Shown piece by piece: positions 1 through 64,000 of a stretch of DNA of 64,000 nucleotides (position 1 is its first letter; each line of letters starts with the position of its first letter). Made by a program: the position numbers and the translations under genes. Under the pieces are notes generated by a model. That model was given only the letters and a program-made list of their open reading frames with translations, was not told the origin of the DNA and did no database searches. The DNA lies in contig OX421963.1 in NCBI GenBank assembly GCA_949128115.1, positions 41,833,979 through 41,897,978 on the forward strand, in the 5' to 3' direction. The DNA comes from Anaspis maculata. Lineage: Eukaryota > Arthropoda > Insecta > Coleoptera > Scraptiidae.

Positions 1-150
1 CCGTTCAGCTGATTTTGTTCAAATTTGAAACAAAACTAACCAGAATAGATATCTATCGAATAATAGCAACGTGTTCAGAAAAAATATTCAGAAGCGTAGA
101 TAATGGGGGGTGTCTTCATATTTCCCCCATATTTTTCACCCCTATTGCTA

Positions 151-325
151 CACTTCTCAAAACAATTACAGGATCAGTTGGTTTTTTTAGTTTGAATTTT
201 TTGTTGAACAAAGAAGAGCGATGTAACTTCCAGGATGTCTTTATTCAACTGTTTTACACTCAATTATGCAGCAATTTAACCACTGTCGTAGTGAAATTTC
301 ACAAAAAATCCATTAATGAACAAGA
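151..325 (+). repeat. Left terminal inverted repeat of the Tc1-like element
   Basis: It pairs with 1530-1706 read in reverse complement, with scattered mismatches and small indels. Long repeats of this kind usually carry transposase binding sites. Confidence 0.85.
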
Positions 326-395
326 ATGTAAGATGAAAAATATTACGAATGGGAAAAAAATTGTTTGTGGCTGAACGAGGTCACGCTAAATTGTC

Positions 396-1424
396 TCAAT
401 ATTGAGTATTGCCACCCCCAGCTTGAATCACAGCCGCACATCGTCGCGGCATGCTCAAAATCAGGTTGCGGATATTTTCTTGGGGAATATCTTGCCATTC
501 CTCTAGTAGAGCAATTTCAAGTTCTTGAAATTTGAGAGTTTGGGGAAGGTTTTGGCGGTTCCTGATTCGTCTTTTTAACTGATCCCACATGTGTTCGATC
601 GGATTGAGATCCGGACTGTAAGCGGGCCAAGCCATTCTTCGTATGTTCTGCTCATTTAAGTAATCAGTGACAATCCTTGCGACGTGCGGACGGGCATTGT
701 CGTCCATTAAAATGAATTCTTGACCTTCTGCATGAGCTAGAGGTACCACTTGTGTAGCTAGCACCTCATGGATGTAGCGCTCTGCGTTTAATAAACCGTT
801 ACGAATGATAAGGAGGTCAGTTCGTCCTTCAATGAAAATGCCTCCCCAGATCATCAGCGAACCACCACCAAATGCTACCATTTCAGTAACCGTGTCAGGG
901 TGGAATCGTTCGCCAAGCCTTCTATACACTCTCACTCGTCCGTCGTTTGAATGCAAGGCCACTCTGGACTCATCAGTAAAAAGAACTTTTCTCCATTGTG
1001 GTAGATTCCATCTCAAATGTTCTCTAGCAAACATGTTGCGTGCTACACGATGGTTTCTGGTTAATTTAGGCACTTTTGCGGGTCGTCTCGAGTTCAGGCC
1101 GACTTCTCGCAATCGATTTCGTACGGTCTGGTCCGAAATCTGCACCCCCGTTGCCCTTGACAGACCATTTCGTAGAGATCTTGTTGTACTTGTACGATTT
1201 CTCAGTACTTGAAGGCGAAGATATTGGTCATTTCTGACTGATGTAGACCTTCGTCTACCTTGGCCTGGTCTTCTTGTGACAATTCCTGTCTCTAGGAAGC
1301 GATTCCATAATCGTGATATCACACTCTGGGTAACATTGCAGTCTCTTGCAACAGCGCGCTGAGAATGGCCCTCTTGTAACAAGGTAATGGCCCTTGTGGC
1401 TTCTATCGCTGTTAAGTATCTCAT
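396..1424 (-). CDS. Tc1-like transposase, DD34E
   Basis: Cut-and-paste DDE transposase of 342 aa, a normal Tc1-family length. The N-terminal 110 residues form the paired-type helix-turn-helix region (GHSQRAVARDCNVTQSVISR near 19-38, and a second HTH near 95-110), followed by a basic GRRR segment near 56-59. The catalytic triad is complete: D151 in FTDES, D242 in MDDNARPH and E277 in NPIEHMW, with 34 residues between the second D and E. The GGGSLMIWGG motif lies near 187-195. The methionine is the first in frame and lies just inside the right inverted repeat. There is no frameshift or stop, so the copy looks recently active or at least intact. Confidence 0.96.
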   Translation of the reverse strand: MRYLTAIEATRAITLLQEGHSQRAVARDCNVTQSVISRLWNRFLETGIVTRRPGQGRRRSTSVRNDQYLRLQVLRNRTSTTRSLRNGLSRATGVQISDQTVRNRLREVGLNSRRPAKVPKLTRNHRVARNMFAREHLRWNLPQWRKVLFTDESRVALHSNDGRVRVYRRLGERFHPDTVTEMVAFGGGSLMIWGGIFIEGRTDLLIIRNGLLNAERYIHEVLATQVVPLAHAEGQEFILMDDNARPHVARIVTDYLNEQNIRRMAWPAYSPDLNPIEHMWDQLKRRIRNRQNLPQTLKFQELEIALLEEWQDIPQENIRNLILSMPRRCAAVIQAGGGNTQY

Positions 1425-1529
1425 TTTGTGAATTCACACTACTTGTCAGACTGACAATCATAGCGCCATTTACTTTCGTTATAGAGAACAATGGAAAATA
1501 TTGTTGATAAGAATAACACTCATTTTGCT

Positions 1530-1706
1530 CTTTGTCCATTATTGGATTTTTTTGTAAAATTGCATTACGATAGTGGTTAAATTCCTGCAAAATTTTGTGT
1601 TAAACAGTTGAATAAAGATATCCTGAAAGTTACATCGCTCTACTTTATTCCACAAAAAAATTAAAGTAAAAAAAACCAACTGATCCTCTAATTGTTTTGA
1701 GAAGTG
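1530..1706 (-). repeat. Right terminal inverted repeat of the Tc1-like element
   Basis: Reverse complement of 151-325. It lies upstream of the transposase start, so it probably also holds the promoter. Confidence 0.85.
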
Positions 1707-2458
1707 TATTTTTCCAAATTATTTTGATTTTTGGATCCTACGACCAATTTAGAAAAAAAGTTACTCTTGCAAAATTTTGATTGGAGACTTCTAGTATGGA
1801 GGCGCGTAGGTCGTGCCGTGTGCAGCTTCGTGAGGCTATATAGGGATATGTGCCAATGGATTTTTGGACCATCAAGGAATGAGAAAAATTATGGTGGAAC
1901 ATTGGGATCTGCTGCAGGCACATATGGTGGAGGCGCCAAAATGAGTCCCGCTCGTTAACAAAAAAATGCATGTAGCTTTTCCATTTTACAATGGATCTTG
2001 ATATTTGTTACGTCAATCTGTAGAGGGAAGAATCCTTTTGGTATCCCGTACCATTTTTTGGAAAAAATATCCTCCGAAGCTGTCATAGTAATCGAGTTCT
2101 TTTATGCAAAATGCGGGATTTTTTCAGAGTTTTTGGATCTTTTTGATATTTGGCATTTTGATAGATTCTGGTTTGGCCTTCTCGATTTTTCACCTTTCAA
2201 GTTTCAATTCCCATCTGTCGCGCCGCCATATTGAAAAAATGGCGGCCGAAAAACACACTTTTGACAATAGCTCGAATTTAGTCAATGTGAGATCAAAAAT
2301 ATTACAGAGATATGAAAGCTTATTCAATTATCTGTCATTTGACATCTCAACCATCTCTATGTGACTTGCGGTGCTCGAGATATAGCATCTGGAAGTATTG
2401 AATTTCGGCATTCCAACACCATACGCACGCCTACTTTGCTCCACTCACATGTCACAAC

Positions 2459-3295
2459 CAGGGCTGGGCGGTATTTCAAATACAAGTATTTGAAATACGT
2501 ATTTGAAATACATTAAAGTATTTTGTATTTTGTATTTGAATACATTTGATTGAGAAGTATTTGTATTTTGTATTTTGGAATATTTCAGGCAGCTAGTATT
2601 TCGTATTTTGTATTTTAAATACATTTTTCGGAAAAGTATTTTGATTTTCAAAATACAAAATACATTTGTTTCCCATGCTCTTTAGTCTGTTCGGGGCGAA
2701 ATTGTTCTGGTAATAATATATTCACTCCATTGACATTTATTGCTTTTGCACACTATCTGGGATCGATAATATTGAGTTCCATTGCATCTTTTACGTTTTA
2801 CGTTTTACTGGTAAGTGCATCCTACTGTCAGCCACGAGAGGTTCCATGTTGGATGTCGGACAATATTTTTGAAAAGCTGGTTGTCCCCAAAGGGAATCAA
2901 CATTTGTTATTTTGAAGAATTGATAAATGAAGTAAGGAATAGGTTTGAATATGAATTCACTCTTCATGTTTGTTTTATTTGTGTTTTCATAGTTCATAAT
3001 AATTTACTTATTGTTGCGACTGAATCAATGAAGTGTTTCCATTAAAATACTTGCATTTTACGGTTTTTCTGTTAAAATGGTTGAAATACGCAATGAGAAT
3101 GTATTTTGTATTTGGAATACTCTATGTTGTATTTTGTATTTTGGAGTTTCTTAGTTTTCCAAAATACGTATTTTGTATTTTGTATTTCAAAGACATTTCA
3201 AGAAGTAGTTTGTATTTTGTATTTCGACTATATTGGACCGTGTATTTTGTATTTTGTATTTAAATACATTTTTCGAAGTATTTTGCCCAGCCCTG
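2459..3295. mobile_element. hAT-like MITE rich in AAATAC repeats
   Basis: It begins CAGGGCTGGGC at 2459 and ends with the reverse complement at 3295. Both subterminal regions are packed with TATTTTGTATTT/AAATACAAAATA runs (2470-2660 and 3100-3280). The roughly 430-bp core has no convincing gene. CAGGGCTGG ends are typical of hAT MITEs, but the expected 8-bp duplication is poor: flanks gtcacaac and gtcagttg share only four bases. It sits in the loop of the large foldback. Confidence 0.6.
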
Positions 3296-3811
3296 GTCAG
3301 TTGGAATAGCGAAATTCAATGCTTCCAGAAGCTATATCTTGAGCACCGCAAGTCGCATAGAGATGGTTGAGATGTCAAATGACTGGTAATTGAATAAGCT
3401 TTCATATCCCTATAATTTTTTTTATTTCACATTGACTAACTTTGAGATATTGTCAGAAACGTGTTATTTGGCCGCCATTTTTTCAATATGGCCGCGCGAC
3501 GGATGGAAATTGAAAGTTAAAAGGTGGAAATTCGAGAGGGCCAAGCCAGAATCTATCAAAATGCCAAATATGAGAAAGATCCAAAAACTTTGAAAAAATC
3601 CCGTATTTTTGCATAAAAGAACTCGATTACTATGATAGCTTCACCGAGAAAAAAGAAGCGGAAGCAATACTCGATAAAGCGTTGGTCCTACTTGTTGTAG
3701 CAGTTAAATAGGCGCCAACTTATACATGCTGGTAATAATACTACTACAAAATAGTAAATGTGACATAGTTCCGTAATACACTACTTTTTGTACATATTCG
3801 CAGTGAATGAG

Positions 3812-3929
3812 GTAGTAGATTTTACCACTACAGTAGTAGTAGATTTTACCACTACAGTAGTAATAGATTTTACCACTACAGTAGCAGTAGATTTTACCAC
3901 TACATTATGGAGGATTTTACCACTACAAT
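3812..3929 (+). repeat. Left subterminal repeat array of the CACTA-like element
   Basis: Five near-tandem copies of a 26-bp unit with core GTAGATTTTACCACTACA. The last copy is degenerate. Such arrays are accessory-protein or transposase binding sites in known CACTA elements. Confidence 0.8.
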
Positions 3930-4345
3930 AAAGTAAATTTTAACATTCCATATCGTCAATAGAATGTCTCCGTAGTTGTAAAAGAATACTGCATTATAGT
4001 GATAAGAGATACTATATTAGATGGTTTTACTTACCTTACGGAAAAGTTGCTATCATATATTTGATCGGTAACAATAAGCGTTACGTATCATTGTAAATGA
4101 ATACACTTGTAGTAGTGGGAATAAATAAAAATAATTCAAATTTAACACATTAATATGTAATTAAAAACAATATATATGAACGATAAAAATTGAATGCTAT
4201 GAGATTTGAATAAGTTACATGAGTAGGTATATTACAAAATATCATAGGTACAGATAAACTTTCATAAAACAAAACAAAAATGAAAAAACAAAAAACATGA
4301 AAATCTAATCAGGTACTTACATCAAAAAATACAAATTGAAAAAAA
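3930..4345. other. AT-rich 3' region of the CACTA-like element
   Basis: Non-coding stretch between the subterminal array and the transposase stop. It probably holds the 3' UTR and polyadenylation signal of the minus-strand transcript; no clear AATAAA on that strand was found. Confidence 0.5.
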
Positions 4346-6883
4346 TCAGAAATGAGAAGGAGTTACAACTAATTTCAAATTGCGGATTTCATAAAATAAA
4401 CTAGTTACAAAACTCTGCAATGAATCAATACAGATAACATAATAGTTTGAAGCCTCGAAGGAAATTGTGTTACCAAGATCCGTATTTAAGGACTCTGTTC
4501 CAGTGTCATCCGAGACTTCAAACGCATGATAGTGATAATTAAAACCTTCGACGTGCAATTTTTGAAAAACAAAATAAACAGTTTCCTTATTTACTAGAAT
4601 AATATCAACAATTTTCCCAAAACTTGGACCCATATCTTCATCATCATTAGGCAAAAGACTTATTATCACGTTTATTTTATACTTATAACCATAAGCCTCT
4701 ATCCAACTACTTTTTTCAACATCCGAAGAATGAAATATCGCTTCAACTTGAACCAAATCATATTTATCTGCCGATAGAGGTGATAGTTTTCCATGTTCAA
4801 TATTTTTACGGTTCAACTTAGCGTCCAAAAAAATGCAAACGTAATTTAGTTGATGTCTCTTTGCCAAAGACTTTGTAATATTGACTCTAGATTTAGTATT
4901 GTTAGCAATATCCTTGAAGACTTTATGTTTTGCTTCGAAACGCATAGATGACAAATGCTGCAACGGGCCTGATTTCAGGAAGAGTCTTGGATAATGGGTG
5001 ATGAAATGATATTTGAATGTTAAATGTGATTTAGTGAGCTTTAGAAACAAACTATTATGTTCCTCAATCAGGTCATTAAGAATTTGATAGCTATCTTTTT
5101 GTAACTTCTTGGCTGTTAAGATTCCAATTAGTTTTCTTAAACTCAAATATAAGTCCCAAACACTATTACTTTCCGGCACCAAGTCACCAACTATAATTGA
5201 AAAAAATCTAGTGAGGAATAACATTTCGGAAGCTGTAAGTCTCAATTTATCATTAATTAAATCATCTAAGTGAACGGTAGGTGGGATATTTGAATCAGTT
5301 ACGACAGCACGAAGAATTTGGATACGGTAATTCAATGTATCTAAAGAAAAGAGTTTCAAGGTCAAGACAAAATGTTTCAAAATGAAAATGAAGTCAGTTT
5401 TGCACACGCCTTCGAAAAAGTCGTGCATAATATCAGCCGAAAAGTTATCTGTAACATTGAAATATTTGAGTTGATTCCATACGCACAATTCTTTAATTCC
5501 AGTACTTGATGGATCTTGCAAAGTCCAGTCACTGAGGTAGTTTTCCGGAGTCCGTAAATTTGTCGCATTTTCAGTGCACGAGATATTCCTTTGTACTTTT
5601 GTTGTTTTACATATACGACATGGATAATTTGCAACGAAGCTTTCAACAAACCCAAGAAGTTGGTTCATTCCTAGGTTATCGCCTAATATGACACCGATTT
5701 CAAAATAAATTTTCTCCTCTTTGCCGTTAACACAAACTTCAATTCCAATTTCTCTCAAATAATGCAACTCTTCAATAATAATTTGGAAAGTAGCTCTATT
5801 ACCAAATAGTTTTCTGTCATTGCCTTTAATTAACATGGCCAAATAAATACTGTCCAACTTGGAAACTACATCGGGTGGAAAGCAGGGAATAGAGTAGTAC
5901 AAGCCGCCACATTTGTTAAGTCCTGAATGTGAACCCAAAGGATTACCTGCTTCAAATTCATCATAATAGATGAACAGAGGCAGCACAAATTGATCTGAAT
6001 CGAACTTTTTTAGTTTGTCTTGCCAGTACTCTCCCTGAATAAAGTTTGATAAAATATTTTCCTGTTTATTGAGAAATTCCACATGCTGTTTTATTTTATC
6101 TAGTTCTCCGGGTATTTCAAAAATCCTTTTTAGCATTTCGCGCATAGGAATATACGTAGCTTTAACATCGCAATTAGTATACATTTTTTTACCACCTTTT
6201 TTGACAAATTTCATTCTGGAACCAATTACTACCTCCACTGGTTCGACATATAAATTTAATTTTTTCAACATTTTCACGCATTTATGTTCTGTAGTAAACT
6301 GATCAGACACTTTTTGAGTTGTATCGAAAATGGTTAAAATTTTATTTATATCACTATCTGAGATGTTCATGGATTTCAAATTTGTTAACAGTTTATTTTT
6401 GAAGAGTTCAAAGTTTGCATTGAGATGATCACTGAAATTTTCTAGTAAGTTGTAGATATGGCTGCGGGGTATATATTTATTGTTATAAAGCTGTACTAAC
6501 AATTGTAAGTGATTTTTTTGCAACAAGTCTTCGTAATTTGAAAGTTCACAGACATTTTGATCAGTTGAACAGTTACCTCCATCAGTCGCAAAATTAATGG
6601 CAGGATCAGTAGGTGAATCTGAGTCGGAGTCTGAAGATTCAAAAGTTTGATCTTGACTCGGGCCTGCTGTTGCATAATTAGATGAGCCGCACGCTTCATT
6701 TGGTATGCTTACTGATTGCGGCGTACTGTGGTTATTTGACAAATGTTTCCGTAAAGATTTAATATTGGAAAATTTCCGAATGCATTTACCACAAGGATAA
6801 GAAAATACATTCTTGTGATAAATTTTAAAATGCAACAAGAACCCTTTAACATTGAAAACTTTTTTACATAATGGACATAACAT
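4346..6883 (-). CDS. CACTA/EnSpm-like transposase with two C2H2 fingers
   Basis: Single-exon 845-aa protein. Residues 3-23 and 31-51 are two C2H2 fingers (CPLC...HFKIYH and CGKC...HLSNNH), followed by an acidic/serine linker (about 80-95). Conserved blocks follow: NPLGSHSGLNKCGGLYYSIP (314-333), GVILGDNLGMNQLLGFVESF (397-416), YPCRICK (420-426), ADIMHDFFEGV (483-493) and MRFEAKHKVFK (647-657). D402, D487 and E650 are candidate DDE residues, by analogy with TNP2-type transposases. Fingers probably bind the element ends. The ATG lies 2 nt after the stop of the upstream SAM gene, and the first finger begins at residue 3, so this start is likely real. The reading frame is open throughout. A domesticated or other DDE family is possible but less likely. 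Confidence 0.82.
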   Translation of the reverse strand: MLCPLCKKVFNVKGFLLHFKIYHKNVFSYPCGKCIRKFSNIKSLRKHLSNNHSTPQSVSIPNEACGSSNYATAGPSQDQTFESSDSDSDSPTDPAINFATDGGNCSTDQNVCELSNYEDLLQKNHLQLLVQLYNNKYIPRSHIYNLLENFSDHLNANFELFKNKLLTNLKSMNISDSDINKILTIFDTTQKVSDQFTTEHKCVKMLKKLNLYVEPVEVVIGSRMKFVKKGGKKMYTNCDVKATYIPMREMLKRIFEIPGELDKIKQHVEFLNKQENILSNFIQGEYWQDKLKKFDSDQFVLPLFIYYDEFEAGNPLGSHSGLNKCGGLYYSIPCFPPDVVSKLDSIYLAMLIKGNDRKLFGNRATFQIIIEELHYLREIGIEVCVNGKEEKIYFEIGVILGDNLGMNQLLGFVESFVANYPCRICKTTKVQRNISCTENATNLRTPENYLSDWTLQDPSSTGIKELCVWNQLKYFNVTDNFSADIMHDFFEGVCKTDFIFILKHFVLTLKLFSLDTLNYRIQILRAVVTDSNIPPTVHLDDLINDKLRLTASEMLFLTRFFSIIVGDLVPESNSVWDLYLSLRKLIGILTAKKLQKDSYQILNDLIEEHNSLFLKLTKSHLTFKYHFITHYPRLFLKSGPLQHLSSMRFEAKHKVFKDIANNTKSRVNITKSLAKRHQLNYVCIFLDAKLNRKNIEHGKLSPLSADKYDLVQVEAIFHSSDVEKSSWIEAYGYKYKINVIISLLPNDDEDMGPSFGKIVDIILVNKETVYFVFQKLHVEGFNYHYHAFEVSDDTGTESLNTDLGNTISFEASNYYVICIDSLQSFVTSLFYEIRNLKLVVTPSHF

Positions 6884-6888
6884 TTTTA
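6881..6888 (-). promoter_or_regulatory. Stop-start junction of the two CACTA-like genes
   Basis: On the minus strand the SAM gene ends TAA at 6888-6886, then AA, then the transposase ATG at 6883-6881. Spacing is 2 nt and the frame changes. This suits termination-reinitiation on a bicistronic mRNA. An alternative 3' splice site about 17 nt upstream (GAACAG/GC) could instead give the transposase its own 5' end. Confidence 0.6.
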
Positions 6889-9800
6889 CAAAGAAGCCTG
6901 TTCTCTCAGGATATCAGAATCCAATGTACTCACTGAGATAAACGAGGTATCATTTTCAGTGTTGATTTCATAAATTTTTTGTTGGATGTATGTCCAACAT
7001 TGTTCGTTTGCCAAGGGATATGAGGCATTCAGCACCATGAAGCTTTTGAAACATACATCAAGGGCAAGTGTAGCGGAGTGGACTTCATAAATATTTTCGT
7101 TTACTTTGACCAGTGCTTTGGGATTCACCAAATTTCCAACAAGAATGATCCTTGGCTGCTCCGGTTCGTGTAAAGTTGCTTGCTTCGCTTCTTGTTCTTG
7201 CAAAGCTACGGTCAAGTCCTCTTCCCTCTAGAATAACATGAAAATAGTATAGAAATCTAATTTTATTGCAAAGCAGTTAATTAGAGACTTCAGTGTTTTC
7301 TATTGGACAGTCATAAGGTGAGTGAACAATTCCTGCCCTCGTCGGCAAGGAAATTTCCAAATAGCTACCTTTCTACATAATCCCATCCACTTTCTATTTC
7401 CAGTAGGATGACTTTTTAGGGCAAAAATAAAGTGACAAGCTGAAGCGCTGGGAGAATACGGCCGATGGCCGCTAATACTTTCGCTCCGAAACTTTGCAGG
7501 TACCATCAGCCGTAGCCGTAGCTCCCCAGCTTGTCACTTTATTTTTTCCCCAAAAAGTCATTCTACGGAAAATAGAGAGTGTATGGGATATGGTTTTAAA
7601 TTGCAATTAATATTACAGATAGTAAATCAGTTCCCAAATTACTTGGTAAAATGATAATGCATGTTATTGAACAAATGCAAATCCAAGATACATGTTTATA
7701 GATAGTCGTACTTTTTTTGTCGTGCTTCAAGTAACCTGGGGTGATTTGAAACTGAGAAGTTTCAATTATTTTTTTTTCATCTTACAAAAACACTGTTACA
7801 CACTTAACAAAATATCTCAAATTACTAGGTACCTATTGCTTGAAGTACGGCAAAACAAAATCGAGTAGAATTCTATATATAGGTACTTAACTACCGATTA
7901 AGTAGGCAGGTATACAAAAAGTAAGTATACAACAAGAAACTCACATCAATATGAGTCAAGAAGGCCTCCTGTGCTTCTATTTTGGAGAATTTTCTGATAC
8001 CCTTGTTTTTTTTCTTGTGCCGGATAGTGGTGGGGAACAGAACTGGTAGAATTATAATCGCAAGGTTTTCTTCGATGGCTAAAAATCATATCAACAATTA
8101 TTTTAGGTAGGTAAGTAGGTGTTACTGAAAAACAAAAAACCAAAAATAGGTACATACATTTCAAATCGCTCTCACTAAGGTTGTTGCTCAAATGTTTTTT
8201 AAATAAGCTGTTTATCAAATCACATTTCTTCTTACGCGCCAAGTTCAAAACGATCTTGAAAATCAATGGCCATTTTACAAATAGCTTATTGGCGTTATCG
8301 CTGTAGATCTGTTCAAAGTCTTGCACGAGCTGCAATAAAAGAATCAATATGTTAGAATTCACAAAAACTTATAATAAGGCTGCCCGAAAAAGTTCTATTT
8401 CAAAAACAATAATGATGATACACACCAAACTGTATCCTAAAGGCGATGTAAGTGCCGGATAAGAGTTGTAGTATGCATGAATGGAGATCGCTTCATTTTG
8501 GTACCTTCCCAGTCTCGCTTTACTTGTTTTCTTCCACAACTCCTCGACCTTAACCCAAGGCTGGCGATTGTAATTCAACCAGTTGAGGCTTTCTTCGATT
8601 TCCTCGTCAATTGACACCACTTGTTCTAAAATGGTAGCAGTTTGAATACAAATACACTTCTAATATTTAAAAGAAACTGTACCTTCTTGAATATCGGAAA
8701 GCTGGGTTCGTCGAAAATGTCTTCTCTCAATGATGTTTAAATGGATATATTTTCTCCTCAGGTTCATGTATTTGTCCCACAGTTTTCCGTGCGCAGTAAC
8801 AGGTTTCCCGTTTGAATCTCTATATGCTGCGATGAAATATGTTTTGGGAGATTCACAGTCAAAGATTTCGCATATTCCATTAGATAAGGCAATGAACCTA
8901 TCTTTGGTAATTCTGAAAAAAAGAAACTTATATTAAACATTTTTAGAAAATACGTTGTATGATATTATTTGTGGAGCAACTTGCATTTCTTCAGGCAATT
9001 TGGGACTTGATTTATAGTTTTGCAAGTTTCTGCAGTGAAAGCAATAGCTTACCTCACTTGTGGATCTTTTTCTAGTTCCTTTTCAATGATCAGTTTCACC
9101 AGAAGACCTCTTTTAACAGTTTTATGCAAACGGTATGTTTGCACTATTTCTTTACCATCATTGGTGTTTTGGAGCAGGCTTTCAAGGTAAGTCTGCAAAA
9201 TAATAAAATGATAAATGGTTTGAACACTACAGGTTTCGAAATGTTGGAACATACGTATTTATGAGGATTATTACTGAGTATATTTTATTTGTAGTTTTTT
9301 TTTATAAAATAAAACCTAAACTGACTTACCTTGACAAAAACCTTAGTTTTGGGATTAGTGGACTGATTTACATCGACTGGAGTCGAATCCCTGTTCGGAA
9401 GAGATATAATATCTGAAAAAGAAGTTTCAACTTGCTCTGCATCGGAAACTTCACTTTGAGCAGAAGTACTAGGCGTGCCCAAAGCAGAAGTACTAGGCGT
9501 GTCGAAAGCAGAAAGGCTCGTACTACCCTTGGTAGAAGTGCTTGGAATGGCCGGTTCAGAAGTATGCTGTGACGAAAAACCACCGGAATGTTTCTCTTCA
9601 GTAGAATCATCTACTAGGAGTATACTAGAGTGCTATAAAAAAAAAACTTGATGACTCAACAACTAAAAGATGGACATTTCCTCAAAATAAATCAGCCGCA
9701 AGGTGGATATGAGGTAAGTAACGACTGTCAACTTTCATCCACAAACAAACCAACAGACTTAACAGAAAAAATGACTTGAATAGTCACCGTTTCAAAATGA

Positions 9801-12800
9801 ACCTAACAATACTCAAGGAAGCGGTAACTTCAAGACAAAAAGCTGAACACGTACAACAAGTATGAACACGTGCCAATTTTCCCCCGTTTTCGTTAAAAAC
9901 CACCACCAAAAAATATCACCCCTTGAGCTGAGTTTATGATGAGCGATTTTTTGCCGCGATTTGAGCTGAGCTGTGCGGAGCGGAGCGATTTTTTTGCCTA
10001 GGCCAATTACGATGCGGGGAAGTGACATCATGAATGGACAGGATTGGTCCAGACAAAAAAAAATCGCTCAGCTCAGCTCCGCTCCGCCGGGTATCGCTCA
10101 TCATAAACTGAGCATTTTCGTTTTTGTTAAAACTGGTACTTGATAGAACATGCTGGTTTCAAGAAACATGTCTAAGCCAGACTTCAGATGAATATCTCAA
10201 AAACCCGTTTCACCAATATGAAATAATTTTGAAGAAAAACATTTCAAGTTCCAAGTTCTATGAAAATCGTTCCACTAATAAGAAATTTTAATATGGCGGC
10301 CAAGATGGCTGCGGAATCATGAAATTCAGCTTGAAAATGAGAATGTTCATACAAGACAAGAATAAGTATTCCAAGTTTGATGTCAATCGTTCAACTAATA
10401 AGAGATTTCAATGTGGCGGCCAAGATGGCGGTGGAATTATGAAATTTAGTTCAAAAATAAGGATATTCATACGAGACAAGAATAAGTTTCAAGTTTCATG
10501 ACAATCGTTCCACTTATGAGAGATTTCAATAGGGCGGCCAAGATGGCGGCGCAATCATGAAATCCAATCTGCCCACTGACCACCCTTTAGGACCTAAGCT
10601 ATCCATCGGAAAAAGTTCCAGGGCTCTGGGTTCATTCCCCGAGGAGGAGTTCAGTTTCATGTAAGTGCACAGGAATTCTTTGTTTTTTGATAATAATAGT
10701 GATAACTATGTATGTATAAAAAAATAATGTCCATTGGCCACCCTTGGGGATATCGGCTATCCATCGGATTAAGTTCCAAGGCTCTAGTTTCATTCCTGGA
10801 GGAGGAGTTCAACTTCTTAGTAGTGCAAAGTAAATCTTTGTTTCTTGATAATAATAATTATAACTATGTATGGATAAAAAAAAGCCCAGGCCACCCTTGG
10901 GGACATCAGCTATCATCAAAAAAAAATTCCAAGGCTGTAACTTCATTCCCAGAGGAGGAGTACAACTTCTTAATTTCTACACGGACAGACAGACGGACAG
11001 ACAGACAGACAGACAAACCGGCCATATACGCGTCATTTTCTTACGAAAATGCGGTAAAAATTAGGCGTGAACAACTTTTTCTCCTAAACGGAACGCAGAA
11101 TCAAAAGATTTAAAAAAACAAGAACATTTCTAAACGAGGCTTAAAAATATTTATTTGCGTGAAAAAACAGGTGGAAAATAGGGTATAGCCCCCCTCAATA
11201 TCTACGCCACTAAATAGTTCTGGGAATTGCTTTGATGATGATGACTGATTAACAGGTACAAAATCCATTTTTTTACCTAGTAGGTACCGAATAAAGTGAC
11301 AATCGGTCAATAAACTTGGAAGTCATCACAAAAAATATTTTTCAAGATCATCAAAAGAGAGATTTGACACATCTGTTCATAAGAGCTTTTGGTCATGAAA
11401 CTGCATGAAGGTCGCCCCCTTGAGTCTTTTCATCAACTAGTTAGTATTTTCTGTTCTTTCTTCTTCTAGAACCGTACCTACTATATCCCATAAATAACTT
11501 GAAATGTAGGTATTCGAATTATGATTATATGGGCGAGTATATGGGTGTCCCATTTTTCGGGGATCACTATTGGGATCTCGGAAAGGTAGAGATACACTGT
11601 GACACTGAGACTGAATCTTTAAAGAGATCAAAAATATCTTGGACCGTTTTCGAGATATATCTTGAAGAAACTGAAAACTTTGGATATGCATAGAAAAAAA
11701 TTTAATTTTTTTTGTTATTGTACCTATCTATTAAGTTGAATTTTTGTAACTTGGCATTATTTAATATTATAGGTATTTGATTTGAGGTTGCATGGTGAAG
11801 CAGCTTTTAGCTGAATGTCGTTTCGTAAAACAAGACAAATGAATGAATATAACCGATGTGTTGGTAGCATTTGTTTTTTTTTCCTGGGTTTACTAGTTTC
11901 AGAGATAAAATAGTCAACTTTTTTTTCAAATTGGCGCCATATTGGATTCTTTCACCAACAGATGCACAAAGAAATTTCAATTCAGTGATGAAACTGATAC
12001 TTGTAATTTTGTTGGAGAAAAAAATTATACAGGCTGTCCCGAAATTAGTGTTACAAAACTCACAGGGAGATAGAAAATTGAAAAATAAGGGGACTTTTGT
12101 TGATAAATATACCCTCCCAAACGTATAATAACGGAGATACAAGCCTTCAAAGTTGTTTTTTAAAAACAGTTTTTTTTTGCATACTTTTTGAACCGTTTAG
12201 CCGATTTCATTCAAATTCGAATTAAAGTTTATTAACACAAGTTTTCATTGAACAGTGATAACGAATTTCATCAGACAATTTTAGGGGCGAAGATAATAGG
12301 GGGTCCTCACCCCCGTTCACCCCTATTTTTAACCCCCCTGGATATTCTTGGAAACGGTTCAGTTTTTGAATTTTGCGTTCAATTTCAAGAAAAAAGTTAC
12401 TCTTGCAAAATTTTGATTATGGGGCTTCATTTTCAAGATATTTGGGTTTAAAACATTAGAAAACATCACAAAATCGCCTCTTCCCAGGGCCCAAATTGTG
12501 TTTTTTTCTGAATTTCTGAAAAACTCCATGTTTATCAGCGAAAATGATGGTTTATCAACTCAAACACCCAGAAAACTCATTCCATTTGACGACTCATGGG
12601 TTTTCCTGAATTTTAATTTTTAGGCCCAGGAAAGTGACAATTTCGAGATATTTTTTCAATGTTTCAATTTCAAATATCTCAAAAACCAAGCCTCTAATCA
12701 AAATTTTGCAAGAGTAACTTTTTTCTTCAAATTGAACGTTAAAATTAAAAATTGGAACAATTTCCAAAAATATTTGGAGATGTCAAAATAGGGGGAAAAG

Positions 12801-15770
12801 GGGGAGGACACCTCCTATTATCTTCGCCCCTAAAAATGTTTGATAAAATGCGTTATCATTGTTAAATAGAGGCCTGTTTCAGTAAACTAAATTTCAAATT
12901 TGACTGGAATCGGTTGAACGGTTCTAAAGTTATGCAAAAAAAAAACTGTTTTCAAAAAACAACTTTGAAGGCCTGTATCTCCGTTATTATACGTTTGGGA
13001 GGGTATGTTTTTCAACAAAAGTCCCCTTATTTTTCAATTTCCTATCTCCTTGTGAGTTTTGTAACACTAATTCCCGGACACTTGTATAAAAAATATCAGA
13101 ATCAATAATAATTGAAATTTCAAATTTCGCAAGTCATTATATTTTTCACATCAACTTTATACCTTACTGAAGAAGATAAAATTATGATTTACATAGAAAG
13201 AAAAAATTGTTACAAATTAATACAGGTGTTCCACGAAGTAACCGAAATAGTTCAAGGGTAGATGTACTTTCTCAAGGCAAATCAGAATCTGCCTTCGAAA
13301 TTTTCCTGACTTGCCCCGTTTCCCATGTGCCCAAAATGCTGCCCTTGCTTTTGAAATATACTTGCAGCATTCCAATCGATTCTATTGATTTATTCCTGAG
13401 ATATGGCTAATCAAACTTTTCGGTTGGACACATAAATCGTATATCGGAAACGGAAGACGTCAGAAAAATTTCGAATGCAGATTCTGATTTGCCTTGAAAA
13501 AGTACATCTACCCTGAAGCCATGTCGGTTACTTCGTGGGACACCCAAAAATTTTTAGAGTAAGTCTTTTTTCATATTCTCACTTTTTCAAAATACAAGTG
13601 TAATACAACACTGCATTGGATTTTTTTTTGTGCATATGTTATTGCTGTGAAAATCCAATATGGCGCCCGTTTAAAAATCTGAAGGCATAGAAAAAACAAA
13701 TGTTACCAGCAAATCAGCTATGTCAAATAATAATGTCATGTCAAGCCAAATTTCAGACTCATAGATATAACGACAAAAAAGTTGAAAGGCTTTTTTTGAT
13801 TTGAGCTGAACTTTTAAGTTGTTTTTCAGGATATTACAGAAACCGTCAAAAATATCGATGGTCTCTTCAAAAATTCAAAATGACCAAAAAATTGCGCAGC
13901 TTTCTGTGATTAAACCAACTTTGTATCTGTTACCCTTTCCGAGATTCCAATAGTGAGAGTTGGAAAACGGGACACCTCTAGAATAGCGCAACTTTTCTCA
14001 AGTTCAACCGACTTTGTAGCTCTTACTTTTTTTTAGATATGAAATACCAATAATAGTGCGTTAAAGACCGAGACACCCTATATTTGTTTTCAGGATGAGC
14101 AATGAGCATGGTGAAGGGAAAACCTAGCAGGTGGTGAAGTATTACTTAAACACCCTGTACAAACCACAAGAGAAGGGGGCAACTATTGTTTTTTTTTTTT
14201 TCTTCAATTATTTAAGTCTATGATTTCATTGGTCTATAGGTATTACTAGAGGATTGATTTTTGATCTTTGAGAAACATTTTTGAGAAACACGTAACACCT
14301 ACCCACCTAAGGTGTAGCCCTTCAAAGTCAAAGTTGATTTTGAAGAAAATGTTTTCCATCATAACTTCTTCATTTTTTACTCAATCTTAGTAAAATTTTT
14401 CTCATTCACTTTTAAAATCACTGTCTAGAATACGAACATTCAATTTTGAGAAGTGACCAGTGGTGAATATCCTAAGAAAGTCGTTTTTTTTCGGCACCCC
14501 ATTTTTGACGCCACTGTATTGTTCCAAAATTGATTTTATGCTTAGTTGTCAAGTTCCATTTAGGTGAGTAGCTACGGATAGTAAAACTTTGATTCGAGGC
14601 TTCTTTGTCAAAAAATTGGACGGTAAAATGTCTTTATAATAAATACTATAATAAGTACTGTAATAAAACTTTGTCACCGAACTTTTTGATAAAGAAGCCT
14701 CAAATCAAAGTTCTACTATTGGTAATTCCTCACCTTAATGAAACCTTGAAGCCAAGCATTATAGCAGTTTTGAAAAATTCAGTGGCGTAGAAAATAGCGT
14801 GCCGAAAAACTCGACTTCCTCAGAATCTTTACTACTGGTCACTTCAGCCCAAAATCGAAATTCCGTATTCTAGATAATGATTTTCGAAGTGCATGTGTAA
14901 AATTTTACTGAGTTCGGTTGAGAAATGTAAAAGTTGTGATAGAAAACAATTTCTCAAAAATCATTTTTGAAGTGCTGTATTTTAGGTTATACGAATTTCT
15001 CAAATATATTTTTAGTCACAGACCTGATATTATTTTATCGCCCCCAAAGCCACGGACTTGCAATGAAAAAAAAATCAGTAGCAGCCCCCCCCTATATGGT
15101 TGAACGTGCACGCTCGCGGTCGGTACGGTTGCGGCCAAAATAAAGTGAACGACAATGTCAACGAGTTGGCGTGCTGTCATGCGACGTTCAGGCCAGAATC
15201 CTGAGAAATCTGTCAACTGTCGTCCACTTTAAAAAGGCCGCAATAGTACCTTCCACTTTTTTATCAACCAAAACATCCTGAGCACGAATACGAAGAGAAA
15301 CTGTGTTAGTCCGTCATAGCCTAATAGTTTTAGTTTTGCGAACTAAGAAAATCCTCACTCACGTCTATTACAAATTCTCTCCACTTCAGCCTTAGCTTAG
15401 CCCTAAGCCCCGCTTGGGGCACTAGCTGCATTAAATCTTCTTCCGTCAAATTCAGGAAAGCTTCATCATCCACAAAATTTGCTATAAAATAAACCGTTTC
15501 AGGTTAATTTATGCAAACAATCTAACCTTTTACTAGCTGAAGCTGAAGCTGATAAAAGCAAACAATTCATATAGCAACAAAAAAACATGCTGAGGCGAAT
15601 GGCAGAATAATGCGTGCAGCTAATCTACCTACGTACCTATAGGTAACTACGGACACAACTACACAACAGAGCAACTAGGTAGCTACTTCACTATAACATA
15701 AAATTTAGCACCTACCTTCGAAGACTGATTTAAGCTCGTGTAAATTCCAGGCTTCCAGGTACTTCTCCAT
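6886..15770 (-). CDS. SAM-domain (SAMD3-like) transposon gene, nine exons
   Basis: Spliced exons read on the minus strand: 15716-15770, 15363-15481, 9330-9632, 9053-9192, 8683-8912, 8426-8625, 8158-8329, 7945-8078, 6886-7227. They join without frameshift or stop into 1695 nt, 564 aa; every junction has GT..AG. Residues 1-58 form a sterile alpha motif domain (MEKYLEAWNLHELKS..., ...GLRAKLRLKWREFV). A Ser/Thr-rich linker with repeated TPSTSA follows (60-158). The rest resembles the SAMD3-like family: GKLWDKYMNLRRKY, NRQPWVKVEELWKKT, PLGYSLLVQDFE, RKFSKIEAQEAF, and a C-terminal QPRIILVGNL...LALDVCFKSFMVLNASYP block. The homology is from memory of the family and untested. It shares a transposon and probably a transcript with the transposase, so an accessory role such as end-binding or oligomerisation is inferred. 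Confidence 0.8.
7388..7582. mobile_element. Short palindromic MITE in intron 8
   Basis: Arms at about 7390-7443 and 7526-7580 are inverted copies (core AATAAAGTGACAAGCTG). It lies wholly inside the intron 7228-7944 of the SAM gene. Confidence 0.7.
9921..10113. mobile_element. Palindromic MITE in intron 2
   Basis: GCTGAGTTTATGATGAGCGAT at 9927-9947 is matched by its reverse complement at 10093-10113; inner arms share GAGCGGAGCGATTTTTTT-like sequence. It is inside the large intron of the SAM gene. Confidence 0.65.
10225..11110. repeat. Half-foldback with two tandem series and a GACA tract
   Basis: Three units of about 120 bp (starting near 10249, 10369 and 10488) each hold a GGCGGCCAAGATGGCGGC-like core. 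They are followed by three units of about 155 bp (near 10575, 10735 and 10890) and an ACAGACAGACGGACAGAC tract at 10980-11018. The same parts, as inverted arms, make up the 46325-47243 element. Short reading frames across it are by-products. Confidence 0.75.
11111..12029. other. Unassigned intronic sequence
   Basis: Part of the large second intron of the SAM gene. No domain-bearing reading frame, RNA gene or clear inverted repeat was seen. Confidence 0.5.
12030..13084. mobile_element. Compact foldback element, about 1.05 kb
   Basis: Nearly the whole element is one palindrome: 12030-12480 pairs with 12620-13084. It starts CAGGCTGTCCCGAAATTAGT and is flanked by TA on both sides. It has no gene. 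Its inner phrases (GGGGCGAAGATAATAGGGGG, AAAAAAGTTACTCTTGCAAA) match the arms of the large 1-18812 foldback. Confidence 0.85.
13223..13546. mobile_element. Small foldback element
   Basis: The left end CAGGTGTTCCACGAAGTAAC (after TA) pairs with GTTACTTCGTGGGACACCC on the right, and the arms share AAATCAGAATCTGCCTTCG-like sequence. Palindrome centre is near 13385. Confidence 0.8.
13547..14307. other. Decayed one-armed foldback sequence
   Basis: Phrases such as ACCGACTTTGTAGCTC and GGGACACC at 13930-14090 resemble one arm of the 49958-50875 family. No partner arm or gene is visible. Confidence 0.45.
14308..14998. mobile_element. Foldback element
   Basis: Arms at about 14308-14600 and 14690-14998 are inverted copies, including AGGCTTCTTTGTCAAAAA against TTTTTGATAAAGAAGCCT. 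It is non-coding and intronic to the SAM gene. Confidence 0.8.
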
Positions 15771-15984
15771 TGTCGTCCTCGTAAAAACCAAAAAACACAA
15801 CACCGGAACCGCAAGCAAAATTATGAACAACCACCGACAGGAAAATATGGCTTGGGCGCGTGGGGTGCTTTTTACCGGGAAGACGAATCAAATCACATGA
15901 TCACAATTCGGAAATCTAATTGGCTGACCAAGTCGATTATTGCCGATCATAGCCGTGTAACAGAGCGTAACTTTAGTAGCAGTA

Positions 15985-16145
15985 ATGGTAACATTTCTGT
16001 AGTGGTAATTTCTACCATTTGAACGTAGTGCATAATACTATGGAGGTATTTGGCTATGAATACTTTTACGAAGATGTTATCATCAACATCTGTAGTGGTG
16101 AGTGCTACTGCACAGTTCAACTATTTTGTAGTAGTATTTTTTACA
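15985..16145. repeat. Right subterminal repeats of the CACTA-like element
   Basis: Three or more degenerate TCTGTAGTGGTAATTTCTAC-like motifs (near 16002, 16090 and 16125). They are the inverse of the left array, so the two ends carry the motif in opposite orientation. Confidence 0.6.
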
Positions 16146-17561
16146 ATTTGTAAAGCTGTCACTTAGTACTAGAGCAGTTGTATGAACCGTTTTTTGAAGT
16201 ATTGATAATTAGTTGATAAGAACTGCTACATTTAGTGAATGGGAAGTTGATTATTTTTCTGAGTGTTCGGAGGATATTTTTTCCAAAAAATGGTATGGGA
16301 TACCAAGAGGATTTGTTTCTCTACAGATTGACGTAACAAATGTCAAGATCTGTTGTGAAATGGAAAAACTACATCCATTTTATTGTTAACGAGCGGGACT
16401 CATTTTGGCGCCTCCACCATATGTGCCTGCAACAGATCCTAATGTTCCACCATAATTTTTCACATTCCTTGATGGTCCAAAAATCGATTGGCACAATCCC
16501 TATATAGCCTCACGAAGCTGCACACGGCAAGACCTTTTGCGACCCTATGCCCCCATACTATTCATTTTCGAGATATTTGGGTTTGAAACTCTGGAAAACA
16601 TGTCGAAACCGCCACTTTCAATGAGCCCTTTTTTTCCTGAAATTTTCTCGTTTCTCAGAAAAAATAGTGGTTATTTAACTTAGAAATTCTGAAGAACCTA
16701 TTTCTGCTGAGAAATCATTAGTTTTTTTGGATTCTAATTTTTAGGTCTTCGAAAGTGGCAATTTCGAGATGTTTTCCAAAGTTTCAAACCCGGATCTCGA
16801 AAACGAAGCCTCTAGTCAAAATTTTCAAGAGTAACTTTTTTCTCTAAAATGAACGAAGAATCAAAAAATAAGAACAATTTAGAAAAATAGCTATGGGTAT
16901 AGAAAATAGGAGGAGAAATATGAGGACACTCTCCATTATTTACGCCCCTGAACTTTTTTTCTCAACGCGCTACTATTATTCGATAGAGACTTAGGGGAGA
17001 GCAGGTGAATATCGACCACTTAAGGCAAAAAATTCGAAGCCAGTCGCCATGTGCATTGTCGAGGCTGTACGTTTTGTACCATATTCCCCAATCATTTAAC
17101 TACCCAAAACCTTGAATAGTCACTCACTAACTAGAAACATTTTTGCGAAAAAAATTCAAGAGCAAAGTTAAAATTTTAGCGGGTAATATCGACCAGTGGG
17201 ATAAAATTGACCACCAGGTCGGATAATATCGATCACACGTTTTCTTTGCCATTTTGTAGTCTGCATGCTTAGCAAAAGCACAAAAATACAAGTCGAAACA
17301 TCTGTTTTCAAAAAAAATCTAGTATAATTTTGATTTCGCCTCCCTATTCCTAACATTTACCAAGAGCGGCGCCCATGATAGGAACCTTAAAGAATAACAG
17401 AGAAAATAAAAAATAATTTTTGTGTAAGTACTCTCAAGAACCTCATCAGTTCATCTTCGCACCACACGAGGCACGATTCGTTCTTCGCCGATATTTTTTG
17501 CGAGGCATCTTAAATGATGTATAAAACTTCATTTGTACAATATCGACCATCGTGATCGATA

Positions 17562-17858
17562 TTGGCCGACAACAAAAGCAAAAAACAATTCTTTGATGAT
17601 GAAGAACATGGTAAGATTATGGAACTAGGCCTACTACACAAAGTTACTATCAATAATCCTTGGTACATTGTACCAGGAGACCCAAGTCTAACTACAATGA
17701 AAAGTCCGCAATACCTTATCATGAACACTCCTGAACTTGAATCATATCGGCTCGAAACAATAATCCGTTTCTGTCAGTCAAGCACTTTGAATAAATGGCT
17801 GACCGACAGCTGTGCTGGAGTTCAGTTGCAAAATGCTACATGGCACTATATGTCATGA
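17562..17858 (+). CDS. Unrecognised ORF inside the TA-flanked element
   Basis: 98-codon frame starting MADNKSKKQFFDDEEHGK. I do not recognise it. It is cut at its 3' end by the LINE insertion at 17862, since the last codons overlap the target duplication. The repeated GTCGATATT phrases of the element ends flank it. It could be the 5' remnant of the element's own gene or a chance frame. Confidence 0.3.
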   Translation: MADNKSKKQFFDDEEHGKIMELGLLHKVTINNPWYIVPGDPSLTTMKSPQYLIMNTPELESYRLETIIRFCQSSTLNKWLTDSCAGVQLQNATWHYMS

Positions 17859-18531
17859 TTTAGGTAAAGTCTAAGAAATTTTTTGCTATGGAGTCTTATT
17901 TGGCATATGGTTCTAATTTTATTCCACTGGATGTTCATATTCAAGTAACAGTTTGAGCTTTTGCTGAGTAGGTCCCTGTACACATTGTTATAGCGAGATT
18001 CATGAGCGGCCACCCTGTCAATCACTTCGAAGTTTAGACTTTACCTAAATCAATCCAAGTATGTCATCAACTTAACCGAGAAATGCACACTCTGTAACCA
18101 TAATGCCACAGAAGATATTTTCCACATAATTTGTATATGCCCCGCTCTCTCCACTTATAGAAGTTACTGGCTATCCCCATACTCATTACACGAGGTGGAA
18201 TCTCACAACTTCCATCAGTGTCTATTGAAAAATCTAACAGAAGAGAAAATCAATCACATTTACTATTTTTTAGGAAAAGCGCTGCAATTTAGAGCTGAAG
18301 TGATATTAGAACTGAGTTAGGATTGATGTATGTTTTGTTATTTGTTTGATATTTCGTTGTTTTGATATTTTCATTTCGTTTGCTATTGCGTAAGCTCACA
18401 TGGAGCATTAAATATTACATTTACGGAATTGTACTTATATTTTGTCTTTTGTATTTTATATTTTGTTTTATTATTGTACATCTATTTGGGTAAACACAAT
18501 AAATTATTATATATTATATATGTCATGATTT
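17847..18531 (+). mobile_element. 5'-truncated, 5'-inverted LINE fragment
   Basis: A 15-bp target duplication TATATGTCATGATTT lies at 17847-17861 and 18517-18531. The insert 17862-18516 ends with an AATAAATTATTATA-like tail. Positions 17862 to about 18003 read as LINE coding sequence only on the minus strand (WNKIRTICQIRLHSK), whereas 18010-18320 read on the plus strand. This is the pattern left by twin priming. Confidence 0.78.
18020..18320 (+). pseudogene. LINE ORF2 C-terminus
   Basis: The frame reads KFRLYLNQSKYVINLTEK and then CTLCNHNATEDIFHIICICP, the C-terminal Cys/His motif of APE-type LINE ORF2 proteins, ending in LELS-stop at 18318-18320. It parallels CTVCNHLVPENIEHIFFRCP in the LINE at 41.3 kb. 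Only the last 100 or so codons are present. The 3' UTR continues to 18516. Confidence 0.75.
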
Positions 18532-18812
18532 CAAAAAACTTACAGGGTGGGCCACAGTGGTGTGGTCGATATTAGACCACCGGTCGATATTCGCCTCTCT
18601 TCCCCTATTTCAGTCAACTTTGGTGGAAATTTGAACAAAATTGGTTAAACAGTTCAAGACTTATGGCAAAAAATCAGTTTTGAAAAGTCAACTTGAACAC
18701 CCCGTAACTTTTCAACGAAGCATTTTAGGACATCGAAGTTATATTTTTCTTGGTCCATTTTTGATAGGGAGTCTCCCCTAGAAGTTTGTGACCGTAATTG
18801 CGAAACACCCTG

Positions 18813-19065
18813 TATACGTGTTCCACGAATTTGACTTGTAGGTAAATAAGTAGGTTTTTCTTTTAATTTAAATACATTCACACTCTTTCATACAAAATTA
18901 ATAATGTAGCAAAACAAACAAACTGAAATAAAACTCTGACAAAGGAAAAACAAAAATAACTAAGTAAATAAGTACATGAATGTAATGTATAGTGCATTAG
19001 ATTTTGTCAAGACTCTGAAGGAAACCAGTGGGTGAACGTTTTGTTACTTTATCATTTATTGCTAC
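18813..19065. other. Short unassigned spacer
   Basis: AT-rich sequence after the end of the large foldback; nothing recognisable. Confidence 0.4.
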
Positions 19066-19690
19066 ATTATGTATGCCGAAAAAAAGAGGTCACTATAGGG
19101 CAAGGCGCCGTTCGCCTGGGATGAGAACTTCAAATTCCTCGATCACCTCTGCATATTGTAGTTCAAAAGTCAGTTCTTGCTCAATGTATAACAAAAGACA
19201 ACTTAGAGAACGCTCTTTCACATGAGCAATTTGTAACCGGCAATGTAGAGAATCCTCAAGTTGATTGAAAGAATGCTTTGAACATTGTTTTTTTATCAGC
19301 TGCTTTCCACCAATCTAACCATTCGGTAATTGCTTTGAATTTTTTAGCCAGAATTCCTCATCCATCACCTTTACTCTCCAAGGACAAAAGCTTTCCCATA
19401 TTGCCACGATTATGTCACAGGTCTCTTGTGAAAATCTCCTGTCAATGTTCACAATCATCGAATCGAGAAGCGGGTAAAAAGCAGTGACTCTATCTTCCTC
19501 CTTTCTTGAGCTGAAGTATGCTTTCATCACAGTTATACTGTTATGAAAGCTGTTCATCGATACGACTGGATGGTTTTCTTATTCTGGGCAACGGAATTTC
19601 AATGTCATCAGCTTCCTGGCAGATTTTCAGAGATGAATTGAAGATTTCGTCACAATCTTCAGAATTACTTCTCATCGAAAATTGATGCTT
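19066..19690 (-). pseudogene. hAT transposase C-terminal relic
   Basis: Reading the minus strand in shifting frames gives the end of a hAT transposase: EADDIEIPLPRIRKPSSR (about 19570-19630), FYPLLDSMIVNIDRRFS (about 19440-19490), and TLPVTNCSCERAFSKLSF (about 19180-19240), the classic hAT dimerisation signature. At least two frameshifts and a stop separate them. It is dead. The subfamily most resembles ZMYM/52-kDa-repressor-like hATs, from memory. Confidence 0.75.
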
Positions 19691-21740
19691 TTAGCCGCTG
19701 TCAGTAAATTTAAATCAGGAGTCTGGAGAGCTTCACTTACTTTTACTACCATCTGGAGTATAGGATGCATGCATCATATACAGGGTGGCCCAACGAAAAC
19801 AGAACAGAGGGGTTTTCGGGCATTTCACATCATTGTTTCGAAAAAAGCTCAGACAGGTCGATTTTTAAATCGAGGGGGACATCTGAAATATACATTGGCA
19901 AATTTCTATCTTCAACCCCCTCACCCCTACCCACCTCAACTTTAGAATTTAAATGTACCGGGTATGTAATATCGGTAAATTTTCAACCCCACCATCTTCC
20001 TAAATTTCTCTGACTGTCCCATTTTATATCCTCGACCTCTCAATTCTCTTCAATTATTTCAGCGTCATCCTAAATAGCATCTAAGGAGAAAATTTTCTGT
20101 GGAGAAAAGTGTTGCTCAAATTAACCCCTTTCTTCTCCCCCACCTCAATTTCAAAACTTAACAGACACCACCTACTTTGTGATACATCGAATAAAAGGAA
20201 ATTGATTTCTCTTTCTGAAAACAATTTTTTTTTTTATTTTCAACCCATCTCCTAATAAATTGAACATTCGGAATATTTTAGGGGGAAAGAGACCCCTATA
20301 AGACCCCATTATTATTAATGTATCAATAATTACTTCTTTATTGTGGGTAGACGATGTATCTCGCAATTATACTGCGTATATCTTGGAAATTTTGAGATCT
20401 TTGTTTTCTTCTTCAATGTCACTTGTAGTAGAGCAAATGCGGAGGCGAGTAAGTATAGCAGCTGACTTCTTACCATAAAAGACATAAATGAGTTTGAAAA
20501 CCACGCAGTGCATTTTTTTTTGTATAACGTACCTATACCTATGGTGAGCTGACCAACGAGTAGCGATGGGTGCTTTGATTAATAAAAAAAATCAAAACCA
20601 TACCAGCTCAATCCTTAGAGCTAAATCGAGAGAAGGTTTATCAACACTGTAAATTGAAAATACTGACTGCAAAGTTCAATAAACTGCATCCGTATACTCT
20701 TTTCTGCAATCTCCACTTAATGGCACCCCCGCGGATACATGGTTTATAAAGAAGGAAGTATAAATGGATAACAACTTTAAAATTTCCTTTGTGAAGTTCT
20801 CTCTTAACAACGATACAATCTTTCACACAAAAACTTTAATTTATTTTCTCTTGGCCGAGCGTATCGGAGCATCTTCTTTGTGCAAGAATGAGGGAAAAGC
20901 GATGTGTAAGTAAAGTATAATCAAACATATTTAATATTTATCATCTCTCCACACTGCAGAGCACAAAAGATCAATTGAACTGTGGGTAAATGTAATTTTT
21001 TATTTTTTTCCATTCAAAATTGGGTCAGTCATTGAAACAAACAAAGGATTTTAAAATTAATTGGTTTTCCATTTACATTATAATCACTGAAAAAAAAACA
21101 GAAGCATCACTCTCTCTACTCATGTTTGCGTTTTTATTTGAAAATTTTATAATTCATTCATATTTCGATATAGGTAGGCATATCATACCCGTACAGGAAA
21201 TGATGATAATTGGAACTGGTATTGGTAAACTATGCTTCAATATGAGATGAGAACTGAGAACTTCTCTTTTGTTATTAAATAAATCTCGGTTAGGTATAGG
21301 TACAGACGTGTTCAGAGTATCGCAGGAACTTAATAACAACATCCATTATTTTGACAGGCGGAAATTATGATTCTCTATCATCACCACGTATACTTTTCTC
21401 TTCATAAACAATGCCGTGCAAAAATTCGATTTGATTTCATTCATACTCATACTCTGGGCTGGATCGATGCCCGCCTTTCCTGCAACCTTGATGTAGGAAA
21501 CCAGACTTTTGGATAATTATTGTAAGGTGGAATAAATCTGAAATTTGATAATTTCATCGAGCATTTTATGCTCCTACACATGAAGGTGTAGCTGCTCACT
21601 CGTTCCCTAAATGAGATGATCTGAATAATGTTGAAAAGTAGTATCACTGTCGACGTTACTTTCGCATGTATGTGATGTCCCCATCAGCGATGTAATAGAA
21701 TGTAATATTCTATAGATGTTTTGAAATAAGTCTCAAATGA
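19691..21740. other. Unassigned repeat-rich stretch
   Basis: A one-sided CAGGGTGGCCCAACGAAAAC foldback-type end occurs at about 19783, with no clear partner. The remainder has only short frames without domains. Confidence 0.4.
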
Positions 21741-21819
21741 ACACAACACATGAGAAGTCTGTCTGACAGAAGATTTGTAACTGCTTTCAGTTTGCGAAAG
21801 TATAACATCTCAGCGAAAT

Positions 21820-21945
21820 CAATGCCGGTGGAATTCATTCTGGGGCAATTCCTTCCAGGGAAAACTGTTTATTATTCCCAAGGGAAGTTTATTTCGGTGG
21901 AATTACTTCTGGGGAAATTCATTCCAGGGAAAATTCGTTCCTGGA
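21820..21945. repeat. Short repeated GGGGAAATTCATTCCAGGGA motif
   Basis: Three degenerate copies of a TGGGGAAATTCATTCCAGGG-like phrase occur near 21841, 21873 and 21911. Purpose unknown. Confidence 0.4.
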
Positions 21946-22337
21946 TTCCATGCAACATGCAACCTCAATGGATTGACGGTATGACGGTTTGTTGACGTTG
22001 ACAGAGAGTTCATTGTCGACAATGAAGCATCATCAAATAGTGTAGAAAGTTCTGGTATGTCAGTAACAAACGTGTCAGCATGGACAGACCTATTTGAGAA
22101 CCGAGCAAATTTTTGCAACATGATTTAATACCATCACAGGTTGTACTTTCGGCTCCCCATACCGTTCCCCAGGCGCGGCGTGACACCCGTTGCTGTCACA
22201 ATGTATCAAGTTACCTGATGGAATGGTTTTACGACTACACTGTGTTCGCTGTCGTTTTGGATGCGAAAAATGGATTCCGAATGGCTTGGAGAAGTCTCGA
22301 TGGAAATTGATCGTTGTACCTGGAACCGATCGACCCA

Positions 22338-23345
22338 TTAGAAAAACGTAGAGTTGGGACCCGCTGGCGATGAGTTCCGATTTCCCTTGAGAAGGCAGAG
22401 TTGAGACCCTTGGCTGATGCGTTTCGATCCCCTTCGAGGATGTAGAGTTGAGGTCCGTCGAACGCTATAGACGCTTTTCATAATTTCACGTTCAAGTCTT
22501 CGCACCACCGATCTATTTTCTGTCAATCTCAGCTCAGCGGCCACGCTCTCTGCAAATCCCGCGATGTCATCAGCAGGAGGCACATTATTATCCAATGTGG
22601 AAGGTGCCTCCATTATTTCCCTGATTGACTTGGTGGCATTTTGAAGAAAGTCATCCAGTTGAGGCTGAGTTTTCTTTTGAGAACCAGATGGAGTACACAA
22701 ACCTGCCCGTTTTCGGCCTCTAGAAGGTGTAACTTGCAACTCCTTCCTTTCTGGAGAGGTTTCTTGTTAGTACGTGAAGTTTTTACCAGTGTTGAAATCC
22801 TCCACGGTTCCATTGAAGATGGTCTCAGCTATTTATTTCATCAAGCTCATCCTGTGGAAAGAAAATCAAGTCATGAAATACTATAAAATGATATACTTAG
22901 TCACAGCGGCATGCCTAACGATTCTGCATTTCAAACAATGAAGCTTAAATAACTTACATTGTCTATAGTCTGCGTTATTGTGCTTGCATCGATGTTACTT
23001 TGGGATGGCTCGATATGACGTCCAGCGTCAGCTAAGAATTGCAGTAACGGAAACGTCCACAGTTTCCGTACGTACATTTCTTCGGCTGCTACTCTACTTG
23101 TCTCACTTTTCGGCTCTTTTTCTTTTTCTCGAAGAAATTGAGTTCTCAGCCCATGCAACTTTTTTACAATGTCATCAACTGTAAATGCCTTTTTTCTCCA
23201 TTTCATCTGTTATTAGATTACTTTTAAGACTTTCTGTTAGTGTACTTTGTTGTGGTAATTTTTGTTCCAAACCGAATACAAGACGGGTAGGTAACGTTTC
23301 CCAAAGCTCGATGAGCTTTGTCGTAGTATCATTTGTCTAAACCGA
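22338..23345 (-). pseudogene. MADF-domain protein pseudogene
   Basis: On the minus strand, fragments read KLIELWETLP (about 23290), NKNYHNK (about 23245), KAFTVDDIVKKLHGLRTQF (about 23130-23190) and YVRKLWTFPLLQFLAD (about 23020-23070), the order of a MADF (Adf-1-type DNA-binding) domain. A donor follows at about 22960, and a later exon reads QPQLDDFLQNATKSIREIM and FAESVAAELRLTENRSVVRR, resembling the BESS-side tail. Three stops in the first part and frame changes show decay. Such genes occur both in hosts and in Harbinger-type transposons. Confidence 0.6.
22345..22465. repeat. Degenerate tandem repeat, about 48-bp unit
   Basis: AGAGTTGRGACC-like phrases recur at about 22350, 22399 and 22446, with GATGMGTTYCGAT between the first two. 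Two and a half copies. Confidence 0.45.
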
Positions 23346-23566
23346 CATCTTTCTTTTTCTGAAAAACATGAAACAGGAATCCATGCATGAAGTTCTTTTT
23401 CACCAAAGGCTTAATTTTACTTCACTAACCGTTATTCTCACATCTCAGCTTGCTGTCTTGGGTTTTGATTTTGCACTTACTAGACTCTGCACATGCAGAC
23501 GACAGGTACGTCTCTGGCAGAGGATGTCTCTGATACCAGATTTAAAACGGTCAAATAAAACATGGT

Positions 23567-25184
23567 CAAAATAGTCCGGATGTTAAGAGCCATAATACAC
23601 CACCACCTTGCATTTTATGAATAAGAGATGCCGTTTGGTATGAGTGTTGTACATACCCATGCCTAAATTTTAAGAGGTGTTGCCAAGATGGAGGTCTGCG
23701 CAGACGTCATATAGGTGATCAAAAATGCAAAAACTCCAATTCATGAACCAAATAAGTTGGAATCATGAAAATTAGCATGTAGATTCACAATTCAATGCTT
23801 ATTAAGCTGAAACAAACTGCGTCTGGATATTCTCAGTTGTTTCTGAAATATGTTCAATTTAGTGGTCAATTACATGGAAATGGACATTTTCCAAAAAATC
23901 AGTGATTTTCCAAGATATTTGGATAAAACTTTGCATTTCCACAAAGAATCACCTCATGAATGAAATGCGATGTGTTGCCACCGTCCCCGCCTACTATTTT
24001 CGAAAATATGACAGTCGACTTCTTTTTTTCTCATGGCCGCCATCTTGGATTCACTCATTATGGAATAAGTGAAAAATCAATTGGTACTAGCAGTTATGAT
24101 TATAGTCAATAATAAAAATGCAAAAATAACGTTCGTAGTAAGTAACTTCCTGTAATTGGCCACTTGGAAATGTTAAACCCATTTTCACGAGTTTTATAGC
24201 ACTTCGGCGCTTAACACGATCAAAATGACTACTGTGAAGATGAGTATGGGGGTTTTGAAACAATCCATCATCTTGTTTGGTCTCTTTGGCTATCGTGCAT
24301 GTTCGAAAAAAAATTCTAATACCAAAAATGACCCACTCACCAAAAAAAACGGCGATTCAAAAACGAGAAATTGATCAAATAAACGTATTTCCAAAACTTG
24401 TCCCATTTTTCCAGGATATTTTCAGTATGTTTCGGGAATGACTAATGATGAATCAAGATGGCATCTTGACAAGATATTGGATTGTTTTGATACCCCGTAT
24501 TATTATTCATCTTCACAATGGTCATTTCGGTCGTAAGCGCCGAAGTGCTGTAAAACTCGTAAAAATGAGTTAACATTCTCTCATGGTCAATATTACAAAG
24601 AGTTATCCATTTGGAAGGGTTATTTTTGCATTTAGATTATTGACTATGACCATTTTTATTAGTTCCAATTGATTTCTCACTTAGTTCGTAATAGGCGAAT
24701 TCAAAATGGCGGCCATAATAAAAAAAGCAGTCGACTGTCATATATTCAAAAATAGTAGGCCGGGACGGTGGCAACACATTTCATTCATGAAGTCATTCTT
24801 TGTGGAAATGCAAAGATTTATCCAAATATCTCTGAAAACCACTGAATTATTGGAAAATGTCCATTTTCATGAAACCGACCACAAAATTCAAAATATCTCA
24901 GAAACGGCTGAGAATATTTCAACACGGCTTGTTCCAACTTGATAAGCATTGAATTGTGAATCTACACATGCTGATTTCAATGACTCCAATTTTTTTGGTT
25001 CACGAGTTAGATTTTTTGCATTTTCGATCACCCTGTATAGGTACGGCGTCTGCACGGACCGAAATCTTGGCACCATCTCTTGAAATTGAGGGCATGGGTA
25101 TGGGGTATGTACAACATTCATACCAAACGGCTCTGCTTAATCATTGAATGCAAGGTGGTTGGCCCCTAACATCCGGACTAAAAT
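23567..25184. mobile_element. Foldback element, about 1.6 kb
   Basis: The left end AAATAGTCCGGATGTTA and the right end TAACATCCGGACTAAAATAG are inverted. Arms run from about 23567 to 24330 and from 24420 to 25184 with good matching, for example GCCGTTTGGTATGA against TCATACCAAACGGC. The loop is short and non-coding. Confidence 0.85.
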
Positions 25185-25189
25185 AGTGG

Positions 25190-26720
25190 CAGCTGGTACA
25201 CGACACGATCATCGAACATCCCTGGGAGCTGTAATCTCGAGAGTAATCATACCTGGATCTACCTCTGCGTCTCTTTATTCCCACCTTCACCTCGAATATA
25301 TCTCGAACTAGTCCTTTAGGTCTCAGAAGATGTCCTACTATCCCATTTCTTCTTTTCTTCACTGTTTTCCACATATTCCTTCTCCCCCTCTTCTTTCTTC
25401 TACTTCCCTAGTGGTTTCTTTTTGTTTGAATTCTTTCCTTAATGTCCCTTCTAAACTGCGCAATATGTTGTCGCGAGGGAAAAATTGGTCCGAGTTTGGA
25501 CCCCAATAACTTTTGAATGACAAGAACCATTTTGATTCTGTTTTGACGGTTAGTGAGATCAGTCTTTCCGTTATTCACGTTCAGGAAGTGAAGATCTGGA
25601 AGCTCCATGTAAAATATCTACAGAGTGAAATGTAAAACAGTACAAAATTTTAGCAAATTAAACGGACCCCCATTTTCAGAATAATTTTTTTTCTCAAATC
25701 CAAATGGAAGGATTATGAAGCGTTATGTTTGAGCTTGCGCCCAGTTTCAAAATTCTTGAAATCGGAAGTATGGTTCTGACTTGATGATTTTTTCCTCTTG
25801 TACGATGCTGATTTATCCTATCGGTACAAAAAAGAGTATGTTATTCTGATGATGGGAGGTTGCAATTCACGAATATTGTTGCTTAAACGGTTCTCAGAAA
25901 CTTGACTTACAGACCATCTGAAATACCTTGATCAAGACTTCAAAAAAGGGGCCCATTCGAAATGGGCGACACAGCTGTTTTTTTTTTAAATTGAATTTGA
26001 TCAGATTTTCACAGCTGAAACAAACTTTCTTTGTGATTTTGACCTCCTGAACATGATGCTGATGGTCAATTTTAGTTTTTGATGATGACAGGCTCCCTGG
26101 GCTAACATAGTCTTTCTTGTAGCGATAGGATAACTCAGCATCCTCCAAGAGAAAAAAATCATAAAGTCAGAACCACAGTTCCGATTCTAAAAATTCTAAA
26201 ACTGGGCGCAAGCCAAAACATCACGCTTTATGATCCTTCCATTTGCATTTATGAAAAAAAATTATTCTGAAAATGGAGGTCCGTTTAATTTGCTAAAATT
26301 TTGCACTGTTTTACATTTCACTCTGTAAATATTTTACATGAAGCTTCCTGATCTTCACCTCTTGAAGGTGAATAACGGAAAGACTGATCCCACTAACCGT
26401 GAAAACGAAATCGAAATAGTTTGTGTCATTCAAAAGTTATTGTGGTCCAAAGTCGGACCAATTTTTCCCTCGCGACAACATATTTGTTGCGCAGTTTACA
26501 TCCTGAGTGATTTGACTGCCCAAAAAGCAAAAATTCAGGACTTCTCCTACCTCTTTGTTTCAAATCTGTATTCTCGTGTCTTTTATTTCTGTATTTTATC
26601 CCTGCCGTTTTGAGAATTTTCCCCACATTCATCTTTACATTATCAATAGATTTTTCTAAATCCACAAAACCCATGAAGACACCTTTTCTCATTTTTTTTC
26701 TTCACTATAACTCCTAGTAC
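25190..26720 (-). pseudogene. RTE-like LINE ORF2 relic, split by a foldback
   Basis: Minus-strand fragments: FMGFVDLEKSIDNVK and LKTAGIKYRNKRHEN (26550-26690), matching the RT block usually written GFiDLEKAFD; and RRNGIVGHLLRPKGL...KRRRGRSR (25250-25370), the C-terminal GH-LR and GRPR motifs of RTE/CR1-like ORF2. A foldback at 25454-26496 separates them, and the copy is 5'-truncated. It is inactive. Confidence 0.65.
25454..26496. mobile_element. Foldback element inside the LINE relic
   Basis: It begins AACTGCGCAATATGTTGTCG after TA (25452-25453) and ends with the inverse before TA (26497-26498). Arms of about 450 bp pair almost throughout (for example AAAATTTTGCACTGTTTTAC against GTAAAACAGTACAAAATTTT). 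Confidence 0.82.
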
Positions 26721-27210
26721 TTTCTCAGTCCCTGTTTCCATTCTACTTTGCACACCAAACAACAAACCCAACCAAAAACACCCAAATCCAGTGACAAACT
26801 GCAAGTTGCACGCGGCAAAATTACAGCATGTTCACAATTCATGCAATTTTTGTTTTTGCCTAGGCAATTCTGTGGCGTGCATTGTTGCTCAATGTGAAGT
26901 TAGCTTGGGAAAGATTATTCTGTCATGATAACATGCAGTTGTAGTTTTGTCCCTTTTTCAACAATTCTTGTCTTATTCAAGCTCTAAACATCGGACGATG
27001 TAGAATGAATGCTTCGCTCAAGGGCAAGGTTGATTATCAGTTCATTCTCATCCCAAGCCAGATTTCGGGACCTATGAAACGGCTGCGCTCAGTGGTAGAG
27101 ACCCAGCTAGCCTTTACCGATCCTAAAGACATGAGGCATTTCCAAAGTATTGTTGTTGTTCTATAAGATTTATAGTTGAAAGTTAACTTAAACTTTCTTT
27201 AGGATGTTAC
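26721..27210. other. Unassigned; includes a partial copy of the 54-kb foldback family
   Basis: 26935-27110 (GAATGCTTCGCTCAAGGGCA and CCAGATTTCGGGACC) matches the arms of the element at 53923-54784. The rest is unrecognised. Confidence 0.5.
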
Positions 27211-27599
27211 TCAATTAGGGTAGAAAATCAACCACTTATTATAATTGGAAGTGGAGTCATTCGGATCATCATCCATATCCACTGACCGACTGTTCGTGCA
27301 GCTGAATTCTCTACAGCTCTTGCACATGATGCTGCAGTTTAGATCTGAGTTCCTGCACTCACACCGGGCACCGCAGTCAATCTTGCAGGCACATGAAATT
27401 AACCGTAGCAGGCTATCAGGAGCTGGCTGCCTTGTGGTAGTAAGTGGAAACAGGCCCTGGAGTCCAGATTTCAAGCCCCAGTTTTTTGGGTTGAGGTTGA
27501 CGTCTAGCGACTGCTGGAGCTGTAAAGTAGAACACGCACATTAGTACAGTACTGCAAGCTTTTTGAGAGATGCAATCACCACATTCTACCTTGTAGTGT

Positions 27600-28325
27600 A
27601 ACCCCGTTTTCGATGTTGGCAGCGATCGTCGTTGTTTCTTGCCTTCCCTACGTCGTTTATATTTTACCTACGTTGTGTTAAGTTCTTACTCGAGATGAGA
27701 ATGTGTCGTGGGGGACGAGGTTTGATTCTTGAATGAAACGCGAATGAAATGCAAGCAAAATGAATGTTTATTGGAAATCAATGGCGAAGTTTTTGAATAA
27801 ATTTGTTTCTTTTTTCAAAACACCTATTGACAGTGATAAAATGACACAGCAAGAATGAAGAACAACAAAACACAAACAAATGAAACAAGAAAAATCATTA
27901 CAAATTATTTAGACAATGCAGGAATTTACAACAATAAAATGAACACAAAATCAGATTAACAAAACAAAACAATAAGTCATGAAACAGGTCAAACTGTCAA
28001 TTTAATCGCAAAGGAAAAGTGACATATTCGCTGACAGGCACACATGGGAAGAACACGTCAAAGAAACCCATGCGTATTGCCTGATTGGTTGCTGAAAAAT
28101 CCCTTCCCAAATGATCTAGACAAAAGTTAAGTGTGAATGAGTCATGATGAAATGACAGAGAAGTCACTCCAGTGATGCATTGATCAAGTCAGCGTGAATC
28201 GGTGCTTGAACCTCTTTGAAAGTTTGTTTCGTTCACAAGTTATTCACGTAACAACAAAAGGAAACTCGCTTAGCAATTAATGTTACACTTTACAAACAAA
28301 AGAAGTCAAATTGATAGATGAATAA
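27600..28325. other. Intronic or unassigned sequence
   Basis: It lies within what would be the last intron of the GCDTTSA-family relic. No repeat partner or coding frame found. Confidence 0.4.
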
Positions 28326-28605
28326 ACAATGAAGAAACGATTGGTAAACAAATAAATAAATCAGTAAATAAATAAACAAGACACAAATGATAAGTAAACA
28401 AGTGGATAAATCAGCAAGAAACAAATTATAAATAATGGTGTAGGTAAACGAACAAGAAACAAACGATAAGTAAAGGTGTAGGTAAATAAACAAGAAACAA
28501 ATAAGAGATAAACAGGTAGATGAATAAACAAGAAACCAATGAGAGATAAATAGGTGGATAAATAAACAAGAAACAGGTGAGAGGTAAATAAGTAGAGAAC
28601 TTAAA
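28326..28605. repeat. Minisatellite AATAAACAAGAAACAAATGA
   Basis: About six degenerate units of 40-46 bp containing AATAAACAAGAAAC and GATAAATAGGTRGAT. Reading frames across it on the minus strand (LFIYLPIYLS-like) are products of the repeat. Confidence 0.8.
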
Positions 28606-29620
28606 GTTGGTCATACTTTTTGTAAGCAAATGGAAGGAAGAAGTATCTATAACACATTCGCCCGAAATTCCCCAGCAGTCACCCATCAAAAACCCCACAG
28701 ATACATACTTACATTCAAAACAGAACAATGGTTAGTAAACAGTAATCACATACAAGAAATAACAGTAAATACAAGAAAATCGACTCGAGCCAACCTGTGG
28801 CCCTCTCTTCGTCGTTATACATAATTTCCCCCCAAATAAGAAACGGTTAGTAGACTCAACAAGGCAGATTCATACGAGTAGGTGGAAACCCCTCCCCCCA
28901 GGACACGGAGAAGCGGCAAGTCTCTCTTTCCTTTCTTCACTTTCATGTATAACCCGGCAATGAACAATGAAATGAGAATGAATCATCAAAAGTACTGCTC
29001 TCTACTTAGCGGCTGATTTTGGCGTAGTGGAATTTCTTTTTGTCGTCTTACTGTTTGTGACGTAACTTGGGGGAAAGAAACAATTAATGAGACCTAGAAG
29101 TACGCGCGATAGCGCGGCCTTGAGGTCACGTCATGAGTGCGAAAAAAGCACACCCACTAGATTACGGCCTGTGCCATCAATATTGAGATCATTTGGGAGT
29201 AGAAAAATTACACAAAATTCAAAGCTGTGCGAAGCACCTTGATTTCAAAGGGGAAAAACTGCGGGTTATGCAAGCCCATTGAGAACAAAGAGGACAAAGC
29301 ATTTCGTGTTATTTACAATAATTTTGCGGACAAAATAGGTATCTGAATGCATGATTTGGTGAGTGGGTGGAAGTCAAAATTTCGATAGAATAATCAAAGA
29401 AAGACAGACCTTAACTTAGGAGAAACCGACGCACAGTTGCACTGAAAAATCACGTGTTCTTCACCACAGCTGATTCTTTTCTCTTCTCTGCCCGCAGCTG
29501 CTGCTCCCCCGGCTCCCCTCGCGCAGCGCCATTTCCCTCTTTCATCCGCAAACGCTACGCACGTCAACGACCGTACCTACTTCAGGTACCAACGTACTAA
29601 TAAAACAAAGGGGGAATACC
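28606..29620. other. Unassigned stretch
   Basis: No coding domain seen. GC content rises near 29470-29560. It is probably still the intron of the GCDTTSA-family relic, whose penultimate exon ends at about 29652. Confidence 0.4.
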
Positions 29621-30167
29621 ACAACCTAACGCCGTTACCTGGAAGTATGCGCGGAACAAATGCTGTTCACAGGCGGCACTTGTTGGTGGAAGGCTCGCCA
29701 AATCAAGGAAGCTGTCAACGGCTGCTTCGCTACGCTCTGGTTGATCGAAATACTCGTAGCTAGTCCAAAGTGCGTCTTTGAGCGGTCCTGCTCACTGCCT
29801 CCATAAGGCCACAGCCCTCTTGCTTAATGCGGGATTCTAGAATACCGTGGAGCATTCCCGTAGCTCTAGCCTTTTCTTCAGAAGCTTCCACGCCTTCTGC
29901 TTCCCCATTCAATACAGAGCTGACGTGGTGTCGCATCCTGTTATGGCGTGGCAGAAGAGGACGGATTTGTTCATTTTATCAGGGCTTTTCCGGATCTCCT
30001 GGATCTTAAATACTCGTCCACTTGCACTGCTCGTGGCTGGATATAGCATTAAGTTTGAGGTGTCATCTCATCTGTAGCACGTAGCACAGGCGAATTACAT
30101 AGCAAGGATGTCTGTGTCCTGGGCAATAACGATGACTTGCTGTTTTGACACATCCATGCCGAGAGCT

Positions 30168-30330
30168 GTGGTGGAACCACGAGCACTCGACAGTTGTCGA
30201 TCTCGACAATTTTCCCTTTCATGAAGGGTGAAGGGTGTAGAGGGGAGAGGGGAAATCAGGGTGAGAGGTGCAGAGGGGAAAAGGGAAATTGTCGAGATCG
30301 ACAACTGTCGAGTGCTCGTGGTTCCACCAC
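30168..30330. mobile_element. 163-bp near-perfect palindromic MITE
   Basis: GTGGTGGAACCACGAGCACT opens it and its exact reverse complement closes it. The arms are about 50 bp and differ by one indel. It splits the GCDTTSA-family relic between VIVRT and the VIVIAQDTD block. No unambiguous target duplication. Confidence 0.85.
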
Positions 30331-31320
30331 TGTTCTGACAATCACGGAGTTCGCATCTGCTGCAGCTTGAACGACAGTAACTCCAGCATTTTGAAAATAA
30401 CCTGAGAGTAAACTAATAAGACGCATTTTATTCTACGCGCAAGTCAAAAAGTCTGACTGGTTAGTCGCCACACATGATTGTGTTTCTATCGAAAACTACT
30501 TGTATGGGTGCCCGCTTAGAATAACGAAGCTTTTGTTCTTGAGCCTAAGTTCAGCTCTGTTTATACCCATCGAATCTTCAGGTGTAATACTTGGAAAGGC
30601 CTTTTGAAGAATTGATTTTGCAGTCATCCGCATTGACACCTCATCGAAAAGAGCAAGGGTGGCCTTGTAAAGAGTTCTAAACTGAGATACTCTTCCAAGT
30701 CTTCCTTAGATTTCACCACGCAAACTATCTGCATAAAGAGTTGCTGAGGCTTTACAGAAACGATTTCATCGCGGACAACAATGCCACCCTGAACTAATGC
30801 AAGCGGCTTTAGATACTTGATGTTTCCTGGGGAGCTTCACATTCTCGAACAATTTCCCAGTCAAAGTCTTGACGGCTGTCTCAACTGAAGCTTTGGCTCT
30901 GTCGCAGTTAGTAGTGTCGTCGCCAGCAATCCCAGAAGCCAGCGAGCGAAGACGATCTGACTCTGTAGACCACGGAGATTGGTCTTGCAGCCAGGCTTTG
31001 AAAGTATTGACGTCTCGTGCATTGCGCTTCCGGCGAGTCCCTTATTAGTTCAACATGTTGCTCTGAGGATCCTCCCTTTCACCCTAGTCATCTTTTCCAA
31101 AGAATCACACACTGTCATGCAGACAGGCCACTACGAAGTATGCCAGCGTACTGTCCGTAATTCCTCTTCCACGTGTGAGCCTACCTATTGAACTTTGAAC
31201 TGATGCATTAGATCTTGCTCGATCGACATATCCGTCCATACTCCGGTCCATGGGTCAGGTGTGCAACGCACACTGAAGAATTTCTCTTCTGTGAGCTGTT
31301 TGAATTCAGAGAATTGAATC

Positions 31321-31880
31321 TTATGGTCGAAGGCCTATAGTGATTTTCCCTGGTAAGAATAACGACACTGTATCCAATACTACGTATGTGACTAGAACTA
31401 GCGAACTAGCGAATATTATAGCACTTACCTGCATGTTACACATGTAACCTGATAAGATAAATTTCTCTCCACGAGATCTTAAAAACCTCTTCATTTTCGG
31501 TGTCTCCTCTTTCCACACTAGCCCGCAGCAAAGTTGATAGCCGAATAATCTGAACTATCACATTCCAATCTTCAAGAGGCAACTTACAAAAACAGCAAAC
31601 GCCCCTGTCTGCCATAACATATCATCGAGCGTAAGACGTACGAGATCAGCGGCTTGAGCTCACCAGTATTTGATCATTCTTGGTGACGAAATGTGAGCCA
31701 CATGAAGCTTTCACTACAAAATTGGCTCAAAGTCTTTGTCTTGTTGTATGTTCATGCTCTTCCATATTCTATTATTCACATTGCCATTATTACCAGCATA
31801 GATTGCTAGAGGTGAGTGAAAAAGATGCAACATCAACATCAACACTTGTAGTACAGGAAAAATAGTAAAAAAATCGGCAA
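31321..31880. other. Unassigned, possible 5' part of the GCDTTSA-family relic
   Basis: A minus-strand frame at 31430-31520 (KMKRFLRSRGEKFILSGYM) ends at a GTAAGT donor, which would suit an exon, but I do not recognise it. Confidence 0.35.
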
Positions 31881-33464
31881 AACCTCGGAATAAATATGGA
31901 CGTCATGAAAATTTGATATTCTGTTCAGAATTGAGTGCTCCACAACATATCCAAAATCGTCAAAAATGGCACCCGAGGGTTTTGAGTTATTGTAGGGAAG
32001 GTAAAAAATTGCAACTTGAAATGGAGGGGATGAAACCTGTCAATCCATTGAAAGCAAATACGTTATAATTCGACGCATCATATCCCGCTGATACCATTTT
32101 GCCACAAAAGGTGTTGATCATTGATGAAGGGAGGTCGTGGGGGAAGCGAAGCTCTGCCAGGTGGTTCATTTTGTTTTTCTTTCCATGTAGAACCGATCAC
32201 GACAAGTTTGGTATCTTTTCCGACTGAATTCAATCTCCTAAACTCGAATTTAAACAAGTTTGAACAAGTTAACTTTGGACAACTTGTTTTTTCTTCGACA
32301 ATTTTGACGATTTTTTTTCCACTGTTAGAGGTATTTATCTTTAAAAGTATTCCAGGGGCAATTAGATTGGAGTGTATTTTCCACGAGAATCATCCACTCG
32401 ATGTATAATTTTGTTTCTCGAGTTTAAAAAATCTATTTGAACTTGAGCCGGCGCGGTGCATCCTCTACTACTGACCAGAACACTACAGCATGCACCTTTA
32501 AATAAAAACACCTCAAACTAATTGAGAAATAACAACTTATCTTAGAAAATTGGAGGATATGTGCAGAATAGAATTCCCTATAACATAAACAAAATCGCTA
32601 TGAATCGCACTGCAGGGTTTTGAGTTATTTGAGGGGAGAGGTAACAGTTCATAGAGTATGAATCTTGCCAAAATGTTATCCTACTCCTTGAATAACTCAA
32701 AATCTTGCATTGCGATTCAAGGCGATTTTGTTCGTGTTATAGGGAATTCAATTCTGCACGGATCCTCCAATTTTGAAAGATAAGTTGCTATTTCTTCAAT
32801 AGTTTGAGGTGTTTTCATTTAAAGGTGCATTCTGCAGTGTTCTGGTCAGTAGTAGACGACGCGCCGCGCCAGCTCAAGTTCAAATCGATTTTGTAAACTT
32901 GAGAAACAAAACTATACATCGAGTTTATGATTTTCGTGAAGAATACACTTCACTTTAATGGTCCCTGAAAATTTTCTGGAAATGAACACCTCCAACAGTA
33001 AAAAAAAAATTCGTCAAAACTGTCAAAGAAAAAACAAGTTTTCTCAAGTTAACTTGTTCAAACTTGTTTTCATCCGAATTTACATATCGGATACGAGTTC
33101 AGGAGATTGAATTTAGTCGGAAAAGATACCAAACTTGTCGTGATCGGTTCTACATGGCCAGAAAAACAAAATGGACCATTTAGCAGAGCTTCGCCCCCCC
33201 CCCCCCACTACTCCCCTCCAACAATCATGGTCATTTTTTGTGCCAAAATGGTATCAACGGGATATGATACGTCGAACTATAATGTATTTGCATCCAGTGG
33301 ATTGACGGGTTCCATCCCCTCCATTTTTAGCTGCAATTTTTTACCCCCCCTCCAATAACTCAAAACCCCCGGGTGCGATTTTTGGCGATTTTGGATATGT
33401 TATAGAGCACTCAATTTTGAACAAAATATCAAATTTTCAGGACGTCCATATTTTTTCCGAGGTT
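31881..33464. mobile_element. Foldback element, about 1.6 kb
   Basis: AACCTCGGAATAAATATGGA near 31881 pairs with TCCATATTTTTTCCGAGGTT near 33464. Arms of nearly 790 bp pair across the element (for example CACGACAAGTTTGGTATCTTTTC and its inverse), centred near 32660. A C-homopolymer at about 33193-33206 lies in the right arm. Partial sequence from this family also occurs at 52940-53260. Confidence 0.85.
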
Positions 33465-33716
33465 GAAATCCATCTTTTTTGTACTATTGTAGAATGCATA
33501 AAATGTCGAGCAACATTCTCATTACAGCCCTGTAGCTCCGTAACGAATGACGCTAGAGAGAACGTAGACATACCAATGGAATGCCCAAAGTGTGACGAAA
33601 AATGTTTATTGATATACGTTTCACCCCCCGAGTCGTCACATAACCGCCACGGCGTAATTTCTGAAAAAAATCTAATTTTTTGAATTTTAACAGCTCTAGG
33701 TCGGCAAATTATGTAC
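33465..33716. other. Unassigned spacer
   Basis: A short open frame here (CRATFSLQPCSSVTND) shows no recognisable domain. Confidence 0.35.
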
Positions 33717-34061
33717 TTAAGGGTGACGATTCACAGTGAAAGAAAGACCGTGACACACCATGAGTAAGGAAGAGATAGAGATAGAATTTTTTTCTGCTGT
33801 TTCGGCGTTGCCAATGCTCCAAATGCAAAATGGAAAAAACAGATCCTTCTAAAATCGAATTGGCCAGTTCAATAGCTATTTTTTATAATTTGTTTCCAAT
33901 AAATGTGGAAATATTTTTGGAAAATTTTTAGCAACAAAAAACAAAAAAGTTTTTCGACTAGACAATTCCAGGTACTCGTTTTTTTTTCAGTTTTTCTTTC
34001 CAAGCACTGATAACAATGGAACCGTAAGAAGAAAAACAACATTTTGGTACGTCACCCTTAA
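33717..34061. mobile_element. TTAA-flanked MITE, piggyBac-like
   Basis: TTAAGGGTGACG at 33717-33728 and the inverse CGTCACCCTTAA at 34050-34061 enclose 345 bp. TTAA at both ends fits the piggyBac target rule. The inverted repeat is short (8 bp inside TTAA), so chance is possible. Confidence 0.5.
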
Positions 34062-34890
34062 TAAGCATTGAAACATCTCAAATACAAACGGATATGCTTC
34101 TCTGAACATTTTGTGATCATTTCGATACCAATCGGACCAACAACAACCATTTTACTGTAGTCTATAGACAGATTTACAATTTCTGTGACTTAGTCCCTTC
34201 TTGCACCGAAACAACAGGGAAACCGACGAGGGAAAGTAGAGGAATTTCTTGTACGTGCTCTTCTAACCAAAACTACGATCCTGCAAATTTTCAGATTTAG
34301 GTTAATTAATTACCTACTTCCGGGTACAAGCTGTATATTGACTAAAATTCCTAGACTAATTCAGCTCATTGTGCTGGTATATTTTTTTATTATCAAATAT
34401 GAAAAGCCTCCAGCTAGATGATAACGAGACCATCATCAAGAAAGTTTCACTTTCACCACCCGATAAAACTTTTGGCTTTTGTGGCATTGTATTACATACG
34501 ATAAATAATAGTATATTATTCAACAAGCGGGTAATGATTGTTCTTACTCATCCGGAGGATCCGGCCCTGGCCATTGTTTTGACAGGTGCGTCTTGCTGTT
34601 TCGTCCACGAATTGTTGCCTGAATACTTCACCAAAAGTTTAGAAAAGTGCCAAAAACCACATCGCAATCAAGCTAAACGCTTGATTAATAACCGTGAGTA
34701 ATCGCAGCGGCTAGCTGTTAGATTTATCGTGTTAGAACAGTGTGAACAGTTTTAAGAGAACGCCGAATATTTTCTTATCAGTGCCTCCTCTGATTATCAG
34801 TTGTCGTTGCGACAGGCCCGTATTGGAAATATTTGAATAATATTTTCATAAAGAAGAATTAATTCGTCGGTCAAGAGTTAACTGAAGGGA
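34062..34890. other. Unassigned, one orphan ORF
   Basis: A plus-strand frame at 34399-34701 (MKSLQLDDNETIIKKVSLSP...) is free of repeats and looks protein-like, but matches nothing I know. It could be a relic exon or a chance frame. Confidence 0.35.
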
Positions 34891-34920
34891 CAGCGTTGGT
34901 CTTCCACGTTTTTTCTTCCG

Positions 34921-34945
34921 CGCCTCCCCAGTGCCCACTGGGGGC
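34921..34945 (+). promoter_or_regulatory. Strong hairpin upstream of ORF1
   Basis: CAGTGCCC and GGGCACTG pair across a 4-6-nt loop in the GC-rich leader, about 65 nt before ORF1. Next to it (34962-34995) lies CTAACCACTACACCGCGGAGCC, whose reverse complement resembles the 5' half of a tRNA including an A box. Confidence 0.45.
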
Positions 34946-35009
34946 ACTGGGCGTCGCCGTTTAAATCCCGCTAACCACTACACCGCGGAGCCAAGGGTGA
35001 CCGCGGGGT

Positions 35010-36326
35010 ATGCCACGAAGTACAGAAATGGAATCCGCACAGGGCATAACTCGCCATTCCGAAAATACGCAGAAAATAATCGTAAGTGACACACCAAAGA
35101 AAAATGCCCCGAAAACTGTACAAACCGGTATCGATAGATACATCACCGTTTCAAATAAGCGCAAAAGGAATCCGAACTCACCAAAAACGAACCAAAATTC
35201 GATAAAAGTGTTAAGAAGAGCCGAATCAAGCTCTACTGCTACCAGCAATAGATTCAGTGTTCTGCAGGACTTGAACCATGATGCTGTTGCTGATGCTGAT
35301 GTACCACAGGGTGCGGCACAGGTTGTGAAGAAGGAAAAACCTCCCCCTATCTTCCTGAGGGAGGCAACAACAAAAGAAGAGATTGCGAAGTTGCAAAGCA
35401 TTTGTGGCGCTGACTTCTTCGTAATACCCATGAAAAGAGGCCAAATCCTGGAGACCAAAATCCAAGTGCTAGATGTAGACAAATATAAACTTGTCATCGA
35501 CGACCTGACAAACAGAGAAAAAAAGTTCTACACCTATCAGCTGAAGAGCCAACGTCCATACACCGTTATACTGAAGGGAATCGACGCATGGGTGACCACC
35601 GAGGATGTAGCCCACGCGCTGAAGGAAAAAAAATTTGCAGTACGAAATGTAGTCAACGTCTTAAATCGGATAAAAGAACCACAACCAATATTCAGGATTG
35701 ATCTAGAACCAACGTCCAAAAAAGCAGGCGAGAAACACCCCATATTTGATCTGCAATATCTGATGTACAGAAAAGTCAATGTAGAGGAGCCCTACAAAAG
35801 AAAGGAACCAACACAATGCTTCAACTGTCAAGAATACGGTCACACAAAAAAATACTGTTCCCTTATCACCATTTGTGTAATCTGTGGTGATGTACATCAA
35901 GCGGCAGATTGTAAAATACCAAAAGAAGACACAGCATCCAAACTCTGCAGCAACTGCGGCGGCAACCACACTGCAAATTACAGGGGTTGCCCGGTGTACG
36001 TGGCTCAGAAGAGGAGTATGAATCCACATCCGAAACCTCACACCGGATATGCGAATAACCAGCAAGAACGAAAACCGATTCCACCAGAACGTTTTGCAAA
36101 TATCCAGCCAGGAATCAGCTACGCCAAGAAAACGCAAGAAAACATCAGCCCCACAGTAACACCAATACCAAGCTCAACTTTAGGTAAACAGGTTGACATA
36201 AACGAAATGTTTTTTAATATGATGAACATGATGCAACAAATGATGCAAAGCATGAATTCCATAATGCAAATGTTAATTAGTAAAAACGATTCACCTGTAT
36301 CCAATCTCGTACTGTCATCAGCATAG
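35010..36326 (+). CDS. LINE ORF1, gag-like protein with three zinc knuckles
   Basis: 438-aa nucleic-acid-binding protein expected to coat LINE RNA. The N-terminal 110 residues are polar and low in complexity. The middle (about 140-265: IPMKRGQILETKIQ, RPYTVILKGIDAWVTTEDVA) has the RRM-like region typical of Jockey/R1-type ORF1. Three Cys/His knuckles follow: CFNCQEYGHTKKYC (about 270-283), CVICGDVHQAADC (about 290-302) and CSNCGGNHTANYRGC (about 313-327). The C-terminus has a methionine-rich amphipathic run (MFFNMMNMMQQMMQ), a possible oligomerisation helix. It ends in a UAG, after which the same frame continues into ORF2. Confidence 0.92.
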   Translation: MPRSTEMESAQGITRHSENTQKIIVSDTPKKNAPKTVQTGIDRYITVSNKRKRNPNSPKTNQNSIKVLRRAESSSTATSNRFSVLQDLNHDAVADADVPQGAAQVVKKEKPPPIFLREATTKEEIAKLQSICGADFFVIPMKRGQILETKIQVLDVDKYKLVIDDLTNREKKFYTYQLKSQRPYTVILKGIDAWVTTEDVAHALKEKKFAVRNVVNVLNRIKEPQPIFRIDLEPTSKKAGEKHPIFDLQYLMYRKVNVEEPYKRKEPTQCFNCQEYGHTKKYCSLITICVICGDVHQAADCKIPKEDTASKLCSNCGGNHTANYRGCPVYVAQKRSMNPHPKPHTGYANNQQERKPIPPERFANIQPGISYAKKTQENISPTVTPIPSSTLGKQVDINEMFFNMMNMMQQMMQSMNSIMQMLISKNDSPVSNLVLSSA

Positions 36327-36332
36327 CAAATA
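36324..36332 (+). promoter_or_regulatory. Candidate stop-codon readthrough site
   Basis: The ORF1 stop and next two codons are UAG CAA AUA. The frame is unchanged and stays open into ORF2. The sequence fits the leaky UAG CAR NBA consensus (TMV-type class). ORF2 has no in-frame ATG before its endonuclease motifs, so readthrough is the simplest way to make it. Confidence 0.62.
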
Positions 36333-38955
36333 ACTGATATAATCTTTTGGAACATCAACGGATATAAAAATTTACATGATTTTGTACTAGACTGTGATGT
36401 AGAATTTGATTTTTTATGTTTGTCTGAGACGTGGTTAGAAAAAGAACCATCAACCTCTAACATTCTGCCTAACTTCAGATTTGTTTTTACAACTGCTGTT
36501 AGGAGTCATTCACGCGGGCGTGCCAGTGGCGGTCTGTTAATTTTTTATAGGAACAAATATGTAGTCAAAGTCATAGATGTTTCGCCCTCATGGCAAATTT
36601 GTATATGTAGCTGCGACAGCTACAGTTTGATCATTTGTTCTGTTTATTTTGTACCTGAAATTGTAGTAGATGACTACCTAGATACACTTCAATCGATAAT
36701 TAATGAACTTCGAGAAACGTACACAAACACTCCTATCATTATTGGGGGGGATTTTAACGCTAGGGTGGGGAATCTTGGCCAGGTCCCGATTGAATTGATA
36801 CAGGAGACAATTCTCTACGATAAACGAGCTAGTTGTGATTTAATAGTCAACAAACGTGGACATCTTGTACTTGACTTAATGAACTGTAACCTGTTTACTC
36901 TGATTAATGGCCGAACTTTCAATGATCGTCCTGGGAAGTTCACCTTCAGTGGTACGGCGGGAGAAAGTGCTCCTGATCTGCTCTGGATTGATAATGATTC
37001 ACTTGGAAAAATTCGTGATTTTTTTGTTTGCACTCATAATACTCAATCAGATCATTTTCCCCTAAAGTGCTCATTACAACTGGAAACCATTCCCACTACG
37101 CATAACTCTGAGGACGCTCCTGTTACTTCGTCTGCCGTGCTGAGGTGGGATGATTCTTTTAACAGTCCGTATGATATTGCCATGGAAAACTCTCCCGGTG
37201 TTTCATTTTTGGGGTCCGCCAGTGAATCCTTTCAAAATCTCACAAATGCAATCTTTGAGGTGGCTGATTCTCTGGGTATGGTTAAAACTGCGAGACGTGG
37301 AGGATCGACGTGTAAAAACAAGCCATGGTTCGATGTCGACTGTAAATATATGAAAAAAAATTTGAAAGAGACGCTCAAAATTTGCATGAAACATAATTTT
37401 GCCTATGCATATAAAACCCTTTACCACCAAGCCAAACAACAGCACAAAACTCTAATTAAAAAGAAAAAAATACAATATGAAAAGAACATCTCCGAAAAGC
37501 TTAGTAACGTCAAGAATCAAAGTCAATTTTGGAGAACAATTAAATTATTCAAAGAATCCGTCACCCGAGTTTCACTTCCCACCGAAACATGGGAACATTT
37601 TTATGAAACTGTTTTTCCTAATCGTTTGATTTCAGAACTCTCTCTACCAATCACCACTAATCCAAGTTTAGATGCTCCCATAACTCTCGATGAGCTTTTA
37701 ATCGTATTAAATAACTGCAAAAACTTGAAATCGCCAGGTAAAGATGGGATTTCTTATGAATTTTATAAGAATCTGCCCCAAAATTGGCTTCTGTATATTG
37801 TCACTTTGTTCAATAAAATCATGGACGAAGAACGAGTTCCGAATGTTTGGAGTGAGGTAATAATAACAATGTTGCATAAAAAGGGACCTACGGAAAACCC
37901 TGCAAATTACAGAGGAATTGCTTTAATTAACTGTGCCGCCAAAATTTTCACTTCGGTTCTTCTCAATCGACTCGTTGATTGGGCGGAGTTGAACACCATT
38001 CTTCCTGAATCCCAGGCTGGCTTCCGCAAGGGTAGAGGGTGCATTGATAATATTTTTGTTTTGAACTCCGTTATACAAATCCATCTTCGACTAAAGCGCC
38101 GAAAGGTATACGCGGCATTTGTAGATTTCCGTAGGGCTTTTGATACTATTGACCATTCACTCCTTTGGAAAAAAATACATCATCTAGGGGTCAGCACAAA
38201 AATCATCAACATAATTAAAAGTCTCTACGACAATGCCACTATACAAATCAAAGCCAACGGTATGTTTACAAAAAAGTTTGACGTGTCATCTGGGGTGCTT
38301 CAGGGTGAATCTTTGAGTCCTCTGTTGTTTGCGTTGTTTGTTGCTGATGTTGAAAGCTATATGAGAGCACAGGGTGTGGTGGGAATCGATATTGACGGCC
38401 TTAATGACTTATTGTTACTTTTATATGCGGACGATCTAGTGATTGTTGCCGATTCTCCTATTGACCTCCAGCGAAAACTAAAGGCACTTGAACAGTACAC
38501 ATTACTTAACAAACTTACAGTCAACACGGATAAGACGAAGGTAATCTGTTTTAACAGAGGTGGACGTGTTAGCGACTTTCAGTTTTATTACAACAGCGAA
38601 AAACTGGAAATGGTCACAAAGTATACTTACCTAGGGGTTCTTTTTACTTCGTCTGCACTACACTTAGAAATGACTCGGTCAGCTGTCGTCAGGGCTAAGC
38701 AATGCGTGGGTGCTGTAATGTCACTGATGGCCCGTTCGAAGATTCAGTCCTGGGACGCAAGACTAAAACTTTTTGAATCAATTGTTCAAGCATCATTTTC
38801 ACATTGTATGCCTGTGTGGGGCTTTGCTTATTCTGAACTGTTAGAATCCGTGCAACTTAATTTTTTCAAGCGGCTCCTTACTATTGCGGTCAATACGCCT
38901 AATTACATGGTTCGGCTAGAGACAGGTTCGTTGAAGCTTTCTTATTGTGTTTTTA
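36327..38955 (+). CDS. LINE ORF2, APE endonuclease and reverse transcriptase, 3' end removed
   Basis: Translation opens directly after the ORF1 stop: QITDIIFWNINGYKN, the first APE motif. GGDFNARVG (about residue 142) and QSDHFPL follow, completing the endonuclease. RT motifs lie in order: SPGKDGISYEFYK, LPESQAGFRKGRGC, FVDFRRAFDTIDHSLLW (about 598), SSGVLQGESLSPLLFALF, and the catalytic YADD (about 699). The frame is intact to 38955, where a palindromic insert begins; coding sequence beyond this to a stop at 38987 belongs to the insert. It nicks target DNA and primes reverse transcription of the LINE RNA. First in-frame methionine is about 190 codons in, so an independent AUG start would lose the endonuclease. 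Confidence 0.92.
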
Positions 38956-40843
38956 GCCCAGGCATTTTAGTCGGAAAATCGTGGTAACCCGTAACAAATT
39001 CCCTCAAAGCTGAATTTTGGTATATATGTTCTATTGGACCTACGGAACAACATATCAAAATACTCGGACTTACACCCTCGTGCGTCCTTTGATTTTCATC
39101 CTCAAAGGTCAAGTTCTAAGAATAAGAGAGATACCTATCTCCAAGCTGTTCCAGCAAGTGAACGGAGTATCCGATCGATATAAGATATGTTCAAATGAAC
39201 AAAAAGAGATTTGTTGTTAGTGCTTAAGTGTGTGAGGGAGCCTTTGTAACTCTTCCGATTGATTAGTTCTGCGGGAAAGGCGGCTGAGTGTTAATTTGTC
39301 GCCCGGATATTTCAGGAAAAACCATGTGAGAATTCAAAGCCTCAAGCAATGTCGCACAAAGTTGAATATTGATATATAACTGGTATGATCCCTAAGGAAG
39401 AACATATCAAAATATTTGGACTTACACCTCTGTGCCTCCTACGATTTTGGGGCTTTGGATATCTAGTCAAAATATTCACCCAGACCGGAGAAGACCCAGA
39501 CACTTTTCTCTAAAACTGTTCCTGTGGACGAACCAATCATTTTAACACTATAAGGTGGGTCTCAAAGGAAACACGGTATATTGTTGCCTATGAAGTGGAC
39601 TCCGGTAGCCATGAAACATTTCTGCTTGATAGTGGCGTGAATAGTACGCGCAAGGTAGACTTTCTCTCCTGGATCTTTGAATGAGAAACATGTAAGAATA
39701 TTTTGTGATGGCCAATAAAGCTTAGCATTGTTAATAGGTTCTTCTTCCCATCTTCGAAACAGACCCAAGTGATGGGACTGATGAGTGAACAGTTGATATT
39801 CACAGTGCTTATCCCGAGAATAATGAATTCTCTACAAAAAAAATTGTGGTTTCTTCATTTAGGGGCATCATTGTCTGAGGCTGTCAAAAATAAAAATTAC
39901 CGACAAATCCTATATTCATGTTTATCTTGGACAAAAACAGCATCAATTGGTCTCGCCTATTTATATTACAAAGTCAGAGCATCAATTTTTTATTAAACAA
40001 GTTTTACACCTACTTTTTTTCTGAAAATGGAATAACGGCTACAGAAAAGATGATTCTATGTTTTTATTGCCTGATAGATACAATAGCTTTTGGTATTTTC
40101 AGATAGAGGAAGAACTTCGCTTAGTATTACACACAAAAACAGTGGAACCGCTCCATCATTCATCAGTAAAAAAAAAAGAACTGCAAAATTTGTATGCATT
40201 TTCGGGAGAAAATTGGGCATATAATCACTTTCACAACAGATCAATTTTCTGATCTTGTTATGAATACAGGCACATTGTTTTTATAGTTTTCAGGTATAAA
40301 ATGGTTAAGAACAATGAATTCTGTTGGAAATACTCAATTGAGATGATTCTAACCATACGGAAACCGAAATTACAAAACGACAATTTCAGATTGCAAAAAT
40401 CATCGTTTTCCAGTAAAACTTGTTTATTCGTGTTTCAATTCAATTTTAAACACCAAATTTGATATCAGAGGCCAAGATTTAGTTAGAAACGATACCACAC
40501 TTGCCGATATCAATTCGAGATTTTTGAGAGAAAAACAAAATAAATTTTGCCGATCTTCTTTTTTTTCCAGGCAACCCAAACTACTTATCAACAATTCAAA
40601 CGTCAAGCAAATATTGTGAAGCCTTGAGGCATCTCAATATGATTTTTTTCATTTATATAAGCTACAGGGTGTCATTTACGCATTTAAATTGGCAATATTT
40701 AGCCCCCTCCCCCACAATCAATGACGCACAAGGGTGTGCCACCGAGTATTTTGATATGTTATTCCTTAGGTCTTACAAGGCCCATGTACCAAATTTCAGC
40801 TTTGTGGGAATTTGTTGCGGGTTAAAACCTAATATGCCTGGGC
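38956..40843. mobile_element. Foldback element inside LINE ORF2, 1.9 kb
   Basis: It starts GCCCAGGCATTTTAG after TA (38954-38955) and ends with ATGCCTGGGC before TA (40844-40845). Arms match over 150 bp (CGTAACAAATTCCCTCAAAG against CTTTGTGGGAATTTGTTGCG). Part of the arm is repeated directly at 39355-39445 (ATCAAAATATTTGGACTTAC). No gene. Its insertion inactivated the LINE. Confidence 0.85.
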
Positions 40844-40845
40844 TA

Positions 40846-41521
40846 TTTCGCATCGGGGTTATCCTGGCTAGAAAAGGTTTTTGGGATGGATCCATCACGT
40901 CTCCCAAGAAAATGTTTTAATCGTCTTTTGATTCTTGGCCACCGTTTCCCTGACAATATCAAGTATAATTGGGTTAATCAGGTGAAAACGTTTTTTGAAT
41001 TTGCCGATAGAGACAACTTATGGAGCGACCTTGACCAGTGGACCCTCAAAGCACGAAAGAACGATATTTTTGATTCGTATAGGTGGAAACTGTACAACCA
41101 AGATCTGAACCGTTTAAGTTTAACCTCATACCCACTGATGTACGGCTGGTTCAACCCTTGCAAAGGAAGACAGCGTTACCTTGATTTTTCCAAACCGATA
41201 TATGTTACGAGAATTATTTCCCAGCTCCGCATGTGTAGTAAGTCACGAACCAAATTCACATATAAAGGCCGTTCATACAGAATCAATTCCGAAGAGTTAT
41301 GTACAGTTTGCAACCACTTGGTACCAGAAAATATTGAGCATATATTTTTCCGCTGTCCTATGTATGTGAACATCAGAAATCAGTTTTTGGGCGAGATTGA
41401 GAACTTTGGCCAATTGATCGGTGCACTTGATCAGCTCACGCCGGCTTTGGCTGTCAAGATTTCTCAGTTTGTTGTGAATTTTATTAATATCAGAGATGTT
41501 GGAATGGGTTATTTCTTTTGA
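40846..41521 (+). pseudogene. LINE ORF2 C-terminal part
   Basis: The frame YFASGLSWLEKVF, MDPSRLPRKCFNRL continues the ORF2 sequence interrupted at 38955 (LETGSLKLSYCVF). It ends with the Cys/His motif CTVCNHLVPENIEHIFFRCP and the stop at 41519-41521. Joining the two parts across a single TA leaves them one base out of frame, so there is a small indel or the duplication is not a simple TA. Confidence 0.88.
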
Positions 41522-41745
41522 ACTTTTATTTTACGTTTTATTATGAGGTTGAGAATTTTCTAATATGTTTATATTGTCTTTGATTGTTGTTTTTGTTTCA
41601 CTTCCACTGAAATTATTATGACAAATTACTAAAGTTATTATGGATTTGTATTATTTTGTTACTTTGTAATAGGAATGTAAATTCTTTATATACAATAAAC
41701 TTATTATTATTCTTATTATTATTATTCTTATTATTATTATTGTTC
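41522..41745 (+). repeat. LINE 3' UTR and TTA microsatellite
   Basis: Short AT-rich UTR with AATAAA at about 41695, passing into a (TTATTA)n run. A similar AATAAATTATTATA tail ends the LINE fragment at 18516. Confidence 0.75.
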
Positions 41746-41812
41746 TTACTCATGAGGATGCAGTTTGCCGACACGAGCCTTGACGAGTGTCGTAAAGCAT
41801 CCGAATGAGTAA
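41746..41812. repeat. Short inverted repeat after the LINE
   Basis: TTACTCAT-GGATGC and GCATCC-ATGAGTAA enclose GACACGAGCCTTGACGAGTG. It may be a small MITE or the target site. Confidence 0.45.
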
Positions 41813-42273
41813 TAGCCATTACCCGCGAGTATAGAATACTATGCTTTATCCAGTCTTATTGAAAAATGCAGGCATGTATGCGCGTGATACCTAATGCGTA
41901 CATTATTATAAATATAAATAAATAAATAAAGCGACTTTATTCGGCAAGTTTATTCAATAAGATTGGATAAAAATCCTTCTTCTGTTCAACTAATTGAGAC
42001 GAATACGAGTATAACGTAAGCAACTTGCTAATAGCCGTAATGGCTGGAGCAAAAACTTTATTGAAAGAAAAACCAACGTATGTAATGCCATAATCAGGAT
42101 CCGATACTATTCGCTCATGGCCTATCTATATCTATCTGCACGCAGCCATTAAATTACTAAACCATGTGAGGACGTAATCTGGGTCAATCAGGTAAGGCTA
42201 TAGTATGCCTCAATGCCGGCGATCCAATTATATGGGTCTGGGTGTGTATCGACAGTTCAAAAGCGAAATCTGG
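41813..42273. other. Unassigned spacer
   Basis: Nothing recognisable. Confidence 0.35.
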
Positions 42274-43090
42274 TATAGTAGGTTCACTTGTACCGTGATT
42301 CTAGTAGGCTGGGCAAATTTCACAGTTTGGCATTGTAGACTTCACGTCCAACTGCCTAGTGTGCGCTTGAGCGTCTGGCTTCGAAAGATAGGTTATGTTG
42401 GTGTGATGGTGTGTTGACTGTTGCTGTCAAAAATAAAAAATTTACCGAAATCAACTTTGCAAATTGCAAATATGGAGTGGATGTAGTTCACCTTTCACAA
42501 GTTCCGCAAATTTCTTGTTCCAGTACGATGTCCTGAGCAGTGAAATCAAGTATTAATGCCGATGAATCACATCCCCACAAAAATTAGGAGGGTTCAGCTT
42601 CCCATCGTTTCCAGCCTTCCAGAGTGTGGGTACTTCTTTTAAAAACCAGGAATAGTTCACAATGCTTCCATATTATGTGGTTTTTGGAAATAGATTCACG
42701 TCTTCTCCGCAAAGCTGAACGTTATGGGGTACATGCCCAGCACCTATTCCGCCCGTTTTTTCTCCCAGAAGCCAGTTCTTGATGGCACTCTCGAGGACTT
42801 TAAAATGGGCACTGGACGTTATTGTTCAAGACACAAGCTGAGGCGCAAACACAGTTTTCACAGTAATGGGCATAATTTCACCACAATTTTCGTGAAACTC
42901 GTGATTTTCAGTCTATTTGACACTCGATTTGACAAACGGTAAAGTTGTTGATCTTGTCGTTAAGCTTAAACTGTCAAACATCAATGCAACCAACTGCCAA
43001 GTTCTAGGGAGTTTTCAAATATCAGATTTGAAAACTTAGAAACAAAATCTCACAGCCAACTAGAATCACGGTACAAGTGAACCTACTATA
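42274..43090. mobile_element. Inverted-repeat element, 0.8 kb
   Basis: TATAGTAGGTTCACTTGTAC at the left and its inverse at the right form terminal repeats of about 45 bp. The core has no convincing gene. Confidence 0.7.
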
Positions 43091-46000
43091 GTACAGCTTA
43101 ATAATTCGCGCAGTCTTTGGCCTAAACGGTTCCGATAAGGAGATACTTATCCGGACAAGGAAAGGAAATTAGCAATGAAGTAAATCCACAAAATTCTATT
43201 ATAGCTTCTCTCCTCCAACTTCCAAACTAAAAGCTCTTATACAGCTTCCAAGACCCCGCCACGGCGAGGGAAAGGGAGAACTTATTGAATTTTATTGTCC
43301 TCACGTGGTAGCTAAAATTTCATGTCAACCGCTAGCAAGCACACATACGTATACGGTTTATGAATACCTATCAAGTTTGATGCATTTCATATACCTGCAT
43401 CAGCTGCTTTTCTGCATACCCGCACTGACTGAGCTCGGTACATGCATGCTAGAGGTGAACCGTCTTCGGTTGGCTTGCCTTATTTCAAATTTGCACAATA
43501 TCTTTTGCGAATCGTAAAAATACAAATTCAATTTCGATATCCAATTTTCCGCACACGGCTGGCTGGCCATGTGCAGGCCATATTTCCTATATTTTTATTG
43601 GATTCAGTCTCTCCAGATCTCTATAATCGTGTATATCTTTTGTTTATACATTAATGTTCCTCCGTTATGGACGAAGAGAACCGCAGAATGGCAATGACTT
43701 TTATAAAGATCTATTGTCTGGACTTGGGTGTTGATTCTGCTGTTCCCTGTCAATGGCGTCTATTCATACGGCACGAACAACGTAGGTATACCCTATTTTC
43801 AAATCGTAAACAAACTGAATGTATAGATATATCCGTACTTTTGATAGGTATAAGCTTGGTTTCGTGACAACTTGTCGTAGGTACGAATTTTGAATGTATG
43901 ACATCAATTCACATCTCTCGAACAATCTTTCACCACTTGACCTAGTGTCTATAGTGTCTTTTATTCCAGTTTATACGAAGAAACGCCCTTGTCTTATACA
44001 ACTGCCAATATTAGGTAGAAATTTAAAATCGGAAAGTTTCCTGGAAGATGGAAGGAAGATGTTAACTATCTATACAATCGTTTTGAACCATCCTGGAAAA
44101 GGAATCAGCATGAAGAAACTTATACAATCAAAATCCTACATGAATAACGTGCGATGGAAGCACATTCTCAATCATTTTTCAGGCCGTAAATGAAGTCCGT
44201 TGTCACAGATCAACATCTAATGGTCTGCAAATCAAATATCAAGACCTGTTTTCCTTATTATGTTATTATGTTCGAACATTCTTGGAAACAAGAACATTTT
44301 TAGAGGAAAGAAAGAGACAACTCTGACAAGATATCAGCAACATCCAGAAATTTTGAGCCGACTGACGCGACGCTATGCTAGACGATAAAAATCTGACTTT
44401 CACGTTGATCTGTAGCTGTCCCTGTCCCTGGCTCCAAACTTCAAATATCCATTACATGGCAAAAGGGAGAACGAAAAAGACAGTAATAGTATATTAGTAT
44501 AAAATAGTATGTATACTATTTTACTCACAACCATGTACTCAGCTTGCAGGATTACAGACGTTCAAAAGTTGAAATCTGAAAATAACTTCTTGTCATAACT
44601 TCCAGATAGGCCGTTTAATTTTGCTGAAACGTGGTTCAGGAAATACTGATTAACACACTTATTGTTTGGTTGGATGCATATTTTGAAATTTCCCTTCTAA
44701 AGCTACCATGTCTTCTATTTCTCGGGAGGTCGGCAATGGTCACTTCCCGACCTCCTACTAGGTATGTAATGAATCAATTACCATAGTGGTTGTGAGTAAA
44801 AACCTTTTCCCGTATTTTTAAAAATTTGAAGCTCACGGGTGATGTAAATCGATGTGAATCATTATGACATTTAGACAGCGTGCAACTACTGCAACTTCGC
44901 GCGGGTTACAAATTGAGCCTTTATTATGTAAAGGAATCACTTGTGCATGTAAAAAAAGTAAATGGGACTGAGAGCGGGACTATCGTTATAATATACCCGT
45001 GATTTTATTGCCTGAATCAAAATTACAATTTGCATACTCCCCAGTTTTATGGCACCTAACGAGGGAGTTTTATGCCAACGAGGGATAATTATTCCGTAAT
45101 TTAATTTAAGCAAGAGAGCGAGGCAGGTACGGAAAACGTGTCGTTGCACTACACCCATTTTGCTTAACGCCACATAATCTATTGTGCAGAAATTTGCCAA
45201 GAATAGGTAGAACAAGGCGGGCGTGCCCCATTTCTGTCCAAACAAATTTTCTAACAAAAGAGTCTTGTTGCTTCTGATGATATGCCCGTGCGGAAGATGC
45301 AAAGTTTTTAATTGGATTTGTTTACGTAAAGCCAATTTTATTTTATCACGTCACTTGCAATCTTACACCCTGAAACTAGCTACCTATACGTATTATAGGC
45401 CAAGAGCTTTTTATGCCGAAGCTTGTGATGTGATTTCAGATTTTAAAGTTCAATTCCTCCTGCTTTGCACTTAACTCAGTTCTATGTTGCATCCAAAAAT
45501 AAAGAACCTGGAGCTGTTTCTTAATACCTATGGAGCTCCCATGTGGTATATTTCGAATACTTCGATGAGATTCGACAGCGTAAAATCGGATGAAAGGGTG
45601 GATGAGTTTAAAACAAGTAAATATGCCTTTTTTGAGCATGATACTCAATAGCGCATTTTGTTTTTGGTAGGGTGGATCCGCATAGTGATTATGATATTAA
45701 GCTCGCGGCAAACGGTGTATTTTTGCATTCAGGTTTTCTAGGCAGGTTTTTTAACCAAGTTTTCTTGAATGTTTTTGTGCAGGTTTTAGGTTAAGCATCA
45801 CACGAAGGCAAGAAGCTGTCGTGGATTTTTGACTAATGCTGATGAACTGATATCATCTAGGATATCATACGTAATTTTGTAGTTTGGTAGACGCTTAACT
45901 CGCCTATTAGAGCATTTTGTACGTCTCGAAAGATTTTAGTCAACTGATGTCAACTCCTGAATCTGTATTGAATTTCTGTTATCTTCTTTCATATAAGGTG

Positions 46001-46200
46001 AGTCATGAATTACAAAAATTTAGTTTTCCTAAAAAAACAGAAGCAGAAGAGTTCTAATTAAATAAATTGTGTTTTATTGGGCTCTACATACGTTGTGGGA
46101 CCACTATGACTGTTTGCAGGTTGTAATGTAACCCCGAGTGTAACCCACTTTTCGTCGTTTGGCCTTGACCGTCACTACCCCCTCGCCCCCTCCCCCTTCC
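43091..46200. other. Longest unassigned stretch
   Basis: Scattered frames of up to 132 codons (for example minus 44937-45335) have no recognisable domain, signal peptide or repeat structure. Candidate host intergenic or intronic DNA. Confidence 0.4.
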
Positions 46201-46210
46201 TACGTTATCT

Positions 46211-46330
46211 ATCAATTACGACTTTTTTCTGTCGATTGACACTTTTTTCTGGCAATTGCGACATTTTTCTGTCAATTGCCACTTTATTCTAGCAATTGCG
46301 ACTTTTTTCTGTCAATTGCGACTTTTGAGC
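46211..46330. repeat. 20-bp minisatellite, six units
   Basis: Exactly 20-bp period: consensus GTCAATTGCGACTTTTTTCT, with one to four changes per unit. The last unit runs straight into the left arm of the next element. Confidence 0.9.
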
Positions 46331-47243
46331 ACATTTCGATAGAAAATGATGTTTATATGGCCGGTTTGTCCGTCTGTCTGTCCGTCCGTTATTCGTCTGT
46401 TCGTCCGTGTGTCTGTCTGTCCGTGTAAAAGTTGAGAAGTTGTACTCCTTCTCGGGAAATGAAGCTTGAGCCTTAGAACTTTTTCCGATTATTAGCTTAG
46501 GCCCTTAAGGGTGGCCTATGGGCATACTGTATTTCATGGTGGCGCTGCCATCTTGGTAGCCATATTGAAATTTCTCATCAGTGGAACGGAACTTCGAACG
46601 GAACCGACTCTGATCTCGTATGAACATTCTTACTCTCAAGCTCAGTTTCATGATTACGCCGCCATCTTGGTAACCATATTCAAATTTCTTATGAGTGGAA
46701 CGATTTTCCTGAAACTTGGAACTTACCCTTGCTTCGTATGATCACTCTCATTTTCAAGCTGAGTTTCATGATCCGCTAGAGCGGATTCAGAGCGAATGAA
46801 TCTGAAGCGGATTCATACGAGACAAGAGTACCCACGTTTCACGTTTCATGACAATCGTTCCAATTATAAAAAATTTCGATGTGGCGGCCAAGATGGCGGC
46901 GTAATCATAAAACTGAGCTTGAAAGTAAGAATGTTCATACGAGATCAGAGTATGTTCCGTTCGAGGTTCCGTTCCACTGATGAAAAATTTCAATATGGAT
47001 ACCAAGATGGCAGCGTCACCGCGAAATACAGTCTGCCCATAGGCCACCCTTGAGGGCCTAAGCTATTAATCGGAAAAAGTTTAGGGCTCTAGCTTCATTT
47101 CCCGAGAAGGAGTACAACTTCTTAACTTTTACACGGACAGACAGACAGACGAACAGACAGATAACGGACGGACAGACAGACGGACAAACCGGCCATATAA
47201 ACATCATTTTTTATCGAAATGTGCTGAAAAGTCGCAATTATAA
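46325..47243. mobile_element. Foldback with GACA tracts and GGCGGCCAAGATGGCGGC units
   Basis: Arms 46325-46790 and 46800-47243 are inverted copies, each with a (GACA/GACG)n tract (46370-46425, 47133-47190). The centre is at CGCTAGAGCG. The right end carries one partial copy of the 20-bp unit that is repeated six times at the left. It is the two-armed version of 10225-11110. Confidence 0.88.
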
Positions 47244-47690
47244 ATAAATATCTTCCATATCCGCTCTGCGCCTTCGTAAAAAACCGTTTACGATGGTCAA
47301 CAATCCCCTGAATCAAAACACTATGGTATTATGGTATTTGCTTCGATTAACGTACAATTCTTCATATTTCACAGGTCTTTGAATTCCAACATGACAGTCA
47401 TCAATTGCGTCAACAAGGTTTTGAATATGTTGTCTAGTCTTGAAAGCTGCACTTATTTCTTTATATTAAGGAACAGTTAGCCATTTGATGAATTCTATTG
47501 CGTAAACTCAATAGAAAGTCCAGAACTCTCATTAAAGTCCGATGTGCTGAACTAAGGGATAGGTACTCTGAATCGATCAGATACTTGGCGAAAGGTTTTG
47601 GTTCCACAGTAAGTGGAGAAGAATATGCAAAAACAGGGGCAAAAACTCTCAGCACGTTTTCTCAAACACGGACTCGATCACAACACAACT
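47244..47690 (-). pseudogene. Harbinger/PIF nuclease relic
   Basis: Minus-strand fragments: FAKYLIDSEYLSLSSAHRTL and VLDFLLSLRNR (about 47510-47610), AFKTRQHIQNLVDAIDDCHV and RPVKYEELYVNRSKYH (47330-47440), and IQGIVDHRKRFF (about 47280-47310). This is the order of the DDE nuclease of PIF/Harbinger (AIDGTHI and VDH-RF blocks). Frameshifts lie between them. It is cut on the 3' side by the foldback. Confidence 0.72.
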
Positions 47691-49367
47691 CAACATTTTC
47701 ATGTGTACCACCTAATGTTAATTTTCGACATCAACTGTCAACTTCCCATTGATGTCCATCGCGCATCTATTACTCCAAAAGCGTCCCGGGAAAGGAAAAA
47801 ACACGAGTTTTTTTGATCAGGACAGGAACAGGGCAGGCTTCTGGCTGGGATCACGTCCGTCGGCCAGGAATTTGAACTTCATTTTCACCCCTCACCTCAC
47901 CCCTCTATTCACTGCTTTTATACAAGCCAATGGCAAAGGGTGATAAGTCTGGAGTCGATAACCTCCTCTGTTTGAAATCTGATCGATTGCGAACATTTTA
48001 CCTAACCATTACCAGTCATTTTCATTGACCCAGTTCAACCTTGTGAACTAGACAACCGAAAAGTCTCAAGATTAGTTTTGAATTTATATTACGAACCAAA
48101 AACAGGCTTGTAAACCTGATGCCTATAGCAAAAGCTAGTTGACGTGGCGACTGAGCTAAATATGCATTTCTGCCCAGACGCGAGTAATTTTTCATCAGCT
48201 AGCATCTAGCATCCCAGGAAATATGGCGAGTATAAATGTGGCGGAATATTTAATTAGTTCGTCAGTTTGGCGGAGCGTCGATGTGGTAATAATTCATTCC
48301 TCACGCCTCTAGATTTATCAGCGCACGGTTTGTTCCTCCACTCTTCAGCAATGGCCCGGTAAATTAAGCAGGGCGCTATCAACATCTGTCTTAGTTTCTG
48401 TATTGCGGTTCCAGATTTCAGCAGATGTTCTCCATTTGCTTCGGCGCAATACTCGATAACTTCTTTACCGCAGAGAGCAGCCAGCTCAGCATCAGAGGAG
48501 ACCCACTCTCCTTTCCAGAAAACCGGCTTTCCTCCCCGGCGTTTTCATTATTCCTCTTGTTCTTATTAGCCGCCGCTATATTTCAGCCAAGGAGATGTAA
48601 TTAAAAAAAGACGAAAGGAATAAATCAAATCCCGACGCCCCATGAAGTGGCTGGCTCCAGTACTAGATCCACTCGCGCCCCTTCCTATTTATCCGGCATT
48701 AAACTCAATTTTCCAGTTTTCCACTTTCGCCGGCGTATCTTGGATGCTACTCCGAGGATACAATATGCAATAATTCTCGCAATTATCATTCTTGTCGATT
48801 TGTTTCCAGTGAACGCTGATAGAATCTAATAGAGCCTTCTTTCAAAGTGGTCAACATAATTTGAAGATCAAACAAGCTTAACTGTACCTAGGTGAAGCTC
48901 CAATCTAAATTATGTGAAACACCTCGCCAGAAATGATCAAGATTTTAGTATGAAGCATAGATAAGGTACAAAGAGGGTACTACGAGTACAATCTTGATCA
49001 TGGAGGCGAACTGTGAATATAATGAGTGTCATAGTCGATATTTCCATCGCTTTTCAGAATCAGACAGCTTTGGATTCCTTGTGTCAATTTTGGATTGGGT
49101 GGGATTGATCGATGGTCTCATTCTTTAGCCCTTTCACTGTGCATTGCTGTTTCGCCGACTCCCGCTTAGCGCCCCGGCAACAATAGCTCGACGCAGTAAT
49201 AACCGATTTCGCCGAGGTATGTATGCTATTTCACTGACAATTATTCAATACATATTATTATTAGCAATGCATATAAGCCACAATAATTATTATTGTGTTG
49301 AAATTCATCTTTATCGAGTGAGCGCTTCACGACAGTGGCTCTCACTTTGACGTATTGACAATCTGAC
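47691..49367. other. Unassigned stretch
   Basis: No recognisable gene; may include the 5' part of the Harbinger relic near 47700-47900. Confidence 0.35.
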
Positions 49368-49740
49368 ATGAAAACAAGTCATAGCCAATTTGTATTTAGA
49401 AAACAACCGATCATGTATGAACCAGACCTAGAAATGTTTGATCTCACGCCTCCTGAATGTCGGCAAGCGGCCGAAGAAGCTACGGCAAATCTAATAGCTA
49501 CCCAAAAACAGTCGCGATCGATACGAGAAAAGGATTTCTCTTTGAGGAAATAGAAGCCCGGCACATGTTGGGGCTACGGGCTACCTATTCCATGTTGAAA
49601 TGCTTGGTGAAAATAAGTGTCAAAACTGACATTCCGCAATCCCAGACTCCAAGCTTTTCTCAAAATGTGAGTCATCCTCTCAATAATCACATGCCGATGT
49701 ACCTAAAAAGGCTAATAGAATATTTTTTTGAATAAAATCA
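49368..49740 (+). pseudogene. Tyrosine-recombinase-like N-terminal relic
   Basis: Frame one reads FDLTPPECRQAAEEATANL and IREKDFSL up to a stop at 49551; frame two continues with LFEEIEARHMLGL and RATYSMLKCLVKISVKTDI. Together they resemble the SAM-like, core-binding N-terminal domain found in insect Crypton/tyrosine-recombinase-like proteins (usually ...YSMLK...). Identification is from pattern memory, and no catalytic R-H-R-Y residues are present. Confidence 0.42.
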
Positions 49741-49957
49741 CGCCAAAACATAACTTGGAACGAAACAAACAACGATCTGTCAAGTGTCATGTGGATGCAA
49801 TTTTTGCACGCAAACACGTCAAAGACCAGCGATCATAGAAGGCTAGGTTTTTCTGCCCAACAGATGGAACACATACGTTACCTACTTCTTAGAAGTCTGA
49901 AATGAGTCAGTTACTATGTTGATTGTCAGTTAACATTTTTCCTGGCAAAAACGTATA

Positions 49958-50875
49958 CAGGTGTCCGTTTTTCGAGGCTAAGCATGGGTATCTCGCATAT
50001 CTTGAGAGATACAAAGTCGGTTAAATCAGGAAAAAGTTGCGCATTTTTATGACTATCAATGATCCAAAAAGAAATTTGACGTATCGATTTTCGTTTTCGA
50101 GATATCGTGAAAAAGCAAAAATTTGAATTTTTGTTTTTATTTTTTATTCAACAAACGGTTGAAGGTGGCCTTTTCTCATCTAGACATTGTCGGGGCACTT
50201 TTTCAAGGGGAATCCAAAGCTGCCAAAATCTTTATTTCAGCTTTCAAAGCAACCGAGATACGACATTCAACTTTTTTCTCTAATGGGCGCCATATTGGAT
50301 TTTGATATTTTTGAATACGGTATTCTTTTCTGGTTACAACGATGTGCCACATGTCAATAATGAATAAATGTTCAACATTTACGTTTTTTTCTTTGTCGGT
50401 GCTGATTTTGTTTCCAAAGCACTCTTTGAAAAATGAAAAACATTTTTTTGCTCAGAAGCATGAATTTAACAGTGGCATGTGACACATCGTTGTAACCAGA
50501 AAAAAATGTTGTATTCAAAAATGTCAAAATCCAATATGGCGCCCATAAGAGAAAAAAAAGTTGAATATCATATCTCGGTTGTTTTGAAAGCTAGAATGAA
50601 GATTTTGACAATAATGAATCCCCCTTAAAAAAGTGCCTTCACAATGTCTTAATTAGAAAAGGCTACCTTCAACCGTTTTTCAAATAAAAAATAAAAACAA
50701 AAATTACAAATTTCTGTTTTTTCTCGGTATCTCGTAAATTAAAACTGACAAGTCAAATATCTTCTTGGATTATTGATCGTCATGAAAATTCGCAACTTTT
50801 TTCTAATTTAACCGACTCTGTATCTCTAAAGATAAGCGAGATACCCATGCTTAGCCTCGAAAAATGGACACCCTG
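49958..50875. mobile_element. Foldback element, 918 bp
   Basis: CAGGTGTCCGTTTTTCGAGG after TA (49956-49957) pairs with CCTCGAAAAATGGACACCCTG before TA (50876-50877). The arms pair over almost the full length, around a loop near 50420. Non-coding. Confidence 0.9.
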
Positions 50876-53575
50876 TATATCATACGTTTGGAACAGTGAT
50901 TTAAGGGAAAATTTATATAAGTCTTCAGCAGTTGAAGAGTTAGCTATCGAACCCAGCTATTGCGGTATTTAGAAGGAGAACCAAATAAAGTTTCTACAGG
51001 GTGTCAAATAAAACAGTGCAAAACTCTTGGAGGTTTAAAGTTCGAACCGAGGTTTGAACATCCTCCATTTTGCCGAGAATTTTTTTCGCATGTTCCAACA
51101 ACAGAAATTTGAAGAATGACGTCATTCCTGGAAGCGGTTATCGATCACTAGTTTTATTTTTGTGAGAGTTATACCTACAATTTTTTCTTCAATCTACACT
51201 TTTTGAGAATTATCTTCTCAATAAGCCATACTATTAGGCAAATTTTATTGTATTTGTATTTGCACTTATTTGTATTATTGTACGATGGTTATTGTACAGT
51301 TAGATCCATACTGGGATCGCATTTAAAGTGCGACGAGTGCGAAACTTTTTGGTAAGGGAGAGTCGTATCATTTAGGCTTGCAATAAACTCTACCTTTACC
51401 TACCTATTTCCTTAACTGTCATCACGTCAAAAAGGAAGCTCATACTGGGTTATTTGCTATTTACTAAATTTTGGGACACCTGTTCAAGACGCATCTAAAT
51501 AAATAGCTATTAAAAGATGTTCGTTCTCCCTGAAAAAAAGTGAGTTTTTTCCATATGGGTTTTTCTTTTGAGCACGTATCGTCGCGCCCTGTTTCCCAAA
51601 TAAATAAGTAGATGATTTATTTCGCTAAATTTGAATAGGTACCATGTGAGCATGCCTTCGGGCTGGTGTATACGACGTATAAGGTATATGTGCACGCTTT
51701 TGGCTTCTTTTCCAGGCCATGAGAATCGCTGTTTACTATTTAAATTCAGTTTGAAAATTGAGATGAATAGGCTTTAACCGGGAATAAAAGCTCCGCACTA
51801 CCTAACATCCGGATTTACTTCCTTCATCCTAAATCCTGTCTTTTCCTGTTAAGTCCGCCCCGTTCTATTGAATAATATATTCCTTAATTTATTTGCTGAA
51901 TTTATCAAGTTCGAAGCAATTGCTTTCCTCCCGTTCTCGTAGGTATTTATGTCTCTGTGCCGATGCTTAGGAATGCGTCCTGATTTTGAAAGTATGCAAT
52001 GATGACCCAGATATCGTTTAATTAGAAGTTCAGTGAGTGCGGTATAGCGCCTAATTCCTTTCCATCAAAGACGTTTTTTGTATCGAAAGTGACATCATTC
52101 CTATTTGGTGAATTACAGCCAAAAAATATTATTCTGGAGGGAAACTACGAGTGGCCGCCTTTACTGTATTTTAACGGCCAGTTTTAAGACTCAGCCTTTG
52201 GAATAAAAGCTTCATTGGAGCATTCACAAGTTCAATATTGACAGCATCAAGACGTTTCGAAGTTTCAGAAAGTTCAACAATTCAAGATGTTTAACAAAAT
52301 AACTTCCGGAAATGTCCTATAGAGTCGCTCTGCAATATTGCAGTTTTTCTGATAGAGGTACCTACCTTCTAACCACACTTGAGTGTCTGCTATAAAACCG
52401 AGCATTTTTATCTTGTTTATTTTAGTGAGAAATTTTAAATTACCCTAGGCATTTTCTCATAACTTTTTTTCTCAAAATAAGGTACAAAATCTTTCAAAGA
52501 AATCAAAAATCAATTGATTAAGTTAAAAAAAGGAATCTGAATTAAAATTCACCAGCCGAAATTTATAGCCTCAATTTTATTGCATCTCGCAACGTACCTA
52601 CTTTGGATGTTTTCAAGTGTGAAGTATGTAGTATAGTACGAGAAGTATAATGAAGGAGTAAGATACGCATCGTACGGAGTGAAACTATAGGTGGGCTCAC
52701 CCACTACTGAAATCTGTACTATGTAGTACAGTTTTCCACTGTACTACAGAGTACAGTGAAGTTAATAGGTACTGAAACGTCCTCATCCCCAATATCTTTA
52801 CATCTTTTGCTTACTTGGGTGACTCGCACTTTTAGTCCGGCGACTTAGTGGATAAATCGTGTCGAAGCTGTTTTTTTTTTTTGTGTGAAATATAGTTTAT
52901 AATGGGATTTGAGGAACATTTGAGGGATGGAGCCATTCTCAATTTTCACCAGGGAAGGGGGGGAGGGGTTGTTTTGGATTTTTTCACCTTATTTGTTCCA
53001 CTTGATGTAAGCGAAAGCAAGGTGTTCTCAAGGCTATTTTTGAGATCTGTGATATAACCTGATTTTCAAGTGGTGTAGGTACCCCCTTCTTTTCTTGGGA
53101 GGGAGCTGGGGGGGCTCGAATTGACACCTTTGGATAATTTTTAATTTTTTCTTGATTTCGAACCAATATCGACAAGTTTGGTATCCTCTCCGACTAAATC
53201 ACATCTCCCGAACTCAGCCATTACTTGAAAAAATCGATAGCAACAAGCTTAAACAAGTTGTGCAGAAGATATAATGTTTTTTTTTGGAGGGGTTCCATTT
53301 CCATTCCATTCCATTCATTGGTTGAATTCCATTTCAGGTCTATTATTTTGAACTATTTTACGCCTTTGAAACGTGTTTTAGCAGTCTTCTGTTTTGGATT
53401 TTTTTTGTAAATTTCTTCTGAGCAAATTTTTTGATGATTCAACAACAATGGCTAGGAATCTTTTCACGGTTTTTGATCTTATGAGACAGTTTTGCTGGAA
53501 TTGGTCTTAAAATCAATCTCAACCTTTTCCTCTCTCTGGGCAATGTTGCCTTCAGGGAGTCCACTCTGTACACAT
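50876..53575. other. Unassigned, with partial foldback copies
   Basis: A one-sided CAGGGTGTCAAATAAAACAG end lies at about 50997. 52940-53260 resembles part of the 31881-33464 foldback (CGACAAGTTTGGTATCCTCTC). Nothing coding recognised. Confidence 0.45.
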
Positions 53576-53922
53576 CGAAGACAATATCAACACGCACGAT
53601 ACATTCCCGAAATTGTGTTCAAACTACGCAACAATGAATACGACACATCGAAAATGTTGCCCCTTTCCACAATGAGATAACTTCTGATTGTTTGGCTTGG
53701 CTGCCCAATCTCCTAATAATCCCTAGCTGTGAATAAGAAACTGAATGCAACTGGAGTGAAGTTTATACAGGGTAACATGTATAGCGGTGCAAAACTACCA
53801 GGCGTTCAGCATGCTCTCATTTCAACAAATCGTCTTTTTTCTGGATTCTAACATTGTACGAATAAAAGATAGCTTCATACCTCGCCACGTTACTCGATTC
53901 ATTCCCCTAGCCTACTTTTTTA

Positions 53923-54784
53923 CAGGGTGGTATCAAAAAAATAATTTTTTCCTTTTTCGGTGATATCATTTTTTATTCTTGACCGATTTTCAAAATCCAG
54001 GGGCTCAAATTGAAGCTGAAACCTCAAGTAAGATGATCTCATGATCAGAATCGACTGGAAACAAACATTGGAAATGTATGGTTCTCTCAAGAGTGACCCG
54101 ACGTTTCATCGGCCCCGGAATCTGGCTTGGAATGAGAATTAACCGATAATCAGCCTTGGCCTTGAGCGACGCATTCGTTCTGAACATATTACGATATTTA
54201 GAGCTTGAATGAGACAAGAACTGTTGATAAAGATATAAAAGTACAACTGCATGTTATCAAGACAAAATCATCTTCCGCTCATATGAAATACCCTGTAACT
54301 AACGTTGCGAGAATGTATCGCTCACTTGCAGCTTCTGTAACCAACGTTACGGAAATTACAACAAACAAAATTTTTTAATGCTGATTGTTCTAATGTCCGT
54401 AACGTTAGTTACAAGCAATTGAACACGAGCAAGAAAAATTATTCTTCCTTGATAACATGCACTTATAATTTTGTTCATTTATCAACAGTTTTTGTCTCAC
54501 TCAAGCTGTAAACACCGTAAGATGTTCAGGATGGATGCTTCGCTCAAGGGTAACGGCGATTATCAGTTTATTTTATCCCAACTCAGATTCCGGGACCGAT
54601 GAAACGTCGGGTCACTCTTGAGGGAACTATTAATTTTCAATGTTCATTTCCAGTCGATTCTGAATATGGGATCTTCTTACTTGAGGTTTCAGCTTTAATT
54701 TGAGCCCTGGATTTTGGAAATCGGTCAAGAATAAAAAATGCTACCATCGAAAAACCAAGAAACTGTTTTTTTGATACCACCGTG
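53923..54784. mobile_element. Nested foldback element, 862 bp
   Basis: CAGGGTGGTATCAAAAAAAT after TA and TTTTTTTGATACCACCGTG before TA are its ends. Arms of about 330 bp share GATCTCATGATCAG-like and CGCTCAAGG sequence. A partial copy is at 26935-27110. Confidence 0.85.
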
Positions 54785-55388
54785 TAAATAAAGAGGCTAG
54801 GAGAATAAATCGACTAACGTAGTTATCGTTAACTAACGCATATCGGCTCAAGTTCCTCCTTTGCGTATTATATGTAGGTAGTCTTTGAGAGCGGATCCAA
54901 TTGTATGCAGTTTTATAGAGCACTCCCAACGACCAAGTTACCGAATCCTCACCCCTCAATTAGCACATTCAAAAATGCGTTGCCGATCTTGATTGCTGTT
55001 CGTTCTGTTTTTTCTCTCCCTTACAACTCACAACTCCCTTACCTTAAGTTTCACTGCAACACTAAGGACAAGTTGCCTCTTCATTGAAACGATGTGCACA
55101 TCTTTCATGTACGAGGTGGGCACATAGCTGCAATCGGATTACTGTTTTCCGCAACATCAATTGCGGGTATTACCCATGGGAACTTACTTTACCACTGGCT
55201 TTGTGGCTTTACGTCAAAAAAACCTGAGAAAAGTCATGTCTTCGGGCTTCAATCTTACTTCCAATAATAATGTGATTGGTTTTGGTTAACTTCTGAATGA
55301 ATACATTGCTTTTCATTAGATCATTAGCTATTTATCATTTACTCACCAAATGTTACATAGTTAATGTTTTATCTTACATACAAAAATG

Positions 55389-56260
55389 TTAAAATCTTGT
55401 ATAATAACCATTACTTTCGATGCACTCCTCTGAGCCTCTCCTCATTCCACCTATCAAACTTTCACATGCGTTTGATCCTTTGAAAAACTCCCACACTGCC
55501 ATGGTATGCTCCATCAGCTTTTCCATGGTTCGGGGCCTGATTCCATTGAAATCAACATCATTCCCATAGATGTGCCCACATCGATTTTCAACTGGATTCA
55601 AGTCTGCCGACTTGGCAGGAATCAATTCCAGTGTGCCATGATGATCCTAAAATTATCCCAAAACTTGTCGTGATTTATACATCGGGCCATTATCTTGCCC
55701 TAATACCATCTCTTTCTTTCTCTTTCTCGTCTATTTCATTACATCATTCTCATAGATGTGCCCCCATAGATTTTCAATGGGATTCAAGTCTGCTGACTTG
55801 GCAGGCCATGGGAGCAATTCCAGTGTTCCATGATGATCCTCAAACCATCCATAGCTTGTCGTGATTTTTGCATGGGGCTATTATCTTGCATTAATATCAT
55901 TGGACCGTCTTTTTCATTTTCTGGATATGGAATGTTTAACGTCGGTATCAGAACGTCCTCTAATACTCCAATATATTTAGCTGAATTGAGATTTTATGGC
56001 GAAATTGCAACTAATTCGCCAGGATTGGCTGCATGCATACAACCCCACAAGCCGCTGCCGCTGTACCGGTGTAGGCACTACATGTATGAGGTCATACCGG
56101 GTTGCATAAGGTCACCAGAGTCGGACTGGGGCTTCTTGAGAAGTACCAAACACCTTCTTGTCGCTAAAAATGCTTTTGACCAATTCAAATAGTTCCCGCC
56201 GAATTGCAGTCTGGCCGCCTGTTCCTGCGGTTATAGAGTTTCTTTGGCTAGTCGCCTGTG
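55389..56260 (-). pseudogene. Tc1/mariner-like transposase relic with internal duplication
   Basis: Minus strand, 5' to 3': IFSDKKVFGTSQEAPVR (about 56120-56190), YDLIHVVPTPVQR, then KYIGVLEDVLIPTLNIPYPE (about 55920-55980), ILMQDNSPM (about 55880) and PAKSADLNPIENLWGHIY (about 55760). A second, divergent copy of the last part (PAKSADLNPVENRCGHIYGN, continuing to WEFFKGSNACESLIGG) lies at 55389-55625. Stops and frame changes throughout. Confidence 0.75.
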
Positions 56261-56441
56261 GCGGTTCCCACTAGAATGGAGTTGCCTCCTGGGTTCCTCT
56301 TCCTGTTGATGTTCAAAGGCTTGTGAAGAGTTGAATCACAATTTACTTCTGGTGTTATCTTTCTGCCTTTTGTCTTATTTTAAGTAAGAAGTTTAGAAGT
56401 ACATGGAAGCGTTTTTGTGTTCAATGATTCTTACTTGCTCT

Positions 56442-57081
56442 CTTAAGAGTCCTCTGTACGCTCAGAGTGGCTCCAACTAAAATGCTTCTGAATCGAAGCC
56501 GGTGATTTTCTTCGAACTGGCATTTGGAGATTCCACTTCATGTTTCTATATAAACATGTTAACGGAAAAAAATCCGAGAAAAACCGATCACAGCCGAAGA
56601 TAGTCAAATCTTACGCGCACCACCCTAGGGCCTTTATTTGACATGAAACAATAATCAATTTTTCAGGGTGGACTCTCAACAGTATTCTGCACAATCATAC
56701 CGGGTGGTTTTTCAGTAAAAAAATTTCAGCTGAAGATATGGAGCTCCAAATTTTTGAGCATTTTTTTGATAATTTTCACAGCCAAATAACTTCGGCTCCA
56801 GATATTTTATTAAAAAATCACCCGGTACGTTGGTGCAGAATATTGTGGAGAGTCCACCTTCAAAAAAGAAATTTTCTTCCAAGTCAAATAAAGGCCCTAG
56901 AATGGCCCCCGTAAAATTTGACTATCTTCGGCTGTGATCGGATTTTCTCGGGTTTTTTCCCTTTCACATGTTTGTATGGAGATATGAAGTATAATCACCA
57001 AATACCAGTTGGAAGAGAATAACCGCCTTCGATTTAGAGGCCTTTTAGTCGGAGCTGCTTTAAGCGTACAGAGGACTCTTA
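56442..57081. mobile_element. Palindromic element, 640 bp
   Basis: TTAAGAGTCCTCTGTACGCT at the left pairs with AGCGTACAGAGGACTCTTAA at the right. Arms of about 290 bp share GATCACAGCCGAAGATAGTC and its inverse. Ends read TTAAGAG; no gene. Confidence 0.85.
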
Positions 57082-57800
57082 ATCAAAATTTCCTCTCTTT
57101 TTTGACAGTGACATTTACCGTTGGCAGATCACGTTGAAAATAGTATTTTCTCTTCTACCATGAACTAAAAAAAAAACAAATTGAAGACGTCTCGCGTCAA
57201 GCCCCACCATCCATCCCATTTTCTCTCAAGAATACAACATTCAACTTTATTGGAAATTAGTCGGGATTTTGGCAGAGCGCAAACAATTCCTCGACGGTTT
57301 TTTCCCCGTGCAATTCGCAAGTGAGCCAATTCAGCATCACCGGGTAGGGTAGGAAGGATCGGTACAAGATGTTCTCCACTGAGTTCATCACCGAGTTGAA
57401 AGCGGGGTGGTCTAGAACTGGTTTACTTCAATACTACTTCCGTGTGTATTTGTGGCTCTTCCTTTGCCTATAAAAATGCGGCAAAGAGTCGGGTGCCTCC
57501 ACCAACTTTATCTTCAGTGCTTCCAATGTTGGAATCCAGAAGAAAAAAAATTCCTCCAAATTGAACGCCTGGTCGTTTTGCACCGCTATACATGTCACCC
57601 TGTATAAACTTTACTCATGTTTCATTGAGTTTCTTATTCACAGTTGTGGATTATCAGAAAATTGGGCTAAGCGACAGCACAAACAGATTTCAAATCGTCC
57701 AAACAAATAAGAGTTATCCCAATTTGCAAAGGTGCAAAATTTTCGGTGTGCCGTATTATTCAATGTTGCGTAGTTTAGATGTAGGCCACAAATTTTTGTG

Positions 57801-58292
57801 TATATTTCTGGAAAGTGTCAGCTGGATCAGGTCAAGCAAAATTAACTGCAGCTGCACTATCAACTATTACCATGTCAACTTGAGCTAATGCAATTGAATG
57901 GCTGTCTTCGTCTTTCCAGACAGGTAAGCAGATCAGCCTTCTTTCCGAAACGGATTTCACCATTATCTGATGGTGCCGAGGATGGTGCAGGTGGATAAGC
58001 TTGATTCTCATACTTGAAAAAGTCTTCCAAATCTCCGTCGCGAGCTTGGCAAGCGATGTAAAGTCTCGAAAATAAACTACCATTGTGGTATTTCCCTTTT
58101 GTTCCTGTTTTGTTTGTACGTTGGTATGCCTGAAGTAGGTATACCGTCTTTGAAGAAAACTCGGTAGGTTTTACCGACGGAGGAGAGAGATGGGCGCTAG
58201 GCGCGCACGGCAGCGGGGAGATGAACGGGACAGTGTGCGTAGGCGTAGTTCATTTGACATATTTCACAACAATTATTGTATGACATATAATA
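57801..58292. other. Unassigned stretch
   Basis: A minus-strand frame at 57832-58083 (MVVYFRDFTSLAKLATEIWK) looks protein-like but is unrecognised; it could be a relic exon. Confidence 0.35.
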
Positions 58293-58464
58293 GCTGTATT
58301 ACACTACACAATTTCTTGTAGTCATTGTTTTTTGACACTATTTTGGCAGATTGCACAAGAAATTGTACAATCTGCCAAAGTAGTGTCAAAAAACAATGAA
58401 CTTGATTGTTTAACTGACAGATTGTACAAGAAGTTGTACAAGAAATTGTGTAGTGTAATACAGC
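58293..58464. mobile_element. MITE with 28-bp terminal repeats
   Basis: GCTGTATTACACTACACAAT after TA pairs with ATTGTGTAGTGTAATACAGC before TA. An inner perfect palindrome (GACACTA, TTGTACAATC region) makes almost the whole unit foldable. Confidence 0.82.
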
Positions 58465-58793
58465 TATGAGATACATCTTACAATGTATTGGCTTCAGTTT
58501 TTTCAGTGTATGAATGGAAAAATAGCATTTCAAGCGATTTGTTTTAAATGGTAATAATGTTGATAGTAATTGAGAATAGCACAAATTGTGAGTTAAAAAG
58601 CGCCACAGGCAAAATTTCTTCGAGAGAATTGGCCGCCAAAGCTTGACGCCCAAGGCGGTCGCCTCGCTCGCCACACCCTAAAACCGGCCCTGCACACACA
58701 CACTCATACACACACAATTTTTATAAATCATCATTCAGGTACAGGCACAGAACTCAGTTCATGCATGTAGCAACAAAGATACAGTGGGCGATT

Positions 58794-59089
58794 TTACATC
58801 AAAAATGTTTCTTCAGGACATGTCAAATTGAAAACATGGAGAATTTTGGAGCAGGTGTCTGGAGCTGGCACAAAAGCATGAAATTTTAATTTCAAATCGT
58901 CGAAATATACGTAGAATTCTTTTGGCTGAAACGTGGTATCATCACTGATGACAATGATTAGTGACTGAATGGAGTCACCCCTTATTTTCTTTTGATCGAT
59001 AATTTTTTGGATTTCCAGAAGCGAGGCTCCAATGACTTGCGAATCTTTGATAGTGAACCGCTTCAACGTTTTGCGATTTGGGCCCTTTT

Positions 59090-59124
<35 letters not shown>

Positions 59125-60108
59125 GTTGGAACGATCATCGTGTGCAAGAGCCACATGACTGTGAGATGTTTTCCATCTGTAACAAATATTGTTAACTTCA
59201 ATTGAATAAACAGTGATGGAATAGCTTACCTTCTGAAATATTTTGGCCTTCTTGAACAAGTCGGGTCAAGATTTTTGATCCGTTAGGATCTTTCAGTTTT
59301 CCTTGCAAAATTGGAATGATTTTGGTCAGAAAAGAATCCCATTTCAAATAGATAATTTTTATGATTGGCTGCAATACCTCGAAGTCGATGTCAATCTACA
59401 AATTAATACAGACCAATCATTTTGTCAATTTATAGGTAGGTACTTGAAATAACCACTTACCAAAACATGGAAGTTGACATGCTTGTATGCGGATCATTTT
59501 TTAATAATGGTCACGCTTGAGTCCGTTGCCTTTAACTGCATTATTTCATTCCGACGAAAATTCACAGAGTCTCTCCACAGCCGTTCCACTTCCTCCCACT
59601 GGTTTCCTTCTCGCATAAAGACCAATTCCTTTCTAATATCCTCTCCACTTTTTTCACTTACTAGTTTTTTTTTGATACATCTAGTAAGAATGAAGTAAAA
59701 TGTTAGTCATCTGAAATTGCGTCTATAAAATGAAGTCTTACTGTCCCGGACTTCTGGCAGCTTCCTCTTCTTTTGAATAGGGACTAAGGGCCGTATTCAT
59801 ACCTCGCTTTTAAGCTAAAAGCGCTATTAGAGCGATGCGCATTTAGGGGCATTTCTCATATTTCACTGTTCAAAAATACATTATTGCGATTGGGAGTGAT
59901 TGTATGTACTTAAATAATTGCAATTTTTGAACACTGAAATATGAGAAATGCCCCTAAATGCGCATCGCTCTAATAGCGCTTTTAGCTTAAAAGCGAGGTA
60001 TGAATACGGCCCTAAGCCTGCTTCCCTCAGCTTCCTTACTTGATTATAGTACTTGGTAAAAAGCTTGCGTTTTGGAGCTTTGTTCTTTTGAGGAATATGG
60101 TAAACTTC
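58794..60108 (-). pseudogene. Second SAMD3-like gene, decayed 3' half
   Basis: Minus-strand exons 59742-60108 (minus a MITE), 59461-59660, 59230-59395 and 58794-59176 keep the phases of exons 5-9 of the gene in the CACTA-like element; the 200-nt exon is the same length in both. Matching blocks: KLFTKYYNQVRKLREAG, NQWEEVERLWRDS, LIDIDFEVLQ, KRFTIKDSQVIGASL, and LKLKFHAF...ILHVFNLTCPEE. One in-frame TGA (IIKK-stop-SAYKH, near 59490) and a 225-bp MITE break it, and a 25-T run at about 59094-59122 encodes a lysine tract. Upstream exons were not found. The gap in time since decay looks modest, because most of the frame is open. Confidence 0.72.
59788..60012. mobile_element. Tourist/Harbinger-like MITE, 225 bp
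   Basis: GGGCCGTATTCATACCTCGC and its inverse close the element, flanked by TAA on both sides (59785-59787, 60013-60015). A 3-bp TAA/TTA duplication and GGGC ends fit Harbinger MITEs. Arms of about 75 bp pair closely. It lies inside an exon of the second SAMD3-like gene. Confidence 0.88.
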
Positions 60109-60173
60109 CTGAAAGAGAGTCAGTGTATTTTCAGTTACAAGTTCTTCACATATAACTTAACCTTAGAGTTAAG

Positions 60174-60322
60174 CCTGAGTGTCACGATACTATTTTCATA
60201 CTATGTTCATGCTAGAAATCAACGACTAGAAACGACAAATTCATCAATTCCCTAGCAACCTAGTCTCTCGTGCTATACTTCCAGCATAAAAATAGTACGA
60301 AAATAGTATCGTGACACTCAGG
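60174..60322. mobile_element. Palindromic MITE, 149 bp
   Basis: CCTGAGTGTCACGATACTAT and its exact inverse are the ends; arms are about 26 bp. Intron of the second SAMD3-like gene. Confidence 0.82.
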
Positions 60323-60949
60323 TTTTATGTAACGTCAATGATGTAACGAAGAATTGAAGATTGAATTTTGGATGAGTACTTATATTTTTTGTTGAAATTT
60401 AAAATAAGTTGCAATCGGCGTGAAGCTTCATCTAGACCAGGTGTTTCCAAAGTAACCTGAACGAGGCTTGAAAATTCGAGGAAGCGACCCCTTATTTAAG
60501 TTCATGATGAAGAGTTGGCTTCTTTTGTTTTCACTGATTTTCTACGACACTTGATATTGTTCATTGGCTAAAATCATATTTTTCGACTTTGGTCGTATAT
60601 AGGCGCTCTGCACATTTTGAATATCCCGCTCGTTTCAGCACCCTCATGCGGCAGTCGCGAACATATGTGTGAGGAAAATTGTCACTAATGAAGTTTATGA
60701 ATTGTTGAAATTGACATTTGCAGGGGGTACGATTATTTTAATGGCATTGTTGCTATGGAAATAGATAACTTCCTGCAGGGAAAGTACAAAACAACCGCAA
60801 CTTTTGGCGCTGAAGCAAATCCGCAGAGTGCCTATAGGTATTGGCTTCATTATTTTGACACGCAAAACAGTGTCGTACGGAACCTGTCAATTTTAATTTG
60901 ACTCTGCTGTCAAGCGATATTCTCAATAATTTCCAGACCTCAAGACTGA
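60323..60949. other. Unassigned stretch
   Basis: On the minus strand, RRLQLILNFNKKYKYSSKIQ near 60360-60430 faintly resembles the fourth exon of the SAM gene, but this is not secure. Confidence 0.3.
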
Positions 60950-61094
60950 CCTCGGATTCCACCAAAATTTTAAGAGCAGATCAAATCTATTACGCTGATA
61001 GTTGCTATGTACTAGCCAATAGGATAGCCAGTTGCTTAGTTACTATCAAAGTGATAAAGTTATCGCGTTGATAAAAGTTTGGTGGAACCCGAGG
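60950..61094. mobile_element. MITE, 145 bp, TGA target duplication
   Basis: CCTCGGATTCCACCAAAATT and AGTTTGGTGGAACCCGAGG are inverted ends, with TGA on each side (60947-60949, 61095-61097). Confidence 0.78.
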
Positions 61095-61154
61095 TGAGAC
61101 GCAAAATAGGAAAAATAGTATATTATACTCGTTTCATAAGACATAATATTGTCC

Positions 61155-61386
61155 CACTCGTTCCTTTGAATCAATCCGTCTGAGTTTATTCCTTGACAGA
61201 AATCTATCATTCAGGTCTTTTTGGATAGCCACAAGGATGTAGAGACAATACAAATAGAATACCATATGTCATCACGGATTTTTACGGTTGCGTAGGAACC
61301 AGGCAAATCCATCATTCAAAAAAAGGTTGGCTGATTTTTTATGCCTCAATATCCGTGACGACGGTGGTGATAACATAATTATGGTC

Positions 61387-61437
<51 letters not shown>

Positions 61438-61980
61438 GTTTTACGACGCATCAACTACAAGGTTATTAGCGTCGACGGGACATTCAGTGGGTTTTTGGTA
61501 CACGTCTGAATCATACTTGAATTGCCTACTGTTAACTATGTGAGGCCACAGTACTCCGATAGCACTCAACTCTGTAGTCAGAAATCCATTTTTTCTGTAA
61601 CCGCTGTAGTCAGACAGGTGCAGATATGGCATAGTAAGGTCGGAACAATTTTCAGAACGATCGGACAACACAAAATATCCATGGACGAGGCGGGATTCGA
61701 ACCCGCGCGGTAGATCACGACTGGCTTGGCGCGCCAACACCAAGACCACTCGGCCACCGCCGCTCCTCTTCTCTATTTGTATTGTCTATACTTTGGTTTG
61801 AACCTATAAATATTTTCAGAATCCAAAAAAATTCAAATTTTGAAAAAAAATAATTTTTGGATTTTGAAAAGGTCTTTAGGCTCAAACCAAGATAAATCCT
61901 TGTAGCTTTCCAAAAAAAAACCTGAATGATAGATTTCTGTCAAGGAATGAACTCGGACGGATTGATTCCGCAACGCCGTA
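61155..61980. repeat. Inverted arms interrupted by a SINE
   Basis: 61155-61255 and 61888-61975 are inverted copies (ATCAATCCGTCTGAGTTTAT against ATGAACTCGGACGGATTGAT). The SINE at 61393-61766 entered the loop. Confidence 0.78.
61393..61766 (-). mobile_element. tRNA-derived SINE with poly(A) tail
   Basis: Read on the minus strand: a tRNA-like head from about 61764 with A box TGGCCGAGTGGT and B box GGTTCGAATCC, the class II (Ser/Leu-type) form; a body of about 250 nt; the 3' end TTGATGCGTCGTAAAACATT; then about 40 A. Target duplication TCTTCTCT at 61385-61392 and 61767-61774. It is not a functional tRNA gene: it continues into the SINE body and is flanked by the duplication. The A and B boxes should act as its internal RNA polymerase III promoter. 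Confidence 0.88.
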
Positions 61981-62715
61981 TTTCACCAATAGTCCAGTAA
62001 AATGAGGCGATTTTTATGCTAAAGTTGGAACTAATTGGGGACTCGATGAAAAAAATTAAGCAATGTAGAGAATGAAAAAATGAGTAAGAAAAACCAAAGT
62101 TTCATTTCCAGCCATCCCGAGAACCATGGTAAAAAAAATGAAGAAGATGGAAAAAACCTTCTCCGCGGCCTTTTTTCTGAAACGCTAAGAGAACGGTGGG
62201 AGATGTGTGAAAACTGTCAGAGACAAATTTGTAGAGAATTTGATAATTTACAAAAAAGTCCCCGAGGGCATACATCTAACTTCTTTAGTTTAGCCAATAA
62301 TCGCGATCAAAGTGGCGCGCCGGTCCAGTGGAGTGGAAAAACTGTCCGCTTGCCATTCCTCCTGGAATGCTGCGAGGACGACAAGAGATATCCAAAAATT
62401 GCGAGTTACAAAGTTGTAGAGAATTGAATGCCCCACTAGAAAGTCTCTGAGGCCAATCATTAGCTTTCTTAGTTTAGCCGTGAACTAGGCTCGAAGTTGC
62501 GCGATCCTGTTAATGAAGCAGTTCTTTTGGGAAACTTACAAAAATCCTAGACTCGATGAAAAATATATGACAATGTAGAGGATGAAAAACTGGATCTTAG
62601 AAACCAAAGTTTCATTCCACACCGTTCCGAAAAATCTGAGAAAAAAAATAAAAACCTAACAAATTGCGATTTTCACTCCCAGTTTCCACACTGAATACTG
62701 AAATAAACGTGATAA
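61981..62715. repeat. Direct repeat, about 510-bp period
   Basis: ACTCGATGAAAAAAATTAAG at 62041 recurs with changes at 62552, followed in both by AACCAAAGTTTCATT. GTAGAGAATT phrases recur and also begin the terminal palindrome, so this may be part of its left arm. Confidence 0.5.
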
Positions 62716-63957
62716 ATATGAAAAATGTGGACAGACAAGCTTGTAGAGAATTAAATTATCTATAAAAAATCACGTGACGTCATGTATCTATCCTTTCCGA
62801 CTTAGCTGCGGAGCGCTATTAAAGTTGGGGCACATGACTCGTGAGGCGCCGCATCTGACCAAACTGCTACGACCGACGTTCCGGTGATTGTTCGATTGAT
62901 TATAAAACATGATGAAAGATTTTAAACAATTGCAAGCTTCCTTTAACGTCTGGTTACTATTGTTAAAAATGAACTTCGCGGATGAACGCTCTGTTCTCTA
63001 TAAATTTTCTTGTTCGGCAGAATTAAAACTGAGATACTCGTACTTTGTAACACAATATAATCATTGGAAGACATGTGGGACGTTTCATAGGAAGATGTTT
63101 TTTAACAATTTTTTTTATGAACAATGATGACGCCTTCTTCATTTATATGGCGGCGATATTGCATGGGAGCAGGACGGATTTTCATCGACATATGGTGGTG
63201 GCGCGTCTTCAACGGCACATCGCTCTTCATCCTTGTCGTCGTAGTCTTCATCGTCTTCCGAGACGACAATGCAGGAAGCATTCAAACGGGTAGCTCCACC
63301 GGAATGGTGGCAGAATTCGGTGCGCTTGAGCCCAGCTTTCCTGCATCCGCAAAGCTTTTCGCAGTGCAGGAAATCAGCCGAAGAAGATATATTTTCGAGA
63401 GCTACTTGATCCTGAGTTCCAATTGGCATCAGTAGGGAATTATTAAGCTTCCAACCCCATTATTCAGGTGAACAGTTATTATTTCCGAGCCACTGCTGAA
63501 TTTGGTGGTAGACCCGTTTTACGTGTTCCTTGGTCGCAGACGACGTTGAGGGAAGCTGTGAAAGACCAACTGCTGTCTTTGCCCATCCTACAGCGGCTTG
63601 GAATTTTATATATTATTTGTAGTTGTCCAGCGAATACGAGTATCTCAGTTTTAATTCTGCCGAACAAAAAAATTTACAGAAAACAAAGCGTTCATCCGGG
63701 GAGTTACATTTTTAACAATAGTCACCAGATGTTGAAGGAAGCTTGCAATTGTTCAAAATCTTTCATCATGTTTTATAATCAATCGAGCAATCACCGTAAC
63801 GTCGTAGCAGTTTGACCACATGCGGCGCATCACGAGTCATGTGCCCCAACTTTAATAGCGCTTCGCAGCTAAGCCGAAAAGAATAGATACATGACGTCAC
63901 GGGATTTTTTATAGATCATTTAATCCTCTACAAGCTTGTCTGTCCATATTTTTCATT
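62716..63957. mobile_element. Palindromic element carrying a gene fragment in its loop
   Basis: Arms 62716-63040 and 63635-63957 pair closely (GACAGACAAGCTTGTAGAG, GAGATACTCGTA, TGACGTCATGTATCTAT and their inverses). The loop of about 590 bp carries a minus-strand coding relic. It probably extends beyond the window on the right. Confidence 0.82.
63137..63612 (-). pseudogene. 3' end of a second GCDTTSA-family gene
   Basis: The minus strand reads AAVGWAKTAVGLSQLPSTS, ATKEHVKRVYHQIQQWLGNN, stop, WGWKLNNSLLMPIGTQDQVA, then LHCEKLCGCRKAGLKRTEFC. The blocks line up with the exon at 27211-27519 and its preceding exon (PPTSAACEQHLFRAYFQ, WGLKSGLQGLFPL, Cys-rich tail). Three cysteines expected from the family pattern appear as R, S and R, and there is one internal stop, so it is decayed. 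An acidic tail (SEDDEDYDDKDEE) ends it. Confidence 0.65.
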
Positions 63958-64000
63958 TTTTTTTTTTTTTTTTTTTTTTTGAATGTTTTACGACGCATCA
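63958..64000 (-). mobile_element. 3' end of a second SINE copy, cut by the window edge
   Basis: A T run followed by GAATGTTTTACGACGCATCA, the reverse complement of the SINE 3' end seen at 61433-61452, in the same orientation. Confidence 0.82.

Follow-up and report, generated by a model that had tools for sequence, protein, structure and literature searches.

Structure of the locus and termini of the element

The window, that is, the whole stretch of 64,000 nucleotides of Anaspis maculata DNA that was analysed, contains a 12.6-kb element carrying two genes on the minus strand, one for a SAM-domain protein and one for a transposase. Its identity as an autonomous-type, two-gene DNA transposon of the animal CACTA-related kind is almost certain, and confidence is moderate in the full explanation developed below, which includes the roles of its two proteins. 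Elsewhere in the window lie an open ORF of 342 aa for a Tc1/mariner-type transposase (396-1424, minus strand; PF01498, PF13358) and two long open retroelement ORFs (35010-38987, plus strand), one with PRE_C2HC and the other with an endonuclease and a reverse transcriptase. The element is delimited by the following features.

3642-16265, no strand: whole two-gene CACTA-related element (copies with common ends and 2-bp duplications)
3640-3641, no strand: left target-site duplication TT (sequence; flanks of the other two-ended copies)
16266-16267, no strand: right target-site duplication TT (sequence)
3642-3653, plus strand: left TIR, starting CACCGAG (sequence; exact copies of the first 29 bases)
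16254-16265, minus strand: right TIR, CACTCAG read inward (right ends of copies; L030/L031 subfamily with the same start)
3737-3755, plus strand: 19-bp subterminal motif (motif search; inverted copy at 16120)
3812-3942, plus strand: left subterminal array, tandem 24-bp units carrying a CCACTAC motif (repeat analysis, motif counts)
16120-16138, minus strand: inverted copy of the 19-bp subterminal motif (motif search)

The TIRs are short, with 10 of 12 bases matching between the left and right ends, and the window copy is flanked by TT on both sides. In a search of the host genome (757.8 Mb) with the left end, 39 non-self matches were found to start at window positions 3633-3642 (40 scored of 254 candidates), while 37 of the 39 non-self matches to the right end stopped at 16265-16267 (40 scored of 170 candidates) and the remaining two extended to 16274 and 16279. 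The left terminal 29-mer occurs exactly 109 times in the genome, window included, and its reversed control 0 times. Twenty of the 39 left-end places were retrieved for inspection of both ends, and a homologous right end was present in 19 of them; in L013 it was not found within the retrieved stretch. The 2-bp flanks are identical in all 19 two-ended copies (9 TA, 4 CA, 3 TG, 2 AA and 1 TT), which, like the window copy, have CAC..GTG termini. The sequence-only reading had proposed a complete CACTA-like element with a 2-bp duplication, and its suggested search for further copies with short duplications thus yielded 19, all of 2 bp; copies ending elsewhere, which it had named as counter-evidence, did not appear among the scored left- and right-end matches.

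Subterminal arrays bracketing both genes had also been described, which holds well for the left end but more weakly for the right. The ACTAC/GTAGT motif occurs 13 times in the left 450 bp and five times in the right 450 bp, where its frequency elsewhere in the window predicts 0.62. The left count derives mostly from the 24-bp tandem array, outside which four motifs remain versus 0.44 expected, and the right count is less striking, as five is reached by 6 of 1017 background stretches.

The transposase

The transposase reading frame and its predicted domains are positioned as follows.

4346-6883, minus strand: transposase ORF, 845 aa (ORF, relatives)
4799-6523, minus strand: predicted RAG1/Transib-like catalytic core, residues 121-695 (predicted fold, family alignment)
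4406-4804, minus strand: predicted BAH-like C-terminal domain, residues 694-826 (predicted fold)

The frame runs open from 6883 to 4346, as had been reported. Residues D308, D402, C422xxC425, H626xxxH630 and E650 are invariant in 48 of 48 members of the transposase family, and the predicted structure of the catalytic core has a RAG1-like fold, closest in the fold comparison to RAG1, RAG-like and Transib chains. A BAH fold is predicted at the C-terminus, adjoining this core. The domain search of the 48 members listed 25 of 50 matched families, and no BAH family model figures in the pair of families reported for the window transposase at E <=1, so that the domain is termed BAH-like. These two families are DUF4218 (E 0.16) and zf-Di19 (0.34), both weak matches. 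Across the family, Transposase_21 (PF02992) is matched by 12 of 48 members at E <=1 (best 1.1e-6), and N-terminal zinc fingers (zf-C2H2) are found in seven of 48 at the same threshold. The RAG1-like core and the BAH-like domain, together with the deletion derivatives described below, go beyond what the sequence-only reading had seen.

The SAM-domain gene

The partner gene extends on the minus strand from 15770 to 6886 and comprises nine exons with 564 codons followed by TAA.

15716-15770, minus strand: exon 1, ATG at 15770 (gene model)
15363-15481, minus strand: exon 2, which together with exon 1 encodes the SAM domain, residues 1-58 (gene model, Pfam, fold of relative P0121)
9330-9632, minus strand: exon 3, Ser/Thr-rich linker (gene model)
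9053-9192, minus strand: exon 4 (gene model)
8683-8912, minus strand: exon 5 (gene model)
8426-8625, minus strand: exon 6 (gene model)
8158-8329, minus strand: exon 7 (gene model)
7945-8078, minus strand: exon 8 (gene model)
6886-7227, minus strand: exon 9, conserved C-terminal region, stop TAA at 6888-6886 (gene model, relatives)

The earlier model of nine exons joined in phase without a stop was reproduced, as the longest of 120 exon-border combinations that stayed open. The GT..AG borders were imposed in the search and hence lend it no independent support; support is provided instead by protein relatives, whose alignment, judged by eye, covers the sequence to either side of the later junctions, the junction of exons 2 and 3 falling in an unalignable linker. 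The SAM domain is recognized both by fold, from P0121, and by Pfam, although the proposed profile search gave a divided result: the window protein scores 19.7 against SAM_1, under the gathering score of 23, whereas its relatives P0123 and P0131 exceed that score. Outside the SAM domain the structure prediction is poor (mean pLDDT 61.3), and a DNA-binding domain was not recognized in the Pfam search of the protein and its relatives. Lepidoptera and Hemiptera have retained the coding sequence, and a fragment of it survives in Hymenoptera.

Deletion derivatives and the age of the element

All 19 two-ended copies are internal-deletion derivatives, in which element positions ~856-879 are joined to ~11683 (window 4520 to 15324). 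Thirteen of them measure ~1.77 kb, and the other six are longer, with further insertions. Identity of the derivatives to the window copy is 94-95% over the first 216 bases and ~84% across most of the rightmost 730. The mean mutual identity of the thirteen short derivatives is 97.5% (96.2-100%), and identical copies occupy different sites (L011, L021 and L022; L015 and L016), which shows recent movement of the derivatives. A second subfamily (L030, L031, L033, L034 and L035) consists of copies that are 99-100% identical, two of which, L030 and L031, start with CACTCAG. Different internal deletions have removed SAM exons from three of its members, L031, L033 and L034 (99-100% identical to L030), all of which retain transposase sequence, so that the pair is separable, at least in trans; copies can spread without a SAM gene of their own, as any derivative can in trans. 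In the L030 element, an insertion ending in inverted repeats appears by eye to interrupt exon 2 of the SAM gene (L059).

The window copy is the sole scored match with high transposase identity: among 54 matches scored of 379 candidates, the next full-length sequence is 47% identical and the closest fragment 71%. Several inverted-repeat stretches lie within its introns.

12035-13080, no strand: inverted repeats within SAM intron 2, interpreted as a nested insertion (similar to the L017 flank, 73-75%)
7380-7589, no strand: inverted repeats within SAM intron 8, interpreted as a nested insertion (similar to the L019 flank, 84%)
13225-13544 and 11530-13990: further inverted-repeat pairs in SAM gene introns (repeat analysis of the window)

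Since the first two stretches resemble unrelated flanks, they look like later insertions, and the window copy is therefore probably not young; nested insertions also seem to inflate its length. Two more tandem repeat arrays, with units of 120 and 158 bp, occupy 10249-10972 in SAM intron 2. The earlier argument from two intact genes is weak as proof of recent activity of the window copy itself; such activity is shown instead by the derivatives and the related subfamily.

Association of the two genes

In the window, the ATG of the transposase lies 2 nt beyond the SAM stop codon, in a different frame. In L030, L031, L034 and L035 the two genes overlap, since the transposase ATG precedes the first base of the SAM stop by 8 nt, and at the other loci showing both genes ~60-780 nt separate the stop of the listed SAM frame from the transposase ATG. 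The closest-spaced loci suggest that a single transcript may serve both genes, by reinitiation or alternative splicing. Two gene predictions, P0064 (butterfly) and P0084 (wasp), fuse SAM-protein sequence to the transposase; these fusions may be prediction artefacts, yet they show that the genes are neighbours. In Cydia a SAM gene and a transposase have consecutive locus numbers, are assigned to contigs of equal length and are presumably adjacent.

The association was surveyed in 30 transposase stretches (L029-L058) with 1.5-kb flanks, several of which are fragments and two of which (L045 and L046) are the second halves of L034 and L035. A SAM match was located upstream in 18 and downstream in two (L043 and L044) and was absent from ten, at least three of which are 3' fragments. 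L043 and L044 are sister elements with reversed gene order, the transposase coming first and the SAM-like gene following on the same strand. Conversely, 17 of 21 SAM loci in the genome lie within 3 kb of a transposase match, which at C2:24288300 is a short fragment. No transposase match was found within 3 kb of C3:33040878, C1:19558390, C1:6162087 and C1:5227089 (54 of 379 and 54 of 122 candidates scored). Five matches to exon 2 only, the fifth on C9, were left out of the 21, and four of these five adjoin a listed left-end match and represent deletion derivatives. The paired loci are not independent, as L034 and L035 are 100% identical including their flanks and several others exceed 97%.

The identity of the SAM C-terminus correlates with that of the transposase (r 0.70; 1 of 20,000 permutations) in a comparison of 18 pairs, reduced to 11 by dropping near-duplicates (ten from this genome and P0084). 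Such co-divergence shows joint inheritance of the two genes, not contact between their products. It would equally follow a single old capture, and hence does not lower the possibility that the element picked up a host SAM gene by chance and carries it as a passenger. That possibility may also draw on the copies lacking SAM exons and on the four solitary SAM loci, found with part of the transposase candidates scored. It is nevertheless very improbable, given that the coding sequence has been kept across the insect orders named above for longer than a passenger should last and that the window gene model is open throughout. The side-by-side occurrence of both genes among insect relatives suggests that the two proteins cooperate in moving the element, and the SAM protein is likely to be a functional partner of the transposase. 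The repeated pairing bears out the earlier designation of a partner gene, for which a SAM gene found widely without the transposase in a syntenic host position had been regarded as adverse; within this genome most of them sit beside it.

Proposed role of the SAM protein

In view of the abutting or overlapping genes, a single transcription unit starting from the right end would give rise to both proteins, either as a dicistronic message or by alternative splicing. The RAG1-like DDE transposase would cut at the CAC ends, and its BAH-like tail may tie it to histones. The SAM protein would act as a TnpA-like partner that oligomerizes through its SAM domain and helps to pair the two ends through their subterminal ACTAC arrays, either directly on DNA or by holding the transposase; it may also regulate its own promoter, which would be located in the right subterminal region. 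We infer the SAM-transposase interaction, the bridging of the ends and the chromatin reading, and TnpA-like bridging by SAM oligomerization is proposed tentatively, by analogy. Binding of the arrays and polymerization are putative properties, suggested by fold similarity and analogy only: the similar folds are those of polymer-forming SAM domains, a likeness that does not in itself imply polymerization.

The main rival to this proposal is a RAG2-like cofactor, in which the SAM protein binds and activates or gates the RAG1-like transposase without touching the subterminal arrays. This reading is compatible with the affinities of the transposase core, with the joint inheritance of the pair and with the Pfam search, in which no DNA-binding domain was recognized in the SAM protein. 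The enriched subterminal motifs invite a dedicated binder, although the transposase may bind the ends alone through its own N-terminal zinc fingers, and the cofactor role is considered somewhat less probable than the bridging of ends. A role outside the transposition complex, with the SAM protein controlling transcription of the element or its chromatin state as a regulator or anti-silencing factor, is unlikely. It would accord with a gene whose reading starts from the right end, where the subterminal motifs are situated ~230-360 bp upstream of the ATG, and with the frequent occurrence of polymerizing SAM domains among chromatin proteins. None of the results argues directly against it; retention of the pair in reversed order in L043 and L044 suits a protein partner at least as well.

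If the TnpA-like proposal is extended, the element might, speculatively, represent a widespread insect machine in which a CACTA transposase, RAG1-like and equipped with a BAH tail that reads histones, is combined with a SAM-polymerizing scaffold for the arrays, as an animal counterpart of TnpA/TnpD built from unrelated modules. On this conjecture, some SAMD3-like genes of vertebrates that encode SAM domains, and that presumably resemble the SAM gene of the element, could be its domesticated relics.

Comparison with known systems

The element resembles the plant CACTA/En-Spm elements, with their TnpA and TnpD, in its CAC ends, subterminal repeat arrays, two proteins and DDE transposase, and differs from them in gene order. 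Plant elements start with CACTA and generate 3-bp duplications, and their TnpA is not known to be a SAM protein; the window element departs from that group in its 2-bp duplications and its CACCG and CACTC ends. A predicted RAG1-like catalytic core and CA..TG ends, and in the case of RAG a two-protein system as well, are shared with RAG1/RAG2, RAG-like and Transib elements, from which the window element is distinguished by its SAM partner and BAH-like tail. The 5-bp duplications typical of RAG and Transib contrast with the 2-bp duplications found here.

The CMCT clade, which includes EnSpm, Mirage, Chapaev, Transib, Plavaka and others, is characterized by C(2)C and H(3-4)H motifs, CA..TG ends and 2-5 bp duplications (PMC12730594). 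The DDE triad of the window transposase, with C(2)C and H(3-4)H between the second D and E, agrees with this description, as do the CAC..GTG termini and 2-bp duplications, whereas a SAM partner and a BAH-like domain are not mentioned for CMCT in the available part of that source.

The closest described relatives in the literature examined are the TRC elements (transposons related to CACTA) of Schistosoma, Aedes and Tribolium, which measure 5.2 kb in Tribolium and 9.2 kb in Aedes (available part of PMC1636069). They are likewise animal relatives of CACTA with 2-bp duplications, and their protein is of the Transposase_21 type. In Schistosoma their transcripts are spliced, and the portions outside Transposase_21 appear not to be detectably conserved, as far as the same part of PMC1636069 extends. 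TRC termini are reported as CCC and those of the window element are CAC (CACCG and CACTC), which sets it apart from TRC as defined there by its terminal core. That part of the account describes no SAM partner for TRC, in contrast to the window element, whose SAM partner is conserved across insect orders.

A conserved SAM partner that abuts the transposase and is inherited with it makes a TnpA-like helper in animal CACTA relatives directly testable. The findings also suggest that a set of genes annotated as 'uncharacterized' in moths and aphids are transposon genes. With its RAG1-like core and a tail that may read chromatin, the transposase can also be set beside RAG1/RAG2 for comparison.
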